From Dysgonomonas sp. ZJ279 (lineage in GTDB: Bacteria; Bacteroidota; Bacteroidia; Bacteroidales; Dysgonomonadaceae): a stretch of 64,000 nt of DNA. The stretch covers positions 1-64,000 of the forward strand of contig NZ_JAAKEL010000017.1 of the NCBI RefSeq assembly GCF_011039205.1, written 5' to 3'. Below, in pieces: positions 1 to 64,000 of the stretch. The notes under the pieces are model-generated. The model was not told where the DNA came from, made no database searches, and saw nothing but the letters and a program-made list of their open reading frames with translations. Numbering within the stretch: the first letter of the stretch is position 1; every line of letters starts with the position of its first letter. The translations under genes were made by a program, and so were the position numbers.

Positions 1-45
1 GAGTTAAAGAAACTAAAAAAATGTTACAACCTGATGAAGAATAAA
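1..45 (+). CDS. C-terminal end of an ORF entering from the left
   Basis: An open frame runs in from outside the window and stops at TAA (43-45). The 14 visible residues are rich in Lys, Leu and Glu. It lies just before a pair of repeated sequences resembling an insertion-sequence terminus, so I infer it is the last gene of an insertion element, perhaps an IS21-type helper ATPase. Too little is visible to identify the family. Confidence 0.35.
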
Positions 46-70
46 TATCTTTAGCCAATCTCATCCGAGA

Positions 71-119
71 CACTTAGTGGTATACTTTTCAATTACTAAG
101 TGGACTACTTTTCAATTAT
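71..119. mobile_element. putative insertion-sequence terminus with two direct repeats
   Basis: Two near-identical 24-base units follow each other (71-94 and 95-118); each contains AGTGG, two or three bases, then TACTTTTCAATT. Repeated subterminal blocks of this sort are known from IS21-family ends, where they bind the transposase. The reading frame of the next phage gene is open straight back through this block with no plausible start of its own, which fits an element inserted inside that gene. The exact end and the target duplication cannot be fixed because the other end is outside the window. Confidence 0.4.
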
Positions 120-149
120 ATTATACAGGAATGCGACACTCAAGTAGAT

Positions 150-482
150 ATGTACCTATTTTATGAAACCTTTTCAGATACTTATTTAGAGAGTGCAAAC
201 CAAGACCAAGCACTTGTATACCTAGAAAGCTTAACGCGCTTACACGCCTTGTTTCATGGCAAAAAGGGCAATAATTACAGCGGTATGCGCCGTGTATATA
301 TGGCACGTGAGGAAAGTGGAGGGTCAGGCAATTTATACCGTATTTCATTTCAATGTATTGTCACTGATTATTCGGCTCAACATCTGTTTATTGAGAGTCA
401 AGACCCATACAGAGAATTAGAAATAGAAAAAGGCGAACGCCCCCCGATTGAGGAAACGCCGCCTATATTTGATGTGTTATAA
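150..482 (+). pseudogene. 3' part of a phage gene, probably cut by the insertion element
   Basis: The frame encodes 110 residues from the first ATG, but stays open upstream into the IS-like repeats, giving about ten plausible extra residues (IQECDTQVD) before that Met. The original start has therefore probably been lost. There is no signal peptide or membrane segment, and the acidic, proline-rich tail ends in PPIFDVL. It is the only gene of the prophage region, besides the repressor, on the plus strand, so it may be the end of the late (virion) operon converging on the early operon. I do not recognise the family; a small tail or head-completion protein is only a guess. Confidence 0.45.
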
Positions 483-920
483 TTATTTTGATTTGCTTAT
501 CTCATTTTCGATAGCTTTTTTTCGTGCTTTACGTTCTTTTATGCTCCAATAATAACTTGTAATTGTTCTATATTCAGTGAGTAATTGTTTATAATTGGGG
601 GCATCAGAACCAAGTCTGAAATCTATTAATTTCCACGAATCAGATATTTCTTTCATTATCTCGTCGTTGTATAGATCAATATTGTTAGATAAAAGATTAA
701 GATTTTGCTCTAAATTTGTGTAGGATGCAGTTAATTCATTTATCAATTGAATATTTTTCTTTTTATCCTTTGTGTATATTGTTGTCACCAGCTTATTTTT
801 CTGATTTTTATCTAACCTATATACATCTATGGTCTGATCACCAATTGTAACACTTCTTACTATTTGGGCGGCTGATATAATGGGAATCAGAAAAAATAAT
901 AATAACAGATAATTTCTCAT
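483..920 (-). CDS. small secreted protein of unknown function
   Basis: I place the start at the Met at 920, giving about 145 residues, because it opens directly with a clear signal peptide (MRNYLLLLFFLIPIISAAQ). A longer frame starting at 968 would add 16 residues before the signal and is less likely. The mature part is charged and largely helical, with heptad-like Leu/Ile/Asn patterns around residues 55-100. Its stop meets the stop of the plus-strand gene head to head at 482/483. It is separated from the early operon by the hairpin at 1001-1030, so it probably has its own promoter. Function unknown; a lysogenic-conversion or lysis-related role is possible but unsupported. Confidence 0.6.
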   Translation of the reverse strand: MRNYLLLLFFLIPIISAAQIVRSVTIGDQTIDVYRLDKNQKNKLVTTIYTKDKKKNIQLINELTASYTNLEQNLNLLSNNIDLYNDEIMKEISDSWKLIDFRLGSDAPNYKQLLTEYRTITSYYWSIKERKARKKAIENEISKSK

Positions 921-1000
921 ATTCTTTAACTTTTCATCAAAGAAACTAAAAGCCTTACGGAAATGCAAGGCTTTTGATTTAAATTCTGTTTAATAAACAA

Positions 1001-1030
1001 AAAAGGCGAACGTTTCCGCTCGCCTTTCTA
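1001..1030 (-). terminator. hairpin terminator at the end of the prophage early operon
   Basis: AAAGGCGA and TCGCCTTT form a stem around a 10-base loop, with A-runs on the left and T on the right, so it could stop transcription in either direction. It lies 8 bases beyond the stop of the 82-residue gene, the last gene of the leftward operon. Confidence 0.75.
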
Positions 1031-1037
1031 TCTTAGT

Positions 1038-1286
1038 TTAAAACGCTAGCATCATTTGGGCTTTTTGTGCCGCTTCTTTTGCTGCTTTGTTATTATCCAA
1101 CTTTTTGAGTTCCGCATGAGCCGGCATTTCTAAATAACGATAAAATGTTCTAATTGAAATGAAATACTCCGCTTCGATCTCATTGTAAAAAATCTGTTTT
1201 TGCGAATCTCCTCTTTTTTGTCCTTTGCGGACGATGTCTTGAATTTCAATTACTTTCAAATATAAGTTACGTTTGTTGTATGCCAT
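1038..1286 (-). CDS. 82-residue putative helix-turn-helix protein, last gene of the early operon
   Basis: A basic protein with a probable helix-turn-helix around residues 38-53 (EIEAEYFISIRTFYRYLE), preceded by a helical N-terminus and followed by a Lys/Ala-rich tail. It is the last gene before the terminator. In Mu-type phages the last early or middle gene is often the activator of late transcription (Mor or C); position and fold make such a role plausible here, but this is inference, as I see no direct sequence match to Mor. It could equally be a small terminase-like DNA-binding protein. Confidence 0.6.
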   Translation of the reverse strand: MAYNKRNLYLKVIEIQDIVRKGQKRGDSQKQIFYNEIEAEYFISIRTFYRYLEMPAHAELKKLDNNKAAKEAAQKAQMMLAF

Positions 1287-1436
1287 ATCCGGAAAAAGTT
1301 TTTATCTTTGTGATACCACCCACAAAGCCTTGGACGTTCTTCGGAATATTTGAGGCTTATTCTTTTCCCAACATTAATAGGATAAACTCCTTAATCTTTC
1401 TATTTGCCATTTCAATTTTCATTTTTATTATTTTTA

Positions 1437-1754
1437 TTAAGTGAAGTAAAAAGTCTTTCCACTTCCTGCGCCGAACTTTTGTTGTTTGATTGTGGTTTTA
1501 AATGGAAAATCAGTTTTTGGAATTTTATCTAAAGCCTCTTTAATCGGTGTAGCATTGGTGAAGAACTTACAATCTATTCCATTCTGTTTGATTTTTACCA
1601 CATACCGACCATCGCCGTGCCTTGTCTTTACTCCCGATTCATAGTCAATAACTTCTATTTCAAAATTTATTACATCTGTTATTGATATCGAAGGGACAGG
1701 GAATATGTTTTTATCATTAAGGGTATTAATCCCAAAGTCGGAGAAGTTCTTCAT
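1437..1754 (-). CDS. 105-residue DGR-linked protein of unknown function
   Basis: The start codon lies inside the end of the reverse transcriptase gene (29-base overlap), so the two genes are probably translationally coupled. The protein is predicted to be mostly beta-strand, with alternating hydrophobic and charged residues (YVVKIKQNG, FKTTIKQQKFG) and a Gly-rich end (GAGSGKTFYFT). That looks more like an OB-fold nucleic-acid-binding protein than the four-helix Avd accessory protein usual in DGRs. Its position makes it a candidate DGR accessory factor that might bind the template RNA or cDNA. The OB-fold idea rests on the pattern only. Confidence 0.6.
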   Translation of the reverse strand: MKNFSDFGINTLNDKNIFPVPSISITDVINFEIEVIDYESGVKTRHGDGRYVVKIKQNGIDCKFFTNATPIKEALDKIPKTDFPFKTTIKQQKFGAGSGKTFYFT

Positions 1755-2724
1755 TTTTAATTATGGTTTTAATAAGGTTTTTAGAATTGCAATGCTTTGC
1801 CCATCCTTTCCAAGAACATACTTGTTTCATGTATTCTTTTGCCTCTACATTCCTCTTATTTAGCTTTGCTACGCGTCTGCAAAAGTTTTTCTTAATCGTT
1901 TTTCTCAACAGAATATGAGAGTGGTAAAAGACATAACCAACAAAATCAATACCTCGTGTTTCAACAGGGAAAATCTGATAATTACTCTTAAGTTCGAGGT
2001 TTAACTTGCTTGTTAGATAATTTCTGATTTCAGATAATAGTTCGTGTAAATTCTCTTTACTATCATTTAGGATAACTATGTCGTCTGCATATCTGTAATA
2101 GTATTTTACGCGCTTTTCTTCTTTCATCCAATGATCAAAATATGAGAGGTATAGATTTGCAAGGAACTGAGAAAGATAATTACCAATAGGAACGCCGGGG
2201 GCTGAATCAATTATACCATCTAACAAGCTAAGAAGCTTTACATCCTTTATTTTCTTTCGGACAATGGCTTTCAATATCTCATGATCAATAGATGGGTAAA
2301 ACTTTCTGACATCCATTTTTAAGCAATACCGAGTAGCCTCCTTGTCTCTTAAATCACGCTTGAGGTCTTTTAAAGCCTTATGTATGCCTCTGCCTTTGAT
2401 GCAAGAGTATGTGTGTGATATTAGTGTCGATGTCCATATATACTCCAACACATTCATAATAGCATGATGTACTACTCTGTCACGAAAGGGCAAACGGTAA
2501 ATAATCCGTTCTTTTGGGTCGTAAATTGTAAATATTTCATATTCGGACGTTTTATAAGTTTCTTCGATTAATTCCTTTTGAATTTGCAGAATATTCTCAC
2601 TTAGATTCTTTTCAAAGTGCAATACACCATAAGAGTTGCGTTTTCCTTGTCTCGCTTTCCTATAAGCTAGGTAAAGATTGTCGAGATCAGATACTTTGTT
2701 GTATAAATTTCCTGTTCGTTTCAT
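1726..2724 (-). CDS. diversity-generating retroelement reverse transcriptase
   Basis: A 332-residue reverse transcriptase of usual DGR length. Motif 3 is at about 137-147 (MDVRKFYPSID). The motif at 177-191 reads PGVPIGNYLSQFLAN, with the IGxxxSQ form typical of DGR enzymes, where group II intron and retron enzymes have QG. The catalytic YADD is at 212-215. There are no maturase or endonuclease domains. DGR enzymes copy the TR RNA with frequent errors at adenines, and the cDNA replaces the VR. Here the TR lies about 100 bases ahead of the start codon, three VR genes lie upstream on the same strand, and a coupled 105-residue gene follows. All key residues are present, so the enzyme should be active. 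Confidence 0.95.
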   Translation of the reverse strand: MKRTGNLYNKVSDLDNLYLAYRKARQGKRNSYGVLHFEKNLSENILQIQKELIEETYKTSEYEIFTIYDPKERIIYRLPFRDRVVHHAIMNVLEYIWTSTLISHTYSCIKGRGIHKALKDLKRDLRDKEATRYCLKMDVRKFYPSIDHEILKAIVRKKIKDVKLLSLLDGIIDSAPGVPIGNYLSQFLANLYLSYFDHWMKEEKRVKYYYRYADDIVILNDSKENLHELLSEIRNYLTSKLNLELKSNYQIFPVETRGIDFVGYVFYHSHILLRKTIKKNFCRRVAKLNKRNVEAKEYMKQVCSWKGWAKHCNSKNLIKTIIKNEELLRLWD

Positions 2725-2931
2725 GCCTTTGCTTTCTTCTCAGCGTTTTCGGTTTCCCTACCAACACCTTCTAAATTGTTATTTTTCACCTAGGGGTGAG
2801 GTTTCTGCCTTTGTTATATTATAAGCATAGTCGAGAACTGGACGCTGCGTTCGCATTCGTATTATCGTAATTCGAATAGTTGAAGGTGAAAGCTGCAGCA
2901 GAGCAATCTCAAAGGCAAACAACCTATATTT
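2725..2931 (-). ncRNA. DGR template RNA region (TR plus spacer)
   Basis: This gap between the VR1 gene and the RT gene holds the TR (2828-2902) and, on the RT side, about 100 bases of spacer. In known DGRs the TR and its spacer form the structured RNA that primes cDNA synthesis. A short stem (CACC 2787-2790 with GGTG 2795-2798, around a CCTAGG palindrome) is visible in the spacer. No convincing gene lies here: the TR reading frame that matches the VRs hits a stop just after the repeat. Confidence 0.75.
2828..2902 (-). repeat. DGR template repeat (TR)
   Basis: This 75-base repeat, read on the minus strand, runs from TCTGCTGCAGC to TTCTCGACTA. Read in the VR frame it carries AAC and AAT codons (AAC, AAT, AAT, AAT, AAC), the typical TR design that lets adenine mutagenesis reach many amino acids. 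It has 20 adenines. Against it, VR1 differs at 14 positions and VR2 at 15, all on adenines; VR3 differs at 16, 15 on adenines. Non-adenine positions are otherwise identical. I compared the four repeats base by base. Confidence 0.95.
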
Positions 2932-3327
2932 TTATCCTATTTGAATCGCTTTCCAAATATCAGGGAACGTTTCGGCGATATAATCAGAGGACGCTTCCGA
3001 TAAAACTCGAAGGCGAGAACCGGACGCCGCGTGCGCAGACGTACGATCGCAATTCGAAGAGTAGAAGGCGAAAGCCGCAGCAGACATAAGAAACCAAGGA
3101 GTCCATTTTCGTTGGTTATAATCATCCCAATCAATCTCGCCAAGCCCATTTTCACGCTCTATCTTTCTAGCTGCTTCTACAATAACAATAGCATTGTATT
3201 CTGCCTCACGATTCTCTCTTAAATCTTCCGGGTAGACAGAGAAGTCTACTTTTGGGCGACTTGTTTCGCTAAATGCTGCCTCTAACGTTGGGATTCTTTC
3301 TTGTAATTGTTCTTTTAAATTTTTCAT
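2932..3327 (-). CDS. DGR target protein 1 (carries VR1)
   Basis: A 131-residue protein with no signal peptide or membrane segment. Residues 1-75 are helical and charged and include PEDLRENREAEYNAIVIVEA, which matches the second target protein (PEDLRPYFKEVYDNVIIVEA). Then comes WTPWF, then VR1 at 82-106 (SAAAFAFYSSNCDRTSAHAASGSRL), then a tail of about 25 residues. The sequence around SGSRL resembles the conserved GSRLCF region of small proteins common in Bacteroidetes phages, so the VR probably sits in an existing fold. It lies directly upstream of the TR and RT. What it binds is unknown. Confidence 0.85.
   Translation of the reverse strand: MKNLKEQLQERIPTLEAAFSETSRPKVDFSVYPEDLRENREAEYNAIVIVEAARKIERENGLGEIDWDDYNQRKWTPWFLMSAAAFAFYSSNCDRTSAHAASGSRLRVLSEASSDYIAETFPDIWKAIQIG
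3010..3084 (-). repeat. DGR variable repeat VR1
   Basis: A 75-base copy of the TR inside target gene 1. It has 14 differences, every one at a TR adenine. Amino-acid changes include TR Asn codons read as Tyr, Arg, Ser and His. Confidence 0.95.
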
Positions 3328-3346
3328 TGTTGTATTATTTAATAGT

Positions 3347-3838
3347 TTATAACTCTAACATTTTACGAACTTTATCCTTGAATTGCACACCATAGTGTTT
3401 TGCCAAGTCGCTATTTTTAAGCGAAAGGCGAGAACCGGACGCCGCGCTCGCAGCCGTAAAATCGTAAGCCGAATAGCGGAAGGCGAAAGCCGCAGCAGAG
3501 CCGTTGGTTATAAACCAAGGATAGTAGCGAGCTTTATCGCTATTGTAGATATCCATTTTCTCACCTTCATTAAGAGCCTCTACAATGATTACATTGTCGT
3601 ACACTTCTTTAAAATATGGTCTAAGGTCTTCCGGGACATCATTGAAAGCAGGGGTATGTGGACGACCTGTTTCCCTAAATACATCATCCATTGTATTCAC
3701 ACGATCGCAAACAGATTGAGAAAAGAAATCTTTTCCTAAAGTAGATTCCAAAATTGTTTGTATCTCTTTTGAACCTGTTTTATAAAGTTCCCTTGCTTCT
3801 TTTGTGGCTAATTGTAATGTTACTTTTTCTGTTTTCAT
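3347..3838 (-). CDS. DGR target protein 2 (carries VR2)
   Basis: A 163-residue soluble protein. Its N-terminal part is longer than in target 1, with an extra 30 or so residues. The shared segment is at about 65-110 (DVPEDLRPYFKEVYDNVIIVEALNEG), then YYPWFITNG, VR2 at 114-138 and a 25-residue tail (LAKHYGVQFKDKVRKMLEL) that also resembles target 3 (SGIQFLDLWREY). The start overlaps the stop of the HAD phosphatase gene (ATGA at 3835-3838), so it is in the early operon. Function unknown; a diversified binding protein acting inside the cell or packed in the virion is the reasonable inference. Confidence 0.85.
   Translation of the reverse strand: MKTEKVTLQLATKEARELYKTGSKEIQTILESTLGKDFFSQSVCDRVNTMDDVFRETGRPHTPAFNDVPEDLRPYFKEVYDNVIIVEALNEGEKMDIYNSDKARYYPWFITNGSAAAFAFRYSAYDFTAASAASGSRLSLKNSDLAKHYGVQFKDKVRKMLEL
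3425..3499 (-). repeat. DGR variable repeat VR2
   Basis: A 75-base copy of the TR inside target gene 2 with 15 differences, all at TR adenines. Three Asn codons have two of their bases changed (AAT to GCT twice, AAT to TTT). Confidence 0.95.
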
Positions 3839-4194
3839 TTTTGTAATTCTTTATTTTTGTTGCATACATAACTATAAATTTCCTCCCAAGTAGGCAACCC
3901 TCCCACCTGTCTATCGTCAACATATAAATGAGCATATACTTTACGCGAATTAGTGTTATATTTCGCAAGATTACCGGGCTCATGCTCATTTATACGATCG
4001 AAAGGAATACCACGCGATAAGAGCCAATTAATAGCCTCTGTTAGCTTATCACCGCATCGGCATGTCCATATTATTAAATAGTGACCATCATTACTTAGTT
4101 TCTGCATATAATCAATGGCATAAGGCGCTGGGCTTCCTATATTCGGAAACTCACCAGTGTGGAGAGTTCCGTCAAAATCTACTGCTATAATCAT
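3835..4194 (-). CDS. small HAD-family phosphatase
   Basis: A 119-residue member of the HAD superfamily, cap-less like the small BT0820-type proteins of Bacteroidetes and their phages. The catalytic motif I is at the N-terminus (IIAVDFDGTLH, nucleophile Asp6, acid Asp8). Motif II is near 43-45 (IIWTCR, Thr) and the metal-binding acidic motif near 92-94 (LYVDDR). It probably dephosphorylates a nucleotide or other small phosphate. It follows the XRE gene with a 4-base overlap and is followed, also with overlap, by DGR target 2, so all three are co-translated. Confidence 0.8.
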   Translation of the reverse strand: MIIAVDFDGTLHTGEFPNIGSPAPYAIDYMQKLSNDGHYLIIWTCRCGDKLTEAINWLLSRGIPFDRINEHEPGNLAKYNTNSRKVYAHLYVDDRQVGGLPTWEEIYSYVCNKNKELQK

Positions 4195-4469
4195 AATTCT
4201 CTTAAAATCAATTTTTTCATTTCTTCGGTAGGCTGAACATCTCCTTTTTCGTAACGATGCAAAGCTTGGCGAGTAACAATATTGTCCATTTTATTAGCTA
4301 GATCTTGCAGTGAAAAGCCTCTTATTTTTCTAAGGAATTTCATCTTAGATTTGAAGTCTAGTAATTTTTCTGCTTCAAAAATAACAGTGTCAACCTCTTC
4401 ATTTATTAGCTCTGTCATTTGGTTGACAGAAACCTCTCCCATAACGACCTTTCTTAATAACTCTCTCAT
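4191..4469 (-). CDS. XRE-type helix-turn-helix regulator of the early operon
   Basis: About 92 residues. I prefer the Met at 4469 over the one at 4493 because AAAGAGG lies 7 bases before it. The N-terminal 40 residues are helical. The XRE-type HTH domain fills the second half: KMKFLRKIRGFSLQDLANKM, the recognition region IVTRQALHRYEKGDVQP, then a last helix. The arrangement resembles prophage antitoxin-like or Cro-like regulators, but no toxin gene lies beside it. Its stop overlaps the HAD gene start. Confidence 0.75.
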   Translation of the reverse strand: MRELLRKVVMGEVSVNQMTELINEEVDTVIFEAEKLLDFKSKMKFLRKIRGFSLQDLANKMDNIVTRQALHRYEKGDVQPTEEMKKLILREL

Positions 4470-4504
4470 ATAAACCTCTTTTATTCGTCCCATATCATTT
4501 TTAA

Positions 4505-4951
4505 TTAATCTTTAATTTCATCTGGTGCATGATATGGAAAAACATCCATTATTGGTGTTTCTAATAAAGCGGTGATAGTATAATCAGCAAGTGTGCCGTC
4601 CATACCTTTTTCAACAACAGACAAAGCCTCTTTAATACCCGATGCTTGTGCTAACATTTGCACACCTGTTTTTTTCTCGGTACCACTTTTTTCATCAAGT
4701 GTGATGAAAGAAACTTTTGCTTTGAAAAAACGATCACCAGCATCATTAAAAAACAATTCGCTCAACTTCATTCGGCGAATAGAATCAATAGAAAACTCAC
4801 CTGTTATGTACGGTCTAAGTTCTCCTGTTGCTCTCGCTTCGGCTTCTGTATGAGATAGAGCATCTACTAAGTATGGCTCTGTTACTTTCTTTTGCATGCC
4901 ATTTTCAAGCATTTTATCATAACTAACTTTTACTTCAAACCAATTGTGCAT
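4505..4951 (-). CDS. DUF4494 family phage protein
   Basis: 148 residues, closely resembling DUF4494 proteins of Bacteroidetes phages and mobile elements: an opening MHNWFEVKVSYDKMLENG, a central VTEPYLVDALSHTEAEAR, and an ITLDEKSGTEKK segment before the end. The family has no known activity; its length is normal. It sits between the 50-residue gene and the XRE gene in the early operon. Confidence 0.85.
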   Translation of the reverse strand: MHNWFEVKVSYDKMLENGMQKKVTEPYLVDALSHTEAEARATGELRPYITGEFSIDSIRRMKLSELFFNDAGDRFFKAKVSFITLDEKSGTEKKTGVQMLAQASGIKEALSVVEKGMDGTLADYTITALLETPIMDVFPYHAPDEIKD

Positions 4952-4970
4952 AATTTTAAATTTTAGAATG

Positions 4971-5123
4971 TTATTTATTATTCGTTTCTAACTCTTTATT
5001 TAATTCGTCCGCCTTTTCCTGTGCCTCACTTCTTGTTCTGAATGATTCGACCTTTCGACCTTGAGAATTATAGACGGCATAACTATTCGACCGTCGTTCG
5101 ACTGTATAAACTACATCTGCCAT
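4971..5123 (-). CDS. 50-residue early-operon protein
   Basis: I choose the Met at 5123, one base from the stop of the Gam-like gene (5125), rather than the longer frame starting at 5273 inside that gene. The protein begins MADVVYTVERRSNSYAVYN and reads like a small three-strand, one-helix domain (SQGRKVESFRTRSEAQEKADEL), a pattern seen in small DUF2188-like phage proteins. No function can be assigned. Confidence 0.6.
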   Translation of the reverse strand: MADVVYTVERRSNSYAVYNSQGRKVESFRTRSEAQEKADELNKELETNNK

Positions 5124-5124
5124 A

Positions 5125-5643
5125 TTAAGCCGTCTCCTCAGTTTTTCGTTCAATGTAGAATGTTTCATCTTGCACAACCTCAATACCAACATCCGCCAAT
5201 TTTTCGGCAACTCCTTTTTTTTCACGATCGGCAAGAAGTTTGTCTTTTGCCGGTTCCACAACCTTACGCACATAAGACGGCATTAGCTTTTCCAATAGTT
5301 TGGTAACCGATGGCCAAGTAAAGCCCTTTAATGTTTTTAACTTCGGGGTTCCTGTGCGAAATCCATAAATGCCATGCACCGTTTCTATGCTCTTTTTCTT
5401 TGGAAATAAGGTATCTTTATTCTCGGTTGCATACACTTGTATTGTTTCAAATGCTTTGCTTTTGTCCGCTTCCAACTGAGTAAGATCATCCGCATACTTT
5501 TCGCGTATTTTGGTAAACTGTACGTCCATATCTGCATTTATTTTCACAATGCGAGCGTCGGATGTTGCAAAGTCTGCAAATGCTTGCTCTGCTTGTTCCG
5601 GTGTTACACCGGTGATAACTTGTTTTTTCTCTCTTTTTGCCAT
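5125..5643 (-). CDS. Mu Gam-like host-nuclease inhibitor
   Basis: 172 residues with the layout of Mu Gam family proteins: a long charged coiled-coil at about 10-75 (ARIVKINADMDVQFTKIREK, DLTQLEADKSKAFETIQVYA), then a compact C-terminal domain with the family's GIYGFRTGTPKLKTLKG segment near 90-107. Mu Gam is a Ku-like dimer that coats DNA ends and blocks host exonucleases during transposition. Its place between the 63-residue gene and small early genes fits the Mu early region. Identification rests on this pattern and on context. Confidence 0.85.
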   Translation of the reverse strand: MAKREKKQVITGVTPEQAEQAFADFATSDARIVKINADMDVQFTKIREKYADDLTQLEADKSKAFETIQVYATENKDTLFPKKKSIETVHGIYGFRTGTPKLKTLKGFTWPSVTKLLEKLMPSYVRKVVEPAKDKLLADREKKGVAEKLADVGIEVVQDETFYIERKTEETA

Positions 5644-5656
5644 AACTGATTGTTTA

Positions 5657-5848
5657 TTAAATTATATGATCTGTTTTGCCATGTGTCACAACCGGTCGTT
5701 CGCCGTTCATTTGTGCCAACTTTATTTTTAGTGCATTGTATCTGCCAACTACTACTTTCCAACTACTCATACCGAGGGAATCAGATAACATAAACTCATG
5801 CCATTCTATTTGCGCCTCTACTTCTGTTATTGTCAATTCCTTTTTCAT
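5657..5848 (-). CDS. 63-residue early-operon protein
   Basis: A small, soluble, probably helical protein (ITEVEAQIEWHEFMLSDS, YNALKIKLAQMNGERPVV). Its start overlaps the stop of the GemA-like gene by four bases (5845-5848) and it ends 13 bases before the Gam-like gene, so it is embedded in the operon. No family recognised. Confidence 0.65.
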   Translation of the reverse strand: MKKELTITEVEAQIEWHEFMLSDSLGMSSWKVVVGRYNALKIKLAQMNGERPVVTHGKTDHII

Positions 5849-6306
5849 ACTTCACCCTCTGCTACTTTTTTGAGTACCGACGATACCCACGCATCAGCCT
5901 CGTTATTTTCAAATGCTTTAATTACTGCTATTAGCTTATGTTCCGGGGCATTGTTCAACTGCTGAACGCCACATGCTCGGCACGCTATCTTTTTGGCTTG
6001 CTCCTTGTCGCACTTATACCCAGCATACTTGCAAAAATGATAAATGAGGGAGAACAACTTTTTGCGCTGGGCGTCGTTACGATCGACCGTTGTTTTGGCC
6101 TCTTTTTTCATTGCGTCTAGCATGGAGAAATAATCGGAGCGGCTCATATAGTACAACTCGTTTAGACTTTGCGTTTTTTCGTCTGAATATTTGCGCACCC
6201 ATGCCGCCTTTATGTTCTCCTTGTAAGCATCGTTATAATTGGCCGTCTTTTTCAGTCGACCCCAAAAGGTACCGTGAGAAACTTTATTTTGTGATTTTGT
6301 TGTCAT
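5845..6306 (-). CDS. GemA/gp16-like (DUF1018-type) early protein
   Basis: 153 residues. The region from about 18 to 110 resembles the Mu gp16/GemA family: an early segment of lysines and aromatics, then the DAQRKKLFSLIYHFCKYAGYK segment and a C-terminal helical region ending LIAVIKAFENNEADAW. In Mu, GemA changes host gene expression and DNA topology and is dispensable. Two Cys residues (CRACG) near 107-110 are notable. The gene lies 12 bases after the ATPase gene. Assignment is moderate. Confidence 0.65.
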   Translation of the reverse strand: MTTKSQNKVSHGTFWGRLKKTANYNDAYKENIKAAWVRKYSDEKTQSLNELYYMSRSDYFSMLDAMKKEAKTTVDRNDAQRKKLFSLIYHFCKYAGYKCDKEQAKKIACRACGVQQLNNAPEHKLIAVIKAFENNEADAWVSSVLKKVAEGEV

Positions 6307-6318
6307 ATCATCAATGTT

Positions 6319-6954
6319 TTAATTATTATCGCCCCAAAAAATTATGCTCTTTTCTTCGTCTATTACTAATGCCCCGCCACGAGAATGCCGACTGGTTATA
6401 AATGCTGTTAATCCTTTTGTATGAAGTATAACTTTTGCTATTTTCTTAGCCATTCGGGCTAGTGCTCCATCCGGTTCTTTTCTTTCTTCATGAGCAATCA
6501 GAATAAATAATTTATCCGGGAATGCATCAATTAGATTTTTCTTTAAGTGCGAGGGTTTTATTTCATCTACATACATTGTTAAATTGTCGATAATAACAAC
6601 CCCCGCTCGTTTTTTTGTCCCCTCACCAAGTTCATATATAATATCTTCCATTGGCAAGTACTCATCCCATTGCACTTTGACAGATCGTGTTACACCCGCG
6701 CGACGCATACCGTCTTTAAAACTTTCGTCGGTACCTTCCTCGGCAGATATATACCATACTTTCTCATTAATTGCCAAATCCTTTGTTAATATCCCAGCTA
6801 ACCACGTTTTCCCGTTCTTTTCGAGGCCGTATAATATCCAACATCCTTTTCTTTCGGCTGGGCCGATAGCTTCTCGTAATACCGGGTTAGTTAATTTTAA
6901 AAGGCGTTTTGGCTTTTTGTCAAATAGGTTTTGTGTTGATAAACTCCGCGCCAT
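6319..6954 (-). CDS. P-loop ATPase of the prophage early region
   Basis: 211 residues. A Walker A variant is at about 43-51 (GLEKNGKTW) and a Walker B-like strand at about 117-123 (AGVVIIDNL), followed by an IAHEERKEPDGALARMAKKI sensor-like segment. This resembles the AAA_24/RecA-like nucleotide-binding proteins found in Bacteroidetes phages. It starts 10 bases after the MuB-type gene and probably acts with it in replication or transposition. Which DNA transaction it drives is not evident. Confidence 0.75.
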   Translation of the reverse strand: MARSLSTQNLFDKKPKRLLKLTNPVLREAIGPAERKGCWILYGLEKNGKTWLAGILTKDLAINEKVWYISAEEGTDESFKDGMRRAGVTRSVKVQWDEYLPMEDIIYELGEGTKKRAGVVIIDNLTMYVDEIKPSHLKKNLIDAFPDKLFILIAHEERKEPDGALARMAKKIAKVILHTKGLTAFITSRHSRGGALVIDEEKSIIFWGDNN

Positions 6955-6963
6955 TATGCCTCC

Positions 6964-7857
6964 TTAATTATCATGTAATAGTAAAAGAGCATCAGCACGT
7001 CTCAAACCGGTTGTTCGGCCGTTAATTTTCACCATACATTTTTTTACTAATCCATTAAGTTTTGATTTGTTTTTTAGGTTCGGTTCTAAAACATCACGGA
7101 TAAGTTTGTCATAAAATGCTTGTTGCTGTTGTTCGTCTTTAGGTACCGCACTACTATAATTTTCCGACATGCGGGAAAACATTTCGGCGAAATAGTCTCG
7201 GTCGTTTGTTACTCCTTTTTCCATTTTCTCACGGGCGGCGTTTCCTCCTATGAGATACCATGCACACATGCCCTCGGTTCCGTTCCAATATTCTTGTACA
7301 AGTCCGAACGCGTCCTTATCCAACGCACCCCATTCGTCAACAACTACAACCGGATTTTCTAAGGCGTTCAAATAATATTTTGTAGTGTCTTTTATATCGT
7401 CGAATGTTCCTTTGATTGGAACCCCAACAACGCGAGCCAAAGCCTTTATAAATGCATTTTTCTTTTTACATTGAGTTCCATCAACATAAAAAATATTCTT
7501 TTCAGTTTTCGCCATATATTTGGCGGTTGTGGTTTTACCGATTCCGGCATTATCCACAAACATCCGGCTTATAGAATGTTCTTTGCAGAATAAAATTTCC
7601 TCTTTAATTATATCGAAAACGTCCGTTTGAACTATTTTTAGTGTGCGTTTTTTATTGACTACTTGAAACGAACGTCCAAGCATCAAATATTTGGCATCAC
7701 TCAGCAATCCGTCACGTTCTCCTTTTTTCAACCGGCTATAAACGGCCGGGTTAATATCCATTGACAAAGCAAATGCACGGTCGTTGCCTCCAAAATTCAC
7801 ACGTTGCGCAAAAAGGGCATCTAAAACCTTTTGTCTATATCCGTCATTTAGTTCCAT
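6964..7857 (-). CDS. MuB-type transposition ATPase
   Basis: 297 residues. An N-terminal DNA-binding, repressor-like segment (ALSMDINPAVYSRLKKGER, 30-48) is followed by the AAA+ core: Walker A DNAGIGKTTT at 102-111 and Walker B VVVVDEWG at 170-177. This matches MuB-like proteins, which bind target DNA, stimulate the transposase and give target immunity. It follows the transposase gene by 20 bases, the same order as Mu A-B. Confidence 0.9.
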   Translation of the reverse strand: MELNDGYRQKVLDALFAQRVNFGGNDRAFALSMDINPAVYSRLKKGERDGLLSDAKYLMLGRSFQVVNKKRTLKIVQTDVFDIIKEEILFCKEHSISRMFVDNAGIGKTTTAKYMAKTEKNIFYVDGTQCKKKNAFIKALARVVGVPIKGTFDDIKDTTKYYLNALENPVVVVDEWGALDKDAFGLVQEYWNGTEGMCAWYLIGGNAAREKMEKGVTNDRDYFAEMFSRMSENYSSAVPKDEQQQQAFYDKLIRDVLEPNLKNKSKLNGLVKKCMVKINGRTTGLRRADALLLLHDN

Positions 7858-7877
7858 AATCTATAATTGTTAAATTG

Positions 7878-9932
7878 TTAATATCTATCTTTTAAAGAGC
7901 GTTTAAATGAAGTTTGAGTAACGTTTAAAACAAGGTCGCTTTCCTCGGTTATGTCCTCCAATACCTTGGCTCGTTCGTTTATGATTGTCGTCGGTTGATA
8001 CAAACCGGGCATAACAAATGAATTGCCAATTGTAACCGGGCGATTATCTATAATTGTTACATTATCTAGTTGCTTTTTTTGTCCGCGTCCGAATGCTTCA
8101 ATAGTCGAAACATATTTGCTCATTAACTCGCGGTTTATCATGTCCTCGTCGGTTTGTTCTATGCGGGCTTTGTTGTAGCGTGGTTTTTCGACGGCCTCAC
8201 AAATAAACTGATTTCCAATATAAATATGAGCCTTTAACACGTTACCGAAATTGTCATCAAGCCAGTAAATATCCACATCTCGGTTTTCGCATTGCTCCAT
8301 AATATTTACAAGGCGATTGCCAACGGCAATAACGCCATCCATACCAAGTAAAAATTCAGTATTACGAAAACGGATAATTCCGGCATGTACCGACGTTGCT
8401 GTTTTTTCTCCGAGATATGGCAATATGCCGTGATAGTTGATAGGGCGAGTATTTGGGTTTTGCATAGCAATAAATACATCCCAACGGCTCATGCCTTTTA
8501 TTTTCGAGTGCTCCGAATTATTCCATGTTTCAATGTCGCGCAAACAACCCGCAACAATCTCATCGTATGGTATTATGGTTTTTTCTCCGGGTCCTGCTTG
8601 GTTTGCTTCACTTAGCGCGAACGGGCGGGCCAGCCAACCGGTGCGTTTCTTTTCATACTTGTATCTTAGAGGCCTGTAATATTGCTCTATACGTTTTCCG
8701 CGCGCGTTATTTGCTTCTATGCGCACATACTGAAACATATTACCCTCTTTTAAGAAAGTATCTTTGAAACTCGCGTTAAGGTTTGACTCGCCCTCCAGTT
8801 CCGCCGGGAGATTAAGCCCCCATTGTGCATAATTGCGTACCATTTGTCTATAAAACTCTGTGATAATACCTGCCTTTGATTTCCCATACACCCAGCAAGT
8901 AAAAGCTTCACTCCCTAGATCAATACCATTATAAAACCACATGCGAGTTTGTGGGGCATACTCAAATACCGGTTGACGGTCATCAATAGATATAATAGAA
9001 CCGGCAAATTCGGGTTGATTGAGTGAGTGATAAGGCTTGAACCTCGCCATATACTTTTGACGGTCACCGCTTCTTTTCGCGTGTGTACCTATCTCGTTAC
9101 TCCATTTTGTTAAGTAGTTGCGTATGGTACCCTCGCTTATATCCTTAAATTCTTTAGGGTTGTAAAGTTCGCCGGTTGCATTGTTTATTATTTCAACATA
9201 GCCATCAAGAAAACCGCCATATAATCCGGCCACCTCGGCTACCGTTGGTTTTGTATCCATACCCGAAAACACATTATTAAGTAATTGTTCGGTTGTATCA
9301 AATACTTTGCGTGCGTTGGCATTTTTATGTTTTTTCGATATAATTTCTGAATAACCGTTCTTTTTATATTTTCCGTAAAGTTTGCGGAGGTATTGCTCAT
9401 TCTCTGGGAGAGAGTGACCCGATTCAAGTTTGAAACGATTCGATTCATTTGTAATTATACTCCAAATGTCACGAACCCCATGTCCCATTTCTTTACGTAA
9501 TTTATAGCGCATACCATAGATTCGATCGATAGTGTTAAGAGTAGAGGCATTAAGTGTATATTCAGAAACCTTGTTATTATCTAGGCTTGTGTCGTCGGAA
9601 AAGCGGAACATAGAATAAAAATCAAATGCCGCCATATCCCGAACATAATTTTTTTCGAATAATGTTTGTTGAATTAACTTTGGCGGATTGCCCCACATTC
9701 TCACTATTGCTTCTTGCCATTTTGATGGCAAAGTATCAAATTGAACAAGCATCGGTGTATTTATTGCTGTAACTCGCAATCTTATAACTTGCTCGCGATC
9801 AACTTTCATTTGAAGACCTCGCTCACCAATCAAACATAAACTTTCAGAATGTGCATTTTTGCCACTAAAAATAGCGCGACCTTGTACGCCTAACTTTCCG
9901 TTGCAATATTCGTAAGGATTATATTTTTGCAT
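7878..9932 (-). CDS. MuA-type DDE transposase
   Basis: 684 residues, close to MuA length. N-terminal DNA-binding domains occupy about 1-300, including a helical segment at 180-290. The integrase-like core starts near 305 with the first catalytic Asp in ISIDDRQ (317/318). The catalytic Glu is probably 416 in NARGKRIEQYY. Where the second Asp is expected (LPAELEGESNLNASF, 375-389) I see only Glu, so this acidic residue is E380 or E382. A C-terminal beta-barrel and basic tail (TQTSFKRSLKDRY) would contact MuB. It carries out strand transfer of phage ends in integration and replicative transposition. Confidence 0.92.
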   Translation of the reverse strand: MQKYNPYEYCNGKLGVQGRAIFSGKNAHSESLCLIGERGLQMKVDREQVIRLRVTAINTPMLVQFDTLPSKWQEAIVRMWGNPPKLIQQTLFEKNYVRDMAAFDFYSMFRFSDDTSLDNNKVSEYTLNASTLNTIDRIYGMRYKLRKEMGHGVRDIWSIITNESNRFKLESGHSLPENEQYLRKLYGKYKKNGYSEIISKKHKNANARKVFDTTEQLLNNVFSGMDTKPTVAEVAGLYGGFLDGYVEIINNATGELYNPKEFKDISEGTIRNYLTKWSNEIGTHAKRSGDRQKYMARFKPYHSLNQPEFAGSIISIDDRQPVFEYAPQTRMWFYNGIDLGSEAFTCWVYGKSKAGIITEFYRQMVRNYAQWGLNLPAELEGESNLNASFKDTFLKEGNMFQYVRIEANNARGKRIEQYYRPLRYKYEKKRTGWLARPFALSEANQAGPGEKTIIPYDEIVAGCLRDIETWNNSEHSKIKGMSRWDVFIAMQNPNTRPINYHGILPYLGEKTATSVHAGIIRFRNTEFLLGMDGVIAVGNRLVNIMEQCENRDVDIYWLDDNFGNVLKAHIYIGNQFICEAVEKPRYNKARIEQTDEDMINRELMSKYVSTIEAFGRGQKKQLDNVTIIDNRPVTIGNSFVMPGLYQPTTIINERAKVLEDITEESDLVLNVTQTSFKRSLKDRY

Positions 9933-9950
9933 ATACTATCGTTCTTTTCT

Positions 9951-9985
9951 TTTGCTCCCGTGCCGGACTCGAACCGGCATGTTTG
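9951..9985 (-). other. tRNA 3'-half-like sequence (T-arm and acceptor strand)
   Basis: On the minus strand GCCGG TTCGAGT CCGGC forms a perfect tRNA T-arm, followed by ACGGGAGC like an acceptor strand. The matching 5' acceptor strand (about GCTCCCG) and D-arm are not found upstream, so it is not a complete tRNA. It fills the gap between the third DGR target gene and the transposase gene. It may be a tRNA remnant or a tRNA-like control structure. Confidence 0.45.
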
Positions 9986-10019
9986 CCTATCGGGTTAGTC
10001 ATTATAATAACCTATACTG

Positions 10020-10403
10020 TTATGATATGTACTCTCTCCAAAGGTCTAGGAACTGAATGCCTGAATAGTCAGAGATATCGCTTTCGTGGTAAGCAAAACG
10101 AGAACCGGACGCCGCGGACGCATCCGTAGAACCGTAATACGAATAGCGGAAGGCGAAAGCCGCAGCAGAGCCGTTGGTTCTGAAGTAAGGATAATAGCGA
10201 GGCTCTCTGTTGTGGATGTCAATCTCTTTGCCTTCATTTAATGCTTTAGTGATAGATTCTAGCATACGACCTACAATCTCTTTTCGTGTGAATCCCAATC
10301 TTGTTAACTCCTCTTCATTGAGCGGCTGAGTTTTGTTATACACACATGAGTCTTCGTACGTCTTAATTTGATCTGTGATGTTCTTTACTTTTTTAGTTGC
10401 CAT
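10020..10403 (-). CDS. DGR target protein 3 (carries VR3), early operon
   Basis: A 127-residue soluble protein built like targets 1 and 2: a helical N-terminus (1-65), ALNEGKEIDIHNREPRYYPYF, then VR3 at 79-103 (GSAAAFAFRYSYYGSTDASAASGSRF region) and a tail ending SGIQFLDLWREYIS. It starts 4 bases after the 56-residue membrane protein gene and is followed by the transposase gene. It is thus the third gene transcribed after prophage induction and lies 7 kb from the TR. No signal peptide. Function unknown. Confidence 0.85.
   Translation of the reverse strand: MATKKVKNITDQIKTYEDSCVYNKTQPLNEEELTRLGFTRKEIVGRMLESITKALNEGKEIDIHNREPRYYPYFRTNGSAAAFAFRYSYYGSTDASAASGSRFAYHESDISDYSGIQFLDLWREYIS
10095..10169 (-). 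repeat. DGR variable repeat VR3 (remote)
   Basis: A 75-base copy of the TR inside target gene 3. Fifteen differences fall on TR adenines and one, in the last codon (CTA against TTT), on a C. The non-adenine change lies at the edge, where homing may not reach. Confidence 0.93.
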
Positions 10404-10407
10404 AATT

Positions 10408-10578
10408 TTACTTTTTTTGAATGTTACTATATACTGTGTCTTTAACCATGCAATCCGATTGAGCTTGTCTGTCTTCTATTAGGTTCGTTTGCTCCAAGTG
10501 TGAAGCCAAAGCAAAAAGAGCCAGCATTATTATCATTGCGATGATTGCTTTAACCTTTTCATTGAGTTTTATTTTCAT
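10408..10578 (-). CDS. 56-residue small membrane protein
   Basis: A short gene whose start overlaps the stop of the upstream HTH gene (ATGA, 10575-10578). It encodes a basic N-terminus, one hydrophobic segment (AIIAMIIMLALFALASHL, about 11-28) and a charged tail (TNLIEDRQAQSDCMVKDTVY). It resembles a single-pass inner-membrane protein with its C-terminus outside. Such early phage proteins may act in superinfection exclusion, but nothing here shows this. Confidence 0.6.
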   Translation of the reverse strand: MKIKLNEKVKAIIAMIIMLALFALASHLEQTNLIEDRQAQSDCMVKDTVYSNIQKK

Positions 10579-10778
10579 AGGGTTACTTTTGTTTCGCGAT
10601 TAATAATTTCCAGCATATCAATTGCATCTGTTAGAATTTTAGCCGCAAGTACAGAGTTGCGTGCCCTATCTCCTACTAATATTTTAGTCACGTAATCCGC
10701 TGAACAATTATGTTTGCGAGCAATTGTGGCTATTTTTAAATCGCGTAGTTCATTCGTTGTAAACTTTTTTGTCTGCAT
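10575..10778 (-). CDS. Cro/Ner-like small HTH protein, first early gene
   Basis: 67 residues with one helix-turn-helix (IATIARKHNCSADYVTKILVGDRAR, about 17-41) and a final amphipathic helix. It is the first leftward gene, divergent from the repressor across a 113-base control region, the place of Ner in Mu and Cro in lambda. It probably represses repressor transcription or tunes the early promoter. Confidence 0.7.
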   Translation of the reverse strand: MQTKKFTTNELRDLKIATIARKHNCSADYVTKILVGDRARNSVLAAKILTDAIDMLEIINRETKVTL

Positions 10779-10834
10779 TTTCTCTACATATTTATTTAGT
10801 TATACATATCTTTGTCATAGTTACAGCAACAAAT

Positions 10835-10871
10835 ATATATCTTATTTCAATATAAAAGAAATAAAATATAT
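10835..10871. promoter_or_regulatory. operator-like inverted repeat between repressor and early operon
   Basis: ATATATCTTATTTC (10835-10848) and GAAATAAAATATAT (10858-10871) are inverted repeats matching at 13 of 14 positions around a 9-base centre. They lie 21 bases ahead of the repressor start, between the two divergent genes, as expected for a repressor/Cro operator. A TATCTTTG box at 10807-10814 could be the -7 element of the rightward promoter. Confidence 0.6.
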
Positions 10872-10891
10872 CTAATTTTAATAATTAAATT

Positions 10892-11551
10892 ATGTCAAAA
10901 GGTATTGGCTTGAGAATAAAGGAGTTGAGAGAGGTTAATAAACTGACTCAAACTGAATTTTCTGAAAGAATTGGTATAAAACAGGCTAATTTATCACATA
11001 TTGAAAATAAAGGAGAGAAAATATCAGTTGATATCATTAGTCGAATTATATCTAATTTCAATATCAATATTGAGTGGTTGTTTACTGGAAAGGGTGTGAT
11101 GTCAAAAACGAACATTGATAATTCGTCACAAACATTAAGAAATAAAGAGATTGCTAATGAAGAAACACGCCCTCGCATCCCAATGGACGCGGCGGCTGGG
11201 TCATTAACGGTTTCCTCCGATGGTATAACTATGAATAATTGCGAGCAACTCCCGGTTATTCGCGCTTTTCCTCGATACGATTTTACAATATTTGCACGGG
11301 GTGAGAGTATGGACCCGGAATACCATTCCGGTGATGAGCTTGCATGTATTTATATAAGAAATACAAGTTTTATCCAATGGGGCCGTATTCACGTAATAGA
11401 CACGGCACAAGGTATATTGGTAAAACGCATATTTGATGGTGGGGATTCTATTATATGTAAATCTGACAATTTAGACTATCCCGACTTTCGTATTCACAAA
11501 TCAGAGTTTTATAATGTAGCACTTGTTATTGGTATGATTAGGCGCTATTGA
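10892..11551 (+). CDS. prophage repressor, XRE HTH plus LexA-like S24 domain
   Basis: 219 residues. The XRE DNA-binding domain is at 3-65 (LRIKELREVNKLTQTEFSER). A linker leads to an Ala-Gly self-cleavage site at about 96-97 (DAAAGS). The S24 serine peptidase domain carries the nucleophile in ARGESMDPE (Ser about 139) and the Lys in ILVKRIF (about 177). By analogy with lambda CI and LexA, RecA-stimulated cleavage would release the early operon after DNA damage. It is the only rightward gene at this end and should hold the lysogenic state. Complete and of normal length. Confidence 0.92.
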   Translation: MSKGIGLRIKELREVNKLTQTEFSERIGIKQANLSHIENKGEKISVDIISRIISNFNINIEWLFTGKGVMSKTNIDNSSQTLRNKEIANEETRPRIPMDAAAGSLTVSSDGITMNNCEQLPVIRAFPRYDFTIFARGESMDPEYHSGDELACIYIRNTSFIQWGRIHVIDTAQGILVKRIFDGGDSIICKSDNLDYPDFRIHKSEFYNVALVIGMIRRY

Positions 11552-11743
11552 GTGTTCACACACGTTTTATACATCTATATCCGTATTTATATTTCATATT
11601 TGACTAGTAATAAGACATATAGTTGCTATTCGGCAAATACAAATCATGTTGTAAAGGGTATGTTTTAGTATATATAATTATATGTATTCGTTATTTTGTA
11701 ATAGCTATATATATGTTTTGCGGTTACTTTTTAATATTGTTTT

Positions 11744-11777
11744 GTTCGTCCGTTGTTCGCCCGTTAGTTCGCCCGCT
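11744..11777. repeat. three tandem 11-12 base repeats, possible transposase or regulator sites
   Basis: GTTCGTCCGTT, GTTCGCCCGTTA and GTTCGCCCGCT follow one another. They lie 200 bases beyond the repressor gene, in the presumed right end of the prophage. Confidence 0.55.
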
Positions 11778-11913
11778 ATGTTTTTGTTGTGTTTTTCTAT
11801 TTTTAATGGCACTGCCTACAATATTCGTTATTACGAACCTTATCTCATGTGTAGAACACCCTCTATTGTCTTTATTTAAACGGTATTTAAACTGCATTTA
11901 AGAATTGATTCGA

Positions 11914-11941
11914 AATAAAAAAGAGGCTCAAATATGGCCTC
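11914..11941 (-). terminator. hairpin terminator below the GNAT gene
   Basis: AGAGGC and GCCTCT pair around a 9-base loop. On the minus strand a run of six T follows, so it would stop transcription coming from the GNAT gene. Confidence 0.6.
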
Positions 11942-12031
11942 TAAATAATGCACCCGCGATGCACCCGTTATTATAGTATAATAGTTTTCGTTTTGCGGCG
12001 CGTTCGGGTTGTATTTACACTGCTTTCCTTT

Positions 12032-12517
12032 CTACATAAAGGGTTCACGCTTGTTTATCGGTCCTCTATCTATTGTATATCTCGTTTGGGGGGTCTTAAT
12101 AAAATAGTTGAATTCACGAGTTACTTCGAAACCGATGTTTTTATAAACAGAAATAGCCTTCGTATTGTGTTGTAAAACTTCCAAAAGATATTGTTCAATG
12201 TTCCTTTCTCTCAAATAAGGAATGGAATATTCAAAAATTTTGGTAGCTAACCCCTTCCCCCTATAATTCTTTAATGTTCCTGTTCCTGTATCGTAAGCTG
12301 TTAAGATTCCGTTGAAATATCCTGTTCCATTAAGAGTAAAAGCTGCTATTTCATTTCGGTCAAATGCAGCAAATGATATATCAGGATCAAAGCCTCGTCG
12401 TTTCAACATGATTTGAAGTTGCTCTTTGTCCAGTTGAATTTCATAATCGGCAAATGCCTGACTGAAAGCCTGAAATATTGTATCAAAGTTTATTTTACTA
12501 AGGGATTTAATTTCCAT
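12032..12517 (-). CDS. GNAT acetyltransferase, possibly C-terminally shortened by the prophage
   Basis: 161 residues with a GNAT fold. The acetyl-CoA loop is at about 87-95 (NYRGKGLAT), followed by YLLEVLQHNTKAISVYKNIGF, the usual last strand and helix. Related proteins I recall from Bacteroidetes continue with a second GNAT-like domain, whereas this one ends soon after FNYFIK in a tail (KTPQTRYTIDRGPINKREPFM) of no clear similarity. The stop lies where the prophage end is expected, so insertion may have cut it. This is inference; a genuine single-domain enzyme is the alternative. Confidence 0.7.
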   Translation of the reverse strand: MEIKSLSKINFDTIFQAFSQAFADYEIQLDKEQLQIMLKRRGFDPDISFAAFDRNEIAAFTLNGTGYFNGILTAYDTGTGTLKNYRGKGLATKIFEYSIPYLRERNIEQYLLEVLQHNTKAISVYKNIGFEVTREFNYFIKTPQTRYTIDRGPINKREPFM

Positions 12518-12604
12518 TTATTAATCGTTTTTTATAAAGCTAATAAATTTCTCAAAATCCTCAAAAAATAGTTCAAGACTTTGGTGCGATATTCCACAAA
12601 AAAT

Positions 12605-12640
12605 ATAATCCTCAAACAGAAAATGTTCGAGGATTTTTAT
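12605..12640 (-). terminator. hairpin terminator for the small lipoprotein gene
   Basis: AATCCTC and GAGGATT pair around a 14-base loop; T-rich sequence follows on both strands. Confidence 0.6.
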
Positions 12641-12671
12641 TAGTCATTAATTTAGTAATTTGTCTTAACCT

Positions 12672-12833
12672 TTACTTATTATGTCCGGGGGCATAATGCT
12701 TAGCAGACTGACTTCCCGTAATTTTTTTTGCTTGTCCTGGAGGAATTCCGTTTTTATTGGTATGTACTGTTTTACATGATGACATAAACAATAATCCAAT
12801 AAGCAGAGATACGAATAATACTAATCTTATCAT
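12672..12833 (-). CDS. 53-residue small lipoprotein
   Basis: A gene too short for most gene finders. It has a signal with a lipobox (LIGLLFMSSC, Cys20) and a mature part of 33 residues with a GIPPGQAKKITGSQSAKHYA segment and His/Gly-rich end. This mature pattern is familiar from small Bacteroidetes lipoproteins, sometimes mislabelled as quinol oxidase subunit 4. Function unknown; the His residues hint at metal binding. Confidence 0.75.
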   Translation of the reverse strand: MIRLVLFVSLLIGLLFMSSCKTVHTNKNGIPPGQAKKITGSQSAKHYAPGHNK

Positions 12834-13226
12834 GACATTTTTGTATTGGTAATAGAAAGTGTAACATAGTTTGAGTCGTATTTGTTCTGCCTATTTAGAA
12901 TTATTGCACTAATAGTATAAGAAGGTTATTTAAAGCAGGTATGGTAAAGCCAACATTTTTTTGAATTCTTCCATACAGGAGTTTGAGGTTTGATATCAAT
13001 TATTGTTTACAACTGTAATATATAATACTCTCTTTCTACATCAAAGATAAAGTCAGCGAAATTAATCACTTTCTCAAAATTCTCAATATATATGCTTTGT
13101 ATTTTAAATTAATTGGTCGATTAACTTTCTTTATTTTTATTCAACATCTTTTCTATTAAACCATTACGATACAAATGCGTCAAATAGACATAAGAGGGTA
13201 TTAGTGTTCAATTAACAAATTAAATT
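12834..13226. other. intergenic region, nothing clear
   Basis: About 390 AT-rich bases between two small genes. I see no open frame with a credible start, no RNA gene and no strong hairpin. It may hold promoters for both flanking genes. Confidence 0.5.
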
Positions 13227-13367
13227 ATGACGAATTGTAAAAGATGTGACGAGTTACTTTCCATTTTAAGAGATGTAAAAGCATTGATGGATAGCGATAG
13301 TTATTCGATAAGCTATGATAGCATCTATGACAGAGTCTCGGCTGCTGTAAACGAGGAAAACAATTAA
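13227..13367 (+). CDS. 46-residue small cysteine-containing protein
   Basis: A short frame starting MTNCKRCDELLSILRDVKAL. It has a CxxC pair at residues 4 and 7, a helical middle and an acidic end, and is followed 13 bases later by a strong terminator, which supports a real short transcript. No family recognised. Confidence 0.5.
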   Translation: MTNCKRCDELLSILRDVKALMDSDSYSISYDSIYDRVSAAVNEENN

Positions 13368-13379
13368 CTTTTAGAATAA

Positions 13380-13413
13380 GACTTCCGCAATCAGATTGCG
13401 GAAGTCTTTATTT
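13380..13413 (+). terminator. strong terminator hairpin
   Basis: GACTTCCGCAAT and ATTGCGGAAGTC form a perfect 12-bp stem with a 3-base loop, then TTTATTT. It ends the 46-residue gene. Confidence 0.85.
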
Positions 13414-13479
13414 CAAAATATTATTTTTATATTTGGCAATTATAAATTCATTAATTTATCTGATAAAATATTGCTAACA

Positions 13480-13668
13480 ATGAAAAAACTAAACTTCGAT
13501 CAAAAAATAGGTCTGGGCATGTTTTTACTTTCTATTTCGCTTGTTTTAAAACATATTTGCCCCGACCATTCTGTATCTGTAATTGCCTTTTTTCAGGGAT
13601 TTTCACTGGGTATAGGATTTGTTTTGCTCATATCGGGAGTTATTCAAAAACGAAAAATTATCCGATAA
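13480..13668 (+). CDS. 62-residue two-helix membrane protein
   Basis: I start at the Met at 13480 rather than at 13396, because the upstream stretch overlaps the preceding terminator. The protein has two membrane helices (IGLGMFLLSISLVLKHI and VIAFFQGFSLGIGFVLLISGVI) joined by a short loop, and a basic tail inside the cell. It resembles small Bacteroidetes membrane proteins of unknown role. Confidence 0.65.
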   Translation: MKKLNFDQKIGLGMFLLSISLVLKHICPDHSVSVIAFFQGFSLGIGFVLLISGVIQKRKIIR

Positions 13669-13729
13669 TCTAAACTATTGGTCTGTTTTTTATTTGCTAT
13701 CTAAATAATCGATAGCTTCTCATTAAATA

Positions 13730-13768
13730 ACAAATCCCTACATGAAGATGTAGGGATTTACTTTTTAT
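13730..13768. terminator. bidirectional terminator
   Basis: AAATCCCTACAT and ATGTAGGGATTT pair around a short loop and are followed by ACTTTTTATTTT. It separates the convergent membrane-protein gene and 55-residue gene. Confidence 0.8.
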
Positions 13769-13793
13769 TTTCGTGAAATAGTGAAGAGAGAGA

Positions 13794-13961
13794 TTACCCT
13801 CTGCTTTCCATACTGTGTTTGTCGGGATTGAGCCTTTTATTTACGCCCTCCACATTTTTATCACTTACCTCAGTTGGGGTTTTGCTTTGACCTTTTTCGT
13901 TTCTTGCATCTTCGTAACCGATAGCTTCTTCCGGCGATTTATTATCTTTCTTATTATTCAT
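13794..13961 (-). CDS. 55-residue hydrophilic protein
   Basis: A very polar small protein (start MNNKKDNKSPEEAIGYEDAR) rich in Lys, Glu, Asn and Ser, probably disordered. It converges on the terminator at 13730. It has no recognisable family; a stress-related or DNA-associated small protein is possible. Confidence 0.5.
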   Translation of the reverse strand: MNNKKDNKSPEEAIGYEDARNEKGQSKTPTEVSDKNVEGVNKRLNPDKHSMESRG

Positions 13962-14046
13962 GACTCAATAGATTTTAAAGTTGTTGTATATCTCTTTAAC
14001 ATACTCGATAGGGTTAATGTTTAGTATGAGTTAAAATAATAGCTTA

Positions 14047-14080
14047 AAAAAAGCCCATGATTTTCACCATGAGCTTGTTA
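14047..14080 (-). terminator. terminator after the DUF418 remnant
   Basis: On the minus strand AAGCTCATGG and CATGGGCTT pair and are followed by a run of seven T. Confidence 0.65.
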
Positions 14081-14095
14081 TCTGTTTATCTATTT

Positions 14096-14425
14096 TTATT
14101 TACGACGGAAAGCGATTGGCTTAAACCATGTCAATACTCTCCACAGCCATTCCACCGGACCGTAATAATACCGTTTCATCCACCAGTTGCTATATAGTAT
14201 TTGCACAGTATATACCACCAAACCTACCAGCAGACATTGCAAGAAACTCAATTCTACGGCAAGGTTAGCACCGAACCCATAGAACAGTGTTACACCTATT
14301 ATCGATTGTGCCATGTAGTTTGTCACACTCATGCGCCCCACAGGAGCCATCCTGTCCATGCCGCTACGTAGCCTTGTGTTGTAGTATAGCAAGGTGAAGC
14401 CCGAAATTACGTTTCTTGGGTGCAA
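14096..14425 (-). pseudogene. C-terminal remnant of a DUF418 (YeiB-like) membrane protein
   Basis: The 109-residue frame matches only the end of DUF418 proteins, which are normally about 380-400 residues: APVGRMSVTNYMAQSIIGVTLF, two membrane helices, then NWWMKRYYYGPVEWLWRVLT. The N-terminal three quarters are missing and the first Met has no obvious ribosome site. The region upstream is taken up by a terminator and an unrelated gene, so this is a decayed remnant. Confidence 0.75.
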
Positions 14426-14468
14426 TAGCTGGTGTGTGATTCATTATATCTAAAAGGTTATTTGTACA

Positions 14469-14505
14469 GAAGGCTCATAGCAAATAGCATGAGCCTTCTT
14501 GTATT
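14469..14505. terminator. bidirectional terminator
   Basis: GAAGGCTCAT and ATGAGCCTTC pair around a 10-base loop. It lies just below the XRE gene. Confidence 0.75.
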
Positions 14506-14518
14506 AATATTATATATG

Positions 14519-14938
14519 TTATTTCTTCTCTTTCAATAATTGCTCCAATAAAGCAATCTTTTCCTGATCGGCTTGAAGCATACGCTCGCAAAGTTCAACG
14601 ATTTTGTCTACGGGATTAAATGTATTTGTGCTATTATCTTCCTCTACATAAGCCTTAATAGATCCATTATTATTTTCAATAATATTATTCTCGAAAATAA
14701 TTGTAACAGGGTCTTCCTCCATTTCTTTAAGAGTATCAACTGAAACATTTAGTGCTTCTGCGAATTTCTTTAGAATATCATCGTCAAGTGTCCTTTTCGA
14801 TTCGTATTTAGAAATTGTTTGTTGTGCCAAATCCATTACATGAGCTATTGTTTCCTGTTTCATGCCACGCGACTCTCTTAGACGTTTAATATTATGTCCG
14901 TGATGCACTCTTTTTGTTGTTGTATTGCCTGTTTCCAT
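14519..14938 (-). CDS. XRE-type regulator with coiled-coil tail (paralogue of the gene at 36,652)
   Basis: 139 residues. The HTH is at about 14-70 (HNIKRLRESRGMKQETIAHV, recognition part QQTISKYESKRTLDD). A beta-rich, Asn-rich middle (IIFENNIIENNNGSIKAYV) precedes a C-terminal coiled coil (VELCERMLQADQEKIALLEQ). The paralogue at 36,652 shares all three parts and even the promoter layout. A conserved palindrome TAGTAACTACTA lies 83 bases before the start and may be its operator. It probably represses itself and possibly the neighbouring RNA or genes. Confidence 0.85.
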   Translation of the reverse strand: METGNTTTKRVHHGHNIKRLRESRGMKQETIAHVMDLAQQTISKYESKRTLDDDILKKFAEALNVSVDTLKEMEEDPVTIIFENNIIENNNGSIKAYVEEDNSTNTFNPVDKIVELCERMLQADQEKIALLEQLLKEKK

Positions 14939-14961
14939 GGTGTATTCTTTACTATTTACGA

Positions 14962-14995
14962 CAAATATACTATGAAATATTGAGTTGATAACAAA
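14962..14995 (-). promoter_or_regulatory. promoter of the XRE gene
   Basis: On the minus strand TTTG (14992-14995), 22 bases, then TATATTTG (14962-14969) match the Bacteroidetes -33/-7 consensus. The paralogue has the same elements with a near-identical spacer. Confidence 0.75.
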
Positions 14996-15020
14996 TGTAC
15001 AAAATAAAATATAGCAGTGG

Positions 15021-15032
15021 TAGTAACTACTA
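15021..15032. promoter_or_regulatory. palindromic operator-like site TAGTAACTACTA
   Basis: Nearly perfect dyad 26 bases upstream of the -33 box. The paralogous locus has TAGTAATTACTA in the same place (37176-37187). Confidence 0.55.
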
Positions 15033-15109
15033 TTTGTAAAAAATTGATGAACTCATATTATGTTATTTAATTTGTAATTATAATTGAACATTTAACTCCC
15101 CTTCATGCT

Positions 15110-15224
15110 TTTTTTAAGGATATAAAAAATGTATATGTTTTACCTAGAAGCTCACCTAATACTGACAGGTGATAGTATGGAGGGGAGAACCAGTAAAGAC
15201 CGATAGTGCTTATCGGTCTTTATT
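15110..15224 (+). ncRNA. structured RNA or leader with terminator, possible 25-codon ORF
   Basis: CTCCCCTTCAT and ATGGAGGGGAG could form a long-range stem that encloses a hairpin (CACCT/AGGTG), followed by a typical terminator (AAAGACCGATA/TATCGGTCTTTA, 15196-15224). A short frame (MYMFYLEAHLILTGDS...) starts at about 15129 behind AAGGAT. No plus-strand gene follows for 2.8 kb, so this is a small RNA or micro-protein unit rather than a leader. The strand is inferred from the T-rich end. It fills the gap between the XRE gene and the next gene. Confidence 0.4.
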
Positions 15225-15288
15225 ATATGTTTTATTCGCTGGTGGCTTTTAAGCCCCTCTATTCATTTACGTGCGAACCTCAATGTTT

Positions 15289-15681
15289 TTAGTTTGATAC
15301 CTCAACCATAAACGAGCAATTTTTGTGAGTATATCCATCTTTATCTATGGCATCAATGGTTATCATCGCCCAGCCTGTTGCATTATTAAATTCTATCTTG
15401 CAATCCCGTTCGTACGCAGTTGATGTATTACCCGGCAAATTTAAATACCATGTAAAATTGGTACAACCCGACCAAAATGGAATTGAAGACAAGTTAAACT
15501 GAAAAGTAGAGTTAGGTTTAACTTTCATATTTCCGGATTGATAATAGAGTGAGCCGCTGGACTGAGTACTATAATAATTTGCAATGAGCTCATTATTCTT
15601 AGGAAATATATACGTCTGTGCCTGCATTTGGCTCCATGTAATACCTAAACCGATAATAACTAATAATAAAATTTTCTTCAT
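15289..15681 (-). CDS. secreted protein, tandem paralogue 1
   Basis: 130 residues with a signal peptide (MKKILLLVIIGLGITWSQMQ, cut after AQA). The mature part is all-beta in pattern with alternating Thr/Asn/aromatic residues, FWSGCTNFTWYLNLPG in the middle and a final strand CSFMVEVSN. It is a close paralogue of the next gene (about half the residues identical by eye). Two conserved Cys pairs suggest disulphides. Function unknown; an Ig-like or carbohydrate-facing surface protein is possible. Confidence 0.7.
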   Translation of the reverse strand: MKKILLLVIIGLGITWSQMQAQTYIFPKNNELIANYYSTQSSGSLYYQSGNMKVKPNSTFQFNLSSIPFWSGCTNFTWYLNLPGNTSTAYERDCKIEFNNATGWAMITIDAIDKDGYTHKNCSFMVEVSN

Positions 15682-15704
15682 GGTTTTAAATATTTTTCAG
15701 ATTG

Positions 15705-16106
15705 TTACTTTATTACTTCAATCATAAATGAGGAACTTCTATGGCGATACCCATCTTTATCTAAGGCATCGACCGATATCACAGCCCATCCTGTTGCACC
15801 ACTAAGTTCTACTTTACAATCTCGTCCCAATATAACCGGTGTAGCGCCTCCGGGTAGATTTACGTACCATGTGAAATTGGTGCAGCCGTTCCAGAATGTA
15901 GCCGAAGATAAGTCGAATTGCAAAGTGGTATTAGCTTTAACTTTTATATCAGAGGATTGATTATAGAGCGGTCCGCTAGTCGGAGTAGCATAATAATACC
16001 CAACCATCTCTTTATATTGAGGGTATATATACTCATAAGTTTGTGCCTGCATTTGGCTACACGCAATACCAAGATTGATAATAACTAATAATAAAATTCT
16101 TTTCAT
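15705..16106 (-). CDS. secreted protein, tandem paralogue 2
   Basis: 133 residues, same design as its neighbour: a signal peptide ending MQAQ, FWNGCTNFTWYVNLPGG in the middle, RDCKVELSGATGWAVISVDA near the end. It lies 23 bases upstream of paralogue 1, so the pair is one operon born from tandem duplication. The first Met is followed directly by the lysines of the signal, supporting this start. Family not recognised. Confidence 0.7.
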   Translation of the reverse strand: MKRILLLVIINLGIACSQMQAQTYEYIYPQYKEMVGYYYATPTSGPLYNQSSDIKVKANTTLQFDLSSATFWNGCTNFTWYVNLPGGATPVILGRDCKVELSGATGWAVISVDALDKDGYRHRSSSFMIEVIK

Positions 16107-16332
16107 GATGTTAAATGTTTTAGTTTAAAAATGATTGTATTGGGTTAAAAACACACTATTTGATATAAATATATAAAATAATTAATTAACATGCAGCTTT
16201 TGATGTCGTTAAATAAATAATTGGCTAGTATTTTAGTTTAAAAATAAATATAATATATGGGTATGATAAATATTGTTGCTTTTATTATTGTTGTGAAGTG
16301 TGTTTTGGGCAGCAATCTTTTTAATAATTAAA
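16107..16332. other. AT-rich intergenic region
   Basis: No gene or RNA seen. It should hold the promoter for the duplicated secreted-protein operon. Confidence 0.5.
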
Positions 16333-16374
16333 AATAAACGGACGGTCGGAAAAAATTCCGACCGTCCGTTTATT
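16333..16374 (-). terminator. very strong terminator of the porin gene
   Basis: A 19-bp perfect stem (from AATAAACGGACGG to CCGTCCGTTTATT) with a 4-base A loop. Confidence 0.85.
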
Positions 16375-16436
16375 AAATCTCATTTTAAGGTTGTACCCTT
16401 CAGTAGCTGATTAGTTCATCTCTCTACAAAAGAGGT

Positions 16437-17714
16437 TTAATATACATATTGTAATGTGAACGTAAATGTATTATCCGGTCTGTTTATTTCAAAACCCGGT
16501 AGGTTTTTAGATGTTTCGTTATTATTTATCTCATAATAAGCTTGCAATTGAGTGTTTTTGTACACTTTCCAGATAGCTCCCAAGCCTATTGCATTGTATG
16601 AAATTTCAGTGTCCGTAGTAGCATTCAGACCAATATTATCGCCCGATATTTTAGTATTCGGATCATACCATTGATATTTGAATACACCCGAGAAAGGATG
16701 TTTGCCAACGTCTTGTATAAGGATTACATACCCTCCCTTGAAATCGCGAAGATAAGTATCATGAGTCGGGCGATTAGGACTGTTGGGGCTGCCTGATGAA
16801 GTTAATGATGCCGGCTGTTGCCCGAAGATATATTCAGTTCTTAATTGTGTTCTGCCGATTGGTGCATTCGAGTTTGTACTCGCTAAGATTTCGGCACCGA
16901 AATATTCGCGTTTGGCATATTTACCGATATTGTTAGGATTGCTATTTACAACAAACACATTATCCCTCATGCTATATACATTTTCACTGCCTTGATACAC
17001 ACTACCCAGATAATAAGATGCCCCTATACTTAGGTTGATATCTTTACTGATTTTAGGCGAAGCACTGATATGACCGATAAAGTCGCGCCGGCTATCGGTT
17101 TCGCGAACCACGCCGTTTCCTGCGATAAGAGCTGTTTCGAGAAACATAAAGTGTAGGGGAGAGGTTTCTTTTGCCTGAAATTGGAGCATCACACCCAAGT
17201 CACGTTCGTTGGGGAATAAGGTATTGACAATTCTCGAACGTTCGGGCATCTCACGGCGAGAAGAGGAATAACGTACTTCGTGACCGAACGGACGGAAAAA
17301 TACCCCTGCTTGCACAAAGTTGGTTTTGAAAAAAGGGTCTTTGAATTTCAGATAAGCATCTCTCACGATGATTCCTCTTTCGGTAATATCCAGTTGGAAA
17401 ACGGCAGAGCCAAGCCCTTCTTCGTATGTTGTTTTTATACGGGCACGACGAATACCGATACGGCTGAAATTCTCGTTCGGATTTTCATTCGGAGCACCTA
17501 TTCTCAAAACTGCGTCTTTCTCGGCATATATATATTGTGCCTGAAAGTATCCGCTCAGTTTAACGTTGCTGAGTTTATTAACAACTTTTTCTAAGTTATC
17601 CAACCGTTTTTCCAATTTTTGGGTATCGGTTATTGTAGTATCTTGTTGGGCGAAGGTCAACCCGGTTAACGTCAGGAAATTAATGATGAAAAAGATGCGT
17701 TTAATAGTATTCAT
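16437..17714 (-). CDS. phosphate-selective porin (OprO/OprP family)
   Basis: 425 residues. A signal peptide (cut after TFAQ) is followed by a short coiled coil (LEKRLDNLEKVVNKLSNV, 33-50) that would trimerise the periplasmic part. From 52 on come alternating beta-strands (KLSGYFQAQYIYA, RARIKTTYEEGLGSAVFQLDI) to a terminal aromatic strand FTFTLQYVY, typical of outer-membrane barrels. This matches OprO/P-type porins of Bacteroidetes in length and layout. The substrate may be phosphate or polyphosphate; this is from the family only. Monocistronic. Confidence 0.85.
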   Translation of the reverse strand: MNTIKRIFFIINFLTLTGLTFAQQDTTITDTQKLEKRLDNLEKVVNKLSNVKLSGYFQAQYIYAEKDAVLRIGAPNENPNENFSRIGIRRARIKTTYEEGLGSAVFQLDITERGIIVRDAYLKFKDPFFKTNFVQAGVFFRPFGHEVRYSSSRREMPERSRIVNTLFPNERDLGVMLQFQAKETSPLHFMFLETALIAGNGVVRETDSRRDFIGHISASPKISKDINLSIGASYYLGSVYQGSENVYSMRDNVFVVNSNPNNIGKYAKREYFGAEILASTNSNAPIGRTQLRTEYIFGQQPASLTSSGSPNSPNRPTHDTYLRDFKGGYVILIQDVGKHPFSGVFKYQWYDPNTKISGDNIGLNATTDTEISYNAIGLGAIWKVYKNTQLQAYYEINNNETSKNLPGFEINRPDNTFTFTLQYVY

Positions 17715-17902
17715 GCAACAAAAAAGTGTTTATAATATAACATTCGCAATTCTATAACAAATGTAGACTTAAATTTGTTATATATATTTCTTCTGAAATT
17801 AATTTTTTGTTAAGTCCGGTTACGAATTATACCATGATATTCGGATAATAACCGGCGGATTGTAACTTGTGTTTCTTCGAATCTTCCATCTATACTTTAT
17901 TT

Positions 17903-18046
17903 TAACGTGAGTCCGATATAAGCATCATACATGAGTTGTGATTAGTATCTGTCCTTCATCTATTCTGTCATCCCGATACGCCGTGAGGGATGACAAAGTT
18001 GAATAACGTTTTTTATTGTTTCTTTCCTTATATCGGACTCACGTTA
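17903..18046. repeat. 144-bp MITE-like element with 20-bp perfect inverted repeats
   Basis: TAACGTGAGTCCGATATAAG (17903-17922) and its exact reverse complement (18027-18046) bound a gene-less core. The core holds a second palindrome, TGTCATCCC (17966-17974) with GGGATGACA (17987-17995). The size, perfect ends and absence of coding capacity suggest a non-autonomous mobile element or a large intergenic hairpin repeat. The right arm lies in the likely promoter of the NhaC gene (TAATTTTG at 18053). Confidence 0.65.
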
Positions 18047-18089
18047 TTTTACTAATTTTGCATCGTATTTTATTCATAATCATAAAATA

Positions 18090-19397
18090 ATGGATTTAGA
18101 TAAAGAAGTTACACGTCATCCCAATGGTTGGGCATTATTGCCACTAGTAGTATTTTTTCTGCTGTATATACTTACATTCATATTCACCGGCGATTTGAGT
18201 AAGATGCCTATTTCGGTGGCATTTCTGTCGGCATCGGTTGTTGCTATTGTATGTTCGAGAGGAAGTAAGCTCACCGAACGGATCAATCTCTTTTGTAAAG
18301 GATGTGCCAATGATACAATAATGCTCATGGTTGTTATCTTTATTCTGGCAGGAGCTTTTGCCGGAACAGCTAAGGCTATGGGGGCTGTAGATGCATCGGT
18401 AAATGTGGTACTCTATCTTTTGCCGCAGAAAGCGTTATTGGCAAGTGTGTTTATTGCCGCCTGTTTTATCTCCATGTCGATGGGTACATCTTGCGGAACA
18501 ATTGCCGCTCTTGCACCTATTGCAGTCGGTATATCGTCTCAGACCGAAATCGGGCTTCCTGCCATGCTCGGTGTGGTAGTAGGAGGGGCTATGTTTGGCG
18601 ATAATCTTTCGTTTATATCAGATACTACTATCGTGGCGACTCGTACGCAAGGTTGCAATATGCTCGATAAGTTTAAAGTCAATATACAGATTGTATTTCC
18701 TGTTGTTATTGCTATCCTACTAGTGTATATCTATCAGGGATTGGAGCTGACAGGTAGCGCGACAGTTGCAAGCGGTGATGTGGAATGGGTAAAAGTTATT
18801 CCTTATATAGCGGTATTGGTTGCGGCTTTGGCAGGAGTTAACGTGATTGCTGTTTTGGTGCTTGGTGTCGTTCTTTCGGGGATAATCGGACTCGCTACAG
18901 GCAGTTTCGGTATCTGGGACTGGACAGGGGCGATGAGTACCGGTATTGTGAGCGATATGGGCGAACTGATTATTGTTTCGTTAATGGCTGGCGGTATGTT
19001 CGAGCTTATCCGTTTCAATGGAGGTATAGATTGGCTAATAACGAAGATTACAAAAAATATTAAGTCCAAACGAAAGGCGGAGTTTTCTATCGCAGGGCTG
19101 GTTTCTTTTACAAATCTATGCACCGCTAATAATACTATTGCTTTAATTATCAGTGGTCCGATAGCCAAGAAGATAAGTGATAACTTTGGGTTGGATAAAC
19201 GTAAAGTTGCCAGTTTGCTCGATACTTATTCGTGCTTTGTGCAAGGTCTTATTCCTTATGGTGCTCAATTGCTTATTGCAGCGGGCTTGTCGGGCGTTAA
19301 TCCGATGGAAATAATTCCTTACCTGTATTATCCTTTCTTATTGGGCATAGTGGCTACAATAGCTATTATATTCCGTTATCCGAAGCGATATTCATAA
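18090..19397 (+). CDS. NhaC-family Na+/H+ antiporter
   Basis: 435 residues with about eleven hydrophobic helices. The NhaC signatures are seen: SMGTSCGTIAALAPIAVGI near 135-155, then GVVVGGAMFGDNLSFISDTT near 170-190, and NTIALIISGPIAKKI late in the sequence. It exchanges cytoplasmic sodium for protons (or a related organic anion pair) at the inner membrane. Monocistronic; promoter probably at 18053-18060, next to the inverted-repeat element. Confidence 0.9.
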   Translation: MDLDKEVTRHPNGWALLPLVVFFLLYILTFIFTGDLSKMPISVAFLSASVVAIVCSRGSKLTERINLFCKGCANDTIMLMVVIFILAGAFAGTAKAMGAVDASVNVVLYLLPQKALLASVFIAACFISMSMGTSCGTIAALAPIAVGISSQTEIGLPAMLGVVVGGAMFGDNLSFISDTTIVATRTQGCNMLDKFKVNIQIVFPVVIAILLVYIYQGLELTGSATVASGDVEWVKVIPYIAVLVAALAGVNVIAVLVLGVVLSGIIGLATGSFGIWDWTGAMSTGIVSDMGELIIVSLMAGGMFELIRFNGGIDWLITKITKNIKSKRKAEFSIAGLVSFTNLCTANNTIALIISGPIAKKISDNFGLDKRKVASLLDTYSCFVQGLIPYGAQLLIAAGLSGVNPMEIIPYLYYPFLLGIVATIAIIFRYPKRYS

Positions 19398-19404
19398 TAT
19401 TGCA

Positions 19405-19480
19405 TCTTTGTCATCCCGAAACAGTAGCCCCTCCAACCTCCCCGAAGGGGAGACTTAAGTCCCCTATAGGGATATTTAGG
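19405..19480. repeat. intergenic repeat containing TGTCATCCCGAAAC
   Basis: TGTCATCCCGAAAC here recurs at 36,560 and, as TGTCATCCCGA, inside the element at 17,966. Next to it is a CCTCCCCGAAGGGGAGA palindrome. Such short palindromic repeats are scattered between genes in many Bacteroidetes. It may act as a transcription terminator between the convergent NhaC and peptidase genes. Confidence 0.5.
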
Positions 19481-19486
19481 GAGCTG

Positions 19487-21163
19487 TTAGAATGTTTGCT
19501 CGTAACTCTTGCTGTTGCCACAAGCATCGGTAACAGTGAAAACAAACGCATGTGTTTGTCCTTTTTTCAACCTTTTATTATCGAATGTGTAAGTATAAGT
19601 TGGTGATTTTGTATCATGTTCGAAAAGGACAAACTCTCCATCTATTGTTCCTCTATATGAGCTGATTCCACTCTTATTATCAGATGCTCTCATGGTTATC
19701 TTTCCTCGTGTAACCCATTTTTCGGGAGCAACAGCTGTCAGGGTAGGGGCTTCGTTGTCGAAGCTGACGGTATATGTATTTCCCAGTTCGCGTATTTTGG
19801 TAGTCATGTAGCCATCGGTATATGTTCCGCCCACCCAATACTCTTTTGCTCCTACAAGGCGAACGATGCCGTATTGCGATTTGTTAGCAATGGAGTCGTT
19901 AGTTAACTTTATTTTCATATCCGAATAGCCATCGAGGGGCACATACGAATCATTTACGACGTATTGTTTCGATAAATAGTTGCTTGTGGCAGTTTCTTTG
20001 AGTGTGAAGCATATATCTGTATATAGATAATCTTTAGGTATGATTAGCGAAAACGATTCTGTGATATAGTGATTGTTGTGATTCCACATCATAGCCTGCG
20101 AACATGCTTTGGGCGCAGGTATATTCTGCTTCTTACCGATGACGGTGAATTTGTATGTGTTCTTATTGCCGTACAAATCTTCGAGTTCATAACACATGTC
20201 ATAAGTCTTCTCCTTATCTATATTTATGTATCCGCTGTTAACTGATTTGTAGATAGGAAGTTTGTTGCCCGGTTCTATAAATGATTTCATGTAGAACGAT
20301 TTCTTGTTGTACCAGTAATCGAAATCGATCAGACTATTTATCATTCTGGTCTGTTCGAATAAAAAGGATGATATATCGGAAGAAAATACCTCTTTGTTGT
20401 CACATAATAATCGTACTTTTTTCACACCATAAATATTTGTCATACCGTCCATTTTATCAACAGAATTGATGCCTAATCCTATTGTACCCCATACATAAAT
20501 AGAGTCTTTGATAGGAGAGTAGGTGCCATTTTTCAATATAGTTATTGCACGACGAAACGGAATGTCTTTCTTATTTACAACGCCTTTGCCATAAATAGGG
20601 TATACGGCAATCCCTTTGACGATAGGTTTCTGAGTGTCCTTTATCTGATTTTTATAAAATACAAGTGGATCGAGTGCTTCTTGCGTATTGCTTTTCCTTA
20701 TTTCGAAATGTACATGAGGGCCCATCGACGAACCGGTATTTCCACTATATGCAATTAGGTCACCTTTTTTTAGAGGCAGCGCATTTTTGTCTACAGTTAT
20801 ATCAATACTATATCTTTCTTGCTCATATTGGCGTTCCTTTATGTATTCAGCTATCTTTGGCGCATATTTGTTTAAATGACCGTATACACTTGTTTGTCCA
20901 TTTGGATGCGCTATATAAAGAGCAAGTCCATACCCGGAAGGCGAAACGGCTATGCGCGAAACATATCCGTCCATAATGGAATATACAGGTTTGTTTACAA
21001 CACCTTCTGTCTTAAGATCGATGCCGGAGTGAAAATGATTAGGTCTTAATTCACCAAAATTGGCACTTAATATTGCCGGAACGTCTAGCGGATATCTATA
21101 TTGTGATTGTGCATTTGCACCTAATGTAAATGTAAGAGCGATTGATAAAAGTATTTTTTTCAT
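19487..21163 (-). CDS. periplasmic M23 (LytM-type) peptidase
   Basis: 558 residues. Signal peptide (cut after NAQS), then the LytM domain: zinc ligands H45xxxD49 (HFHSGIDLK), the second motif H150xH152 (GPHVHFE), and a YGHLNKY turn at about 94-100. About 380 residues of beta-rich repeats without known catalytic motifs follow, perhaps Ig-like domains. It should cut peptidoglycan cross-links or act as an envelope-division factor. Bacteroidetes proteins of this length and layout are common. All zinc ligands are present. Confidence 0.88.
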   Translation of the reverse strand: MKKILLSIALTFTLGANAQSQYRYPLDVPAILSANFGELRPNHFHSGIDLKTEGVVNKPVYSIMDGYVSRIAVSPSGYGLALYIAHPNGQTSVYGHLNKYAPKIAEYIKERQYEQERYSIDITVDKNALPLKKGDLIAYSGNTGSSMGPHVHFEIRKSNTQEALDPLVFYKNQIKDTQKPIVKGIAVYPIYGKGVVNKKDIPFRRAITILKNGTYSPIKDSIYVWGTIGLGINSVDKMDGMTNIYGVKKVRLLCDNKEVFSSDISSFLFEQTRMINSLIDFDYWYNKKSFYMKSFIEPGNKLPIYKSVNSGYINIDKEKTYDMCYELEDLYGNKNTYKFTVIGKKQNIPAPKACSQAMMWNHNNHYITESFSLIIPKDYLYTDICFTLKETATSNYLSKQYVVNDSYVPLDGYSDMKIKLTNDSIANKSQYGIVRLVGAKEYWVGGTYTDGYMTTKIRELGNTYTVSFDNEAPTLTAVAPEKWVTRGKITMRASDNKSGISSYRGTIDGEFVLFEHDTKSPTYTYTFDNKRLKKGQTHAFVFTVTDACGNSKSYEQTF

Positions 21164-21310
21164 GCGGATTTTTTAATAATATGAGTAGAGTACAAAAATA
21201 TGCAAATAATATGACTCTAACAATTGCGTATAAATAGTCTTGAAAATCAGATGTGTAGACGGATGGGGGGAATTAAAAAGAAATATTTTTGAAAAAAAAG
21301 TATAGAAATA

Positions 21311-21341
21311 TTTGCACATATTCAAAAATGCCTTACCTTTG
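21311..21341 (+). promoter_or_regulatory. promoter of tRNA-Glu and probably rpsT
   Basis: TTTG (21311-21314), 19 bases, TACCTTTG (21334-21341): a full Bacteroidetes consensus promoter. Confidence 0.8.
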
Positions 21342-21399
21342 CATCCGCAATCGAGAGATAACGCAAGTTGTGAAAACAACAAAAAAGCGCTCTTAAGAT

Positions 21400-21471
21400 G
21401 GTCCATTCGTCTATCGGTTAGGACGCCAGGTTTTCATCCTGGAAAGAGGGGTTCGACTCCCCTATGGACTA
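21400..21471 (+). tRNA. tRNA-Glu (TTC)
   Basis: A full cloverleaf. The acceptor GGTCCAT pairs with ATGGAC(T), the anticodon arm CCAGG TTTTCAT CCTGG carries TTC, and the T-arm is GGGG TTCGACT CCCC. No CCA is encoded. Confidence 0.95.
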
Positions 21472-21510
21472 CTGTAAAAATTATCAAATAACAATATAAG
21501 ATTAGTCAAC

Positions 21511-21762
21511 ATGGCAAATCATAAGTCAGCAGAAAAGAGAATCAGACAAGCAGATGTAAAACGCTTGAGAAATAGATATGTAGCAAAAACTACTCGTAAT
21601 GCAGTTAGAAAGCTTCGTGCTACTACAGACAAAGCTGAGGCGGATAAATTATATCCAAGTGTTTGCTCTATGTTAGACAAGCTAGCTAAGAAGAATGTTA
21701 TCCACAAAAACAAAGCTGGTAACTTGAAATCTAAATTAGCTGCTCACTTGAAGTCTCTATAA
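21511..21762 (+). CDS. rpsT: 30S ribosomal protein S20
   Basis: 83 residues, extremely basic. The start [20 protein letters not shown] is the S20 signature and [19 protein letters not shown] also matches. S20 is a three-helix bundle at the base of the 30S body that binds 16S rRNA early in assembly. It lies 40 bases after tRNA-Glu with no terminator between them, so the tRNA and S20 probably share a transcript. A terminator follows. Confidence 0.97.
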
Positions 21763-21790
21763 GAAGATTTAATTAAACATATATATAAGG

Positions 21791-21818
21791 AAGCTAAACC
21801 GATCGGTTTAGCTTTTTT
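21791..21818 (+). terminator. terminator of rpsT
   Basis: AGCTAAACCGATCGGTTTAGCT is a perfect palindrome, followed by six T. Confidence 0.88.
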
Positions 21819-21863
21819 GTTGTTATATTATCATTAGGCTAGTATGTATTTTGTATATGAGAT

Positions 21864-21906
21864 AAAGGAAAAGAGATCAACTGTAAAAGTCGATCTCTTT
21901 TCCTTT
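21864..21906 (+). terminator. second hairpin in tandem
   Basis: A 15-bp perfect stem (AAAGGAAAAGAGATC with its complement) around 13 bases. It may back up the rpsT terminator or belong to an unseen short RNA. Confidence 0.65.
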
Positions 21907-21983
21907 ATAAAACATTATCAGCTATTAATTGTTAAAAACAAATACAATCCTATCTTTTATAGAATCATAAACAGCAATAAATT

Positions 21984-22694
21984 ATGAAATATTTTAAAAG
22001 TGATATGTCGGGTAAAGAGTACCCTGTTAATCAACGCATACCTTTATACTCAGTAAGAGCATCAGTAATAGATTTGATAAAGAAGGATTATCCTTCGATT
22101 GACGAAACGAGTAGTGTTGCCATTGAGGAGTTGGATTTATATAGACAAAAGTATATAGAGAAATCATTGAAGGAGGAATTTAAAGATCTGACTTCGTTGG
22201 AAGAAGACGTTCTCGATAAGTTGAAAAAGAATGAATTAGTATCTGCAAATGTTGATAGGGACTGGAATAAACGCATCACTTTCGGGCAAAAGATTGCTGA
22301 TAAAGTAGCATCTTTTGGTGGGAGCTGGCGGTTCATAATAATATTTTTATTATTTATTCTGTGTTGGATTGCCTTAAATGTCTATTCAATCTTTTTCAAG
22401 AGCTTCGATCCATATCCGTTTATATTGCTAAATCTGCTTTTGTCGTGTCTCGCAGCACTTCAAGCCCCTGTAATTATGATGAGCCAAAACAGGGTAGAAG
22501 AGAAGGATAGAGAAAGAGCTAAAGAAGATTATAAGATAAACCTAAAATCGGAGTTAGAGATTCAGATGTTACACGAAAAAATAGATCACCTTATACTCAC
22601 CCAACAGCAAAAATTGTTCGAAATACAAAATATACAGGTTCAGATGCTCGAAGAAATTATTTCGAATTTGTCAGTTAAAGATAAAAAGAAATGA
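21984..22694 (+). CDS. DUF1003 membrane protein
   Basis: 236 residues. A cytoplasmic N-terminal half contains the DUF1003 lead-in (DRDWNKRITFGQKIADKVASFGGSW, about 91-115). Two membrane helices follow (FIIIFLLFILCWIALNVY and PFILLNLLLSCLAALQAPVI), then the family signature MMSQNRVEEKDR and a helical tail. Function unknown in all members. It converges with the DUF4954 gene, 4 bases apart. Confidence 0.88.
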   Translation: MKYFKSDMSGKEYPVNQRIPLYSVRASVIDLIKKDYPSIDETSSVAIEELDLYRQKYIEKSLKEEFKDLTSLEEDVLDKLKKNELVSANVDRDWNKRITFGQKIADKVASFGGSWRFIIIFLLFILCWIALNVYSIFFKSFDPYPFILLNLLLSCLAALQAPVIMMSQNRVEEKDRERAKEDYKINLKSELEIQMLHEKIDHLILTQQQKLFEIQNIQVQMLEEIISNLSVKDKKK

Positions 22695-22698
22695 TTCG

Positions 22699-24687
22699 CT
22701 AGTTATTAACTTTCTCAAGCCTTGATATTAAATCATCTCCGAGTTTTGATTTTGCATCGATATGTGTAATGACGGCTTTTACGAAAGCATTCTCTTCGAA
22801 TATACCCCGTACTTGTTCGAAATCAACTTTTTGTGCTTCCCTATTTCCATCGAGCCCAAAGCCTGTACGTGAAGATAGCGAGAATTCTTTCTTGGCATCT
22901 TCATAAATCATTCTATCAAGATTGATGACAGACTCCTTCCATTGCTCCACAATTCGGATTATATCGTTTGCCGTAATAGTATCGAGCGAAAGATTGTAGT
23001 ATTGTTCTATCTTATCCCAAGCCCATGTCCATTCTAGAGAATAGTAATCGTTGTGCAGTTTCTCGAAAATGATATTTGCTTCTTCTATTTGGGTAACTCT
23101 TCCCGATTCAATATTTTCGATTAATCTATCTACTTCTGTTCGTGGAGCAAGCAATCCTGCCAGATCGCGCCACTCACATAATCCTACCGATGTATCAGGC
23201 TTTAAATAACCCCTTATTTCTTCATCATTATTGCATGGGCATCCGGATAGTCGGGAAATAATAGAATTGCCTAAAAATTTATTGATAGCCATGTTATATA
23301 GCTTCAATCCTTTTCGTAACGAGTTATTCTTTATTTTACAACTCTGATATGTGTAGCAGCCTGAAGTCTCGCCACATGTACGTTGCAGTTCCTTCAATAT
23401 TTCGATGCCTTTAAACATCTTCTGAACAGTATAGGGACTCAATAGATTAAAATTGATGTGATCCATTTTATTCGGATCTTTTCGTTTATCACGTTTCGGG
23501 AATTTCTGGGCATCTCTTATTGTTCCCACACTTCGGAGATTGATTCCGGGAACAAGTACTGACTCACTGTTTTCCTCGATCAGATATGAGAAAGGAAGCT
23601 TTGATGTGTCCGAATTCTGATAGTGTCTTCCCATAATTAATGAGAATGCACCTATTTTAGCAGGCCAAAGGATGTACGAGTCGCTGGTTGTTTTACCGCC
23701 TCTTTCTACTATTCCCTGATGTATGGGGCCTAGTTTATACATATGATTGCTCTGATTTGAACCTGAGCCGGCATTCATAAACGAGAACATTCCTGCAATC
23801 AGTAAAGTAGATTTATGATGCGTAACTGTATATGGACCGGCGAATATAGCGCATGCCTCACCATTTTCACCCTGACAATTGCTAAAGAATAAAGAATCGC
23901 TGGCGGAATAGGTATGTCCGAGTTGGCAAGCCTGTCCTACAAAGCAACGTGTAAGCATCGTACCGTCTTCGACATTCGAGCCCGAACTTATTATGAAGTC
24001 GTTGGCTATAACACTATATCCTATATGTACAGGGTCGTATTGATTACTATTTATGCTTCCATTTTCTAAATGACGAGTACCCTCTATTGTCGCATAGTCA
24101 CCAATATATACATTTTTGATTGCTCCGCAATTTACTATCTTTACGTTATTGCCGATTGTACCTATATCCGAAGTTTGTTTTTGGGTGTAGCGCATTACCA
24201 TCTCTTTCATTTTGCTTATAAGCAGGGGTCGATGTCGGTAAAAAGAGTAGATATAAGCGAAATGGGCATTTAGCTTGTCATATATCATCACTTCACGACC
24301 GCCCGTTTCGTTGAGCACTGATATTTCTACGCCGTTACCGAAAGAAGATTCTCCTTCCACGTGCATTTGATGTATATTCTGGATAAATGTATCGTTTCCG
24401 ATTTTATAATTAGCAATATAATTCTGCACATTAGCAACGTAGACGTTGTCACCGAGTTCACAATTGTGTAGTGTAGCATTGTTAATACCCGAATGTTTTT
24501 TCAATCCTCCCGGCAAGATAAAGTCTTTTTCGAAAACTCCTAGTTTTATATTTCCCGAGAAATTGGTGTTTTTAATATGCGACGGCTCAAAATTGTTGTG
24601 TACTGTTATATTGCTCCAACTTTCGGCCGAACAATTTTGTTTTGTCAATACCTCGATTTCTTGTAATGTGATATTTCGATAGTTCAT
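22699..24687 (-). CDS. DUF4954 left-handed beta-helix protein
   Basis: 662 residues, soluble. Residues about 50-400 show hexapeptide-type repeats (GNNVKIVNCGAIKNVYIG, GDYATIEGTRHL, GQACQLGHTYSAS) expected for a left-handed beta-helix as in sugar-nucleotide acyltransferases. The C-terminal third is helical. This matches the DUF4954 family of Bacteroidetes, likely acting on a sugar-nucleotide or lipid precursor, although no reaction is established. Full length. Confidence 0.88.
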   Translation of the reverse strand: MNYRNITLQEIEVLTKQNCSAESWSNITVHNNFEPSHIKNTNFSGNIKLGVFEKDFILPGGLKKHSGINNATLHNCELGDNVYVANVQNYIANYKIGNDTFIQNIHQMHVEGESSFGNGVEISVLNETGGREVMIYDKLNAHFAYIYSFYRHRPLLISKMKEMVMRYTQKQTSDIGTIGNNVKIVNCGAIKNVYIGDYATIEGTRHLENGSINSNQYDPVHIGYSVIANDFIISSGSNVEDGTMLTRCFVGQACQLGHTYSASDSLFFSNCQGENGEACAIFAGPYTVTHHKSTLLIAGMFSFMNAGSGSNQSNHMYKLGPIHQGIVERGGKTTSDSYILWPAKIGAFSLIMGRHYQNSDTSKLPFSYLIEENSESVLVPGINLRSVGTIRDAQKFPKRDKRKDPNKMDHINFNLLSPYTVQKMFKGIEILKELQRTCGETSGCYTYQSCKIKNNSLRKGLKLYNMAINKFLGNSIISRLSGCPCNNDEEIRGYLKPDTSVGLCEWRDLAGLLAPRTEVDRLIENIESGRVTQIEEANIIFEKLHNDYYSLEWTWAWDKIEQYYNLSLDTITANDIIRIVEQWKESVINLDRMIYEDAKKEFSLSSRTGFGLDGNREAQKVDFEQVRGIFEENAFVKAVITHIDAKSKLGDDLISRLEKVNN

Positions 24688-24838
24688 AGAATAGATTATT
24701 TTAAGCTAAACGATATGCAAAGCTAACAATTTCTATTAATCTGTATGTGTATATTAACTGTTTAATGCATTTAGGTATAAATGTTTGCTTTTTCGTCTAA
24801 TACTTCTTTTTACTATGGTATTTATATGATTGATTTAT

Positions 24839-24846
24839 TACCTTTG
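24839..24846 (+). promoter_or_regulatory. -7 box of the PfkB kinase promoter
   Basis: TACCTTTG lies 28 bases before the start codon; no clear TTTG is seen at the -33 position. Confidence 0.6.
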
Positions 24847-24874
24847 CACTTCATTTTAAAGAAAATAAAACATA

Positions 24875-25774
24875 ATGCAGAAACATGATCTTTGTTGCGT
24901 TGGGCACATCACACTCGATAAAATAGTAACACCAAAGAACACAGTTCACATGCCGGGAGGTACTTCTTTTTATTGCTCTCATGCACTACGCCACTTCGAC
25001 GACGTAGACTATGTATTGGTGACAGCATTGGCAGAGTCGGAAATGTCTGTAGTGGATGACTTACGCTCCAAAGGAGTCGATGTACATGTAATGCCAAGTA
25101 AACATTCCGTTTATTTCGAAAATATATATGGCGAAAATCAGGATAATCGTACACAACGTGTATTGGCAAAGGCTGATCCTTTTACAATAGATTATTTGGA
25201 TACTATTGAAGCTAAAATATTTCATCTAGGAGCTCTTTTGGCAGATGATTTTTCTATCGAACTTGTTGAAAAATTATCGAAAAAGGGACTTATCTCGGTC
25301 GATTCACAAGGTTATCTACGCGAAGTGAGAGATGAGAATGTATATGCTATAGATTGGGCTAATAAAGAAGAAGCATTAAAATATATCCATATACTGAAAG
25401 CTAATGAGCACGAAATGGAAGTATTGACAGGGCACACCGATATTAAAAAAGGAGCTCAGCAACTTTACAACTGGGGTGTGAAGGAAGTATTAATCACTCT
25501 GGGAAGTATGGGATCGGTGATATATGATGGTAAAGATTTCTATCAGATACCTGCTTACAAGCCTAAGGAAGTTGTAGATGCTACGGGTTGTGGTGACACA
25601 TATATGACAGGATATTTGTACCAGCGTGCCAAAGGTGCAAGTTTAGCTGATTCTGCAAGATTTGCAGCTGCCATGGCTACAATGAAGATAGAGGCTTCAG
25701 GTCCATTTAACGGAACGAAGGAAGAGGTATTGGAGTTGATGAATACAGCTGAACAGTATATTCCTGAGATTTAA
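24875..25774 (+). CDS. PfkB-family sugar or nucleoside kinase
   Basis: 299 residues. The N-terminal part holds the substrate loop GGTSFYCSHALRHF (28-41). The ATP-binding signature DATGCGDTYMTGYL lies at about 231-244 with the catalytic Asp in GCGD. It belongs to the ribokinase-like family, most like the inositol/ribokinase-type members of Bacteroidetes. The substrate is not evident. It converges on the fructose-bisphosphate aldolase gene through a shared terminator. Confidence 0.85.
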   Translation: MQKHDLCCVGHITLDKIVTPKNTVHMPGGTSFYCSHALRHFDDVDYVLVTALAESEMSVVDDLRSKGVDVHVMPSKHSVYFENIYGENQDNRTQRVLAKADPFTIDYLDTIEAKIFHLGALLADDFSIELVEKLSKKGLISVDSQGYLREVRDENVYAIDWANKEEALKYIHILKANEHEMEVLTGHTDIKKGAQQLYNWGVKEVLITLGSMGSVIYDGKDFYQIPAYKPKEVVDATGCGDTYMTGYLYQRAKGASLADSARFAAAMATMKIEASGPFNGTKEEVLELMNTAEQYIPEI

Positions 25775-25810
25775 TTAACTAAGTTTCTCACTCAACTTAC
25801 TATAAATAAG

Positions 25811-25840
25811 AAAGGCAGTCAATCGACTGCCTTTTCTCTT
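25811..25840. terminator. bidirectional terminator between pfkB-type and aldolase genes
   Basis: AAAGGCAGTC and GACTGCCTTT pair around a 4-base loop, followed by TCTCTTT. Confidence 0.88.
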
Positions 25841-25857
25841 TATGATTAATATCAGAA

Positions 25858-26856
25858 TTATGCTTTTCCAGCGCTTCCTAATACTGTTTCAATTTTGTGT
25901 TTGTAAAGAGCTTTTAGGCTATCACGAGCAGGACCTAAGTATTTACGAGGGTCAAACTCTTCAGGTTTGTTTGCAAATACTTCACGGATAGCAGCAGTCA
26001 TAGCTAAACGACCATCTGAATCGATGTTGATTTTACATACAGCCGAAGCAGCAGCTTTACGAAGTTGTTCTTCAGGGATGCCAATTGCATCATTTAATTT
26101 ACCACCATATTTGTTGATAAGAGCAACTTGGTCTTGAGGAACAGAAGAAGAACCGTGAAGTACGATAGGGAATCCAGGGATTCTTTTTTCGATTTCTTCA
26201 AGGATGTCGAAACGTAATGGAGGTGGAACTAGTACACCGTTTGCGTCTCTTGTACATTGCTCAGGTGTAAATTTGTTAGCACCATGAGAAGTACCGATTG
26301 AAATAGCCAGAGAGTCTACACCTGTTCTTGTAACGAAATCAACTACTTCGTCAGGTTCAGTATAAGTGTGGTGTTCTGCAACTACGTCGTCTTCGATACC
26401 TGCTAATACTCCAAGCTCGCCTTCTACAGTCACATCATGTTTGTGAGCATATTCTACAACGCTTTTTGTAAGAGCTATATTTTCTTCGTATGGAAGGTGA
26501 GATCCGTCGATCATAACAGACGAGAATCCCATATCGATACATGATTTGCAAAGCTCTAATGAATCACCGTGATCTAAGTGAAGTACGATAGGCACACCGG
26601 CACCTGCAGTTAATTCTTTTGCATACTCAACAGCTCCTTGTGCAAGGTAGCGAAGAAGTGTTTGGTTTGCATATTTACGAGCACCGCTAGATACTTGAAG
26701 AATAACAGGAGATTTTGATTCTGCTGCAGCACCTACGATAGCTTGTAGTTGTTCTAGGTTATTGAAATTGAAAGCAGCGATAGCGTATTTGCCATCAATA
26801 GCTTTTTTGAATAACTCTTTTGAGTTTACTAATCCTAAATCTTTGTAACTTACCAT
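25858..26856 (-). CDS. fba: class II fructose-1,6-bisphosphate aldolase
   Basis: 332 residues. Zinc and catalytic segments are visible: VPIVLHLDHGDSLELCKSC (about 90-108, with the catalytic Asp and a zinc His), VEGELGVLAG (Glu ligand), SIGTSHG and VLHGSSSVP. It splits fructose-1,6-bisphosphate into dihydroxyacetone phosphate and glyceraldehyde-3-phosphate. Together with the PPi-dependent phosphofructokinase at 48,701 it supports the organism's glycolysis. Complete. Confidence 0.95.
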   Translation of the reverse strand: MVSYKDLGLVNSKELFKKAIDGKYAIAAFNFNNLEQLQAIVGAAAESKSPVILQVSSGARKYANQTLLRYLAQGAVEYAKELTAGAGVPIVLHLDHGDSLELCKSCIDMGFSSVMIDGSHLPYEENIALTKSVVEYAHKHDVTVEGELGVLAGIEDDVVAEHHTYTEPDEVVDFVTRTGVDSLAISIGTSHGANKFTPEQCTRDANGVLVPPPLRFDILEEIEKRIPGFPIVLHGSSSVPQDQVALINKYGGKLNDAIGIPEEQLRKAAASAVCKINIDSDGRLAMTAAIREVFANKPEEFDPRKYLGPARDSLKALYKHKIETVLGSAGKA

Positions 26857-26972
26857 TGTTTTTATAATTAATAGTTATAATAAAATTAGATAATCTTTAA
26901 ATCCTCTACAAAAATAACAAAATTATACGATATAAGGTTGCTTAATTTAATATAAAATAGCCTTATCCGCTC

Positions 26973-27878
26973 TTATTGCCATAAAGGAGTCGGGTATTCT
27001 CCCGTATCTACCAGCTTTTGAAGTTTGTCGACTACGGAAGCTCTGTCTTCGGCATATGTTACACCAAACCACTTGGACGGAGTGTCTAATACTTTCACAT
27101 CGGCCGTCTTGGTCGATATAAGGTGATCTACCATTAATGGTATGAAATATTCAGCTTTGAGATTCCCTTGATTCAGTTCAAGAAACTTCTCAAAATATTT
27201 TTCAGAATAGTTAAAATATTCTGGTGTAAATCCCCACATATTCATCGATACAGGAGTGTTTTCGCCTAATTCGAACCAATAATCTTCAGCATCCTTATAT
27301 TTTATAACACCGTCTACACGTTCTATATGTGTCCGTTCAACTATACTTGTCAGGTAGTCGTTCTCATCTTTTTCACAAACTCCGCGAGCTACTGCTCCAC
27401 TTTCGGATAAGGTATTGTGCAAGCGGTAACCAACCATGCAATAATGATTTTCTTTCCCTTCCAGTTCTTTTAGCTTATCAGCCAGAATACCAAAACTTTC
27501 TCTTCCATAGAAATCGTCCGCATTGATCACAGCGAAAGGTTCTTTAATAACATCTTTCCCCATTAATACGGCATGGTTTGTTCCCCAAGGTTTTACACGA
27601 TCGGGGTGTAATTCAAATCCTTCGGGTAGATTATCCAGCTCTTGATAAACAACTTCTACCGGTATATGATTCTCATATTTAGAGATTACTTTTTCACGAA
27701 ATTCTTTATCGAAAGATTTTCTGATAACAAATACTACTTTGCCAAATCCACCTCTGAGAGCATCATAGATCGAATAATCCATAATTGTTTCCCCATTGGG
27801 ACCCAGTCCGTCGATTTGCTTTAGATTTCCATAACGACTGCCCATTCCGGCTGCCAAAATAAAAAGTGTCGGTTTCAT
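26973..27878 (-). CDS. sugar-phosphate nucleotidyltransferase-like protein
   Basis: 301 residues. The Rossmann-like NTP-transferase signature is at 7-17 (ILAAGMGSRYG) with the conserved Lys in GNLKQ, and VINADDFYG near 118 carries the metal-binding Asp. It resembles the glucose-1-phosphate thymidylyl/uridylyl transferases, but lacks the hexapeptide tail of GlmU-type enzymes. Its sugar substrate is unknown. Confidence 0.85.
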   Translation of the reverse strand: MKPTLFILAAGMGSRYGNLKQIDGLGPNGETIMDYSIYDALRGGFGKVVFVIRKSFDKEFREKVISKYENHIPVEVVYQELDNLPEGFELHPDRVKPWGTNHAVLMGKDVIKEPFAVINADDFYGRESFGILADKLKELEGKENHYCMVGYRLHNTLSESGAVARGVCEKDENDYLTSIVERTHIERVDGVIKYKDAEDYWFELGENTPVSMNMWGFTPEYFNYSEKYFEKFLELNQGNLKAEYFIPLMVDHLISTKTADVKVLDTPSKWFGVTYAEDRASVVDKLQKLVDTGEYPTPLWQ

Positions 27879-28090
27879 AATTTAATATAGGTTTTGTACA
27901 ATTTTACATTTTACACAAAGATAGTTTATTGGCTAAGAAGTTTCAACTAAAATATTATTTTATTCAGGCTATTTGCAGAATGCGCCCTATATTAATATAA
28001 ATTAAAATAAAGATAAAGATTTAATTATTAACTTTGTAATCCAATTGATTGGAAAAAAGTAATAATGTTTTTTTCGGAATAAGATAAAAA

Positions 28091-29605
28091 ATGAGGATTA
28101 ATCGCTTCTGTTTCAGTCTGATTGTTTCTTTATCTATGCTATCTAATACTATCGTTGCACAGATAAATTCAGAGACTAACCTACCTAGAAAAGATAGTCT
28201 GTTGAATGAAATAACAGATATTAATAAACGTTTAAAAGAGTATTCGGTAAAGGATACTACTAGTGGCTATTCTATTCGTCAGTTGCTTGACTCGATAGAA
28301 GGAAAGAATGTGACGCCCTATGTTCCCGGAACACATATTCAACCTAATTTTGAGCAAAGAGATACGAATGGTTTGTTGATTGTTCAGAATCAATGGTCGC
28401 CTTTCAAAGATAATGTCTCGTTTGAAGATACCGTTATTTTCGACCCGTCTTTTTTACCTGTTATTTTCGATGGTAGAATACTACCTCAGGATCTTAACTT
28501 TATATCGAAAGATACTATTAATCAGCGAGTACCTTATCATTTGATCGATCCGGATAGTACTTTTGCTCCTCAATTGGCTCGTATTGATAAAATACAGAAT
28601 ATGCGAAGAGCCTATTATATGAACTATCCGCTTAAAATAAAGTTGAATAGATTTGCATTTAGTGATGCTCCTGTAATCAATAAGGAAGTGGTTGAAAAAA
28701 GGAATATTTTCAATGAATTGTTAACTACAGATGACGCTATAAACTATGTTACTCCTGAGGTCGAAAAAATCGAAATAAAAAAAGTTTACTGGATTAAAAA
28801 TGGAGAACATACAGTAGAAATTTCTCAAAATCAATTCACCGATAACTGGAACGGTACTGGTGGAGACAACAATTTAAGTCTGAGAAATGAACATAGAATA
28901 AACCTCAATTATAAGAAAGGTAAAATTCGATTCGATAATACATTTGAATGGAGACTTAGTCTTCTACAAACTCCTGCTGATACGATGCATAATATAAATG
29001 TATTGGAGGATATGGTGAGAGTATACAGTGTACTAGGGCTAGATGCTGCCTTCAAGAAGTGGTCTTATACTGTGAAATTGGAAGTTAGAACTCCTTTATT
29101 TAATAATTACCCACTTAACTCAGAGAATAAGAGAGAAGCTTTGTTTTCTCCATTGATAATCAGAACCGGTATTGGTATGAGTTATAATCTGGAAAAAGTA
29201 TCGCCTACGGATAAACATCGTAAAACCAAATTATCAGCAGATATATCGCCTTTGGCAGTCAATTATACTTTTGTTGGAGACAAAGGTGTCGATGAAACAA
29301 GGTTCGCTATAGATGAAGGGAAGAAAGCTAATACAGAGTTCGGATCAACGTTTAATGTTGTATTGGATTATAGTTTTAATCGATTCACAAAGCTTTACTC
29401 CCGCTTTAACTACTTTACAACTTATGACAGGGTTATAGCAGAATCGGAAAATAGGTTGAGTTTTGATGTTAGCCGATATTTTACAACTTCCATAAATCTA
29501 TTTATGCGCTTCGATGATGGAATCGGAGTAGATAGTAAAGTTGATGGCTGGGGATATTTCCAATATAACCATAGACTAGGTTTCGGATTGAAATATAAAT
29601 GGTAA
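28091..29605 (+). CDS. DUF3078 outer-membrane protein
   Basis: 504 residues. A signal peptide (cut after TIVAQ) is followed by a Ser/Asp-rich periplasmic N-terminus. The DUF3078 signature NQFTDNWNGTGGDNNLSLRN lies near 256-275, then come about ten amphipathic strands to a final aromatic strand (YFQYNHRLGFGLKYKW). It is a Bacteroidetes beta-barrel of unknown role, here in a single-gene unit upstream of the initiator tRNA gene. Confidence 0.85.
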   Translation: MRINRFCFSLIVSLSMLSNTIVAQINSETNLPRKDSLLNEITDINKRLKEYSVKDTTSGYSIRQLLDSIEGKNVTPYVPGTHIQPNFEQRDTNGLLIVQNQWSPFKDNVSFEDTVIFDPSFLPVIFDGRILPQDLNFISKDTINQRVPYHLIDPDSTFAPQLARIDKIQNMRRAYYMNYPLKIKLNRFAFSDAPVINKEVVEKRNIFNELLTTDDAINYVTPEVEKIEIKKVYWIKNGEHTVEISQNQFTDNWNGTGGDNNLSLRNEHRINLNYKKGKIRFDNTFEWRLSLLQTPADTMHNINVLEDMVRVYSVLGLDAAFKKWSYTVKLEVRTPLFNNYPLNSENKREALFSPLIIRTGIGMSYNLEKVSPTDKHRKTKLSADISPLAVNYTFVGDKGVDETRFAIDEGKKANTEFGSTFNVVLDYSFNRFTKLYSRFNYFTTYDRVIAESENRLSFDVSRYFTTSINLFMRFDDGIGVDSKVDGWGYFQYNHRLGFGLKYKW

Positions 29606-29686
29606 TTATTTTATATACCTAAGTGGTTTGTTGTCAGAATCTAAGTGTGAAGATGAAAATAATAATGATAATTAAGTCCTATTTTA

Positions 29687-29717
29687 TTTGGAATGTTATT
29701 AAAAAGCTATATCTTTG
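29687..29717 (+). promoter_or_regulatory. promoter of tRNA-fMet
   Basis: TTTG (29687-29690), 19 bases, TATCTTTG (29710-29717). Confidence 0.8.
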
Positions 29718-29729
29718 CACTCACAATAT

Positions 29730-29802
29730 CGCGGGGTGGAGCAGTGGCAGCTCGTTGGGCTCATAACCCAAAGGTCGTTGGTTCGAATCCAGCCTCCGCA
29801 AC
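29730..29802 (+). tRNA. initiator tRNA-Met (CAT)
   Basis: The anticodon arm GTTGGG CTCATAA CCCAA carries CAT and the run of three G-C pairs typical of initiator tRNAs. The first base, C at 29730, faces an A at the acceptor end (an unpaired 1-72), the other initiator mark. T-arm and acceptor strand (CCTCCGC) are complete. Confidence 0.92.
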
Positions 29803-29812
29803 TAAAGAAAGG

Positions 29813-29843
29813 AAAGCAATCGAATTATCGGTTGCTTTTTTGT
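29813..29843 (+). terminator. terminator of tRNA-fMet
   Basis: AAGCAATCGA and TCGGTTGCTT pair (one G-U) and six T follow. Confidence 0.8.
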
Positions 29844-29919
29844 TTATATGCAAATTAAACCTTTTGTAGACTTTAATATCTAATAAGTAAGATTATAAAC
29901 TTTTTTAAATTTTTAAGCC

Positions 29920-30420
29920 ATGAAAAGATTTATATTAATATTTATTTGTTGTAGTGCATTCTCAACAATATGCATTAATGCACAGAATTATTCAGCAAAA
30001 GATTTGCAAAATGCGTCATTAGCCGAAATGAGGAGTGATGAATGGTATGCAAGTCAAATAGAAGATAAAGACTTAAGGTATGCAACATTAGCAAAAATAA
30101 AGAATGATGAATGGTATGCAAGTCAGATAGAGGATAAAGACTTAAGGTATGCAACGCTAGCACAAATAAAGAATGATGAGTGGTATGCAAGTCAAATAGA
30201 AAATAAAGACTTAAGATATGCAACATTAGCAAAAATAAAGAAAGATGAGTGGTATGCAAGTCAGATAGAGAACACGGATTTGCAAAATGCCATATTAGCT
30301 GAAGTTAAAGATGACGAATGGTATACAAGTCAAGTAAAAGATGCAAATCTTAGAAATGCATCTACTGCTAGAGTCAAGAAAGAAGAATGGTATATAAGTC
30401 AGATAAAAGAAGACGATTAA
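29920..30420 (+). CDS. secreted protein of six 23-residue repeats
   Basis: 166 residues: a signal peptide (cut after INAQ) and then, from residue 28 to 165, exactly six 23-residue units of the form DLRYATLAKIKNDEWYASQIEDK, ending with one Asp. Units 2-4 are nearly identical at DNA level (69-base tandem repeats at 30,001-30,414), units 1, 5 and 6 have diverged. Each unit carries a WY pair and an acidic tail. I do not recognise the family. A short solenoid or superhelix on the cell surface is plausible. Terminator and promoter make it monocistronic. Confidence 0.8.
   Translation: MKRFILIFICCSAFSTICINAQNYSAKDLQNASLAEMRSDEWYASQIEDKDLRYATLAKIKNDEWYASQIEDKDLRYATLAQIKNDEWYASQIENKDLRYATLAKIKKDEWYASQIENTDLQNAILAEVKDDEWYTSQVKDANLRNASTARVKKEEWYISQIKEDD
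30001..30414 (+). repeat. six tandem 69-base coding repeats
   Basis: In-frame 69-base repeats, units 2 to 4 near identical. Such arrays expand and contract by slipped pairing, so copy number may differ between strains. Confidence 0.85.
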
Positions 30421-30485
30421 AGATAACTATCGTCCTCCAACCCTCTATAAAATCGTTCAATAATTAGATAGAGTGTTCAACTAAA

Positions 30486-30522
30486 GAAAAGCAATCTAGA
30501 AATCGATTGCTTTTCTCTTTTA
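30486..30522 (+). terminator. terminator of the repeat-protein gene
   Basis: GAAAAGCAATC and GATTGCTTTTC pair around a short loop, then TCTTTT. Confidence 0.75.
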
Positions 30523-30594
30523 TACTAAGTCCGCTAAACATTACAATGTTTCAAATGTTTCTTTAATATCTTATTAACTAATTTGGTATAAACG

Positions 30595-30969
30595 ATGTTT
30601 ACATTAACTCAGATACAGGGCTCTCATGCCAGAGTAAAGAGCGGAGCTGATTTTCCTCAATACATAAGAAATTTAATATAACTGGGTGTTCGAAAATATA
30701 CTGTTTATGTAGTAGATGGGCATAGCGAGTATATTGGAGCTGATACACATGTTGTGTCGGATGCAGAATATTTTGCGTTGGAAATCAATCCGAAAGTTGA
30801 TATCGAAAGATTCAAACATTCTTTAAAGATACATCAACAAGGAAAAACCGATTATTTTACTTTTTGCAAAGATGCAGCCGAAGCAGGAATTGTAGATACT
30901 TTTGCGAAAAAGTGTACATATTATGATGAATTATCAAACCTGATAATAGAGGAAAATATTCCAATATGA
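30595..30969 (+). pseudogene. DUF1398 protein with one in-frame stop codon
   Basis: From the ATG at 30595 the frame reads MFTLTQIQGSHARVKSGADF, and continues without shift to 30969, matching DUF1398 proteins from end to end (about 125 residues), including HQQGKTDYFTFCKDAAEAGI. At 30679-30681 a TAA interrupts IRNLI*LGVRKYTVYV. The family usually has Lys here, so AAA changed to TAA would explain it. Only residues 54 on could be made from a later Met at 30754. A sequencing error is the alternative. Confidence 0.8.
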
Positions 30970-31028
30970 ATACTTCAACTAAAAAATATATCTGGGGACT
31001 CAACTAAAATACTTTAGAGTTTATTAAT

Positions 31029-31730
31029 CTAATGCTGAGGTAATAACAATCGTTTCTCCTCAAAATTTATTGACTGTTTAGTCAAAGTCATTACATATTT
31101 ATCACCATTTAAAGTCTCAAAATTGAGATAAACAAAACCATACGGTGGCGAGTAATAAAAGGTTGATTTGCTTTCACCAATAGCAGTCTTACCGATAGCA
31201 GTAATCTCAAAACACTCAATATATTTGTTTGTAGCCTTCGAAAACCATGAAATTTTTCTATTTACTGTATATTTATTTTTTACAGTAATTTTACTTTTCG
31301 TTTTAGATTTAAGCACTCTATGATAATAATCGCCGATGTTATTCAGCTCCCATTCCCAGGAATGTCCAACTTTTAAAGGAAAATGCACGAGAGGAAACGG
31401 ACAGAATTCTAAAATTGAATATTCGAGAAGGCGTGGTGGATGCAAAAATATTTCTTCCGATGTTATTTTCACTCCCGTAGTTTCAATGTGTGATTTATCT
31501 GTTGAAGTCCATGTTATAGACCAATGATATTGTGGTGTGAATTTTTGATTCTTACCATTAGGAATCTTCCATGGTTTACCACTACAATTGAGATGTAATT
31601 TGCTTTTTACGGTATCATTTTCCAGAATATGATAAACTTCGTATTCCATCTTCATGGGTTTATCGTAAATTTGTCCGAAGAGGTTTAATTGATTTATGGA
31701 TACTATAAATATGGCGAATAAATATTTCAT
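31029..31730 (-). CDS. secreted protein of unknown function
   Basis: About 233 residues from the Met at 31730, which opens with a signal peptide (MKYLFAIFIVSINQLNLFGQ); a longer frame from 31769 would put 13 residues in front of it. The mature part is beta-rich and begins IYDKPMKMEYEVYHILENDT. GHSWEWELNNIGDYYHRVLK near the middle and a TFYYSPPYGFVYLNFE segment suggest a periplasmic lipid- or glycan-binding beta-sandwich. Family not recognised. It faces the SmpA-like gene across a divergent gap of about 98 bases. Confidence 0.65.
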   Translation of the reverse strand: MKYLFAIFIVSINQLNLFGQIYDKPMKMEYEVYHILENDTVKSKLHLNCSGKPWKIPNGKNQKFTPQYHWSITWTSTDKSHIETTGVKITSEEIFLHPPRLLEYSILEFCPFPLVHFPLKVGHSWEWELNNIGDYYHRVLKSKTKSKITVKNKYTVNRKISWFSKATNKYIECFEITAIGKTAIGESKSTFYYSPPYGFVYLNFETLNGDKYVMTLTKQSINFEEKRLLLPQH

Positions 31731-31828
31731 GCTTGTTTCTTTATTTCCAAATATAACTAATATGCGCATTGCTTTGAACTAATCAACCGCTTTAATCGTT
31801 CAATAAATAGAATAAAAATAATTGTATT

Positions 31829-32116
31829 ATGAAAAAAGTAATTTTTACAGTACTTATTGTCACTTTGCTCTCGGCTTGTGGATCAGTGAATCTGAAAAGG
31901 TATAATTCTGCTCTTAAACAAATAGAGTTGGGAATGACGAAAGAACAAGTTGTGTCTCTGATGGGTGACGACTATACAACAGTTGAGAAGATAACTGTAG
32001 AGAACAAAGATTATGAAACTATCGAATATAAAGATATGTTTAAGAACCACTGGTTTTTTTCTTTTATAGACAATTCTCTTAACAAATGGTATAAAGAGGT
32101 AGAGCCTGAGAAATAA
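31829..32116 (+). CDS. small lipoprotein with SmpA/BamE-like domain
   Basis: 95 residues. Lipobox LLSAC (Cys17). The mature part has the SmpA/OmlA pattern: a helix with IELGMTKEQVVSLMGD (33-48), then two or three strands (TIEYKDMFKNHWFFSFID). BamE-like lipoproteins support beta-barrel assembly in proteobacteria. In Bacteroidetes such single-domain proteins are numerous and their roles are mostly unknown. Confidence 0.75.
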   Translation: MKKVIFTVLIVTLLSACGSVNLKRYNSALKQIELGMTKEQVVSLMGDDYTTVEKITVENKDYETIEYKDMFKNHWFFSFIDNSLNKWYKEVEPEK

Positions 32117-32152
32117 AACCCTTTATTTTTTTGTAGGTAAGTGTATTTTAGC

Positions 32153-32181
32153 AAGAGTCGATTGGTTCCAATCGGCTCTTA
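32153..32181. terminator. bidirectional hairpin at the FkbM gene end
   Basis: AGAGTCGATTGG and CCAATCGGCTCT pair around a TT loop. The T-run is weak; it overlaps the stop of the methyltransferase gene. Confidence 0.55.
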
Positions 32182-33327
32182 CTTATCTGTAAAATTAGGA
32201 TATGCTATTAATATTTTTTCCGAAAAAGGATTGACGATCTCAATATTCATAAATCTGAAAATGTACTCAGGAACCGCCTCCTTTAGTATCGGTGGTATTT
32301 CGAAAAAGTCTTTCCCCGTATGATACATCGATATTAGTAATACAGGTTTATCTCTTTTTATTGTTTCTAAGCCACCTGTTATTGCTGAATATTCTGCTCC
32401 TTCAATATCCATTTTTATTAATCCCACTGTACGCGATTTGCATTCACTATCGATAGTCGTTACTTCTATAGTCTGTTTCATCCGTTGATTATTGATAGTC
32501 GTCTGGTTTGTAGAGCTGCCCGACAGATGGTCGATGTCTACAAATATTTCGAGAGAAGAGTTCTTGTCACCCAAACCCTTCTTTACAGGAACAATCAATT
32601 CCGATTTATTACCTGCTATTGTTTTTTCCAGCAATTCAATATTTTCTTTCACAGGCTCATAAGCATAGACTTGTTTGGGACTATATTTCTTGGCAAACAA
32701 CAATGCAGTATCCCCAATGAAGGCACCCACATCAAGAAAATCTTTTCCTGCAATATATCTGATTACACTTTCAGGCAAATATTTCAACCCATATTCGTGA
32801 ATGAATACCGGTTCTTCAAACGAATTATGAGGTAAAAAATAATTCTTATCATCTAACGAAAGAGTATATCCACCGGCTATTTTAGTTGAGGATTGGTACA
32901 AATAATTCCTTCTTTTAAACATTTCTGTTTGTTCACTTGTAGCAACTGTTTGCTCATATCCCGGAATAATAGATTTCAGTCGGTTATCAATAAATGAAAC
33001 AATTGTGCTTTCATCCTCTTGCGGATAGTAATGTTTTGTATCTAAACCGATACTGTTTTCGGTACAGTATTTTACAAAATCTGTGGCAAATGGGTATAAA
33101 GGCTGTAAAGGGAACTTACCTTTTTTTCTTTTATTCTGCTTATATTGTATGTAGACGGAGTATACAGGATTGAACGGGTGGAATATTATCTGCCGTATCC
33201 ATTTAGGAAAACATTGTTTTATTTTATATAGCTTATCGGCCGATGTTCTCGCTTGTTGATTCAATAGTTGTTTCTCATCGATAAGCTGAGTCATTCGTTG
33301 GATAATGTAGTCTCTGTTAATTAACAT
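32179..33327 (-). CDS. FkbM-family methyltransferase
   Basis: 382 residues. The C-terminal 200 form the FkbM domain: the SAM-binding motif is KDFLDVGAFIGDTALLFAKK (about 190-209), YAYEPVKENIELLEK follows, and IKMDIEGAEYSAI is the family-specific Asp/Glu motif. The N-terminal 180 residues are less conserved, with no signal peptide. Related enzymes O-methylate sugars or lipids, so a role in capsule or glycan modification is likely, but no glycan cluster surrounds it. Confidence 0.88.
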   Translation of the reverse strand: MLINRDYIIQRMTQLIDEKQLLNQQARTSADKLYKIKQCFPKWIRQIIFHPFNPVYSVYIQYKQNKRKKGKFPLQPLYPFATDFVKYCTENSIGLDTKHYYPQEDESTIVSFIDNRLKSIIPGYEQTVATSEQTEMFKRRNYLYQSSTKIAGGYTLSLDDKNYFLPHNSFEEPVFIHEYGLKYLPESVIRYIAGKDFLDVGAFIGDTALLFAKKYSPKQVYAYEPVKENIELLEKTIAGNKSELIVPVKKGLGDKNSSLEIFVDIDHLSGSSTNQTTINNQRMKQTIEVTTIDSECKSRTVGLIKMDIEGAEYSAITGGLETIKRDKPVLLISMYHTGKDFFEIPPILKEAVPEYIFRFMNIEIVNPFSEKILIAYPNFTDK

Positions 33328-33495
33328 TCTTGTGATTTTAGTGTAATGATTCTCATAGTTTTATGTATAAACATGGAGTAAATGTACAAAATTTAATTAT
33401 TCTAAAATTACTCTTTTTCCTATTTCTTCTAAGAACCGATAAAATCTATCATCAAAAAATAGGTATATTTGTCATATAAAATATAATTATAACCT

Positions 33496-35652
33496 ATGAA
33501 GAAGATATTCAGTTTATTCGCTATTGGTTTGTTAACAGCAAGCCTGTGTGCACAGAGATTGGAACTTAAAGATATAACAGCCGGAAAATATGCCCAGCGT
33601 AGTGTACAGCCTGTAACCTCGTCTGCTGACGGTGAATCCTATTTTCAGGTAGATAGTAAGAATACGATGATTATAAAATATTCTTACAAGACCGGATTAC
33701 CTACGGACACAGTGTTCGATGTCAATAAGGCTCGCGATTGCACGTTCAAATCCTTTCAGGGTTTTGTGATGAGTCCTGATGAAAAGCGCTTGCTTGTTTA
33801 CAACGATTACGAATCTCTTTATCGACATTCGTTCAAGGCTAATTATTATTACTATGATATTCGTCGGAATCTGGTACGGAAATTGACTCAAAATCCGTCG
33901 AAGCAATCCATACCTACATTTTCGCGCGATGGGCGAATGCTGGCTTATATGTCGGATAATAATATATGGCTGGCGAAATTTGACTTCGATACCGAATCGC
34001 AGGTAACAAAAGATGGTGCAATAGGAAAAATCATTAATGGAGGTACTGACTGGGTTTATGAAGAAGAATTCGGGACAACATGTCTGATGGATTTCTCTGC
34101 TGACAGCCGTTTGCTCGCTTTTGTTCGTTTCGACGAAACGGAAGTTCCCGAATTTTCATTCCAATTGTATGCAGATAGACTATACCCTGATTTATTCTCA
34201 TTCAAATATCCAAAAGCAGGTGAGGCAAACTCTAAAATATCGTGTAACGTATTCGATATAGATGCAAAGACTATTCGCAAAATGAATCTCCCTACTAATA
34301 ATGTAGAATACATTCCACGTATAGAATTTCTGCCCGCAGGAGACGAATTGGCCGTAATGACTCTCAATCGTGAACAAAACGATTTTAGCATGTATTATGC
34401 GAATGCTCGTTCGGCTGTTGCCCGTCAGATACTACACGAGAAGAACGATCGTTATATCGACTCTGAACTGCTAAATACGATACAGTTTTTTGGTAACCAG
34501 TTTACTTATATCAGCGAAAAGAGTGGTTATAGCCATATCTATTTATACGAAAGTACTGGTGTGTTGCAAAAAACACTGACCTCAGGCAATTACGATGTGA
34601 CAAAACTTCTGGCTGTCGATCCTGTAACTAAAGCGGTATTCTTCGAATCGGCAGAGGAAGGGGCTCTGTACCGTTCGATATATAAAGTTGATATGGTGAA
34701 AGGAATCAAAACAAAGCTGACAAATAAGCAAGGAACTAATAGTGCTACTTTCAGTCAAAATGGGAAATATTTTATCAACAGATATTCGAATACTACCACA
34801 CCTGCACAGATTACGATGAATGATGCAGCAGGAAAAGAATTACGGGTTCTCGAAGCAAATACCAATTTGCAGAATTCATTGGCAGCTCTTCGTATACCTA
34901 AAAAAGAATTTATAACAGTGAAGGCTACTGACGGTACAGACCTGAATGCTTATATCGTGAAGCCGGCCGATTTCAATGCTTCGCGCAAATATCCATTAGT
35001 AATGGTACAATATAGCGGACCTAACTCGCAGGAAGTACAAGACAAATTCGGTATCGACTGGACGGATTATCTTACAACACAAGGTTTCATCGTTGCAGCA
35101 GTAGATGGTCGTGGTACAGGTGCTCGTGGCGAAGATTTCCGCAAGTGTACTTATCTGAATCTGGGTATTAAAGAATCTGACGATCAGGTTGCCGCCGCAC
35201 AGTATTTCGGGTCGCTGTCGTATATCGATAAAGATAAAATTGCCATCTGGGGATGGAGTTATGGCGGATATAATGTACTGATGAGTATGAGCCGTGGCAA
35301 TGGAGTATTTAAGGCGGGTGTGGCTATCGCACCTGTTACAGACTGGAAATTTTATGATACGGTATATGCTGAACGTTTTATGCGTACACCGCAACAAAAT
35401 ATGGACGGATATAATGCAGGTTCTCCGATCAAATTGGCAAGTCAACTGCAAGGAAATCTATTACTTATACATGGTTCGGCAGACGATAATGTGCATTTTC
35501 AGAATTCGATGGACTATGTTAATGCCCTTGTTAAAGCGAACAAACAATTTGATATGTTTGTTTTTACAGACAAGGATCATTCTATAGGAGGAGCTGCCAA
35601 TCGAACTTATTTGTTTGAAAAGGTAACTAAGTTCCTCAAAACAAATATGTAA
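33496..35652 (+). CDS. dipeptidyl-peptidase IV-like prolyl peptidase (S9)
   Basis: 718 residues. A signal peptide (cut after SLCAQ) is followed by an eight-bladed-propeller N-terminal half (about 40-450) with DWVYEEEFG, the DPP-IV signature that holds the substrate amino end. The hydrolase domain has Ser588 in GWSYGGYN, Asp663 in GSADDNVHF and His695 in DKDHS. It releases Xaa-Pro dipeptides in the periplasm. It lies 13 bases before lipA; co-transcription is likely but functionally unrelated. Confidence 0.93.
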   Translation: MKKIFSLFAIGLLTASLCAQRLELKDITAGKYAQRSVQPVTSSADGESYFQVDSKNTMIIKYSYKTGLPTDTVFDVNKARDCTFKSFQGFVMSPDEKRLLVYNDYESLYRHSFKANYYYYDIRRNLVRKLTQNPSKQSIPTFSRDGRMLAYMSDNNIWLAKFDFDTESQVTKDGAIGKIINGGTDWVYEEEFGTTCLMDFSADSRLLAFVRFDETEVPEFSFQLYADRLYPDLFSFKYPKAGEANSKISCNVFDIDAKTIRKMNLPTNNVEYIPRIEFLPAGDELAVMTLNREQNDFSMYYANARSAVARQILHEKNDRYIDSELLNTIQFFGNQFTYISEKSGYSHIYLYESTGVLQKTLTSGNYDVTKLLAVDPVTKAVFFESAEEGALYRSIYKVDMVKGIKTKLTNKQGTNSATFSQNGKYFINRYSNTTTPAQITMNDAAGKELRVLEANTNLQNSLAALRIPKKEFITVKATDGTDLNAYIVKPADFNASRKYPLVMVQYSGPNSQEVQDKFGIDWTDYLTTQGFIVAAVDGRGTGARGEDFRKCTYLNLGIKESDDQVAAAQYFGSLSYIDKDKIAIWGWSYGGYNVLMSMSRGNGVFKAGVAIAPVTDWKFYDTVYAERFMRTPQQNMDGYNAGSPIKLASQLQGNLLLIHGSADDNVHFQNSMDYVNALVKANKQFDMFVFTDKDHSIGGAANRTYLFEKVTKFLKTNM

Positions 35653-35665
35653 CAAATAATTATCA

Positions 35666-36508
35666 ATGGAACACGTAAAAAAACCTGATTGGCTTAAAAT
35701 AAAGCTGGGTGGGAACGAACGATACACCCAAACAAAAAATATTGTAGAGTCTCATAAATTACATACGATTTGTACCAGCGGCAGATGCCCTAATATGGGC
35801 GAATGCTGGGAACGTGGTACAGCAACCTTTATGATTGCAGGCGATATCTGTACACGTTCGTGTAAATTTTGTAATACAAAAACGGGTAGACCATTAGCTT
35901 TGGACAAAAACGAGCCTGCCAATGTAGCCGAATCTATACGATTGATGGGTTTACGCCATGCAGTAGTAACTTCTGTAGACAGAGACGACCTTCGCGATTT
36001 GGGTGCAGATCATTGGGTGCAGACCATCCAAAAGATTAAAGAAGAAAATCCGAATACGACATTAGAGGTGCTTGTTCCTGATTTTAAAGGTAGGGTTGAG
36101 CTTGTTGATATGATTTGCGACGCTGCTCCGAATATTATATCACACAATATGGAGACCGTAAGACGCCTCACACCTCAGGTGAGAAGTGCAGCTAAGTATG
36201 ATGTAAGCCTTAAAGTATTGAAACGAATAGCAGAGAGAGGATGTAAAGCCAAATCGGGCGTTATGCTCGGACTGGGGGAGACCATCGATGAGGTACTTCA
36301 ACTGATGGACGATCTTCGTGCTGTCGATTGCTCGGTACTAACTATGGGGCAATATCTTCAGCCATCACGCCAGCATCTTCCGGTAGTAGAATATATACAC
36401 CCGAATACGTTTAAAGAGTTGAAAGAAGTAGCTTACAGCAAAGGTTTTAAACATGTAGAGAGTGGTCCGCTTGTACGTTCTTCTTATCATGCCGAGAATT
36501 CACTGTAA
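35666..36508 (+). CDS. lipA: lipoyl synthase
   Basis: 280 residues. Both iron-sulphur clusters are visible: the auxiliary cluster C36, C41, C47 (CTSGRCPNMGEC) and the radical-SAM CxxxCxxC C62, C66, C69 (CTRSCKFC). It inserts two sulphurs into protein-bound octanoyl groups to make lipoate for 2-oxoacid dehydrogenases and glycine cleavage. Its length is normal for bacteria, and it is complete. Confidence 0.97.
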   Translation: MEHVKKPDWLKIKLGGNERYTQTKNIVESHKLHTICTSGRCPNMGECWERGTATFMIAGDICTRSCKFCNTKTGRPLALDKNEPANVAESIRLMGLRHAVVTSVDRDDLRDLGADHWVQTIQKIKEENPNTTLEVLVPDFKGRVELVDMICDAAPNIISHNMETVRRLTPQVRSAAKYDVSLKVLKRIAERGCKAKSGVMLGLGETIDEVLQLMDDLRAVDCSVLTMGQYLQPSRQHLPVVEYIHPNTFKELKEVAYSKGFKHVESGPLVRSSYHAENSL

Positions 36509-36559
36509 GATTCACACACACTCTCTCTTGTCATTGAGGGCTTGCATTGTAATTTTACT

Positions 36560-36595
36560 TTGTCATCCCGAAACGTAGTGAGAGATCTATTCTTA
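36560..36595. repeat. intergenic repeat TGTCATCCCGAAACG
   Basis: Third copy of the TGTCATCCCGA repeat (see 17,966 and 19,405), here followed by TAGTGAGAGATCTA. Confidence 0.55.
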
Positions 36596-36599
36596 AAAT

Positions 36600-36636
36600 A
36601 AAAAAACGCATATCCTTAAAAGATATGCGTTTTTCT
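36600..36636. terminator. bidirectional terminator
   Basis: AAAAAACGCATATC and GATATGCGTTTTT pair around a short loop; it separates lipA from the convergent XRE gene. Confidence 0.88.
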
Positions 36637-36651
36637 TATATGCTTTGGCTA

Positions 36652-37095
36652 TTATTTTTTACCGTTTAGTTTTTCTTCTAATTTAGACAACCTGTCTTCT
36701 AAGGCTGTATTTCTTTCCTGTTCGGTTTTTAATAAACGTTCGTAAAGTTCAATCACTTTGTCTAATTCATTAAAAGTATTTGTGCTGGAATCATCTGATG
36801 CAACATTAATTTTAGCATTATCGTTAACACTCTCGAATGTATTATTTTCGATATAGACAGCAACAGGGTCTTCTTCGAGCATCTTAATCACATCTACGGA
36901 AATATCCAGAGCCTTTGCAAACTTTTGCAGAATCTCTTCATCCAGTTCTTCCATTTGCTCATACTTAGATATAACCTGTTGGCTTAATTCCAATTCGTGA
37001 GCTATGGCTTGTTGTTTAATGCCACGCGACTGACGCAGTCGTTTTACATTATGACCGTGATGTACTTTCTTTCCTGTTATGTCTTTCGTTTCCAT
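36652..37095 (-). CDS. XRE-type regulator with coiled-coil tail (paralogue of the gene at 14,519)
   Basis: 147 residues from the Met at 37095. A longer frame from 37197 would add 34 residues that lie over the conserved promoter, so it is rejected. HTH at about 13-70 (HNVKRLRQSRGIKQQAIAHE; QQVISKYEQMEELDE), a beta-type middle (VYIENNTFESVNDNAKINV), and a long coiled coil (LYERLLKTEQERNTALEDRL). It lies divergent from the S74-tail gene cluster and may control it; its paralogue shares promoter and operator. Confidence 0.85.
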   Translation of the reverse strand: METKDITGKKVHHGHNVKRLRQSRGIKQQAIAHELELSQQVISKYEQMEELDEEILQKFAKALDISVDVIKMLEEDPVAVYIENNTFESVNDNAKINVASDDSSTNTFNELDKVIELYERLLKTEQERNTALEDRLSKLEEKLNGKK

Positions 37096-37117
37096 TGGTG
37101 TAATTTTTTTATAATAA

Positions 37118-37152
37118 CAAATATACAAATGAAATATTGAGTTGATAGCAAA
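37118..37152 (-). promoter_or_regulatory. promoter of the XRE gene
   Basis: On the minus strand TTTG (37149-37152), 23 bases, TATATTTG (37118-37125). The spacer core, TATCAACTCAATATTTCAT, is the same as in the paralogue. Confidence 0.78.
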
Positions 37153-37170
37153 AGTAAACAAAAAAGTTAA

Positions 37171-37192
37171 AGGCGTAGTAATTACTACGCCT
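37171..37192. promoter_or_regulatory. perfect 22-base palindrome, operator-like
   Basis: AGGCGTAGTA joined to its reverse complement around ATTACTACGCCT; the core TAGTAATTACTA lies 81 bases before the start codon, against 83 for TAGTAACTACTA at the paralogous locus. Confidence 0.6.
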
Positions 37193-37289
37193 TGCATGGT
37201 ACTTTACAATACTTTATAGGTAGTCTTAAATAAAAAATCTTTTTTTCTTTGTTGAAATTTTAATTAAGCATCGCCAAAACATTCACTAC

Positions 37290-37375
37290 ACCAACCTTAC
37301 CTGTATGAAGTCTTTGCTAGCAAAAGACATGTGGAAAGAGATTAATCATTTGATTAGTCTCTTTCTGTTCTAATT
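37290..37375 (+). ncRNA. leader or small RNA with terminator ahead of the S74-tail cluster
   Basis: A hairpin (GTCTTTGCTAGCAAAAGAC, 37311-37330) is followed by a strong terminator-like stem (AAAGAGATTAATCA and TGATTAGTCTCTTT, 37334-37367) and T-rich sequence. A 22-codon frame (MKSLLAKDMWKEINHLISLF) overlaps both. It lies upstream of the cluster on the same strand and could act as an attenuator, or be an independent small RNA as at the paralogous locus near 15,150. Confidence 0.4.
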
Positions 37376-37473
37376 TATTATTGTTTGGATAATGTCTGAT
37401 GGTCTATTGCAATGTCAGTTAATTTAACTTAATTTTACATTTTGGTTTTAAAAATTAATTTAATTGAAATAGT

Positions 37474-38145
37474 ATGAGAAAGACATTTTTATTAATTGTG
37501 CTTATTTTTTCTTGCATAAACATATTAGCACAAGGAAATCAGTTTGTTGGTACGAACGATGAGTCATTACCTTTAGGATGGGGTACTAGACTTTATTTTG
37601 CAGGAAATGCACTTAACTCTGATGATATATGGATTGCAAAATATAATGTTGCCACTAATCAGACTGATTTACGAGTGAATATTGCCGATGATATTGCAAA
37701 TAGTGACAGATTTGTTGTTGGAGGGCGTTATTATGGTGATGGAAAATGGTATGAGAGATTTATTGTAACAGCATCAGGAACAGTCGGAATAGGTGTTGCA
37801 TATCCCAATTGTGCACTAGATGTTAAAGGAGAGATAAAAGCTGATAAACTAACTGTCGCCGGCGATATCAATGCTCGTCAAGTGAAAATAGAAATCAATG
37901 CAGGAGCCGATTTTGTTTTTGAATCCGATTATAATCTCAAACCCTTATCAGAAGTCGAACAATTTGTAAAAACAAATAAGCACTTACCCGAAATTCCATC
38001 CGAGAAGCAAATGATTGAAGAAGGCGTAAATGTAACAGATATGCAGATAAAGCTATTGCAGAAGATAGAAGAATTGACATTGTACACTATAGATCTCAAC
38101 AAACAAGTTCAAGAATTAAAGAAAGAATTATACCTTAAAAAATAA
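37474..38145 (+). CDS. secreted protein with S74-like chaperone tail, 1 of 4
   Basis: 223 residues. A signal peptide (cut after ILAQ) precedes a beta-rich body (DESLPLGWGTRLYFAGNAL; DIWIAKYNVATNQTDLRVNI; SDRFVVGGRYYGDGKW) and a GIGVAYPNCALDVKGEIKA linker as in trimeric fibres. The C-terminal 80 residues (FVFESDYNLKPLSEVEQFVK... NVTDMQIKLLQKIEEL) match the peptidase-S74/endosialidase-chaperone-like tails of Bacteroidetes surface proteins, ending in a coiled coil. First gene of a four-gene run spaced 3-6 bases apart. Its body resembles that of gene 4. Confidence 0.8.
   Translation: MRKTFLLIVLIFSCINILAQGNQFVGTNDESLPLGWGTRLYFAGNALNSDDIWIAKYNVATNQTDLRVNIADDIANSDRFVVGGRYYGDGKWYERFIVTASGTVGIGVAYPNCALDVKGEIKADKLTVAGDINARQVKIEINAGADFVFESDYNLKPLSEVEQFVKTNKHLPEIPSEKQMIEEGVNVTDMQIKLLQKIEELTLYTIDLNKQVQELKKELYLKK
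37928..38085 (+). repeat. tail module, copy 1 of 3 near-identical DNA blocks
   Basis: About 158 bases almost identical to blocks at about 38,697-38,857 and 39,631-39,788, whereas the bodies of the three genes differ completely. This suggests recombination or gene conversion among the tails. Confidence 0.75.
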
Positions 38146-38151
38146 AGAATT

Positions 38152-38913
38152 ATGAAGAAAATATTAATTATAGCTGTTGCAATTATATTTTTCACACTAG
38201 CAGGCAAGGCTCAGAATATTTATAATACAGATGGTATTCTTATTGGAAATCGAACTATAACTATGAATACAAATAGTCTGACATTTCTAAATGAAGGTAG
38301 TGCTCTATCTGTGGGAAATAGTTCTCAAATGTCGGGATTTTTATTGAAAGGTTCGACTGGAGGGAAATTTTTGGATAAAGGTGTCGGATTAGAATTTGCA
38401 TTACCAGCAGACACTGATGGTAGTAATTTTTGGAGCTTTGGGAGAATAATGACAGTTCCTGGAAATACTTATACACGTAATGCCACGGGAAAAATGGTAT
38501 TCGGTACCCGAAGGATGTTTAATAAATATAACTCTGGAAGCCAATGGTATTTTGGAGATGACCTTACCATTGATGGAGTTGGTAATATTGGTATCGGAAC
38601 ATTAACTCCACAATCAAAACTTGATGTACGAGGAAAAATTATCGCCGATGAAGTACAAATCAAAGTAAATACGGGTGCAGATTTTGTTTTCGAATCCGAA
38701 TACAATTTAAAACCCTTATCAGAAGTCGAACAATTCGTAAAGACAAATAAACATCTTCCCGAAATTCCATCCGAGAAGCAAATGATTGAAGAAGGCGTAA
38801 ATGTAACAGATATGCAAATAAAGCTATTGCAAAAGATAGAAGAATTGACTCTGTATATGATAGAACAGGATAAGAAAATAGAAGAGTTAAAAGAACAACT
38901 AAATAATAAATAA
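38152..38913 (+). CDS. secreted protein with S74-like chaperone tail, 2 of 4
   Basis: 253 residues. Signal peptide (cut after GKAQ). The body has no similarity to gene 1 (IYNTDGILIGNRTITMNTNS; GFLLKGSTGGKFLDKGVGLE) but shares the fibre-like GNIGIGTLTPQSKLDVRGKI linker. The tail from about residue 176 is nearly identical to gene 1 and ends in a charged coiled coil. It starts 6 bases after gene 1. Such proteins resemble phage tail-spike architecture, but they carry signal peptides, so they are envelope proteins. Confidence 0.8.
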   Translation: MKKILIIAVAIIFFTLAGKAQNIYNTDGILIGNRTITMNTNSLTFLNEGSALSVGNSSQMSGFLLKGSTGGKFLDKGVGLEFALPADTDGSNFWSFGRIMTVPGNTYTRNATGKMVFGTRRMFNKYNSGSQWYFGDDLTIDGVGNIGIGTLTPQSKLDVRGKIIADEVQIKVNTGADFVFESEYNLKPLSEVEQFVKTNKHLPEIPSEKQMIEEGVNVTDMQIKLLQKIEELTLYMIEQDKKIEELKEQLNNK

Positions 38914-38916
38914 AAT

Positions 38917-39861
38917 ATGAAAAGAATATTATTTTTAATTTCACTCTCTTTCTCCTTAAGTCTTTCTGCCCAATGGAGCAATACAGGAGATAATGCTACT
39001 ACCGGAAATCTGACTGTAGGTGATAGATATATTTTGTTAGGGACGGAGAATAAAACTAAACTGGGTCAGTTATATTTTCATTTATTGAAAGAAGAAGGTG
39101 CTTTAGGAGAGCTTGCTTTCCGGTATAATAGTGTAGAGAAGGCTATGATAAAAAGTGAATATACATCCCTTGGAGGAAATCTTCAATTTCTCACAGCTCA
39201 AAAAAATGCAACTTTTAGTGCGGTTAGGATGACAATCGCGCCGGATGGTAAAGTTGGTGTGGGAGCCTCTGCTCCACTAGCTATTTTTGATGTTAACGAT
39301 TATAGTCCTAATTCACTAAAATCGGTTTTAGCAAGATTACCCGAGGGGTATAATGTGGGCGACGGAACTTATTTAGGTGTAAAATCATATGCCAGCCAGC
39401 CTCTATATGCGAAGTCATTTGCAATTGAGCATGCTTTTTATGGTGATATAAACAGCAGTATCAATTTTTATCGAGGAGCAAGTAAAACTGGAGGGTTTAT
39501 TACTATATCTGTATCTGATGGTAAAGAATTGTTCAAGTTCTCACCCAAAGGACTTGATGTGGGAGGAGCTATTACTGCCAGATCAGTTGAAATAAGAGTA
39601 GATGCAGGAGCGGACTTTGTTTTTCAGCCCGATTATAATCTCAAACCCTTATCAGAAGTCGAACAATTCGTAAAGACAAATAAACATCTTCCCGAAATTC
39701 CATCCGAGAAGCAAATGATTGAAGAAGGCGTAAATGTAACAGATATGCAAATAAAGCTATTGCAGAAGATAGAAGAATTGACATTGTATATGATAGAGCA
39801 AAATAAACAAATAAAAGAATTGAAAGAAGAGAATTTAGAAATAAGAAAATTACTTAAATAA
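38917..39861 (+). CDS. secreted protein with S74-like chaperone tail, 3 of 4
   Basis: 314 residues. A short signal peptide (cut after LSAQ) precedes a longer body (LGQLYFHLLKEEGALGELAF; GKVGVGASAPLAIFDVNDYS; KSFAIEHAFYGDINSSINFY), unlike its neighbours. The tail (FQPDYNLKPLSEVEQFVKTN onward) is near identical to genes 1 and 2. It lies 3 bases after gene 2. Function as an adhesin or glycan-binding fibre is inferred from the architecture. Confidence 0.8.
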   Translation: MKRILFLISLSFSLSLSAQWSNTGDNATTGNLTVGDRYILLGTENKTKLGQLYFHLLKEEGALGELAFRYNSVEKAMIKSEYTSLGGNLQFLTAQKNATFSAVRMTIAPDGKVGVGASAPLAIFDVNDYSPNSLKSVLARLPEGYNVGDGTYLGVKSYASQPLYAKSFAIEHAFYGDINSSINFYRGASKTGGFITISVSDGKELFKFSPKGLDVGGAITARSVEIRVDAGADFVFQPDYNLKPLSEVEQFVKTNKHLPEIPSEKQMIEEGVNVTDMQIKLLQKIEELTLYMIEQNKQIKELKEENLEIRKLLK

Positions 39862-39867
39862 TATATT

Positions 39868-40902
39868 ATGAAAAAGACATCTTTCCTGATATTGATATTC
39901 ATCAGCCTTTTTGCAATAGATGGCAAGTCACAAACTGCACCTGAAACACCTGTTATTCAAACCAGTCAAATAACAGATTGGAATACACTTCGTAGATCGG
40001 GATTTTACGATTGTGACGTCACCAAAACGCCAAATGCACCAAATAAGAACTTTAATTGGTTTTGGGGATTAAATATCGGGCATTCAGTTAATATAGATAA
40101 AAGTGTTTCTACGATACCATACTATTATAATGCTCAGATACTAATGGGAATAAATTCGCATGCAGCGGGATTACCATCCATGTATATACGAAGTACTAAT
40201 AAAGAAGGATTAGGTTTATGGGCAAAAGTACTACATGATCAGGGTACACAAATAATAAATGGAGGATTGGTCGTTCAGGACGATTTTATAATACAAACAG
40301 GAGTAAATAATTCCACACCACTAGGTGAATACGGCAAAAAACTCTATTTCGGTAGTGGATCTAATGATAATAATGATGCTATATGGATTTCCAGATATAA
40401 TTTAGCGGCTGATGAATCAGAATTAAGGATAAATGTTGGAGATGACAAAAGTGATAGATTTGTAGTAGGTAATAGTTACCATACAGATGGTAAGTGGAGG
40501 GGCTTCTTAACTGTGCAGACCTCAGGAGTAGTGACAGTTGGATCGCAGGATTTAGGAGGGAATCTAGAAGTTAATGGTGTTATTCGTGCTAAAGAAGTAA
40601 AAATAGAAGCAACTAACTGGCCTGATTATGTTTTTAATAAAGAATATAATTTGCCGACTTTGAAAGAGGTGGAAGAACACATCAAAGAATATAATCATTT
40701 ACCTAATATTCCATCCGAAACTGAGGTAAAAGAGAAAGGTGTAGACCTAGGTGATATGCAAGCGAAATTACTGCAAAAGATAGAAGAATTGACATTGTAT
40801 ATGATAGAGCAAGATAAGGAAAATAAAGAACAGAGAAAATTAATAGAAGTGCAATCGGAGCAAATTAAACATCTGCAAGAGTTAGTAGGTAGCACAAAAT
40901 AA
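39868..40902 (+). CDS. secreted protein with S74-like chaperone tail, 4 of 4
   Basis: 344 residues. Signal peptide (cut after GKSQ), an N-terminal segment with tail-fibre-like features (TSQITDWNTLRRSGFYDCDV), a middle related to gene 1 (KLYFGSGSNDNNDAIWISRY, SDRFVVGNSYHTDGKWRGF) and a diverged tail (YNLPTLKEVEEHIKEYNHLP, GVDLGDMQAKLLQKIEELTLY). It ends in a long coiled coil. The tail here was not homogenised with the other three. A terminator follows, closing the operon. Confidence 0.8.
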   Translation: MKKTSFLILIFISLFAIDGKSQTAPETPVIQTSQITDWNTLRRSGFYDCDVTKTPNAPNKNFNWFWGLNIGHSVNIDKSVSTIPYYYNAQILMGINSHAAGLPSMYIRSTNKEGLGLWAKVLHDQGTQIINGGLVVQDDFIIQTGVNNSTPLGEYGKKLYFGSGSNDNNDAIWISRYNLAADESELRINVGDDKSDRFVVGNSYHTDGKWRGFLTVQTSGVVTVGSQDLGGNLEVNGVIRAKEVKIEATNWPDYVFNKEYNLPTLKEVEEHIKEYNHLPNIPSETEVKEKGVDLGDMQAKLLQKIEELTLYMIEQDKENKEQRKLIEVQSEQIKHLQELVGSTK

Positions 40903-40915
40903 ATTACTTGTAAAT

Positions 40916-40952
40916 AAAAACGCGTATATCTTTTGAGATATACGCGTTTTGC
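40916..40952. terminator. bidirectional terminator after the S74-tail operon
   Basis: AAAAACGCGTATATC and GATATACGCGTTTT pair around a 6-base loop. Confidence 0.88.
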
Positions 40953-40969
40953 TTTTTATAATCTAGTTC

Positions 40970-43327
40970 TTATTTAAAATAAGAAGCATCCATTATTTTA
41001 AATTCAGGTTCGTCGGCTTTGCGAATAGATACACTTACGTTATCCCATTGCGTAGGCCATCCACCTAGTACAGCACCCAGTCTTACAATCTTCACAGGAT
41101 GGTAACCTTTTGCTAAAGCAATCGATTTATCGTTGCGAGAAAATCTTCGGGCAGTAGGTGTGCCTTCATCGTTCGTGATTAATTGTTTGTCACCAAGCCA
41201 CATCTCTGCATCAGTACTGAAATAATATACACCATCTTCAGGAATATTGATATATCCTGTCAATATAGTTGAATATAAATCTTCAGGATATACTTCCATA
41301 TAGCCTTTAATACGGTACTTAGATTCTTGAGGAGAAGCTACAACGCCAGTCTCATCAGGAGTTTTTCCATCCAGATCACTAACTTTTAATGCATTTCCTT
41401 TGTAATATTCTACAACAAGACCCGGTTTGGCATCTTTAGCTTTTTCTACACCTGGAGCATAAGTTTGTTTTTCTAATGTAATAGCACGAGTCTTGCTCAT
41501 CTTATCAGATAGAAGAACAGAACGTATCTTCAATGTCGTATTTTCAGTAAATACTAAAGGTTTTTCGTATGGTGCCGATTCCAAAGTCGGTTCACTGCCA
41601 TCTGTTGTATATACCATTCTTGCAGGCTCGGTAGTCTTAAACTCAAGTGTAACACTGTCGGTAAACGCTACGAAGTTGCTCGAAGGCGCTCCAACTTGCT
41701 CAGGCATCGGTATATAATAATTTATATTGTGCATATCGAGGCGCACACGTTGGTTTTCGATACGACGCTCGAAGTCCTTATAATCTTTTCTGTCCTTAGC
41801 AGACCATGTTACTTCGGCAAGTGCTATAATACGTGGATAAATATCAAATTCCATATAATCCTGCGTATAATTATACTCGTTCCACATGTTTGCTTGCGCA
41901 CCAAGTATATGTTTTGTCTTATCAGCATCCAATTTATCAGGGATAGGCTCATAGCTGTATGTTTTAGCTAGGGTAGTAAGTCCTCCGATTGTAACAGGAA
42001 GTACTTTAGAATCGCCTTGATAATGGTCGAAATACAACCAACCGCCCGGAGTCATAATCACATCATGCCCCATGTTTCCTGCATCTATACCGCCTTGTTC
42101 ACCTCTCCAACTCATAACTGTAGCTGTAGGAGCTAATCCTCCTTCAAGAATTTCGTCCCAACCTATCATTTTTTTATTGTGCGTTAATAAGAATTTTTCG
42201 ATACGTTGAACAAAGTAGCTTTGAAGTCTTTCTTCAGCAGAATGATCTTTATCCGATTTTAAACACAGTTCTTTAATACGTGCCTGACATTTAGGGCATT
42301 CTTTCCAACGATCTTTAGGACACTCATCGCCTCCGATGTGGAAATAATCACTTTCGAACAAAGGAATAACCTCTGTCAGTACATCTTCAAGAAATGCAAA
42401 TACAGAATCGTTGCCAGCACAGTATACATCTGTGGCTACTCCCCAATAGTTGCGTACATCTATTTGTTTTCCTGTGCACGAAAGTTCAGGATATGCACTT
42501 ATAGCGGCAACACCATGACCGGGTAATTCTATTTCGGGTATAACTTCAATAAAACGTTCTTTAGCATAAGCTACAATATCTTTCACTTCATCTTGTGTAT
42601 AGAAGTTAGGCCCTACAGTATTGCCTTCTCCTTCTACTCTTTTTGCTCCGATTTCGGTGAGCTTAGGATATTTTTTTATCTCTATTCTCCAGCCTTGGTC
42701 TTCGGTCAAATGCCAGTGGAATTTGTTAATTTTGAACATTGCCAGCACATCAAGTTGCTTTTTGATGAAATCAATATCTGCAAAATGGCGGCAAACGTCT
42801 AAATGCATACCGCGATAAGAGAAACGGGGCTCGTCTTTAATTTTTACAGCAGGAATGTTCCATGCAATGTTTTTGATACGTACAGGACTTTCTATTTCGG
42901 CAGGGAGCAATTGCAGAACAGTTTGCATACCATAGAAAATGCCTTGTGGCGTTTTGGCCTGTATGTCGATGCCGTTAGCTGTTACTTCCAGCAAATAGCC
43001 TTCGTTATTAACAGGAGCATTGGCATCGATAGATAGAGTGATGTAGTTCATCGCAGGCTTGTCTTTTTCTATCTTAAGATCGAAGCCGGTTGAATTTTTG
43101 ATTTTAGCAGCAAAAAATGCAGCTACTTTGTTTACGTTTTCATCTCCTGATACAAATACTGTACCTTTCGATAAGTTGAAAATTCCTTCATTTTGGGTCA
43201 GTTCCAGTGGGGTAGGTGTTACGTTTATACCCTCATTGTAAGGTTTCTGCACAAGTGGCTCGTTATTTCCACACGATGATACTAGCAATGCTAATGCCAT
43301 AGAAACCATTGGTATTAATTTTTTCAT
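40970..43327 (-). CDS. GH20 beta-N-acetylhexosaminidase lipoprotein
   Basis: 785 residues. Lipobox LLVSSC (Cys19). An N-terminal GH20b-like domain (about 35-165) leads to the catalytic barrel (168-510) with the Asp-Glu pair D334-E335 in HIGGDECPKDRW, and NKFHWHLTEDQGWRIE at 201-216. A chitobiase-type C-terminal domain (TTDGSEPTLESAPYEKPLVF) and a PA14-like end (GYINIPEDGVYYFSTDAEMW) follow. It removes terminal N-acetylglucosamine or N-acetylgalactosamine from host or bacterial glycans at the cell surface. Confidence 0.93.
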   Translation of the reverse strand: MKKLIPMVSMALALLVSSCGNNEPLVQKPYNEGINVTPTPLELTQNEGIFNLSKGTVFVSGDENVNKVAAFFAAKIKNSTGFDLKIEKDKPAMNYITLSIDANAPVNNEGYLLEVTANGIDIQAKTPQGIFYGMQTVLQLLPAEIESPVRIKNIAWNIPAVKIKDEPRFSYRGMHLDVCRHFADIDFIKKQLDVLAMFKINKFHWHLTEDQGWRIEIKKYPKLTEIGAKRVEGEGNTVGPNFYTQDEVKDIVAYAKERFIEVIPEIELPGHGVAAISAYPELSCTGKQIDVRNYWGVATDVYCAGNDSVFAFLEDVLTEVIPLFESDYFHIGGDECPKDRWKECPKCQARIKELCLKSDKDHSAEERLQSYFVQRIEKFLLTHNKKMIGWDEILEGGLAPTATVMSWRGEQGGIDAGNMGHDVIMTPGGWLYFDHYQGDSKVLPVTIGGLTTLAKTYSYEPIPDKLDADKTKHILGAQANMWNEYNYTQDYMEFDIYPRIIALAEVTWSAKDRKDYKDFERRIENQRVRLDMHNINYYIPMPEQVGAPSSNFVAFTDSVTLEFKTTEPARMVYTTDGSEPTLESAPYEKPLVFTENTTLKIRSVLLSDKMSKTRAITLEKQTYAPGVEKAKDAKPGLVVEYYKGNALKVSDLDGKTPDETGVVASPQESKYRIKGYMEVYPEDLYSTILTGYINIPEDGVYYFSTDAEMWLGDKQLITNDEGTPTARRFSRNDKSIALAKGYHPVKIVRLGAVLGGWPTQWDNVSVSIRKADEPEFKIMDASYFK

Positions 43328-43408
43328 GGGCGTAAAAAGGTTTTTAATTTAGCTTTTGCAAATATATAATTCTTTAGGTTAGTAAAATAATTTATTAACA
43401 TATAAATG

Positions 43409-43443
43409 CAAAAAGCACATATTATAATTAATATGTGCTTTGA
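43409..43443 (-). terminator. terminator of mdh
   Basis: AAAGCACATATTA and its near-complement AATATGTGCTTT pair; on the minus strand a T-run follows. Confidence 0.78.
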
Positions 43444-43466
43444 GTTTTATTAAGATACTAACTGTT

Positions 43467-44408
43467 TTAGATAGCTCCTGTTTCTTTCAGTACAGCGTTT
43501 GTTTTGTGTACAGCAGCGGCAGACGCTTCGAATTTTTCTTTTTCGTCAGCAGTCAGTTTGATATCGATGATTTTTTCCCATCCGTTCTTACCAAGAACAA
43601 CAGGTACACCAATACAAATATCATTTTGTCCGTATTCTCCTTCAAGAGCAACACAGCAAGGGATTACTTTCTTTTGGTCGTGAATAATAGATTCTACTAC
43701 ATAAGCGCCGGCAGCACCGGGTGCATACCAAGCTGATGTTCCAAGAAGACCTGTAAGGGTAGCACCACCAACCATAGTATCAGCAACTACTTTATCAAGC
43801 ACTTCTTCAGATAAGAATTCAGATACAGGAATACCTTTATATGTAGCAAGGCGTGTAACAGGAATCATTGTAGTGTCACCGTGTCCACCGATAACCATTC
43901 CTTCAACTTCGTTAGGATTGCAACCTAGAGCCTGAGTCAAATAGTATTTGAAACGAGAGCTATCTAATGCTCCACCCATACCGATTACACGGTGTTTAGG
44001 AAGGCCTGTAACTTTAGATGTCAGATAAGTCATAGTATCCATCGGATTAGAGATAATCACAAGGATAGCATTCGGAGAATGTTTTAGAATATTTTCAGAT
44101 ACAGTTTTAACAATACCTGCATTTACACCGATTAGTTCTTCACGAGTCATACCCGGTTTACGAGGTATACCCGAAGTGATAACAACTACATCAGAGTTTG
44201 CTGTTGCCGAATAATCGTTTGTAACACCTACGATACGAGAATCGAAACCCAGTAATTGAGCTGTTTGATTCATATCCATAGCTTTACCTTCCGATACTCC
44301 TTCTTTTACATCAAGCATTACTACTTCGTCTGCTACTTCGTTTAATGCAAGTACGTTTGCACATGTTGCTCCTACATTACCAGCACCAACAACTGTTACT
44401 TTAGACAT
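43467..44408 (-). CDS. mdh: malate dehydrogenase
   Basis: 313 residues, LDH-like type. NAD-binding VVGAGNVGATCANVLA at 6-21, Asp that binds the adenosine ribose in VVMLDVKEG, substrate Arg in SGIPRKPGMTREEL (about 82-95), SNPMDTMTYLTSKVTGLP, and catalytic His in IGGHGDTTMIPV (about 173-184). It interconverts malate and oxaloacetate with NAD. Normal length. Confidence 0.96.
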   Translation of the reverse strand: MSKVTVVGAGNVGATCANVLALNEVADEVVMLDVKEGVSEGKAMDMNQTAQLLGFDSRIVGVTNDYSATANSDVVVITSGIPRKPGMTREELIGVNAGIVKTVSENILKHSPNAILVIISNPMDTMTYLTSKVTGLPKHRVIGMGGALDSSRFKYYLTQALGCNPNEVEGMVIGGHGDTTMIPVTRLATYKGIPVSEFLSEEVLDKVVADTMVGGATLTGLLGTSAWYAPGAAGAYVVESIIHDQKKVIPCCVALEGEYGQNDICIGVPVVLGKNGWEKIIDIKLTADEKEKFEASAAAVHKTNAVLKETGAI

Positions 44409-44665
44409 AATAATTTAGTTTTTGATTTTTATATAATATAATAATTTCTTCTTTTTTGGTATACTAAGATAGCTGTAGCTGTTATATAGATGCTATCTAT
44501 GATGCTTTTTATTCTAACAAATGTACATGCTTATTCTGAAATAATGAAGATATTTGAATGTAAAATTCTTTTGAAGTATTAAAAAAAACGAAAGAGTTTT
44601 ATCATTTTGTACAATCTATTTAAAACATATATATTTGTACCCAAAGTTATATAGTCGAAAATTAT

Positions 44666-45556
44666 ATGGAAACAGAATCGAAAAGTAATACTAAATTATT
44701 AATAGGAATTATAGTTGTACTAATAATAGGCATGGCTGTAGCCGGTTATTTTATTTTCCATCAGAAGACTCAACTGGATGAGATGCAGGAAGAAAGCTTA
44801 CTTACTAAGCAGCAGCTCGAAGATGAGTATGAGAGCATGACGATGCAGTATGAAGGATTTAAAATCAATCTGAAAAACGATTCTTTACTTCATCAATTAA
44901 ATAACGAACAAGCTAAAGTTCAACGCTTATTGGACGAGCTGAAAACGGTAAAAGCTGATAATAAGGCAGAAATCAGTCGTCTGAATAATGAATTGGCTAG
45001 TTTACGTAAGATTCTTAAGTCATATATTGCCCAGATAGATTCACTGAATCGCGCAAATGCACAATTGAGACAGGAAAATAAAGAAATAACTGATAAATAT
45101 CAGGCAACTAACAGGACTCTGAATGAGGTTTCGCAACAAAAAAATAACCTGACAGAGAAAGTTACTTTGGCTGCTAAGCTGGATGCGACAGGTATTAGTG
45201 TCTCTGCTACAAATAAAAAAGGGAAAGTTCAAAAGAAAATAGATAAGGTTGAACAGCTTATTGTGAATTTCACAATCACAAAAAATATTACAGCCGAACC
45301 GGGTGAACGTACTATCTATATACGAATAATGAAGCCGGATGATGACGTGTTGGTTAAGAGCAGGACAAATGTTTTCCCTTTCGAAAATGGTGAAATCAAC
45401 TACTCGATGAGGAAGATAATCGAGTATGGAGGTGAAGAAGTTCCTGTAACTATGTACTGGAATGTAGAAGAATATCTTATGCCGGGAACATATCGTATAG
45501 ACATATTTGCTGATGGTAGCCGTATCGGTTCCAAATCATTCACAATGGATAAATAA
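44666..45556 (+). CDS. membrane-anchored coiled-coil protein
   Basis: 296 residues. One membrane helix near the N-terminus (LLIGIIVVLIIGMAVAGYFIF, about 10-30), then about 130 residues of coiled coil (LDELKTVKADNKAEISRLNN and neighbours), and a C-terminal beta domain (IDKVEQLIVNFTITKNITAE to GSKSFTMDK). The layout suggests an envelope-spanning periplasmic protein. No named family recognised, though similar proteins are common in Bacteroidetes. Its stop overlaps the next gene by one base (TAATG). Confidence 0.75.
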   Translation: METESKSNTKLLIGIIVVLIIGMAVAGYFIFHQKTQLDEMQEESLLTKQQLEDEYESMTMQYEGFKINLKNDSLLHQLNNEQAKVQRLLDELKTVKADNKAEISRLNNELASLRKILKSYIAQIDSLNRANAQLRQENKEITDKYQATNRTLNEVSQQKNNLTEKVTLAAKLDATGISVSATNKKGKVQKKIDKVEQLIVNFTITKNITAEPGERTIYIRIMKPDDDVLVKSRTNVFPFENGEINYSMRKIIEYGGEEVPVTMYWNVEEYLMPGTYRIDIFADGSRIGSKSFTMDK

Positions 45557-46050
45557 TGAAAATACACGAAGCAAAAGCAGAGCATATCTGGATTATTCAA
45601 TCATTATCGAGCCGTGTGTGGCCTCATACATTTAGAGAAATTTTGTCCGAACAGCAGATTGCATACATGATGGATATGATGTACTCCGATCAGGCGCTCG
45701 AAAAGCAAATGAAGGAACTCGGTCATCATTATCTGTTGGTTGAAGAACAGGGCGAATATCTGGGATATGTATCTTACGAATTAGATTATAAAGGGAAACT
45801 TTGGACTAAGGTTCATAAAATCTATGTTTTGCCTTCTACTCAAGGTAAAGGTGTGGGGCGTTTGTTTATAGAGGCTGTCGGTAAAATAGCTAAAGAATAT
45901 GGCAACTTGGAGTTATCCCTCAATGTAAACCGATACAATAAGGCTGTTGATTTCTATAAGAGAATGGGATTTGAAGTCATTGGAAACGAAGATATTGATA
46001 TTGGTAATGGTTTTTTAATGGAGGACTTTATCTTAAATAAGAAACTGTAA
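45556..46050 (+). CDS. GNAT-family acetyltransferase
   Basis: 164 residues of GNAT fold. The pyrophosphate loop is at about 96-103 (STQGKGVGRL), with IYVLP before it and LELSLNVNRYNKAVDFYKRM after it, the usual acetyl-CoA binding signature. The substrate is unknown. It is translationally coupled to the coiled-coil gene. Confidence 0.88.
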   Translation: MKIHEAKAEHIWIIQSLSSRVWPHTFREILSEQQIAYMMDMMYSDQALEKQMKELGHHYLLVEEQGEYLGYVSYELDYKGKLWTKVHKIYVLPSTQGKGVGRLFIEAVGKIAKEYGNLELSLNVNRYNKAVDFYKRMGFEVIGNEDIDIGNGFLMEDFILNKKL

Positions 46051-46080
46051 ATAATCGTTAATTGTAGGTTAAATTTAATA

Positions 46081-46110
46081 AAATTCGTAAGTGTACTTAC
46101 GAATTTTCTG
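46081..46110 (+). terminator. terminator of the GNAT gene
   Basis: A perfect palindrome AAATTCGTAAGTG followed by its complement, then TCTGTTTT. Confidence 0.82.
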
Positions 46111-46131
46111 TTTTCTTAAGGGTGTATTTCT

Positions 46132-46139
46132 TATCTTTG
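46132..46139 (+). promoter_or_regulatory. -7 box of the lipoprotein gene
   Basis: TATCTTTG, 34 bases before the start codon; a weaker TTTCTG is near the -33 position. Confidence 0.6.
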
Positions 46140-46173
46140 CACATATTAAGATTTTAAACTAAAAGAATTTACT

Positions 46174-46842
46174 ATGAGATTAAGAAATCTATTTATTTTA
46201 TTCGCAGTGGTGGGATTGTTACTCCCAGGTTTTTCATCGTGTAGCAGTGATGATGACGATGATGTTATCAAAAAAAGTATAGCTGGTACTTGGAAGATAT
46301 CAACACTAGAAGCTGGGGTTGAGACTAATAATGAAAAAGCAACGGCAGCTATCAAAAAAAGTATTGAGGAATTTCAGTTTTTAGAATTTTTGAAATTAGC
46401 TGATCTTACTTTCAATGAAGGTGATACTTTTGAAGCGGTTCTTGATATGTATCCTGGAGAAGAAGATAAATCTCCTGTAACGCTTAAAGGAAAATACACA
46501 TTTGAAAATGATGTTTTATCTATTAATAAAATTGAATCTATTGATTTGGGAACATTAGGAGAACTTATTGGATCATTGCCCCCAGGGTCAATTGAGGGAT
46601 TAACTCCAGAAGTAATTCAAAACCTTCCTGCATTGGCTAACGGTTTTCTTCCTTTTAAAATAATTATATCGAATCTTTCCGAAAAACAATCGTTTACCGG
46701 TACAGTGCCATTAACAGATATCTATAAAGATCCGGCAAAAATTGAATCTGTTTTAGATGAGCAAAAAGTGACTGATGTTGATCCGGCTACGGTGGAAGTA
46801 AAGAAAGTCGAGGTAGTTGTAACGTGTGTAGCTGCCAAATAA
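46174..46842 (+). CDS. lipocalin-like lipoprotein
   Basis: 222 residues. Lipobox FSSC (Cys23), an acidic linker of five or more Asp, then KSIAGTWKISTLEAGVETNN, typical of lipocalin-like lipoproteins of Bacteroidetes (a GTW start, then strands LTFNEGDTFEAVLDMY, VTLKGKYTFENDVLSI). Its later half includes low-complexity segments (LGELIGSLPPGSIEGLTPE) and a final strand. Surface-exposed or periplasmic; ligand unknown. Confidence 0.75.
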   Translation: MRLRNLFILFAVVGLLLPGFSSCSSDDDDDVIKKSIAGTWKISTLEAGVETNNEKATAAIKKSIEEFQFLEFLKLADLTFNEGDTFEAVLDMYPGEEDKSPVTLKGKYTFENDVLSINKIESIDLGTLGELIGSLPPGSIEGLTPEVIQNLPALANGFLPFKIIISNLSEKQSFTGTVPLTDIYKDPAKIESVLDEQKVTDVDPATVEVKKVEVVVTCVAAK

Positions 46843-46866
46843 AATAATATTCTATTGCATTATATA

Positions 46867-46907
46867 AAAGAGGTTGCTGATCTTGTTTCAGCAACCTCTT
46901 TTTTTAT
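46867..46907 (+). terminator. terminator
   Basis: AAAGAGGTTGCTGA and TCAGCAACCTCTTT, followed by six or more T. Confidence 0.9.
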
Positions 46908-46977
46908 TTAACAATATGATTCTTGCTAAGTTGCATATTTTTGTCTTATTTTGATCTCGGATTTACTGTACAGATAA

Positions 46978-47967
46978 ATGAGTACCACATTTCACAACAA
47001 TATCGATATAATCAGAACAAAAATGAACGTATCGGCAAATAGCCGTCGACCTTTTTTGTTTGGTGTCAATTTTGAGTTGACAGAGGGCTTTTTTATTGAA
47101 GATCCACTAAAGCAAAATGAGATATTGTTCCAAATAAAGTCGGTTAGCAATAAATTAAATTCAATAAACGAATATCCGAAGACCACTTTCAGAACGAAGC
47201 CTATTTCTTATGATAGTTATAAAGAAAAGTTTAATATTGTTCATAAAGGATTAAGGCGCGGAGATTCTTTCTTAACGAATCTGACAATAAAAACTCCTAT
47301 TGAAACCAATCTGTCGCTCGAGGATATATTCGCACAAAGCAAAGTGCCTTATTCACTATGTATTCCTGATAGGTTTGTTTGTTTCTCTCCCGAAAGATTT
47401 GTAAAGATAGCAGACGGGCGGATATCCTCTAATCCGATGAAGGGTACTATAAATGCGAATATACCCGATGCGGAAAACATTATTCTTTCAGACTTTAAAG
47501 AAACAGCCGAGCATAATACCATTGTAGACCTTATTCGTAACGACCTCAGTATATCGGCACATGATGTAAAGGTGGAGCAGTATAGGTATATAGATAAGAT
47601 AAAAACGAACAATGTTGATATTTTGCAAGTAAGTTCTATGATCGAAGGTCAGCTGCCCCATAACTATCGAGCGCAGATTGGAGATATCTTTTTTAGTATG
47701 TTGCCGGCAGGTTCTATTTGTGGCGCACCTAAGCAAGCCACTGTCGATTTGATAAAATTGGCAGAAGGGGAGAAGCGGGGATACTATACAGGCGTATTTG
47801 GATATTTTGATGGTGTAGAACTCGATTCGGCAGTACTAATTCGTTTTGTAGAAAAAGATGGAGATCAATTATTTTTCAGAAGTGGTGGGGGTATAACTGC
47901 TTATAGTAAATGTGAAGAAGAGTATCAGGAAGTATTAAATAAAATATATTTACCGTTGTATGAGTAG
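46978..47967 (+). CDS. pabB: aminodeoxychorismate synthase component I
   Basis: 329 residues, the short type without the tryptophan-binding N-terminal region. Chorismate-binding domain with SNPMKGTINANIPDAENIIL (about 141-160), DLIRNDLSI (about 185-193), AGSICGAPKQATVDLIKLAE (about 242-261) and GVFGYFDG near the end. It converts chorismate and glutamine-derived ammonia to aminodeoxychorismate in folate synthesis. An 8-base overlap with the next gene, an aminotransferase class IV protein, supports the pathway pairing. A separate PabA is not in the window. Confidence 0.9.
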   Translation: MSTTFHNNIDIIRTKMNVSANSRRPFLFGVNFELTEGFFIEDPLKQNEILFQIKSVSNKLNSINEYPKTTFRTKPISYDSYKEKFNIVHKGLRRGDSFLTNLTIKTPIETNLSLEDIFAQSKVPYSLCIPDRFVCFSPERFVKIADGRISSNPMKGTINANIPDAENIILSDFKETAEHNTIVDLIRNDLSISAHDVKVEQYRYIDKIKTNNVDILQVSSMIEGQLPHNYRAQIGDIFFSMLPAGSICGAPKQATVDLIKLAEGEKRGYYTGVFGYFDGVELDSAVLIRFVEKDGDQLFFRSGGGITAYSKCEEEYQEVLNKIYLPLYE

Positions 47968-48592
47968 ATTGACATTTATAGAAACAATTAAGGTGCTTGA
48001 TGGTGTCTATTATAATTTGCCATCACATATCGATCGGATAAGGCAGACGATGCAGCTTTTCTTTAATATTACTACAGATATTAATTCGCTTTTTCTATCT
48101 GTTCCGGTTAAGTTTCAAAAGGGACTGGTAAAATGCAGGATTGTTTATTCAAATAAAACTGCAATTATTTCTTTTGAACCCTATATATTTCAGAATATAA
48201 GAAGTTTATATTTAATTGAAGATGATCAGATCGATTATAGCTATAAGTCTACTGACAGAGGTAATTTAAAAAAATTATTACTAAAGAAAGGGGAGATGGA
48301 CGAAGTTCTGATAATAAAAAATGGATTGGTTACTGATACATCATATTCAAACGTTGTGTTCGAAAACGAATCTGGTTTATATACTCCAGATAGTTATCTC
48401 TTGAATGGTACTAAACGGCAACTGCTTTTACAAAAAGGAGTAATAAAAGAAATAAGGATAAGGGTAGAAGATATTCCTCTTTATGATAAAGTATATTTGA
48501 TTAACGCAATGATGGATATTGAAGATTCGGTTTGTGTTTCGAGTGATAATATTTTTTATAATAATAAGAAGAGTATTATTAGGGTTGGTTAG
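47960..48592 (+). CDS. pabC: aminodeoxychorismate lyase-like PLP enzyme
   Basis: 210 residues with a class IV aminotransferase fold: KGLVKCRIVYSNKTAIISFE, VLIIKNGLVTDTSYSNVVFE (the DTSYSN phosphate-binding segment, about 124-130) and a terminal GTKRQLLLQKGVIKEIRI. It probably releases 4-aminobenzoate from the PabB product. The usual PLP Lys is expected near 75-100 (YKSTDRGNLKKLLLKKG), as a Lys cluster; which one is not certain. Short for this family but apparently complete. Confidence 0.85.
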   Translation: MSRLTFIETIKVLDGVYYNLPSHIDRIRQTMQLFFNITTDINSLFLSVPVKFQKGLVKCRIVYSNKTAIISFEPYIFQNIRSLYLIEDDQIDYSYKSTDRGNLKKLLLKKGEMDEVLIIKNGLVTDTSYSNVVFENESGLYTPDSYLLNGTKRQLLLQKGVIKEIRIRVEDIPLYDKVYLINAMMDIEDSVCVSSDNIFYNNKKSIIRVG

Positions 48593-48650
48593 TCGCTATT
48601 TATAGTTTATATAATATATCTAAATGTAGGATATGTTTTTTTAAGAGCAA

Positions 48651-48682
48651 AAAGGGAGCTGATGTAAATCAGCTCCCTTTCA
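48651..48682. terminator. bidirectional terminator
   Basis: AAAGGGAGCTGAT and ATCAGCTCCCTTT pair perfectly around a GTAA loop. Confidence 0.9.
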
Positions 48683-48700
48683 TTAAAAATCTATTGTAGA

Positions 48701-50347
48701 TTATTTACCTTGTTCCAGTTTCAATGTAACAGTCGGTTGGTCACATACTTCAGTTGGTCCGAAGTATTGGATAGGACCCGGATATACATATTCTGTACCA
48801 ACAGCCCAAGCTTCGCGGTTTGCAGCGAAGAATTTGAATGGAGCACCATCAAGTCTTACTAGTGCTTTTTGGATAACCGGTTTCATTTCGCCGTGACGAC
48901 GTTCCATATTCATCATCATAGTTACAGGAACACCACCTGCAATCCACTCACTAGCAGGAGCAGTCGTGTTACGTACCGATGACATGTAACCTGTTTTTCC
49001 TGCGCCGATGAGAGCTGATGCTGTGTATCCTAACGAGTAGCAGTAGTCAGCATCGTAGTTAGAAGGAGCAGCGCAACGACCTTCGTATCCGAAGAAATGT
49101 ACCTGTGCAGCAAATTTACCCTCATATTTACCTGCTTTTTTCATTTCAGCAAGTTTGTTACCTACCATTTCGGCAAGTAATTTTTCTGTTTCTATAAGTG
49201 ATACTTGTACATTACCATGAGGGTCACGGTCAAGAGTTAACTGACGAGCAACACCTTCCGGAAGGCTTCCGAATACAGTAGCATTAGCTGCTGATAAATT
49301 CTTTTTGATATATGCTAATTGCTCAGCTTTAGCTACAGCGTTGAATTCATCTTGATGATGTGCAAGGAAATCGTTCAATTCAGAGATCAAAGTTTTCATT
49401 GCAGGAATAAATTCAATAAGTCCTTCAGGGATAAGTACAGTACCGAAGTTGTCGCCATTAGCAGCACGCTTAGCAACAGAGTCAGCAATATTTGCTACGA
49501 TATCGTCAAGCGAAAGCTCTTTAGCTTCTACTTCTTCTGATATGATACAAACGTTTGGTTGTACTTGAAGAGCACACTCAAGAGCAATATGAGAAGCTGA
49601 ACGACCCATTAGTTTGATAAAATGCCAGTATTTACGAGCCGAGTTACAGTCACGTTGTATATTACCGATAACTTCAGAGTAAACCTTACAAGCTGTGTCG
49701 AATCCGAATGAAGTTTCGATCATTTCGTTTTTCAAGTCACCATCGATCGTTTTAGGACAGCCGATTACTTGTACACCTGCATTGATAGCTTTGTAGTATT
49801 CGGCAAGCACGCAAGCGTTAGTGTTAGAATCGTCACCACCGATAATCACCAATGCTTTGATATCTAATTTTTTCAAGATCTCAAGACCTTTATCGAAATG
49901 TTCTTTTGTTTCCAGTTTTGTACGACCGGATCCGATTATGTCAAAACCACCTGTATTACGATATTCATCGATAATGCCAGAAGTAAGTTCCATATATTTA
50001 TGGTCGATCAAGCCACCAGGTCCCATAAGGAAACCATAAACACGGCTGTCAGCGTTAAGAGACTTCATACCATCGAAGATACCTGCAATCACATTGTGAC
50101 CACCGGGAGCTTGTCCGCCTGATAAAATAACACCGACATTGATTGCCGGATGATTTGCTTTTTCAGCAGATTCAACAAACTTAAGAGTAGGCATTCCGTA
50201 TGTGTTAGGGAATAATCTCTTTACTTCGTCCTGGTCAGCGATAGATTGTGTTGCTGCACCTTCTTCGATTTTCACAGAACCATATAATGCTTTAGGCATT
50301 TTAGGCTTGTAAGCAGCTCTTGCTAGTTGTAACGCGCTTTTTTTCAT
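48701..50347 (-). CDS. pfp: pyrophosphate-dependent 6-phosphofructokinase
   Basis: 548 residues, matching long-form PPi-PFKs. [20 protein letters not shown] (53-72) holds the diphosphate loop, [18 protein letters not shown] (about 166-183) has the Asp in place of the ATP-type Gly, KTIDGDLKN carries the catalytic base, and [15 protein letters not shown] the substrate-binding His/Arg. It phosphorylates fructose-6-phosphate with pyrophosphate and is reversible. With the aldolase at 25,858 it serves central carbon flow. Full length. Confidence 0.94.
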
Positions 50348-50566
50348 TCGTTTTTGTTGTTTATTATATTGAATAATTTAATCGTTTTTAAGGTCTGCAA
50401 ATTTCGTTATTTTTTTTCAAATATAAAAGTTTAATACTGTTCTTATTCTGGTATGTTCATTAACATTTACGACCGGAGACATGATTCCTATTCATTTTTT
50501 CATTTTTTTAAATATTATAAGATATTTATTATGGCTATCTTTGTTGCTGTTTTTAGTAGAAAAAAT

Positions 50567-51634
50567 ATGAAGTATATATTAATATTATTGAGTATCGGGA
50601 CATTGTTTCTGACCTCTTGTATCAAAGATGAGCCGCTATACAGAGAGGCTGATATTGTTTCGTTTACAATTAAGAGCGATGATTATATATCGAGTTCGAT
50701 GACAGAAGATCGGGTTCAGCTTGTACTATCAGCAGCAGATAAAACAAATTTAATTCCTGAAATTGAGGTATCTCTGGGTGCAACGATTTCTCCTGCATCG
50801 GGCGTCGCACAAGATTTCACGAATGATGTAGTCTATACTGTTGTGTCGGAAGATGGAAATTATAGTAAAAGATATACTGTAAGTGTTACATCAAGAATGG
50901 GTTTCAAATATGATTTTGAAAATTGGACAGAGGAAGGTGCATATTGGAAATATCCGGCAATGAGCGATCCTGCTTGGAAATCTGCAAACCAAGGGGTTAT
51001 GACTGCTAAGGCAGGGAATGTAACAGAATACCCGACACGTTCAACTATTGATGCTTATAGGGGGAAGTATGCGGCTTTGCTAGAAACACAAGTAGGCGGA
51101 AATTTCTTTGTTGTAGGGTATGTTCCAGTTTTTTCCGGATCTCTTTTCAGAGGCGATTTTAAACTACAAATGTCTAATCCGGCAAAGTCACCTTTATTTG
51201 GACAAATACATCCTAAGGAGGACGGTAAACCGCTAAAAATGACTGGCTACTATAAATATACACCGGGTGAAAAACTGATAAACAAACAAGGTGAAGTTGC
51301 GGGACAGATAGACGAATGTTCCATTTATGCTGTTTTGTATAAGGTAACTAAAGGAGCCGAAGGTCAGAAAGAATATCTGGATGGAACTAATATACTGACT
51401 TCGGACAAGGTTGTTGCTACGGCTATATTAGAAGATAGAACAGCGAAAAAGGAATATACGAAATTCGAGCTTCCATTTATTTATAAAGGAGATATAGATT
51501 ATTCTCAAAATGACTATAAATTGGCTATTGTTTTTGCTTCTAGTAAAAATGGTGATTTCTACGAAGGGGCTGTGGGTAGTACTCTTATAGTAGATGAAGT
51601 AGAAGTGGAATGCGAACCTTTCGATGAAAATTAA
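50567..51634 (+). CDS. PCMD-domain lipoprotein
   Basis: 355 residues from the Met at 50567, which opens with a signal and lipobox (LFLTSC, Cys18); the longer frame from 50453 adds 38 residues and is rejected. An Ig-like N-terminal domain (ADIVSFTIKSDDYISSSMTE to SKRYTVSVTSR) is followed by the PCMD-type lectin-like domain starting GFKYDFENWTEEGAYWKYPA and ending in a beta-rich region (STLIVDEVEVEC). It should lie on the outer surface and bind glycan. It is paired with an outer-membrane barrel gene 14 bases on. Confidence 0.82.
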   Translation: MKYILILLSIGTLFLTSCIKDEPLYREADIVSFTIKSDDYISSSMTEDRVQLVLSAADKTNLIPEIEVSLGATISPASGVAQDFTNDVVYTVVSEDGNYSKRYTVSVTSRMGFKYDFENWTEEGAYWKYPAMSDPAWKSANQGVMTAKAGNVTEYPTRSTIDAYRGKYAALLETQVGGNFFVVGYVPVFSGSLFRGDFKLQMSNPAKSPLFGQIHPKEDGKPLKMTGYYKYTPGEKLINKQGEVAGQIDECSIYAVLYKVTKGAEGQKEYLDGTNILTSDKVVATAILEDRTAKKEYTKFELPFIYKGDIDYSQNDYKLAIVFASSKNGDFYEGAVGSTLIVDEVEVECEPFDEN

Positions 51635-51648
51635 TTATAACTACAAAG

Positions 51649-52404
51649 ATGAAAACAATTAAATATATAGCTTTTCTGCTTTTATCTATACTGATAACTT
51701 TACCTTCATTCGCTCAGATATGGAAGAATGGTACTTTTGAACATAAAATTGTAGCCGGTTTTAATATTGGAGCTACAACTCCTTTGTCTATTCCAGCCGA
51801 GGTGCGGTCCGTTGAGGCTTGGTGGCCTCAATTCACACCACAACTCGGGTACAATGTCGTCTATAGAACAGAGAGTAAATGGGGATTGGGTAGCGGTATC
51901 TTACTCAATTATAAAGGCATGGGCATACGAGATAGAGTGAAATATATGTATACCGAGGTGATTCCTCAAGAAGGTAGCAATAGTATCTTAAAAGGTTACT
52001 TCGTTGGTAAAAATGAAACAACTGTAAAGACTGCCTACGTAACTATACCTCTATATGCAACTTATAAGGCTAGTGAAAACTGGGAAATGCGCTTGGGTGG
52101 ATACGCTTCTTATTTGTTTAGCGGACAGTTCAAAGGGCATGTATCGGATGGTTATATCCGACTTGGTGATCCTACGGGTGAAAAAGTTGAAATTACGGAG
52201 AAGGCTACGTTTGATTTTAACGATGATTTAAGATCGTTTGATTTTGGATTGACAGTTGGTGCCGAAAGAAGGATAAATGACCGTTTTGGTGTTTATGGTA
52301 ATCTCGATTGGGGATTAAGACCGATTTTTCCTTCCGATTTTAGAGCAGTAGAGTTTAATATGTACAATATCTATTTTACTTTTGGACTGACATATAAACT
52401 ATAA
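51649..52404 (+). CDS. PorT-type outer-membrane beta-barrel protein
   Basis: 251 residues. Signal peptide (cut after SFAQ). About eight amphipathic strands follow (FEHKIVAGFNIGATTPLSIP; TPQLGYNVVYRTESKWGLGS; YVTIPLYATYKASENWEMRL) and a last strand IYFTFGLTYKL with terminal aromatic/hydrophobic residue. It is like the porin-family or PorT proteins common in Bacteroidetes. Its partner upstream is the PCMD lipoprotein. Confidence 0.83.
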   Translation: MKTIKYIAFLLLSILITLPSFAQIWKNGTFEHKIVAGFNIGATTPLSIPAEVRSVEAWWPQFTPQLGYNVVYRTESKWGLGSGILLNYKGMGIRDRVKYMYTEVIPQEGSNSILKGYFVGKNETTVKTAYVTIPLYATYKASENWEMRLGGYASYLFSGQFKGHVSDGYIRLGDPTGEKVEITEKATFDFNDDLRSFDFGLTVGAERRINDRFGVYGNLDWGLRPIFPSDFRAVEFNMYNIYFTFGLTYKL

Positions 52405-52424
52405 TTTTACAGTTGATATATTAT

Positions 52425-52460
52425 ATAAAAAGAGGTTATTATTCAATAACCTCTTTTCTA
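52425..52460. terminator. bidirectional terminator
   Basis: AAAAGAGGTTATT and AATAACCTCTTTT pair around a 4-base loop. Confidence 0.88.
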
Positions 52461-52478
52461 TTTATATTATTTTAATTA

Positions 52479-53345
52479 TCAGAATTTCCATTTTTCTGAT
52501 GTCTTGGCATCCTTAGTGTTCTTGGTATTTGTCGTACCAGTTCCTACTCCTCCATTATAATATTTCAGGGCGTTGGGCAGAGCCTCTTTTATCTCTTTAA
52601 TCCGTTTAGCATCCGAAGGGTGAGTGCTGGAGAATTCACTTGTATTACTACCCGATTTTTCAGACATCCGTTCCCAGAATCCAACAGCTGCGCGAGGATC
52701 GTATCCTGCCATTGCCATGAATATAAGTCCTAATTCATCTGCTTCCAGTTCGTGCTTGCGTGAATATGGCAACAAAAGCCCATATTGAGTACCTAAGCCA
52801 AAAGCCGTTGAGGCAACTGTTTTTGTGATTTCAGATGAACCTCCCAAAACTGCATTTAAAGCTGTACTGCCGTAATTTGCAGCAGTTTGCTGGCTCATTC
52901 TTTCATTGGCATGTTTTGCTACCGCGTGCGCTACTTCGTGCCCTATAATAACTGCCAGACCTGTTTCATCCTTCGTGTAAGGAAGTATTCCTTCGTATAC
53001 GACGATCTTACCACCGGGCATACAAAATGCGTTCACTTCATTACTTTTTACCAGATTAAATTCCCATGAGAATTGTGAAACCTCTTTTTCGAGTCCATTC
53101 TTTTTGAGATATGCTTCTACGGCATTTGCAATATTCCGTCCTACTTTATTTACAAGTTCTGTATTTTTTTTATCAGTTGATATAGGAGCAGATTGGATAA
53201 ACTCGCCATATTGTTTTAGACTCGAAGTCAATACTTCCTGATCGGACACTAAAAGCATTTGCTTACGTCCGGTAACAGGAACGCTTCCGCAACTGGTAAA
53301 CAGGATTGCAGAAACTATAAAAAGAAGGGATATATATTTAAGCAT
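52479..53345 (-). CDS. M48 metalloprotease lipoprotein
   Basis: 288 residues. Lipobox LFTSC (Cys19). The zinc motif HEVAH (H136, E137, H140) lies in VIIGHEVAHAVAKH, and the third ligand Glu in RKHELEADELG (about 199-209). Ser/Gly-rich segments and a Thr/Asn/Lys-rich tail follow. It belongs to the Oma1/BepA-type M48 proteases that clear damaged envelope proteins. Fully formed. Confidence 0.93.
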   Translation of the reverse strand: MLKYISLLFIVSAILFTSCGSVPVTGRKQMLLVSDQEVLTSSLKQYGEFIQSAPISTDKKNTELVNKVGRNIANAVEAYLKKNGLEKEVSQFSWEFNLVKSNEVNAFCMPGGKIVVYEGILPYTKDETGLAVIIGHEVAHAVAKHANERMSQQTAANYGSTALNAVLGGSSEITKTVASTAFGLGTQYGLLLPYSRKHELEADELGLIFMAMAGYDPRAAVGFWERMSEKSGSNTSEFSSTHPSDAKRIKEIKEALPNALKYYNGGVGTGTTNTKNTKDAKTSEKWKF

Positions 53346-53358
53346 AATGTTGGGTGTA

Positions 53359-53772
53359 TTATTTTTTGTTTTGCTCTTTTAAAAGATCTCTTATCTCCCC
53401 CAATAATACTTCTTCTTTACTTGGTGCAGGTGCTTCGGCAGGCGCTTCTTCCACCGGTGCTTTTTTCAATGAATTCATCGCTTTAACGGCAAAGAAGATA
53501 GCTGTTGAAATAATAACAAAATCAAGAACTGTCTGGATGAAACTTCCATAATTGATAGAGACTGCAGCCACATCGGCTGTAGCATCCTGAAGTGTAAATT
53601 TAAGATCGGCAAAATCTACACCGCCCAATAGGACTCCTATAGGAGGCATAATGATATCGCTCACTAACGACGAAACTATTTTACCGAATGCTCCACCGAC
53701 TACAACACCGACAGCTAAATCGACTACGTTGCCACGCATCATGAACTCTTTCAACTCTTTTATTACAGACAT
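53359..53772 (-). CDS. mscL: large-conductance mechanosensitive channel
   Basis: 137 residues with the MscL layout: an N-terminal amphipathic helix ([20 protein letters not shown]), TM1 ([20 protein letters not shown]), a loop, TM2 ([20 protein letters not shown]), then an Ala/Pro-rich linker and an acidic helix. The pore releases solutes under osmotic downshock. Length and sequence match the family. Confidence 0.96.
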
Positions 53773-53828
53773 GCTATTTGTTTTTTATAATTACTATTAA
53801 ATTATTATTCTATCTATTTAAACACCAA

Positions 53829-54629
53829 TTAAAGGTTTTTGTTTAATATCATTTTTATGGTTTTTATACTGTTAGTATCTGCTATTTGTATCTGTTCGAT
53901 GCATAAGCTATCAGGTAGTAACAATTTGTATGGAATATCAGGGTCTATGTCTTGTTTATAGTTAAATAAATAGCCATTTAGTTTGATGGTGTCATTATCG
54001 GTGGTATAGTCGAGAGCAAATAAGTTGTCATTTTCTTTGATAAACAGGCTTATGGGCGATTTTTTCTTCAATTTATATATTGTATTATCGTCTTCATAAT
54101 TGGTGAAGAATGTGTTTTGAGGGTCTATATCAATAAAATCGGTTACGAGTTTGTAGTTTTTGCTTAGTGCGAGAATACCTTTATGATAAGTACAGACTAA
54201 AAACTGATTGTCGGAAGTACTATACAATAATAGTATTGAATCTTTATATCTTATTTCTTTTGGAGGGTGTGCAGAGATTATTTTTGTTTCCAAAATATTT
54301 TTTATATCTATTTCCTGCTCCTTACTTAGTTTCATCAATAATATTTTGTCGGTTTTGTCTCCATATATTATGATGGGATAAGATATATATTCTTTCAGTG
54401 GTTCTATTATCGCTTTTAAGCCTGCATTGTATTGATACAGCTTATCGAAACTATGATTTCTACTAATATGGATCACCTTTTGTGCTTGTGGTGAGATACA
54501 TGTGTAAATATCTGTATCGAAAAACTGCTTGTTTTGATTCAGTCGTTGATACATATGCCATCCACAAACAATGACGATAAGCATTAGAATCAATAAAATA
54601 ACTATCTTTATATTTCGTTTATTCAGCAT
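53829..54629 (-). CDS. single-pass membrane protein of unknown function
   Basis: 266 residues: a basic N-terminus, one membrane helix (IKIVILLILMLIVIVCGWHM, about 8-27), then about 235 periplasmic residues without recognised motifs (QKVIHISRNHSFDKLYQYNA; PPKEIRYKDSILLLYSTSDN). Beta/alpha mix with many Tyr, Asn and Asp. It lies divergent from the gliding-type ABC gene. Family not recognised. Confidence 0.65.
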   Translation of the reverse strand: MLNKRNIKIVILLILMLIVIVCGWHMYQRLNQNKQFFDTDIYTCISPQAQKVIHISRNHSFDKLYQYNAGLKAIIEPLKEYISYPIIIYGDKTDKILLMKLSKEQEIDIKNILETKIISAHPPKEIRYKDSILLLYSTSDNQFLVCTYHKGILALSKNYKLVTDFIDIDPQNTFFTNYEDDNTIYKLKKKSPISLFIKENDNLFALDYTTDNDTIKLNGYLFNYKQDIDPDIPYKLLLPDSLCIEQIQIADTNSIKTIKMILNKNL

Positions 54630-54660
54630 GAAATAATCTAATCAATTGTTACAAAGATAT

Positions 54661-57054
54661 ATGAAAGCTTTAGTAATCAAAGAACTCAAATCTGTTTTTT
54701 GTTCTTCCGCAGGCGCTTTTTTCTCTTTCGCATTTCTGCTTGTGATGGGCATTATGCTGTGGGCTTTCGGGGGAAGTTACAACTTTATCGACAGCGGTTA
54801 TGCAAATATGGGACGTTTCTTTGATTTATCTCCTATTCTACTCTGTATTTTGATTCCGGCACTGACAATGCGGCAATTTTCGGAGGAGAAACGAAATGGT
54901 ACTTTAGATATTCTTCTGTCCAGACCTGTTAGCATACTAAGTATATATTTAAGTAAATTTCTGGCTTCTTATCTGTTTATTCTGATAACCCTACTTCCTA
55001 CAGCTATATATGTATATTCGTTATATCAACTCGCTAACCCTGTCGGAAATATAGATATTGAAAGTATTGTTGCTTCATATATTTCATTGCTTTTACTAAT
55101 TAAGATATTTATAAGTATAGGTTTGTTCGCATCTTCTATCAGTCGAAATCAGATTGTAGCGTTGGTTTTGGCTGTGTTTCTTAGTCTCTTTTCTTTTTAC
55201 GGATTTGAATTATTAGCCGGTATGTTCCTTTCGGGCAAAATACAGGCAATAATATCTTCTGTTGGTCTGGTGCATCATTACCAATTGATGCAACGGGGGG
55301 TAATACAACTTAAAGACCTATTGGTGGTCTTCAATTATGTATTTATATTCTCTATTTTTACATTGGTAGTTTTGCGTAGAAGCAAAGGGCGAATAGTGAA
55401 GGTCTTAATTATTTTAGCTGCTGTTCTCAATGTCGTATTTCTATCTGTTCCTAATCTGCGACTTGATTTTACAGCGGACAAAAGATATACTTTAAATGAT
55501 TATTCTAAAAATTTACTGGCAAAGGTTGGAGAACAAGAGTCTGTAAAAGTGAATGTGTATTTAGCCGGAGATTTAAATGCCGGATTTCAGCATTTGCAAG
55601 ATGCCGTAAGCGAGTTATTGACTGATTTTAACAGATATGCCGATAATAAGATCGAAGTAGCTTATAAGAATCCCTATCAATTATATCCTTCTATTCAGGA
55701 TATGTATAAAGCAATGACCGAAAACGATATGCCGGGTATTGTTCTCAATGAGGTAGATAGAGAGGGTAAATCCAGTCAGAAGGTTATATATCCTTATGCG
55801 GAGCTTACAACATCGAAGGGCTCACTTATAGTGCCTTTACTTAAGAATATTGCAGGCTATACGGCTGATGAAAATCTGAATGCTTCGATAGAAAGCCTCG
55901 AATTTGAGTTTATTGATGCTATACGCTTACTTAATCAGGAAAATCCTAAAAATATCGCTTTTATAGAAGGGCATGGAGAGTTACCCAGAGCTTATGTCTA
56001 CGATGCCGAAGAAGCTCTATCTAAATATTATTTTGTGAATAGGGGAGAGATAGGGAAAGAAATTGGGATTCTTAATGAACTCGATGCTATAATTATAGCC
56101 GGTCCGATTGAAAAATATACAGAAGAAGAGAAATATATTATCGATCAGTATATAATGTCGGGAGGCAAAGTTTTGTGGCTGGTCGATGGTGTTTACTATT
56201 CTCAAAGCGATTTGGCTAGAGACGGTTTTTCGCCAAGCATGAAAAATGATGTTAGCCTCGATGATTTACTGTTTTCGTATGGTGTAAGGATTAATTCCGA
56301 TTTGGTGCAGGATAAACAGTCTGCTTCTATTTATTTGATGACTGGCGATGATACCCAGAGCGCAACTTTATTACCTTTCTATTATATGCCATTACTGATC
56401 CCTTCGCCCGATGATCCGATAACAAAGAATATAAGGGATGTAAAGACAGCTTTTGCGAGTTCGGTGGATATTGTAAACAACTTGCCACAAATTCAAAAAA
56501 CTATATTGTTGACTAGTTCAGCAAATACTCATTTGGTAAAAGTACCCGAAATGATAGACTTTGATGTTGAGAAAATACAGAATCAGTCCGCTTATTTCGA
56601 TCAACAGTATATTCCGGTGGCTGTAAGTCTGGAAGGGGAATTTAATTCGGCTTTTACAAACAGAATGATACCCGATAGTGTTGTTGGCCAGCATAAGGCA
56701 ATAAATACGAGCAAAAAAACTAAAATGATAGTTGCTGCTTCATCCGAGATTATCCGTAACGAAATAGAAGGGCAAGGCGAAGATTCACATGTATTACCTA
56801 TGGGATATGATCGTGTTTCGCAAAGGCAATATGGTAACCGTGATTTTATAGTGAACGCAGTAAATTGGCTTACAGATGATGACGGATGGATGCAATTGAG
56901 AAGTAAGCATCAACATATGCGTATTCTGAATAAAAAAGAGTCTTTTGAAAATCGTGATAAGTATGCAGTGCTGAATATCGCTTTCCCTGTCTTATTTATG
57001 GGATTGATAATGGGTGGAATATTTATGTACAGAAAAAGGAAGTATGAGAAATAA
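54661..57054 (+). CDS. GldF-GldG fusion, ABC-2 permease with periplasmic domain
   Basis: 797 residues from the Met at 54661 (a Met 5 codons upstream has no advantage). The N-terminal half, about 1-250, is an ABC-2 permease with six helices (FAFLLVMGIMLWAFGG to VFNYVFIFSIFTLVVLRRSK) beginning like GldF. Two more regions follow: a seventh helix and a GldG-type periplasmic domain (about 270-770) with DFTADKRYTLNDYSKNLLAK and AFIEGHGELPRAYVYDAEEA, then a C-terminal helix. In gliding bacteria GldA, F and G form an ABC transporter; in Bacteroidales the genes persist without gliding. No ATPase gene is next to it. Confidence 0.88.
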   Translation: MKALVIKELKSVFCSSAGAFFSFAFLLVMGIMLWAFGGSYNFIDSGYANMGRFFDLSPILLCILIPALTMRQFSEEKRNGTLDILLSRPVSILSIYLSKFLASYLFILITLLPTAIYVYSLYQLANPVGNIDIESIVASYISLLLLIKIFISIGLFASSISRNQIVALVLAVFLSLFSFYGFELLAGMFLSGKIQAIISSVGLVHHYQLMQRGVIQLKDLLVVFNYVFIFSIFTLVVLRRSKGRIVKVLIILAAVLNVVFLSVPNLRLDFTADKRYTLNDYSKNLLAKVGEQESVKVNVYLAGDLNAGFQHLQDAVSELLTDFNRYADNKIEVAYKNPYQLYPSIQDMYKAMTENDMPGIVLNEVDREGKSSQKVIYPYAELTTSKGSLIVPLLKNIAGYTADENLNASIESLEFEFIDAIRLLNQENPKNIAFIEGHGELPRAYVYDAEEALSKYYFVNRGEIGKEIGILNELDAIIIAGPIEKYTEEEKYIIDQYIMSGGKVLWLVDGVYYSQSDLARDGFSPSMKNDVSLDDLLFSYGVRINSDLVQDKQSASIYLMTGDDTQSATLLPFYYMPLLIPSPDDPITKNIRDVKTAFASSVDIVNNLPQIQKTILLTSSANTHLVKVPEMIDFDVEKIQNQSAYFDQQYIPVAVSLEGEFNSAFTNRMIPDSVVGQHKAINTSKKTKMIVAASSEIIRNEIEGQGEDSHVLPMGYDRVSQRQYGNRDFIVNAVNWLTDDDGWMQLRSKHQHMRILNKKESFENRDKYAVLNIAFPVLFMGLIMGGIFMYRKRKYEK

Positions 57055-57098
57055 ACATCTTTTAGATTTTTAATTTATTGTTGCTGTCAAATCTTGAT

Positions 57099-57106
57099 TA
57101 TTTTTG
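57099..57106 (+). promoter_or_regulatory. -7 box of ligA
   Basis: TATTTTTG, 25 bases before the start codon. Confidence 0.55.
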
Positions 57107-57131
57107 CACACACCTACATATAATTTAATAA

Positions 57132-59129
57132 ATGGATTCTATAAAACAAAAAATAGATGCACTTCGTGAGGAGTTGAACAAGCATAACTATAACTATTAT
57201 GTATTGTCTACACCTACTATTTCAGATTTTGATTTCGATAAGAAATTAAAAGAGTTATCCGATCTGGAAACACAATATCCTGAATTTTTCGATGCTAATT
57301 CGCCTACACAGCGTGTGGGCAGCGATATCAACAAGACATTCAAACAGGTAGCCCATAAATATCCGATGCTCTCGCTAGGTAATACATATACCGAAGAAGA
57401 GGTGACGGATTTTTATAACCGTGTAAAGAAAGGTTTGAATGACGATTTTGAAATTGTTTGTGAACTGAAATATGACGGTACATCCATTTCATTGACTTAT
57501 GTTGACGGACAACTTACGCAGGCTGTAACGCGTGGTGATGGTGTACAGGGTGATGATGTGACGGCCAACGTGCGCACAATCCGCAGTATTCCTCTGCATC
57601 TGAATGGAAGTGATTACCCTAAAGAATTTGAGATAAGGGGAGAGATATTATTGCCTTGGTCGGTATTCGAAGAACTGAATAAGGAGCGGGCAGAACAAGA
57701 AGAACAATTATTTGCCAATCCTCGTAATGCAGGATCAGGAACACTTAAGCAGCAAGACCCTAAGATAGTAGCATCGCGTAAACTCGATTCTTATTTCTAT
57801 TATATATTAGGAGAGGATTTGCCGACAGATGGTCATTACGAGAACTTGATGAAGGCTAAAGAGTGGGGCTTTAAAACGTCTGATGCGATGAGAAAGTGCA
57901 AAACTCTGGATGAGATATTTGCTTTCATTCATCATTGGGACATTGAACGTAAAGATCTGCCGGTAGCTACAGACGGTATAGTTCTGAAAGTAAATTCGCT
58001 TACCCAGCAACGTAATCTGGGGTACACATCTAAATTTCCTCGTTGGGCTATTGCCTTTAAATTTCAGGCAGAAAAAGCATGGACACGATTGCTGTCAGTA
58101 TCTTATCAAGTGGGTAGGACAGGGGCTGTTACTCCTGTGGCTAATCTGGAAGCGGTTAAGCTATCGGGCACTACGGTTAAACGTGCATCACTGTATAATG
58201 AAGACAATATAAAAGCCCTCGATCTGCATATCAATGATTTGGTATCGGTAGAAAAAGGGGGCGAAATAATTCCTAAGATTACAGAAGTAGACACTTCGCA
58301 ACGGAATATATTTGATGAGAAAGTTGAATTTATAAAAGACTGTCCCGAATGTGGAACGCCTCTTATAAAAGATGAAGGAGAGGCTATATTCTATTGTCCT
58401 AACGATACTTTATGTCCTCCGCAAATCAAAGGGCGTATAGAGCATTTCTTTACTCGTAAAGCTATGAATATCGGCGGTGGTTCGGAAACTGTCGAGCATC
58501 TTTATAATGCCGGATTTATTCATGATATTGCAGACGTTTATACCTTAAAATGGCAAGATGTTGCACGTTTGGAACGTTGGGCTGAAAAAAGTGCAAAGAA
58601 TCTTATAAGCAGTATCGAAAATTCGGTTGCTGTACCCTACGAAAGGGTTTTGTTTGCTTTGGGCATCCGATATGTAGGTGAAACAGTAGCAAAAAAGCTG
58701 GCTATGGCATTTACTAATATTGATGCACTAATGGCGGCGACAACAGAAGATTTGGTTCAGGTGGATGAGATTGGCGAACGTATTGCTCAAAGTGTAGAAG
58801 CTTATTTTCAAAAGGAGAAAAACAGAGAGGTTATTGCTAAGTTGAGAGAATATGGTTTGCAGTTTGAATTAAGCGATGATATTATATCACAAAAAACAGA
58901 TAAGCTTGCCGGTCTGTCAATTGTAATCAGCGGTACGTTTGAAAAACATTCACGGGACGAATACAAAGCGATGATAGAGCAGAATGGAGGTAAGAATAGT
59001 GGCTCTATTTCGGCGAAAACGAGCTACATTCTAGCTGGTGATAATATGGGTCCTGCCAAACTGGAAAAAGCAGAAAAGCTTGGTGTACCCATTATCGATG
59101 AGGCTAAATTCTTGGAAATGATTGAATAG
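57132..59129 (+). CDS. ligA: NAD-dependent DNA ligase
   Basis: 665 residues, the usual length. The Ia domain is at 1-70. The adenylation motif KYDG (Lys113) begins the nucleotidyltransferase domain. The OB fold, a zinc finger (CPECGTPL with CPNDTLCPP), helix-hairpin-helix repeats (about 470-580) and a C-terminal BRCT domain ([20 protein letters not shown]) follow. It seals nicks in replication and repair. Complete. Confidence 0.97.
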
Positions 59130-59257
59130 TATGATTAATTGAGAATAAATAATAAGGTTTCGAGCCTTTTACTTTACTTATTTAACCTTAAATAGAAAAC
59201 AAAATGATTCTGTTTTAGTTATAATTAGATATCTATAAACATCTTAAGAAAAAATAT

Positions 59258-59761
59258 ATGCTTGATTTCTATATAAAAAAGAAGGTAAATTCGGTCTTGA
59301 AAAACCATACTCGTAAACATGTTTTCCGTTCTCCCGAAAATATGGTTACGATACTTATTCTTTTCAATTCTAAAGACTGGAAAGAAGTAAGTGAAATAGC
59401 TCAGGATATGAGGGATAATGGAAAGGAAGTCTTGTTATGGACTATACAACCAAAGAATGCGCCTGCTTTGGATATGCCTAATGTACGAATAATAACCTCA
59501 AAGGAATTATCTAAAACGCAAGTACTTTCATCCTCTGCTATTAACGAATTTGAATCTTTGGAATATGATACTCTTCTTGATCTGACGACTAAAGATGAGA
59601 ATGCATTGCTTTACTTATTGGGAATCAATACCTCCGAATTTTGTGTAGGTATTAAAGAGTTGGATTATAAAGTATTTGATTTCATAATATTGAAAGAGGA
59701 TGATAAAAACTTGGTTGAAACTTACACTCAAATAAAATTTTACCTTAACAATATACGTTGA
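59258..59761 (+). CDS. DUF6913 family protein
   Basis: 167 residues, no signal peptide. The layout resembles the small Bacteroidetes family next to dapA, with YDTLLDLTTKDENALLYLLG, probably an alpha/beta fold (VTILILFNSKDWKEVSEIAQ). Its position directly before dapA, in the same direction, is common in Bacteroidales and suggests co-regulation. Function unknown. Confidence 0.72.
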   Translation: MLDFYIKKKVNSVLKNHTRKHVFRSPENMVTILILFNSKDWKEVSEIAQDMRDNGKEVLLWTIQPKNAPALDMPNVRIITSKELSKTQVLSSSAINEFESLEYDTLLDLTTKDENALLYLLGINTSEFCVGIKELDYKVFDFIILKEDDKNLVETYTQIKFYLNNIR

Positions 59762-59844
59762 GGTGCAAATAAATTCTTAATTTTGCACAAACCGAAATCA
59801 GTTATCTATTCGTAAGATAGAGAGATTAGCTTGAACGACTTTTT

Positions 59845-60738
59845 ATGCCAAGAATGAATTTGAAAGGAATGGGGGTTGCTTTGATAACTCCTTTTAAAGA
59901 AGACGAAAGTGTCGATTATGATGCTCTCTCTCGTCTTGTCGATTATCAATTGCAAAATGGAACCGACTACCTTGTGGTATTGGGGACAACAGCCGAAACG
60001 CCTACATTGACAGAAGATGAGAAGAAGCAGATAGTAGAATTGATAATTAGTCGTGTAAATGGTCAGATTCCAATCATTTTAGGAGAGGGTGGTAATAATA
60101 CCCGTTCGATTGTCGAAAGACTGAAAACGTGTGATTATACAGGTATCGATGGTATACTATCGGTTGTTCCATATTACAATAAACCGTCGCAGGAAGGAAT
60201 TTATCATCATTATAAAGCTATTTCGGATGCATCTCCACTCCCTATTATTCTATATAATGTTCCGGGGCGTACAGGAGTAAATATGAGTGCAGAAACGACG
60301 CTTCGTCTTGCATGCGAATGCGATAATGTAATTGCAGTAAAAGAAGCATCGGGCAATATGACCCAGATGGACGAAATAATTAAACGCAAGCCCGAGAACT
60401 TTGATGTCATTTCGGGAGACGATGGTATTACTTTTCCACTGATCACACTGGGTGCTGTAGGCGTTATCTCGGTTATAGGGAACGCTTTTCCAAAAGAGTT
60501 TAGTCGAATGACACGTTTAGCTCTTGAAGGAGACTATCAAAGTTCGTTGACAATACATCATAGTTTTAGCGAATTATTTAATCTCTTGTTTGTGGATGGA
60601 AATCCGGCAGGAGTAAAAAGTATGCTGAATATGATGGGATATATCGAAAATAAGCTTCGTCTACCTCTTGTACCTACACGTATTACTACATACGAACAAA
60701 TAAGAAATGTACTTATCGATTTGAATATCAAGTGCTGA
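59845..60738 (+). CDS. dapA: 4-hydroxy-tetrahydrodipicolinate synthase
   Basis: 297 residues. Schiff-base Lys166 in VIAVKEASGN, catalytic Tyr137 in IILYNVPGRTG, and the GTTAETPTL motif at 47-55. It condenses aspartate semialdehyde and pyruvate on the lysine/diaminopimelate pathway for peptidoglycan. Full length. Confidence 0.97.
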   Translation: MPRMNLKGMGVALITPFKEDESVDYDALSRLVDYQLQNGTDYLVVLGTTAETPTLTEDEKKQIVELIISRVNGQIPIILGEGGNNTRSIVERLKTCDYTGIDGILSVVPYYNKPSQEGIYHHYKAISDASPLPIILYNVPGRTGVNMSAETTLRLACECDNVIAVKEASGNMTQMDEIIKRKPENFDVISGDDGITFPLITLGAVGVISVIGNAFPKEFSRMTRLALEGDYQSSLTIHHSFSELFNLLFVDGNPAGVKSMLNMMGYIENKLRLPLVPTRITTYEQIRNVLIDLNIKC

Positions 60739-60780
60739 TGCCATTTCTGGCAATAAAAGGTGAAAAATAATGGTAATTAA

Positions 60781-60812
60781 TTTGCATAATTACCAAAACT
60801 GTTTTACCTTTG
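60781..60812 (+). promoter_or_regulatory. promoter of tRNA-Arg
   Basis: TTTG (60781-60784), 20 bases, TACCTTTG (60805-60812). Confidence 0.8.
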
Positions 60813-60829
60813 CAACGCAATTAAGCAAT

Positions 60830-60903
60830 GGCTGCGTAGCTCAACTGAATAGAGTATCTGACTACGGATCAGAAGGTTCTAGGTTTGAATCCTAGCGCGG
60901 TCA
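60830..60903 (+). tRNA. tRNA-Arg (ACG)
   Basis: A full cloverleaf. Acceptor GGCTGCG pairs with CGCGGTC, anticodon arm CTGA CTACGGA TCAG carries ACG, T-arm CTAG GTTTGAATC CTAG. It precedes the integrase gene and is probably the attachment gene of the island. Confidence 0.93.
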
Positions 60904-60907
60904 CTTT

Positions 60908-60945
60908 TAAAAGCACTTATAATGAAAGTTATAGGTGCTTTTTTG
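60908..60945 (+). terminator. terminator of tRNA-Arg
   Basis: AAAAGCACTTATA and TATAGGTGCTTTT pair and a T-run follows. Confidence 0.78.
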
Positions 60946-60974
60946 TTGTGGTTATAGGTGGTTTTAGTACGTTC

Positions 60975-62201
60975 ATGTCAACCAAGATGTCAACCGAAAA
61001 TGCAATGAATGCAACAGTTAACATCGTGTGTTATAAGTGGAAAGAATTAGCAAATGGAGAACATCCATTGATGATTTGTATTTGTAAAGATGGGAAACGT
61101 AAATACAAAAGTTTAGGAGTGTCAATTCATCCACAATTTTGGGATTTTAAAAAGAATAAACCAAAACGGAATTGTCCTAATAAAGACCAAATAGAAACTC
61201 TAATTACTGAAAAAATAAAAGAGTATTCCAAACAAATTATTGAGTTTAAAGCTGAAAGTAAAGACTTCACTGTTGCAACTCTTGTAGAGAAAGTAAATGT
61301 TTCAATTCATAGGCTAACAGTTAAGCAGCTATTAGATAACGAATTTGAACGTTTAAGAAAAGAGGGGAGATTGAAATACGCTTCCACTTATAAGGAGCTA
61401 AAAACTTCCCTGTTAGATTTCAATAAACATCTTGATATTTACTTCTCTGAAATTGATGTTAATTGGTTAAAAAACTATGAAGTATGGTTGAGAGGCAAAG
61501 GACTAGGAGATAATTCAATTGGTGTTCGCTTTAGAACTTTAAGAGCCTTGTATAATAAAGCTGTTAGTGAGAATATTGTCAAAGCTGAATACTATCCTTT
61601 CAGAATTTACAAAGTATCTAAACTTCATAAAGAGACAATCAAACGATCAATTACTAAATCCGATGTAGAACTGATTATAAACTATAATACAGGGCATGAA
61701 TATACTCAGTTGGCTATTGACCTGTTTTATTTCTCCTATTTGTCTGGTGGTATTAATTTCGTTGATATAGCATATCTTACCAGAGACAATATTATAGACA
61801 ATAGATTGATATATACTCGTAAGAAAACAAAGAAGTTGATTAAATTACCTATTCAAGACAAAGCTTTGTCTATTATAGAGAAATATAAGTCTAGCAATTC
61901 ATATTTCTTTCCAATACTATCAGCATTTCATAAAACAGATGTTCAAAAGGCTAATAGGGTTAATAAGGTCTTAGCAATAATCAACAGAAATTTAAAAATG
62001 ATTGGAGAGGAACTAAATCTACCAATTGATCTTACTACCTATGTAGCACGTCATACCTATGCAACCGTTTTAAAACGTTCTGGGGTTAATACTTCTATCA
62101 TAAGTGAATCATTAGGTCATAGTTCTGAAAAGGTTACTCAAATCTATTTAGATAGCTTTGAAAATAGCCAGATTGATGAGGCAATGAAGAATTTATTGTA
62201 G
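60975..62201 (+). CDS. tyrosine recombinase (site-specific integrase)
   Basis: 409 residues. I start at 60975, since the longer frame from 60885 runs inside the tRNA-Arg. An Arm-type N-terminal domain (KRKYKSLGVSIHPQFWDF) and a SAM-like core-binding domain (about 120-225) lead to the catalytic domain with the conserved Arg near FSYLSGG, VARHTYA (His-xx-Arg variant, about 360) and the nucleophile Tyr in KVTQIYLDSF (about 396). It is of the Bacteroidetes conjugative-element and island type. It should catalyse integration and excision at the adjacent tRNA-Arg. Confidence 0.92.
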   Translation: MSTKMSTENAMNATVNIVCYKWKELANGEHPLMICICKDGKRKYKSLGVSIHPQFWDFKKNKPKRNCPNKDQIETLITEKIKEYSKQIIEFKAESKDFTVATLVEKVNVSIHRLTVKQLLDNEFERLRKEGRLKYASTYKELKTSLLDFNKHLDIYFSEIDVNWLKNYEVWLRGKGLGDNSIGVRFRTLRALYNKAVSENIVKAEYYPFRIYKVSKLHKETIKRSITKSDVELIINYNTGHEYTQLAIDLFYFSYLSGGINFVDIAYLTRDNIIDNRLIYTRKKTKKLIKLPIQDKALSIIEKYKSSNSYFFPILSAFHKTDVQKANRVNKVLAIINRNLKMIGEELNLPIDLTTYVARHTYATVLKRSGVNTSIISESLGHSSEKVTQIYLDSFENSQIDEAMKNLL

Positions 62202-62230
62202 TTATTAATCATTTTGATTACTTAGATGCG

Positions 62231-62286
62231 AGAGAATATTTTTTGAGAAATAAGGATTTATACATCCTACTCAAATTTTATTCTCT
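62231..62286. repeat. large imperfect hairpin between integrase and methyltransferase genes
   Basis: AGAGAATA pairs with TATTCTCT, TTTTGAG with CTCAAA, and AGGAT with ATCCT, giving a nested hairpin of about 56 bases. It follows the integrase stop by 30 bases. A terminator or recombination-related site are both possible. Confidence 0.5.
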
Positions 62287-62456
62287 TTGTATTAGTTACT
62301 TAATAAAATTAAAGATGTGATGATTAAAATTGATAGGATAAAATGACTAAATTTGGAGATAAAAGGAAGATTGACCAAAATATTGTATTTTACAATTAAT
62401 AAAATGAATGCGATATAAAAATCATATTTTTATATATTGGAAAAAATAAAGAGTAA

Positions 62457-63362
62457 ATGAGTAAATTAAAAAAAGATATAAACTATTTCTTAAATAAAGT
62501 TATTCAAGGAGATTGTTTAGAAATACTACCTGAAATTCCAGATAAATCAATTGATCTTATTTTATGTGATCTTCCATATGGTACTACTCAAAATAAATGG
62601 GATTCAGTTATAGATCTAAATGAATTATGGAATGAGTACAAAAGGATTATAAAAGATAATGGAGCAATTATCCTTACTTCACAAGGGGTGTTTACTGCTA
62701 AATTAATTTTGAGTAATGAGGAATGGTTTAAATATAAAATTGTTTGGATAAAATCTAAATCTACTAACTTTTTGAATGCAAAAAAACAACCACTTCGAAA
62801 ACATGAAGATATTTGCGTTTTTTATAAAAAGCAACCTACGTATACACCACAGATGACAAAAGGGAAAAAATATGATAAAGGTGTTAGAAAAGATCAACTG
62901 ACAGGTAGTTATGGAGATTTTAAACCCCAGCATGTCAAAAGTGAAGGAGACCGATACCCTCATGATATTATGTTCTTTGAAGAAAAAAAGATAGATGACT
63001 TTGTTTATGTCAAAACAGCGGAATCAGAAGGGGAGGTTTATCATCCAACACAAAAACCAATCGAGCTTGGAAGATATCTCGTTAAGACATATTCAAATCC
63101 CAATGATATAATATTAGACAATGCCTGTGGAAGCGGAAGTTTCTTACTATCTGCCTTATTAGAAGGTAGACAATTTATTGGAATAGAAAAAAATGAGGAT
63201 GTTCTACTTCATAAAGTAAATCCGACAGATTATGTTCGAGTTTGTTTAGATCGAATTAAAGAACTAATACTCAAAAAAAACACAAAAAAGAAAATTAAAA
63301 GTCTTTTTAAAGACCCCATAGCTAAGTTTCACACTATTAACTATTATCATGAAGAGAAATGA
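62457..63362 (+). CDS. DNA methyltransferase (beta class, N4/N6)
   Basis: 301 residues. Catalytic motif IV is DLPYG at about 37-41 (ILCDLPYGTTQNKWD). The HPTQKP segment near 198-203 and the SAM-binding motif I DNACGSGSF (about 220-228) come later, the order of beta-class amino methyltransferases. The DLPY form instead of DPPY is allowed. It modifies adenine-N6 or cytosine-N4 in DNA. The next gene overlaps it by 14 bases, as expected for a restriction-modification pair. Confidence 0.92.
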   Translation: MSKLKKDINYFLNKVIQGDCLEILPEIPDKSIDLILCDLPYGTTQNKWDSVIDLNELWNEYKRIIKDNGAIILTSQGVFTAKLILSNEEWFKYKIVWIKSKSTNFLNAKKQPLRKHEDICVFYKKQPTYTPQMTKGKKYDKGVRKDQLTGSYGDFKPQHVKSEGDRYPHDIMFFEEKKIDDFVYVKTAESEGEVYHPTQKPIELGRYLVKTYSNPNDIILDNACGSGSFLLSALLEGRQFIGIEKNEDVLLHKVNPTDYVRVCLDRIKELILKKNTKKKIKSLFKDPIAKFHTINYYHEEK

Positions 63363-64000
63363 AAGAGATTGGGCAGGTCAACTTATAAGTTGGATAAAAG
63401 AAGCTATAAATGAAGGACGAACTGTATTTAGTGATGCTACTAATGATACAGGAGTTAAACTTGAATCAGGCAAAACAAAATTTCCTGACATCTTGCTTTT
63501 TACAGATAAGATTTCTGGTATTGTCTTTAATGGATGGGAACTTAAATTCCCGGATACAAATGTAGATGATAAGGAGATGTTGAAAAATGCCTTGGAGAAA
63601 GCAGAACGTCTAAGATCTGATTCCTTTGTAACATGGAATGGAGTGGAAGCAATCATATGGAAAATTGAAGATAATAATTATTCGTTAGAATCTCTCTCTA
63701 TAATAAAGAAATATCACAAAGAGGCTAGTATTAACAGCCGTGATGACCTCTCTGATCCTATTAAATATAATCGAAACGAAGCCCTTCTAAAAAGAAGAGC
63801 AAACGAAATCCTACATGATCTTGGACAGCTTTATGAAAGAGGCGAGTTAAAACAAGCTATCAATATTACAGGAAATATAGTAGAAGCTGTGACTTCAGTT
63901 TCACATATAGTTATTCCTCAAATACAGAAAACAATTCTTATAGAGAAAGGCAGAAGTAAGGCATTTAGAATTGCTTATAATGAGTGGAAAATATATGAAA
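63349..64000 (+). CDS. putative restriction endonuclease, partial at window end
   Basis: The frame from the ATG at 63349 stays open to the window end (217 codons seen), so it is incomplete. Residues 45-75 contain TKFPDILLF and IVFNGWELKFP, a PD-(D/E)xK-like nuclease core (Asp, then Glu-x-Lys). The later part is helical (KQAINITGNIVEAVTSVSHI). The 14-base overlap with the methyltransferase gene supports a restriction partner of the same system. Its full length and recognition site are unknown. Confidence 0.75.
   Translation, partial: MKRNERDWAGQLISWIKEAINEGRTVFSDATNDTGVKLESGKTKFPDILLFTDKISGIVFNGWELKFPDTNVDDKEMLKNALEKAERLRSDSFVTWNGVEAIIWKIEDNNYSLESLSIIKKYHKEASINSRDDLSDPIKYNRNEALLKRRANEILHDLGQLYERGELKQAINITGNIVEAVTSVSHIVIPQIQKTILIEKGRSKAFRIAYNEWKIYE

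Follow-up and report, generated by a model that had tools for sequence, protein, structure and literature searches.

Diversity-generating retroelements (DGRs) are commonly regarded as makers of surface and tail lectins. Here we ask what such an element does in Dysgonomonas sp. ZJ279, where the diversified genes are small and share an operon with the transposition genes of a Mu-like prophage. The locus lies in a stretch of 64,000 nucleotides, which was analyzed as a whole and is referred to below as the window. A preliminary description, made from the letters of the window alone, had proposed a complete DGR in one strand and one operon of an early prophage region, with small soluble proteins as its targets.

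In a DGR, the reverse transcriptase (RT) copies the RNA of a template repeat (TR) with errors at adenines, and the resulting cDNA takes the place of the corresponding stretch, the variable repeat (VR), in a target gene. The parts found in the window are as follows:

2827 to 2904, minus strand: TR (core 2828-2902; adenine-only differences reach 2827-2904)
3010 to 3084, minus strand: VR1, 14 of 14 differences at TR adenines
3424 to 3501, minus strand: VR2, 15 of 15 differences at TR adenines
10098 to 10171, minus strand: VR3, 14 of 14 differences at TR adenines
1726 to 2724, minus strand: DGR reverse transcriptase, 332 aa, with IGNYLSQ and YADD motifs (PF00078, E 2.9e-20; phrog_1423)

The differences between the TR and the VRs were recomputed over the longest stretches free of a non-adenine mismatch. 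The earlier counts for VR1 and VR2 were reproduced; for VR3, the adenine bias stands, and the earlier count of 15 of 16 is obtained if the alignment runs a few bases beyond the first non-adenine mismatch. Hypergeometric probabilities of the adenine bias are 7e-11, 4e-12 and 3e-11 for VR1, VR2 and VR3, respectively. We also searched the whole genome of the strain with a 72-base TR pattern in which all adenines were replaced by N and up to three mismatches were allowed. Four sites were found, namely the TR and the three VRs, with no mismatch in the TR, VR2 and VR3 and one in VR1; the reversed pattern, searched as a control throughout the same genome, had no site. Chance repeats are thus ruled out, as the preliminary description had expected. 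The same adenine-wild search of the assembly returned no further VR, in a tail gene or otherwise, so that a missed tail target elsewhere in the genome is ruled out as far as the assembly goes. Translated in the frame of the VRs, the TR reads SAAAFTFNYSNYDNTNANAASSSRL, with many AAY codons, and each VR ends about 26 codons before the end (stop included) of the frame of an open target gene.

The frame of the RT is open, in agreement with the earlier claim of an intact enzyme, and its product is 36.5% identical to the RT of phage BPP-1 (E 6e-54). Another class of RT (retron, DRT or group II) was considered and rejected: such matches exist, but all six listed NCBIfam RT models are below their cut-offs, and the strongest match anywhere is phrog_1423. 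PADLOC, applied to ten proteins of the window, gave cross-matches only for the RT and one HTH protein. With mismatches restricted to adenines within the matched stretches, a DGR-type RT adjoining the TR, and VRs near the 3' ends of open target genes, a complete DGR is present on the minus strand, and we hold this to be practically certain.

The genes around the DGR belong to an operon that runs from 10778 to about 483 on a single strand, opposite a repressor gene:

10892 to 11551, plus strand: divergent CI-like repressor (domain matches to HTH and Peptidase_S24)
10575 to 10778, minus strand: small HTH protein in the Ner/Cro position, first gene of the operon (weak HTH matches, E 0.04-0.06)
10020 to 10403, minus strand: VR3 target gene, 127 aa, before the MuA-like gene
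7878 to 9932, minus strand: MuA-like transposase (phrog_310, E 4.7e-29)
6964 to 7857, minus strand: MuB-like AAA ATPase (phrog_296, E 1.3e-21)
5125 to 5643, minus strand: Mu Gam-like protein (PF07352, E 2.8e-31)
4505 to 4951, minus strand: DUF4494 protein (domain match), a recurrent neighbor of this DGR type
3347 to 3838, minus strand: VR2 target gene, 163 aa, its start overlapping the upstream gene by 4 nt
2932 to 3327, minus strand: VR1 target gene, 131 aa (open frame, family match)

Read along the minus strand, the order is small HTH gene, 56-aa frame, VR3 gene, MuA-like, MuB-like and ATPase genes, two small frames, Gam-like gene, short frame, DUF4494, HTH and HAD-like genes, VR2 gene, VR1 gene, TR, an RT-17-like RNA, RT, and a 105-aa frame. 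Junctions are shorter than 25 nt in 14 of 18 cases, four of them being 4-nt overlaps; the four wider junctions measure 87, 207 (this one contains the TR and the RNA element), 150 and 117 nt. The VR3 gene is the third gene of the operon downstream of the divergent repressor, and all DGR parts are on the same strand as the transposition genes, which bears out the early-operon position given in the preliminary description. This is how a Mu-like early operon under the control of a repressor is laid out, and the gene order suggests early expression.

The assignment to a Mu-like prophage holds as well, given the MuA-, MuB- and Gam-like genes in the window and Mu-type portal and F genes elsewhere in the same genome. 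The first base of the window is the first base of its contig (C8), and the late half of the prophage therefore lies outside the window. Mu-type portal and F genes are present in two sets, one on contig C10 and the other on C21, and the C10 set presumably belongs to the window prophage. At least the first 127 bases of C8 are identical to the start of C21, a short motif is common to the start of C10, and further along C10 there are late genes arranged much as in hankyphage. C8 and C10 would be separated by a repeat, which is perhaps an insertion sequence. The window prophage appears to be cut by this repeat near the window start, so that this copy may no longer complete the lytic cycle. The set at about 13000-14800 of C21 is a second one, apparently of another Mu-like prophage.

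The three targets of 131, 163 and 127 aa are paralogues, and are homologous also to PHROG 11581, a group of unknown function. Searches of Pfam, NCBIfam, PADLOC and PHROG yielded nothing useful as a named function for them; it should be noted that PADLOC covers defense, not counter-defense. The family pattern consists of an IKTFEDAC region, a second helix, a KYxPWF motif, the VR, GSRLCF, and two C-terminal helices. AlphaFold2 models of the VR3 protein (mean pLDDT 84.3) and of a Muricauda-type relative (mean pLDDT 85.2) have the same helical frame, with the VR at low confidence in both. Neither model contains a beta strand of at least three residues, the VR itself being of low pLDDT, and a C-type lectin fold of the targets is not supported by these predictions, although the VR may still adopt one, since it is the part modeled with low confidence and in three phages described below it draws on the TR that also serves a late or tail target. 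A Foldseek comparison of both models with the PDB gave no match with E below 1, nor did a second look with VIA-align, made for the model of the VR3 protein, find a PDB match. Among predicted viral structures there were nine matches with E below 1, all to uncharacterized phage proteins, some of them from crAss-like phages. A hydrophobic N-terminus (first 40 residues) was found in none of the 85 non-redundant small proteins of the family, and a moderately hydrophobic inner stretch in two of them; with lengths of 127-163 aa, the targets are thus small and soluble, as had been proposed.

Two further elements of the cassette accompany the RT:

2728 to 2803, minus strand: RT-17-like structured RNA (RF03020) between TR and RT, 40.0 bits against a gathering score of 40.4, E 7.7e-5
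1437 to 1754, minus strand: 105-aa protein (phrog_19665), overlapping the RT end by 29 nt, candidate DGR accessory protein

The window copy of the RNA is just below the Rfam threshold, and RT-17 exceeds it at 9 of the 20 other loci searched. The element is probably the 3' spacer of the template RNA; the spacing between TR and RT is 90-132 nt (median 100) at 79 loci. In hankyphage, an RT-3 element, not RT-17, directly follows the TR, and members of both Rfam families resemble the 3' portion of a DGR template RNA. A protein related to the 105-aa product comes directly after the RT in 58 of the 95 loci with room for it; in hankyphage the two are fused, with the related protein at the end of the RT frame. 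The protein has no similarity to Avd and no match to a named family in the searches made.

Is this arrangement peculiar to one prophage? Searches with the RT led to 103 loci (L002-L104), made up of 80 viral ones, the best 80 of 202, and 23 from genomes; L002 appears to be the window's own element. A scan for repeat pairs differing at adenines only found a TR/VR pair at 92 of these 103 loci. As checked with a profile of the small family, the VR lies in a member of it at 79 loci and only in other targets at 13, and at 11 no VR was found; these counts include near-identical contigs and the window copy. The other targets measure 379-879 aa (one of the 13 loci also has a 132-aa frame), and three large targets match the small-family profile, only within its VR part. 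With C or T as the wild base, the scan of the 103 loci gave no pairs; with G, one or two pairs were obtained in about 25 loci, which may be VR copies read as templates, A to G being the commonest change. Over 108 unique small-target pairs, 66% of the TR adenines are changed (1596/2433), 890 of them to G; the rate at other bases, 55/6368, is partly built in, because the scan admits one non-adenine mismatch per segment.

At least one of the early markers MuA, MuB, ATPase and DUF4494 was matched in 30 of the 79 small-target loci, and none in the remaining 49, which are short or of other kinds. Where matched, MuA (15/15) and DUF4494 (24/24) are always upstream and on the same strand, and portal/F genes are downstream on the opposite strand in 9 of 10 loci. 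The order in Mu-like relatives is repressor, transposition genes, DGR, and then head genes on the other strand. Target types are clustered on the RT tree, with 3 label changes compared to a mean of 12.0 after shuffling, and at least two of these changes are forced by well-supported branches. The tree has 66 rows, with six loci with in-frame stops, three partial RTs, and identical and near-identical rows left out; the branches of hankyphage and of a few other rows are very long, and we give them no interpretation. The RT matches with a stop in the translated interval are those of L040, L044, L052, L054, L055 and L096; programmed frameshifts have been proposed for the RT of Quimbyvirus, as described in PMC8008677. 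The protein family occurs in 12 of 101 genomes of the host family and in 4 of 395 across the phylum, the genome studied here being included in both counts. Judging from these sequences, the architecture of the window is widespread rather than a one-off.

Two loci of unusual structure were seen in addition. In L175 (about 3900-5300), target genes are arranged in tandem, apparently together with two copies of the TR. L174 (5900-6990), a relative in the same family, has kept a TR and two VRs along with part of the 105-aa gene, but the 14 kb available for it yielded no RT, and it represents a natural case of RT loss.

The family is not confined to Mu-like phages. In L066, an integrase phage, the order is integrase, repressor, regulator and then the DGR, with a head protease about 8 kb beyond the DGR and a lysin-like gene past the integrase on the other side. 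In each of BT-TP2, LoVEphage and Versailles, one TR supplies both the VR of the family gene and a VR in a late or tail gene. The TR of LoVEphage serves a tail gene (its VR was found in five of six records, within the stretches fetched) and also a family member of 194 aa, which is encoded on the opposite strand at a distance of 16 kb. The latter matches the window-family profile on both sides of the VR (E 6.4e-28) and is surrounded by replication and anti-restriction genes; methyltransferases, a tRNA ligase and a Lar-like gene for restriction alleviation are nearby. In BT-TP2, one TR serves a giant late gene and a family member, which likewise matches the profile on both sides of the VR and follows a small HTH gene opposite a Cro/C1-type regulator; one further weak pair, with 6 adenine differences, is on the other strand. 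The distance from the TR to the early VR is 40 kb along this record and 4.6 kb across its ends, where a terminal repeat is present. The Versailles gene (L188, 10181-10762) lies between NinB and a replisome organizer, 43 kb from the TR along the record and 15 kb across the record's ends, and its VR differs from the TR at 15 adenines and at 5 other positions near the ends. Such small genes are easily overlooked: the label is "tail protein" in Versailles, probably carried over from the VR, and "hypothetical" in LoVEphage, and the gene is unannotated in BT-TP2. Hankyphage was considered as a further small-target case and rejected, as its genome has no member of the small family and one VR only, in a giant late gene.

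Differences between closely related records bear on the activity of these elements. Six LoVEphage-type records have an identical 122-base TR. Pairwise comparison of their six small genes gave 0 to 20 VR differences in each of 15 pairs, all at TR adenines, and the remaining 92 bases of the VR never differ; the pairs are not independent, and two of the six genes are identical. For example, OY731433 and MW660583 differ at 20 positions of the VR and at none of the other 463 bases of the 585-base gene. Among 55 near-copy pairs of RT-relative loci, 33 are without a substitution, 19 have VR differences and 3 differ only outside the VR. Summed over the 19 pairs, which are not independent and include two of large-target loci, the differences number 228 at TR adenines and 20 elsewhere in the VR. 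Two pairs of loci with two small targets each have 6 (L030/L031) and 9 (L061/L062) VR differences, all at adenine sites, and none elsewhere in about 2.4 kb. These comparisons of records show that small targets of relatives, as distinct from those of the window copy, have been diversified in nature.

We consider it likely that the targets are early and non-structural. With respect to their function, we tentatively prefer, at somewhat less than an even chance, the explanation that the small targets are intracellular binders evolved by the DGR for counter-defense or host takeover. They would be made early, or upon derepression, and would act inside the cell. Each would consist of a small helical scaffold with one hypervariable loop of about 25 residues just before the two C-terminal helices; with one such loop per scaffold, the phage population would carry many binding surfaces, and selection would retain the fitting ones. 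The likeliest ligands would be intracellular proteins of the host, or of rival mobile elements, that vary from host to host, and paralogues would cover several ligands at once. In favor of intracellular binders we count the recurrence of the family, its early position, the targets outside the cassette, the adenine-only variation in relatives, the lack of a hydrophobic N-terminus, the anti-restriction genes close to the LoVEphage target, and the reading of the Quimbyvirus equivalent as belonging to a defense-related island (PMC8008677). Against them we count that PADLOC has no match for the window targets, that the VR loop is modeled with low confidence, that the prophage is seemingly cut, that two of the 85 family proteins have a moderately hydrophobic inner stretch, and that hankyphage lacks the family, so that small targets are not needed by every such phage. 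A bolder version, according to which temperate phages of Bacteroidota run an intracellular antibody-like system, with early cytoplasmic binders on a non-lectin helical scaffold neutralizing defense or regulatory proteins of each new host, and with this as the sole job of the DGR in some Mu-like phages, seems to us rather doubtful.

The best-surviving alternative is that the proteins are encoded early and act outside the cell, as decoration or adhesin subunits that are released or join the virion and are diversified for their binding surfaces, like tail targets. We regard this as unlikely. The TR that is shared by a late or tail gene and a small gene in BT-TP2, LoVEphage and Versailles agrees with it, since the same loop chemistry works in both, and so do the three large targets that resemble the small family in the VR part only. 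However, an N-terminal hydrophobic segment is found in 0 of 85 family proteins, and the genes sit in early or replication modules, that of LoVEphage on the strand opposite the tail operon.

A role in lysogeny or superinfection, in which the targets recognize proteins or repressors of incoming phages and diversification tunes exclusion or immunity type, would account for the place of the VR3 gene, behind the small HTH gene and two genes past the divergent repressor, and for the similar place of the BT-TP2 gene. The VR1 and VR2 genes, however, are downstream of the transposition genes, and the Mu early operon is off in the lysogen. The same is expected of the operon in the window: silencing of the hankyphage repressor raised most phage genes, as reported in PMC12135933. 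We consider this role unlikely as well.

Finally, that the DGR of the window prophage is a silent relic and its targets are neutral passengers is very improbable, even though the prophage is probably interrupted and L174 keeps a TR and two VRs with no RT detected in 14 kb, because the RT and all three target frames are open and the VRs have 0, 0 and 1 non-adenine mismatches over the 72-base pattern, indicating little drift.

The recurrence of an apparently cytoplasmic target family in the early modules of several unrelated phage types, sometimes at a distance from the cassette, implies that targeted hypermutation may also serve phages within the cell. Since Bacteroides phages that carry the family have been isolated or induced, this is directly testable.

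Among known systems, the window DGR resembles that of the Bordetella phage BPP-1 in its related RT, and the BPP-1 element likewise makes an adenine-directed transfer from TR to VR. It differs in that BPP-1 has a single target, the tail-tip protein Mtd (PMC10743442). Tentaclin-type phage DGRs, described in the same source, are similar in having two different target genes per DGR; these, however, encode proteins of 569 and 579 aa that carry C-lec and Ig domains at the N-terminus, compared to 127-163 aa in the window, and membership of our targets in this type is ruled out by size and layout. A distant second target is also known from Bacuni phages, where PMC8143477 describes it as a fimbrial-tip-like protein. 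Hankyphage p00 (PMC6199706, PMC12135933) is close in several respects: a Mu-like Bacteroides phage with a Mu-like early region, a DGR that includes an RT, and a protein related to the 105-aa one. In contrast to the window, its DGR follows the tail genes, the only VR found lies within a giant late gene, and the RNA element belongs to RT-3. Repressor silencing raised DGR activity in this phage as well (PMC12135933), which makes it a useful experimental model.

A survey of DGR targets, PMC8144416, distinguishes 24 target clusters, with phage targets that are mostly tail structures and with annotated VR folds that are systematically C-type lectin. In the main texts of the open-access literature searched, we found no description of an architecture with small targets only, and the 24 clusters of PMC8144416 may well include the family. 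For LoVEphage, PMC8525569 points to the tail collar gene that lies upstream of the RT. The nearest precedent is Quimbyvirus, for which PMC8008677 describes a non-structural second DGR target, reads it as part of a defense-related island and suggests a part in phage-host conflict. This target is opposite the tail genes and near methyltransferases and a tRNA ligase, and the LoVEphage family gene has the same setting. From gene content, we infer that LoVEphage and Quimbyvirus form one group; through this inferred identity, the LoVEphage homologue, which lies outside the structural module, links the window family to a non-structural target of the Quimbyvirus kind. Quimbyvirus differs in that it also diversifies a protein of the tail module (PMC8008677), whereas only small early targets, three paralogues in a Mu-like phage, were found in the window. 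With the present results, the single case of Quimbyvirus is joined by a whole protein family, present in several phage types, and by elements that show no tail target.
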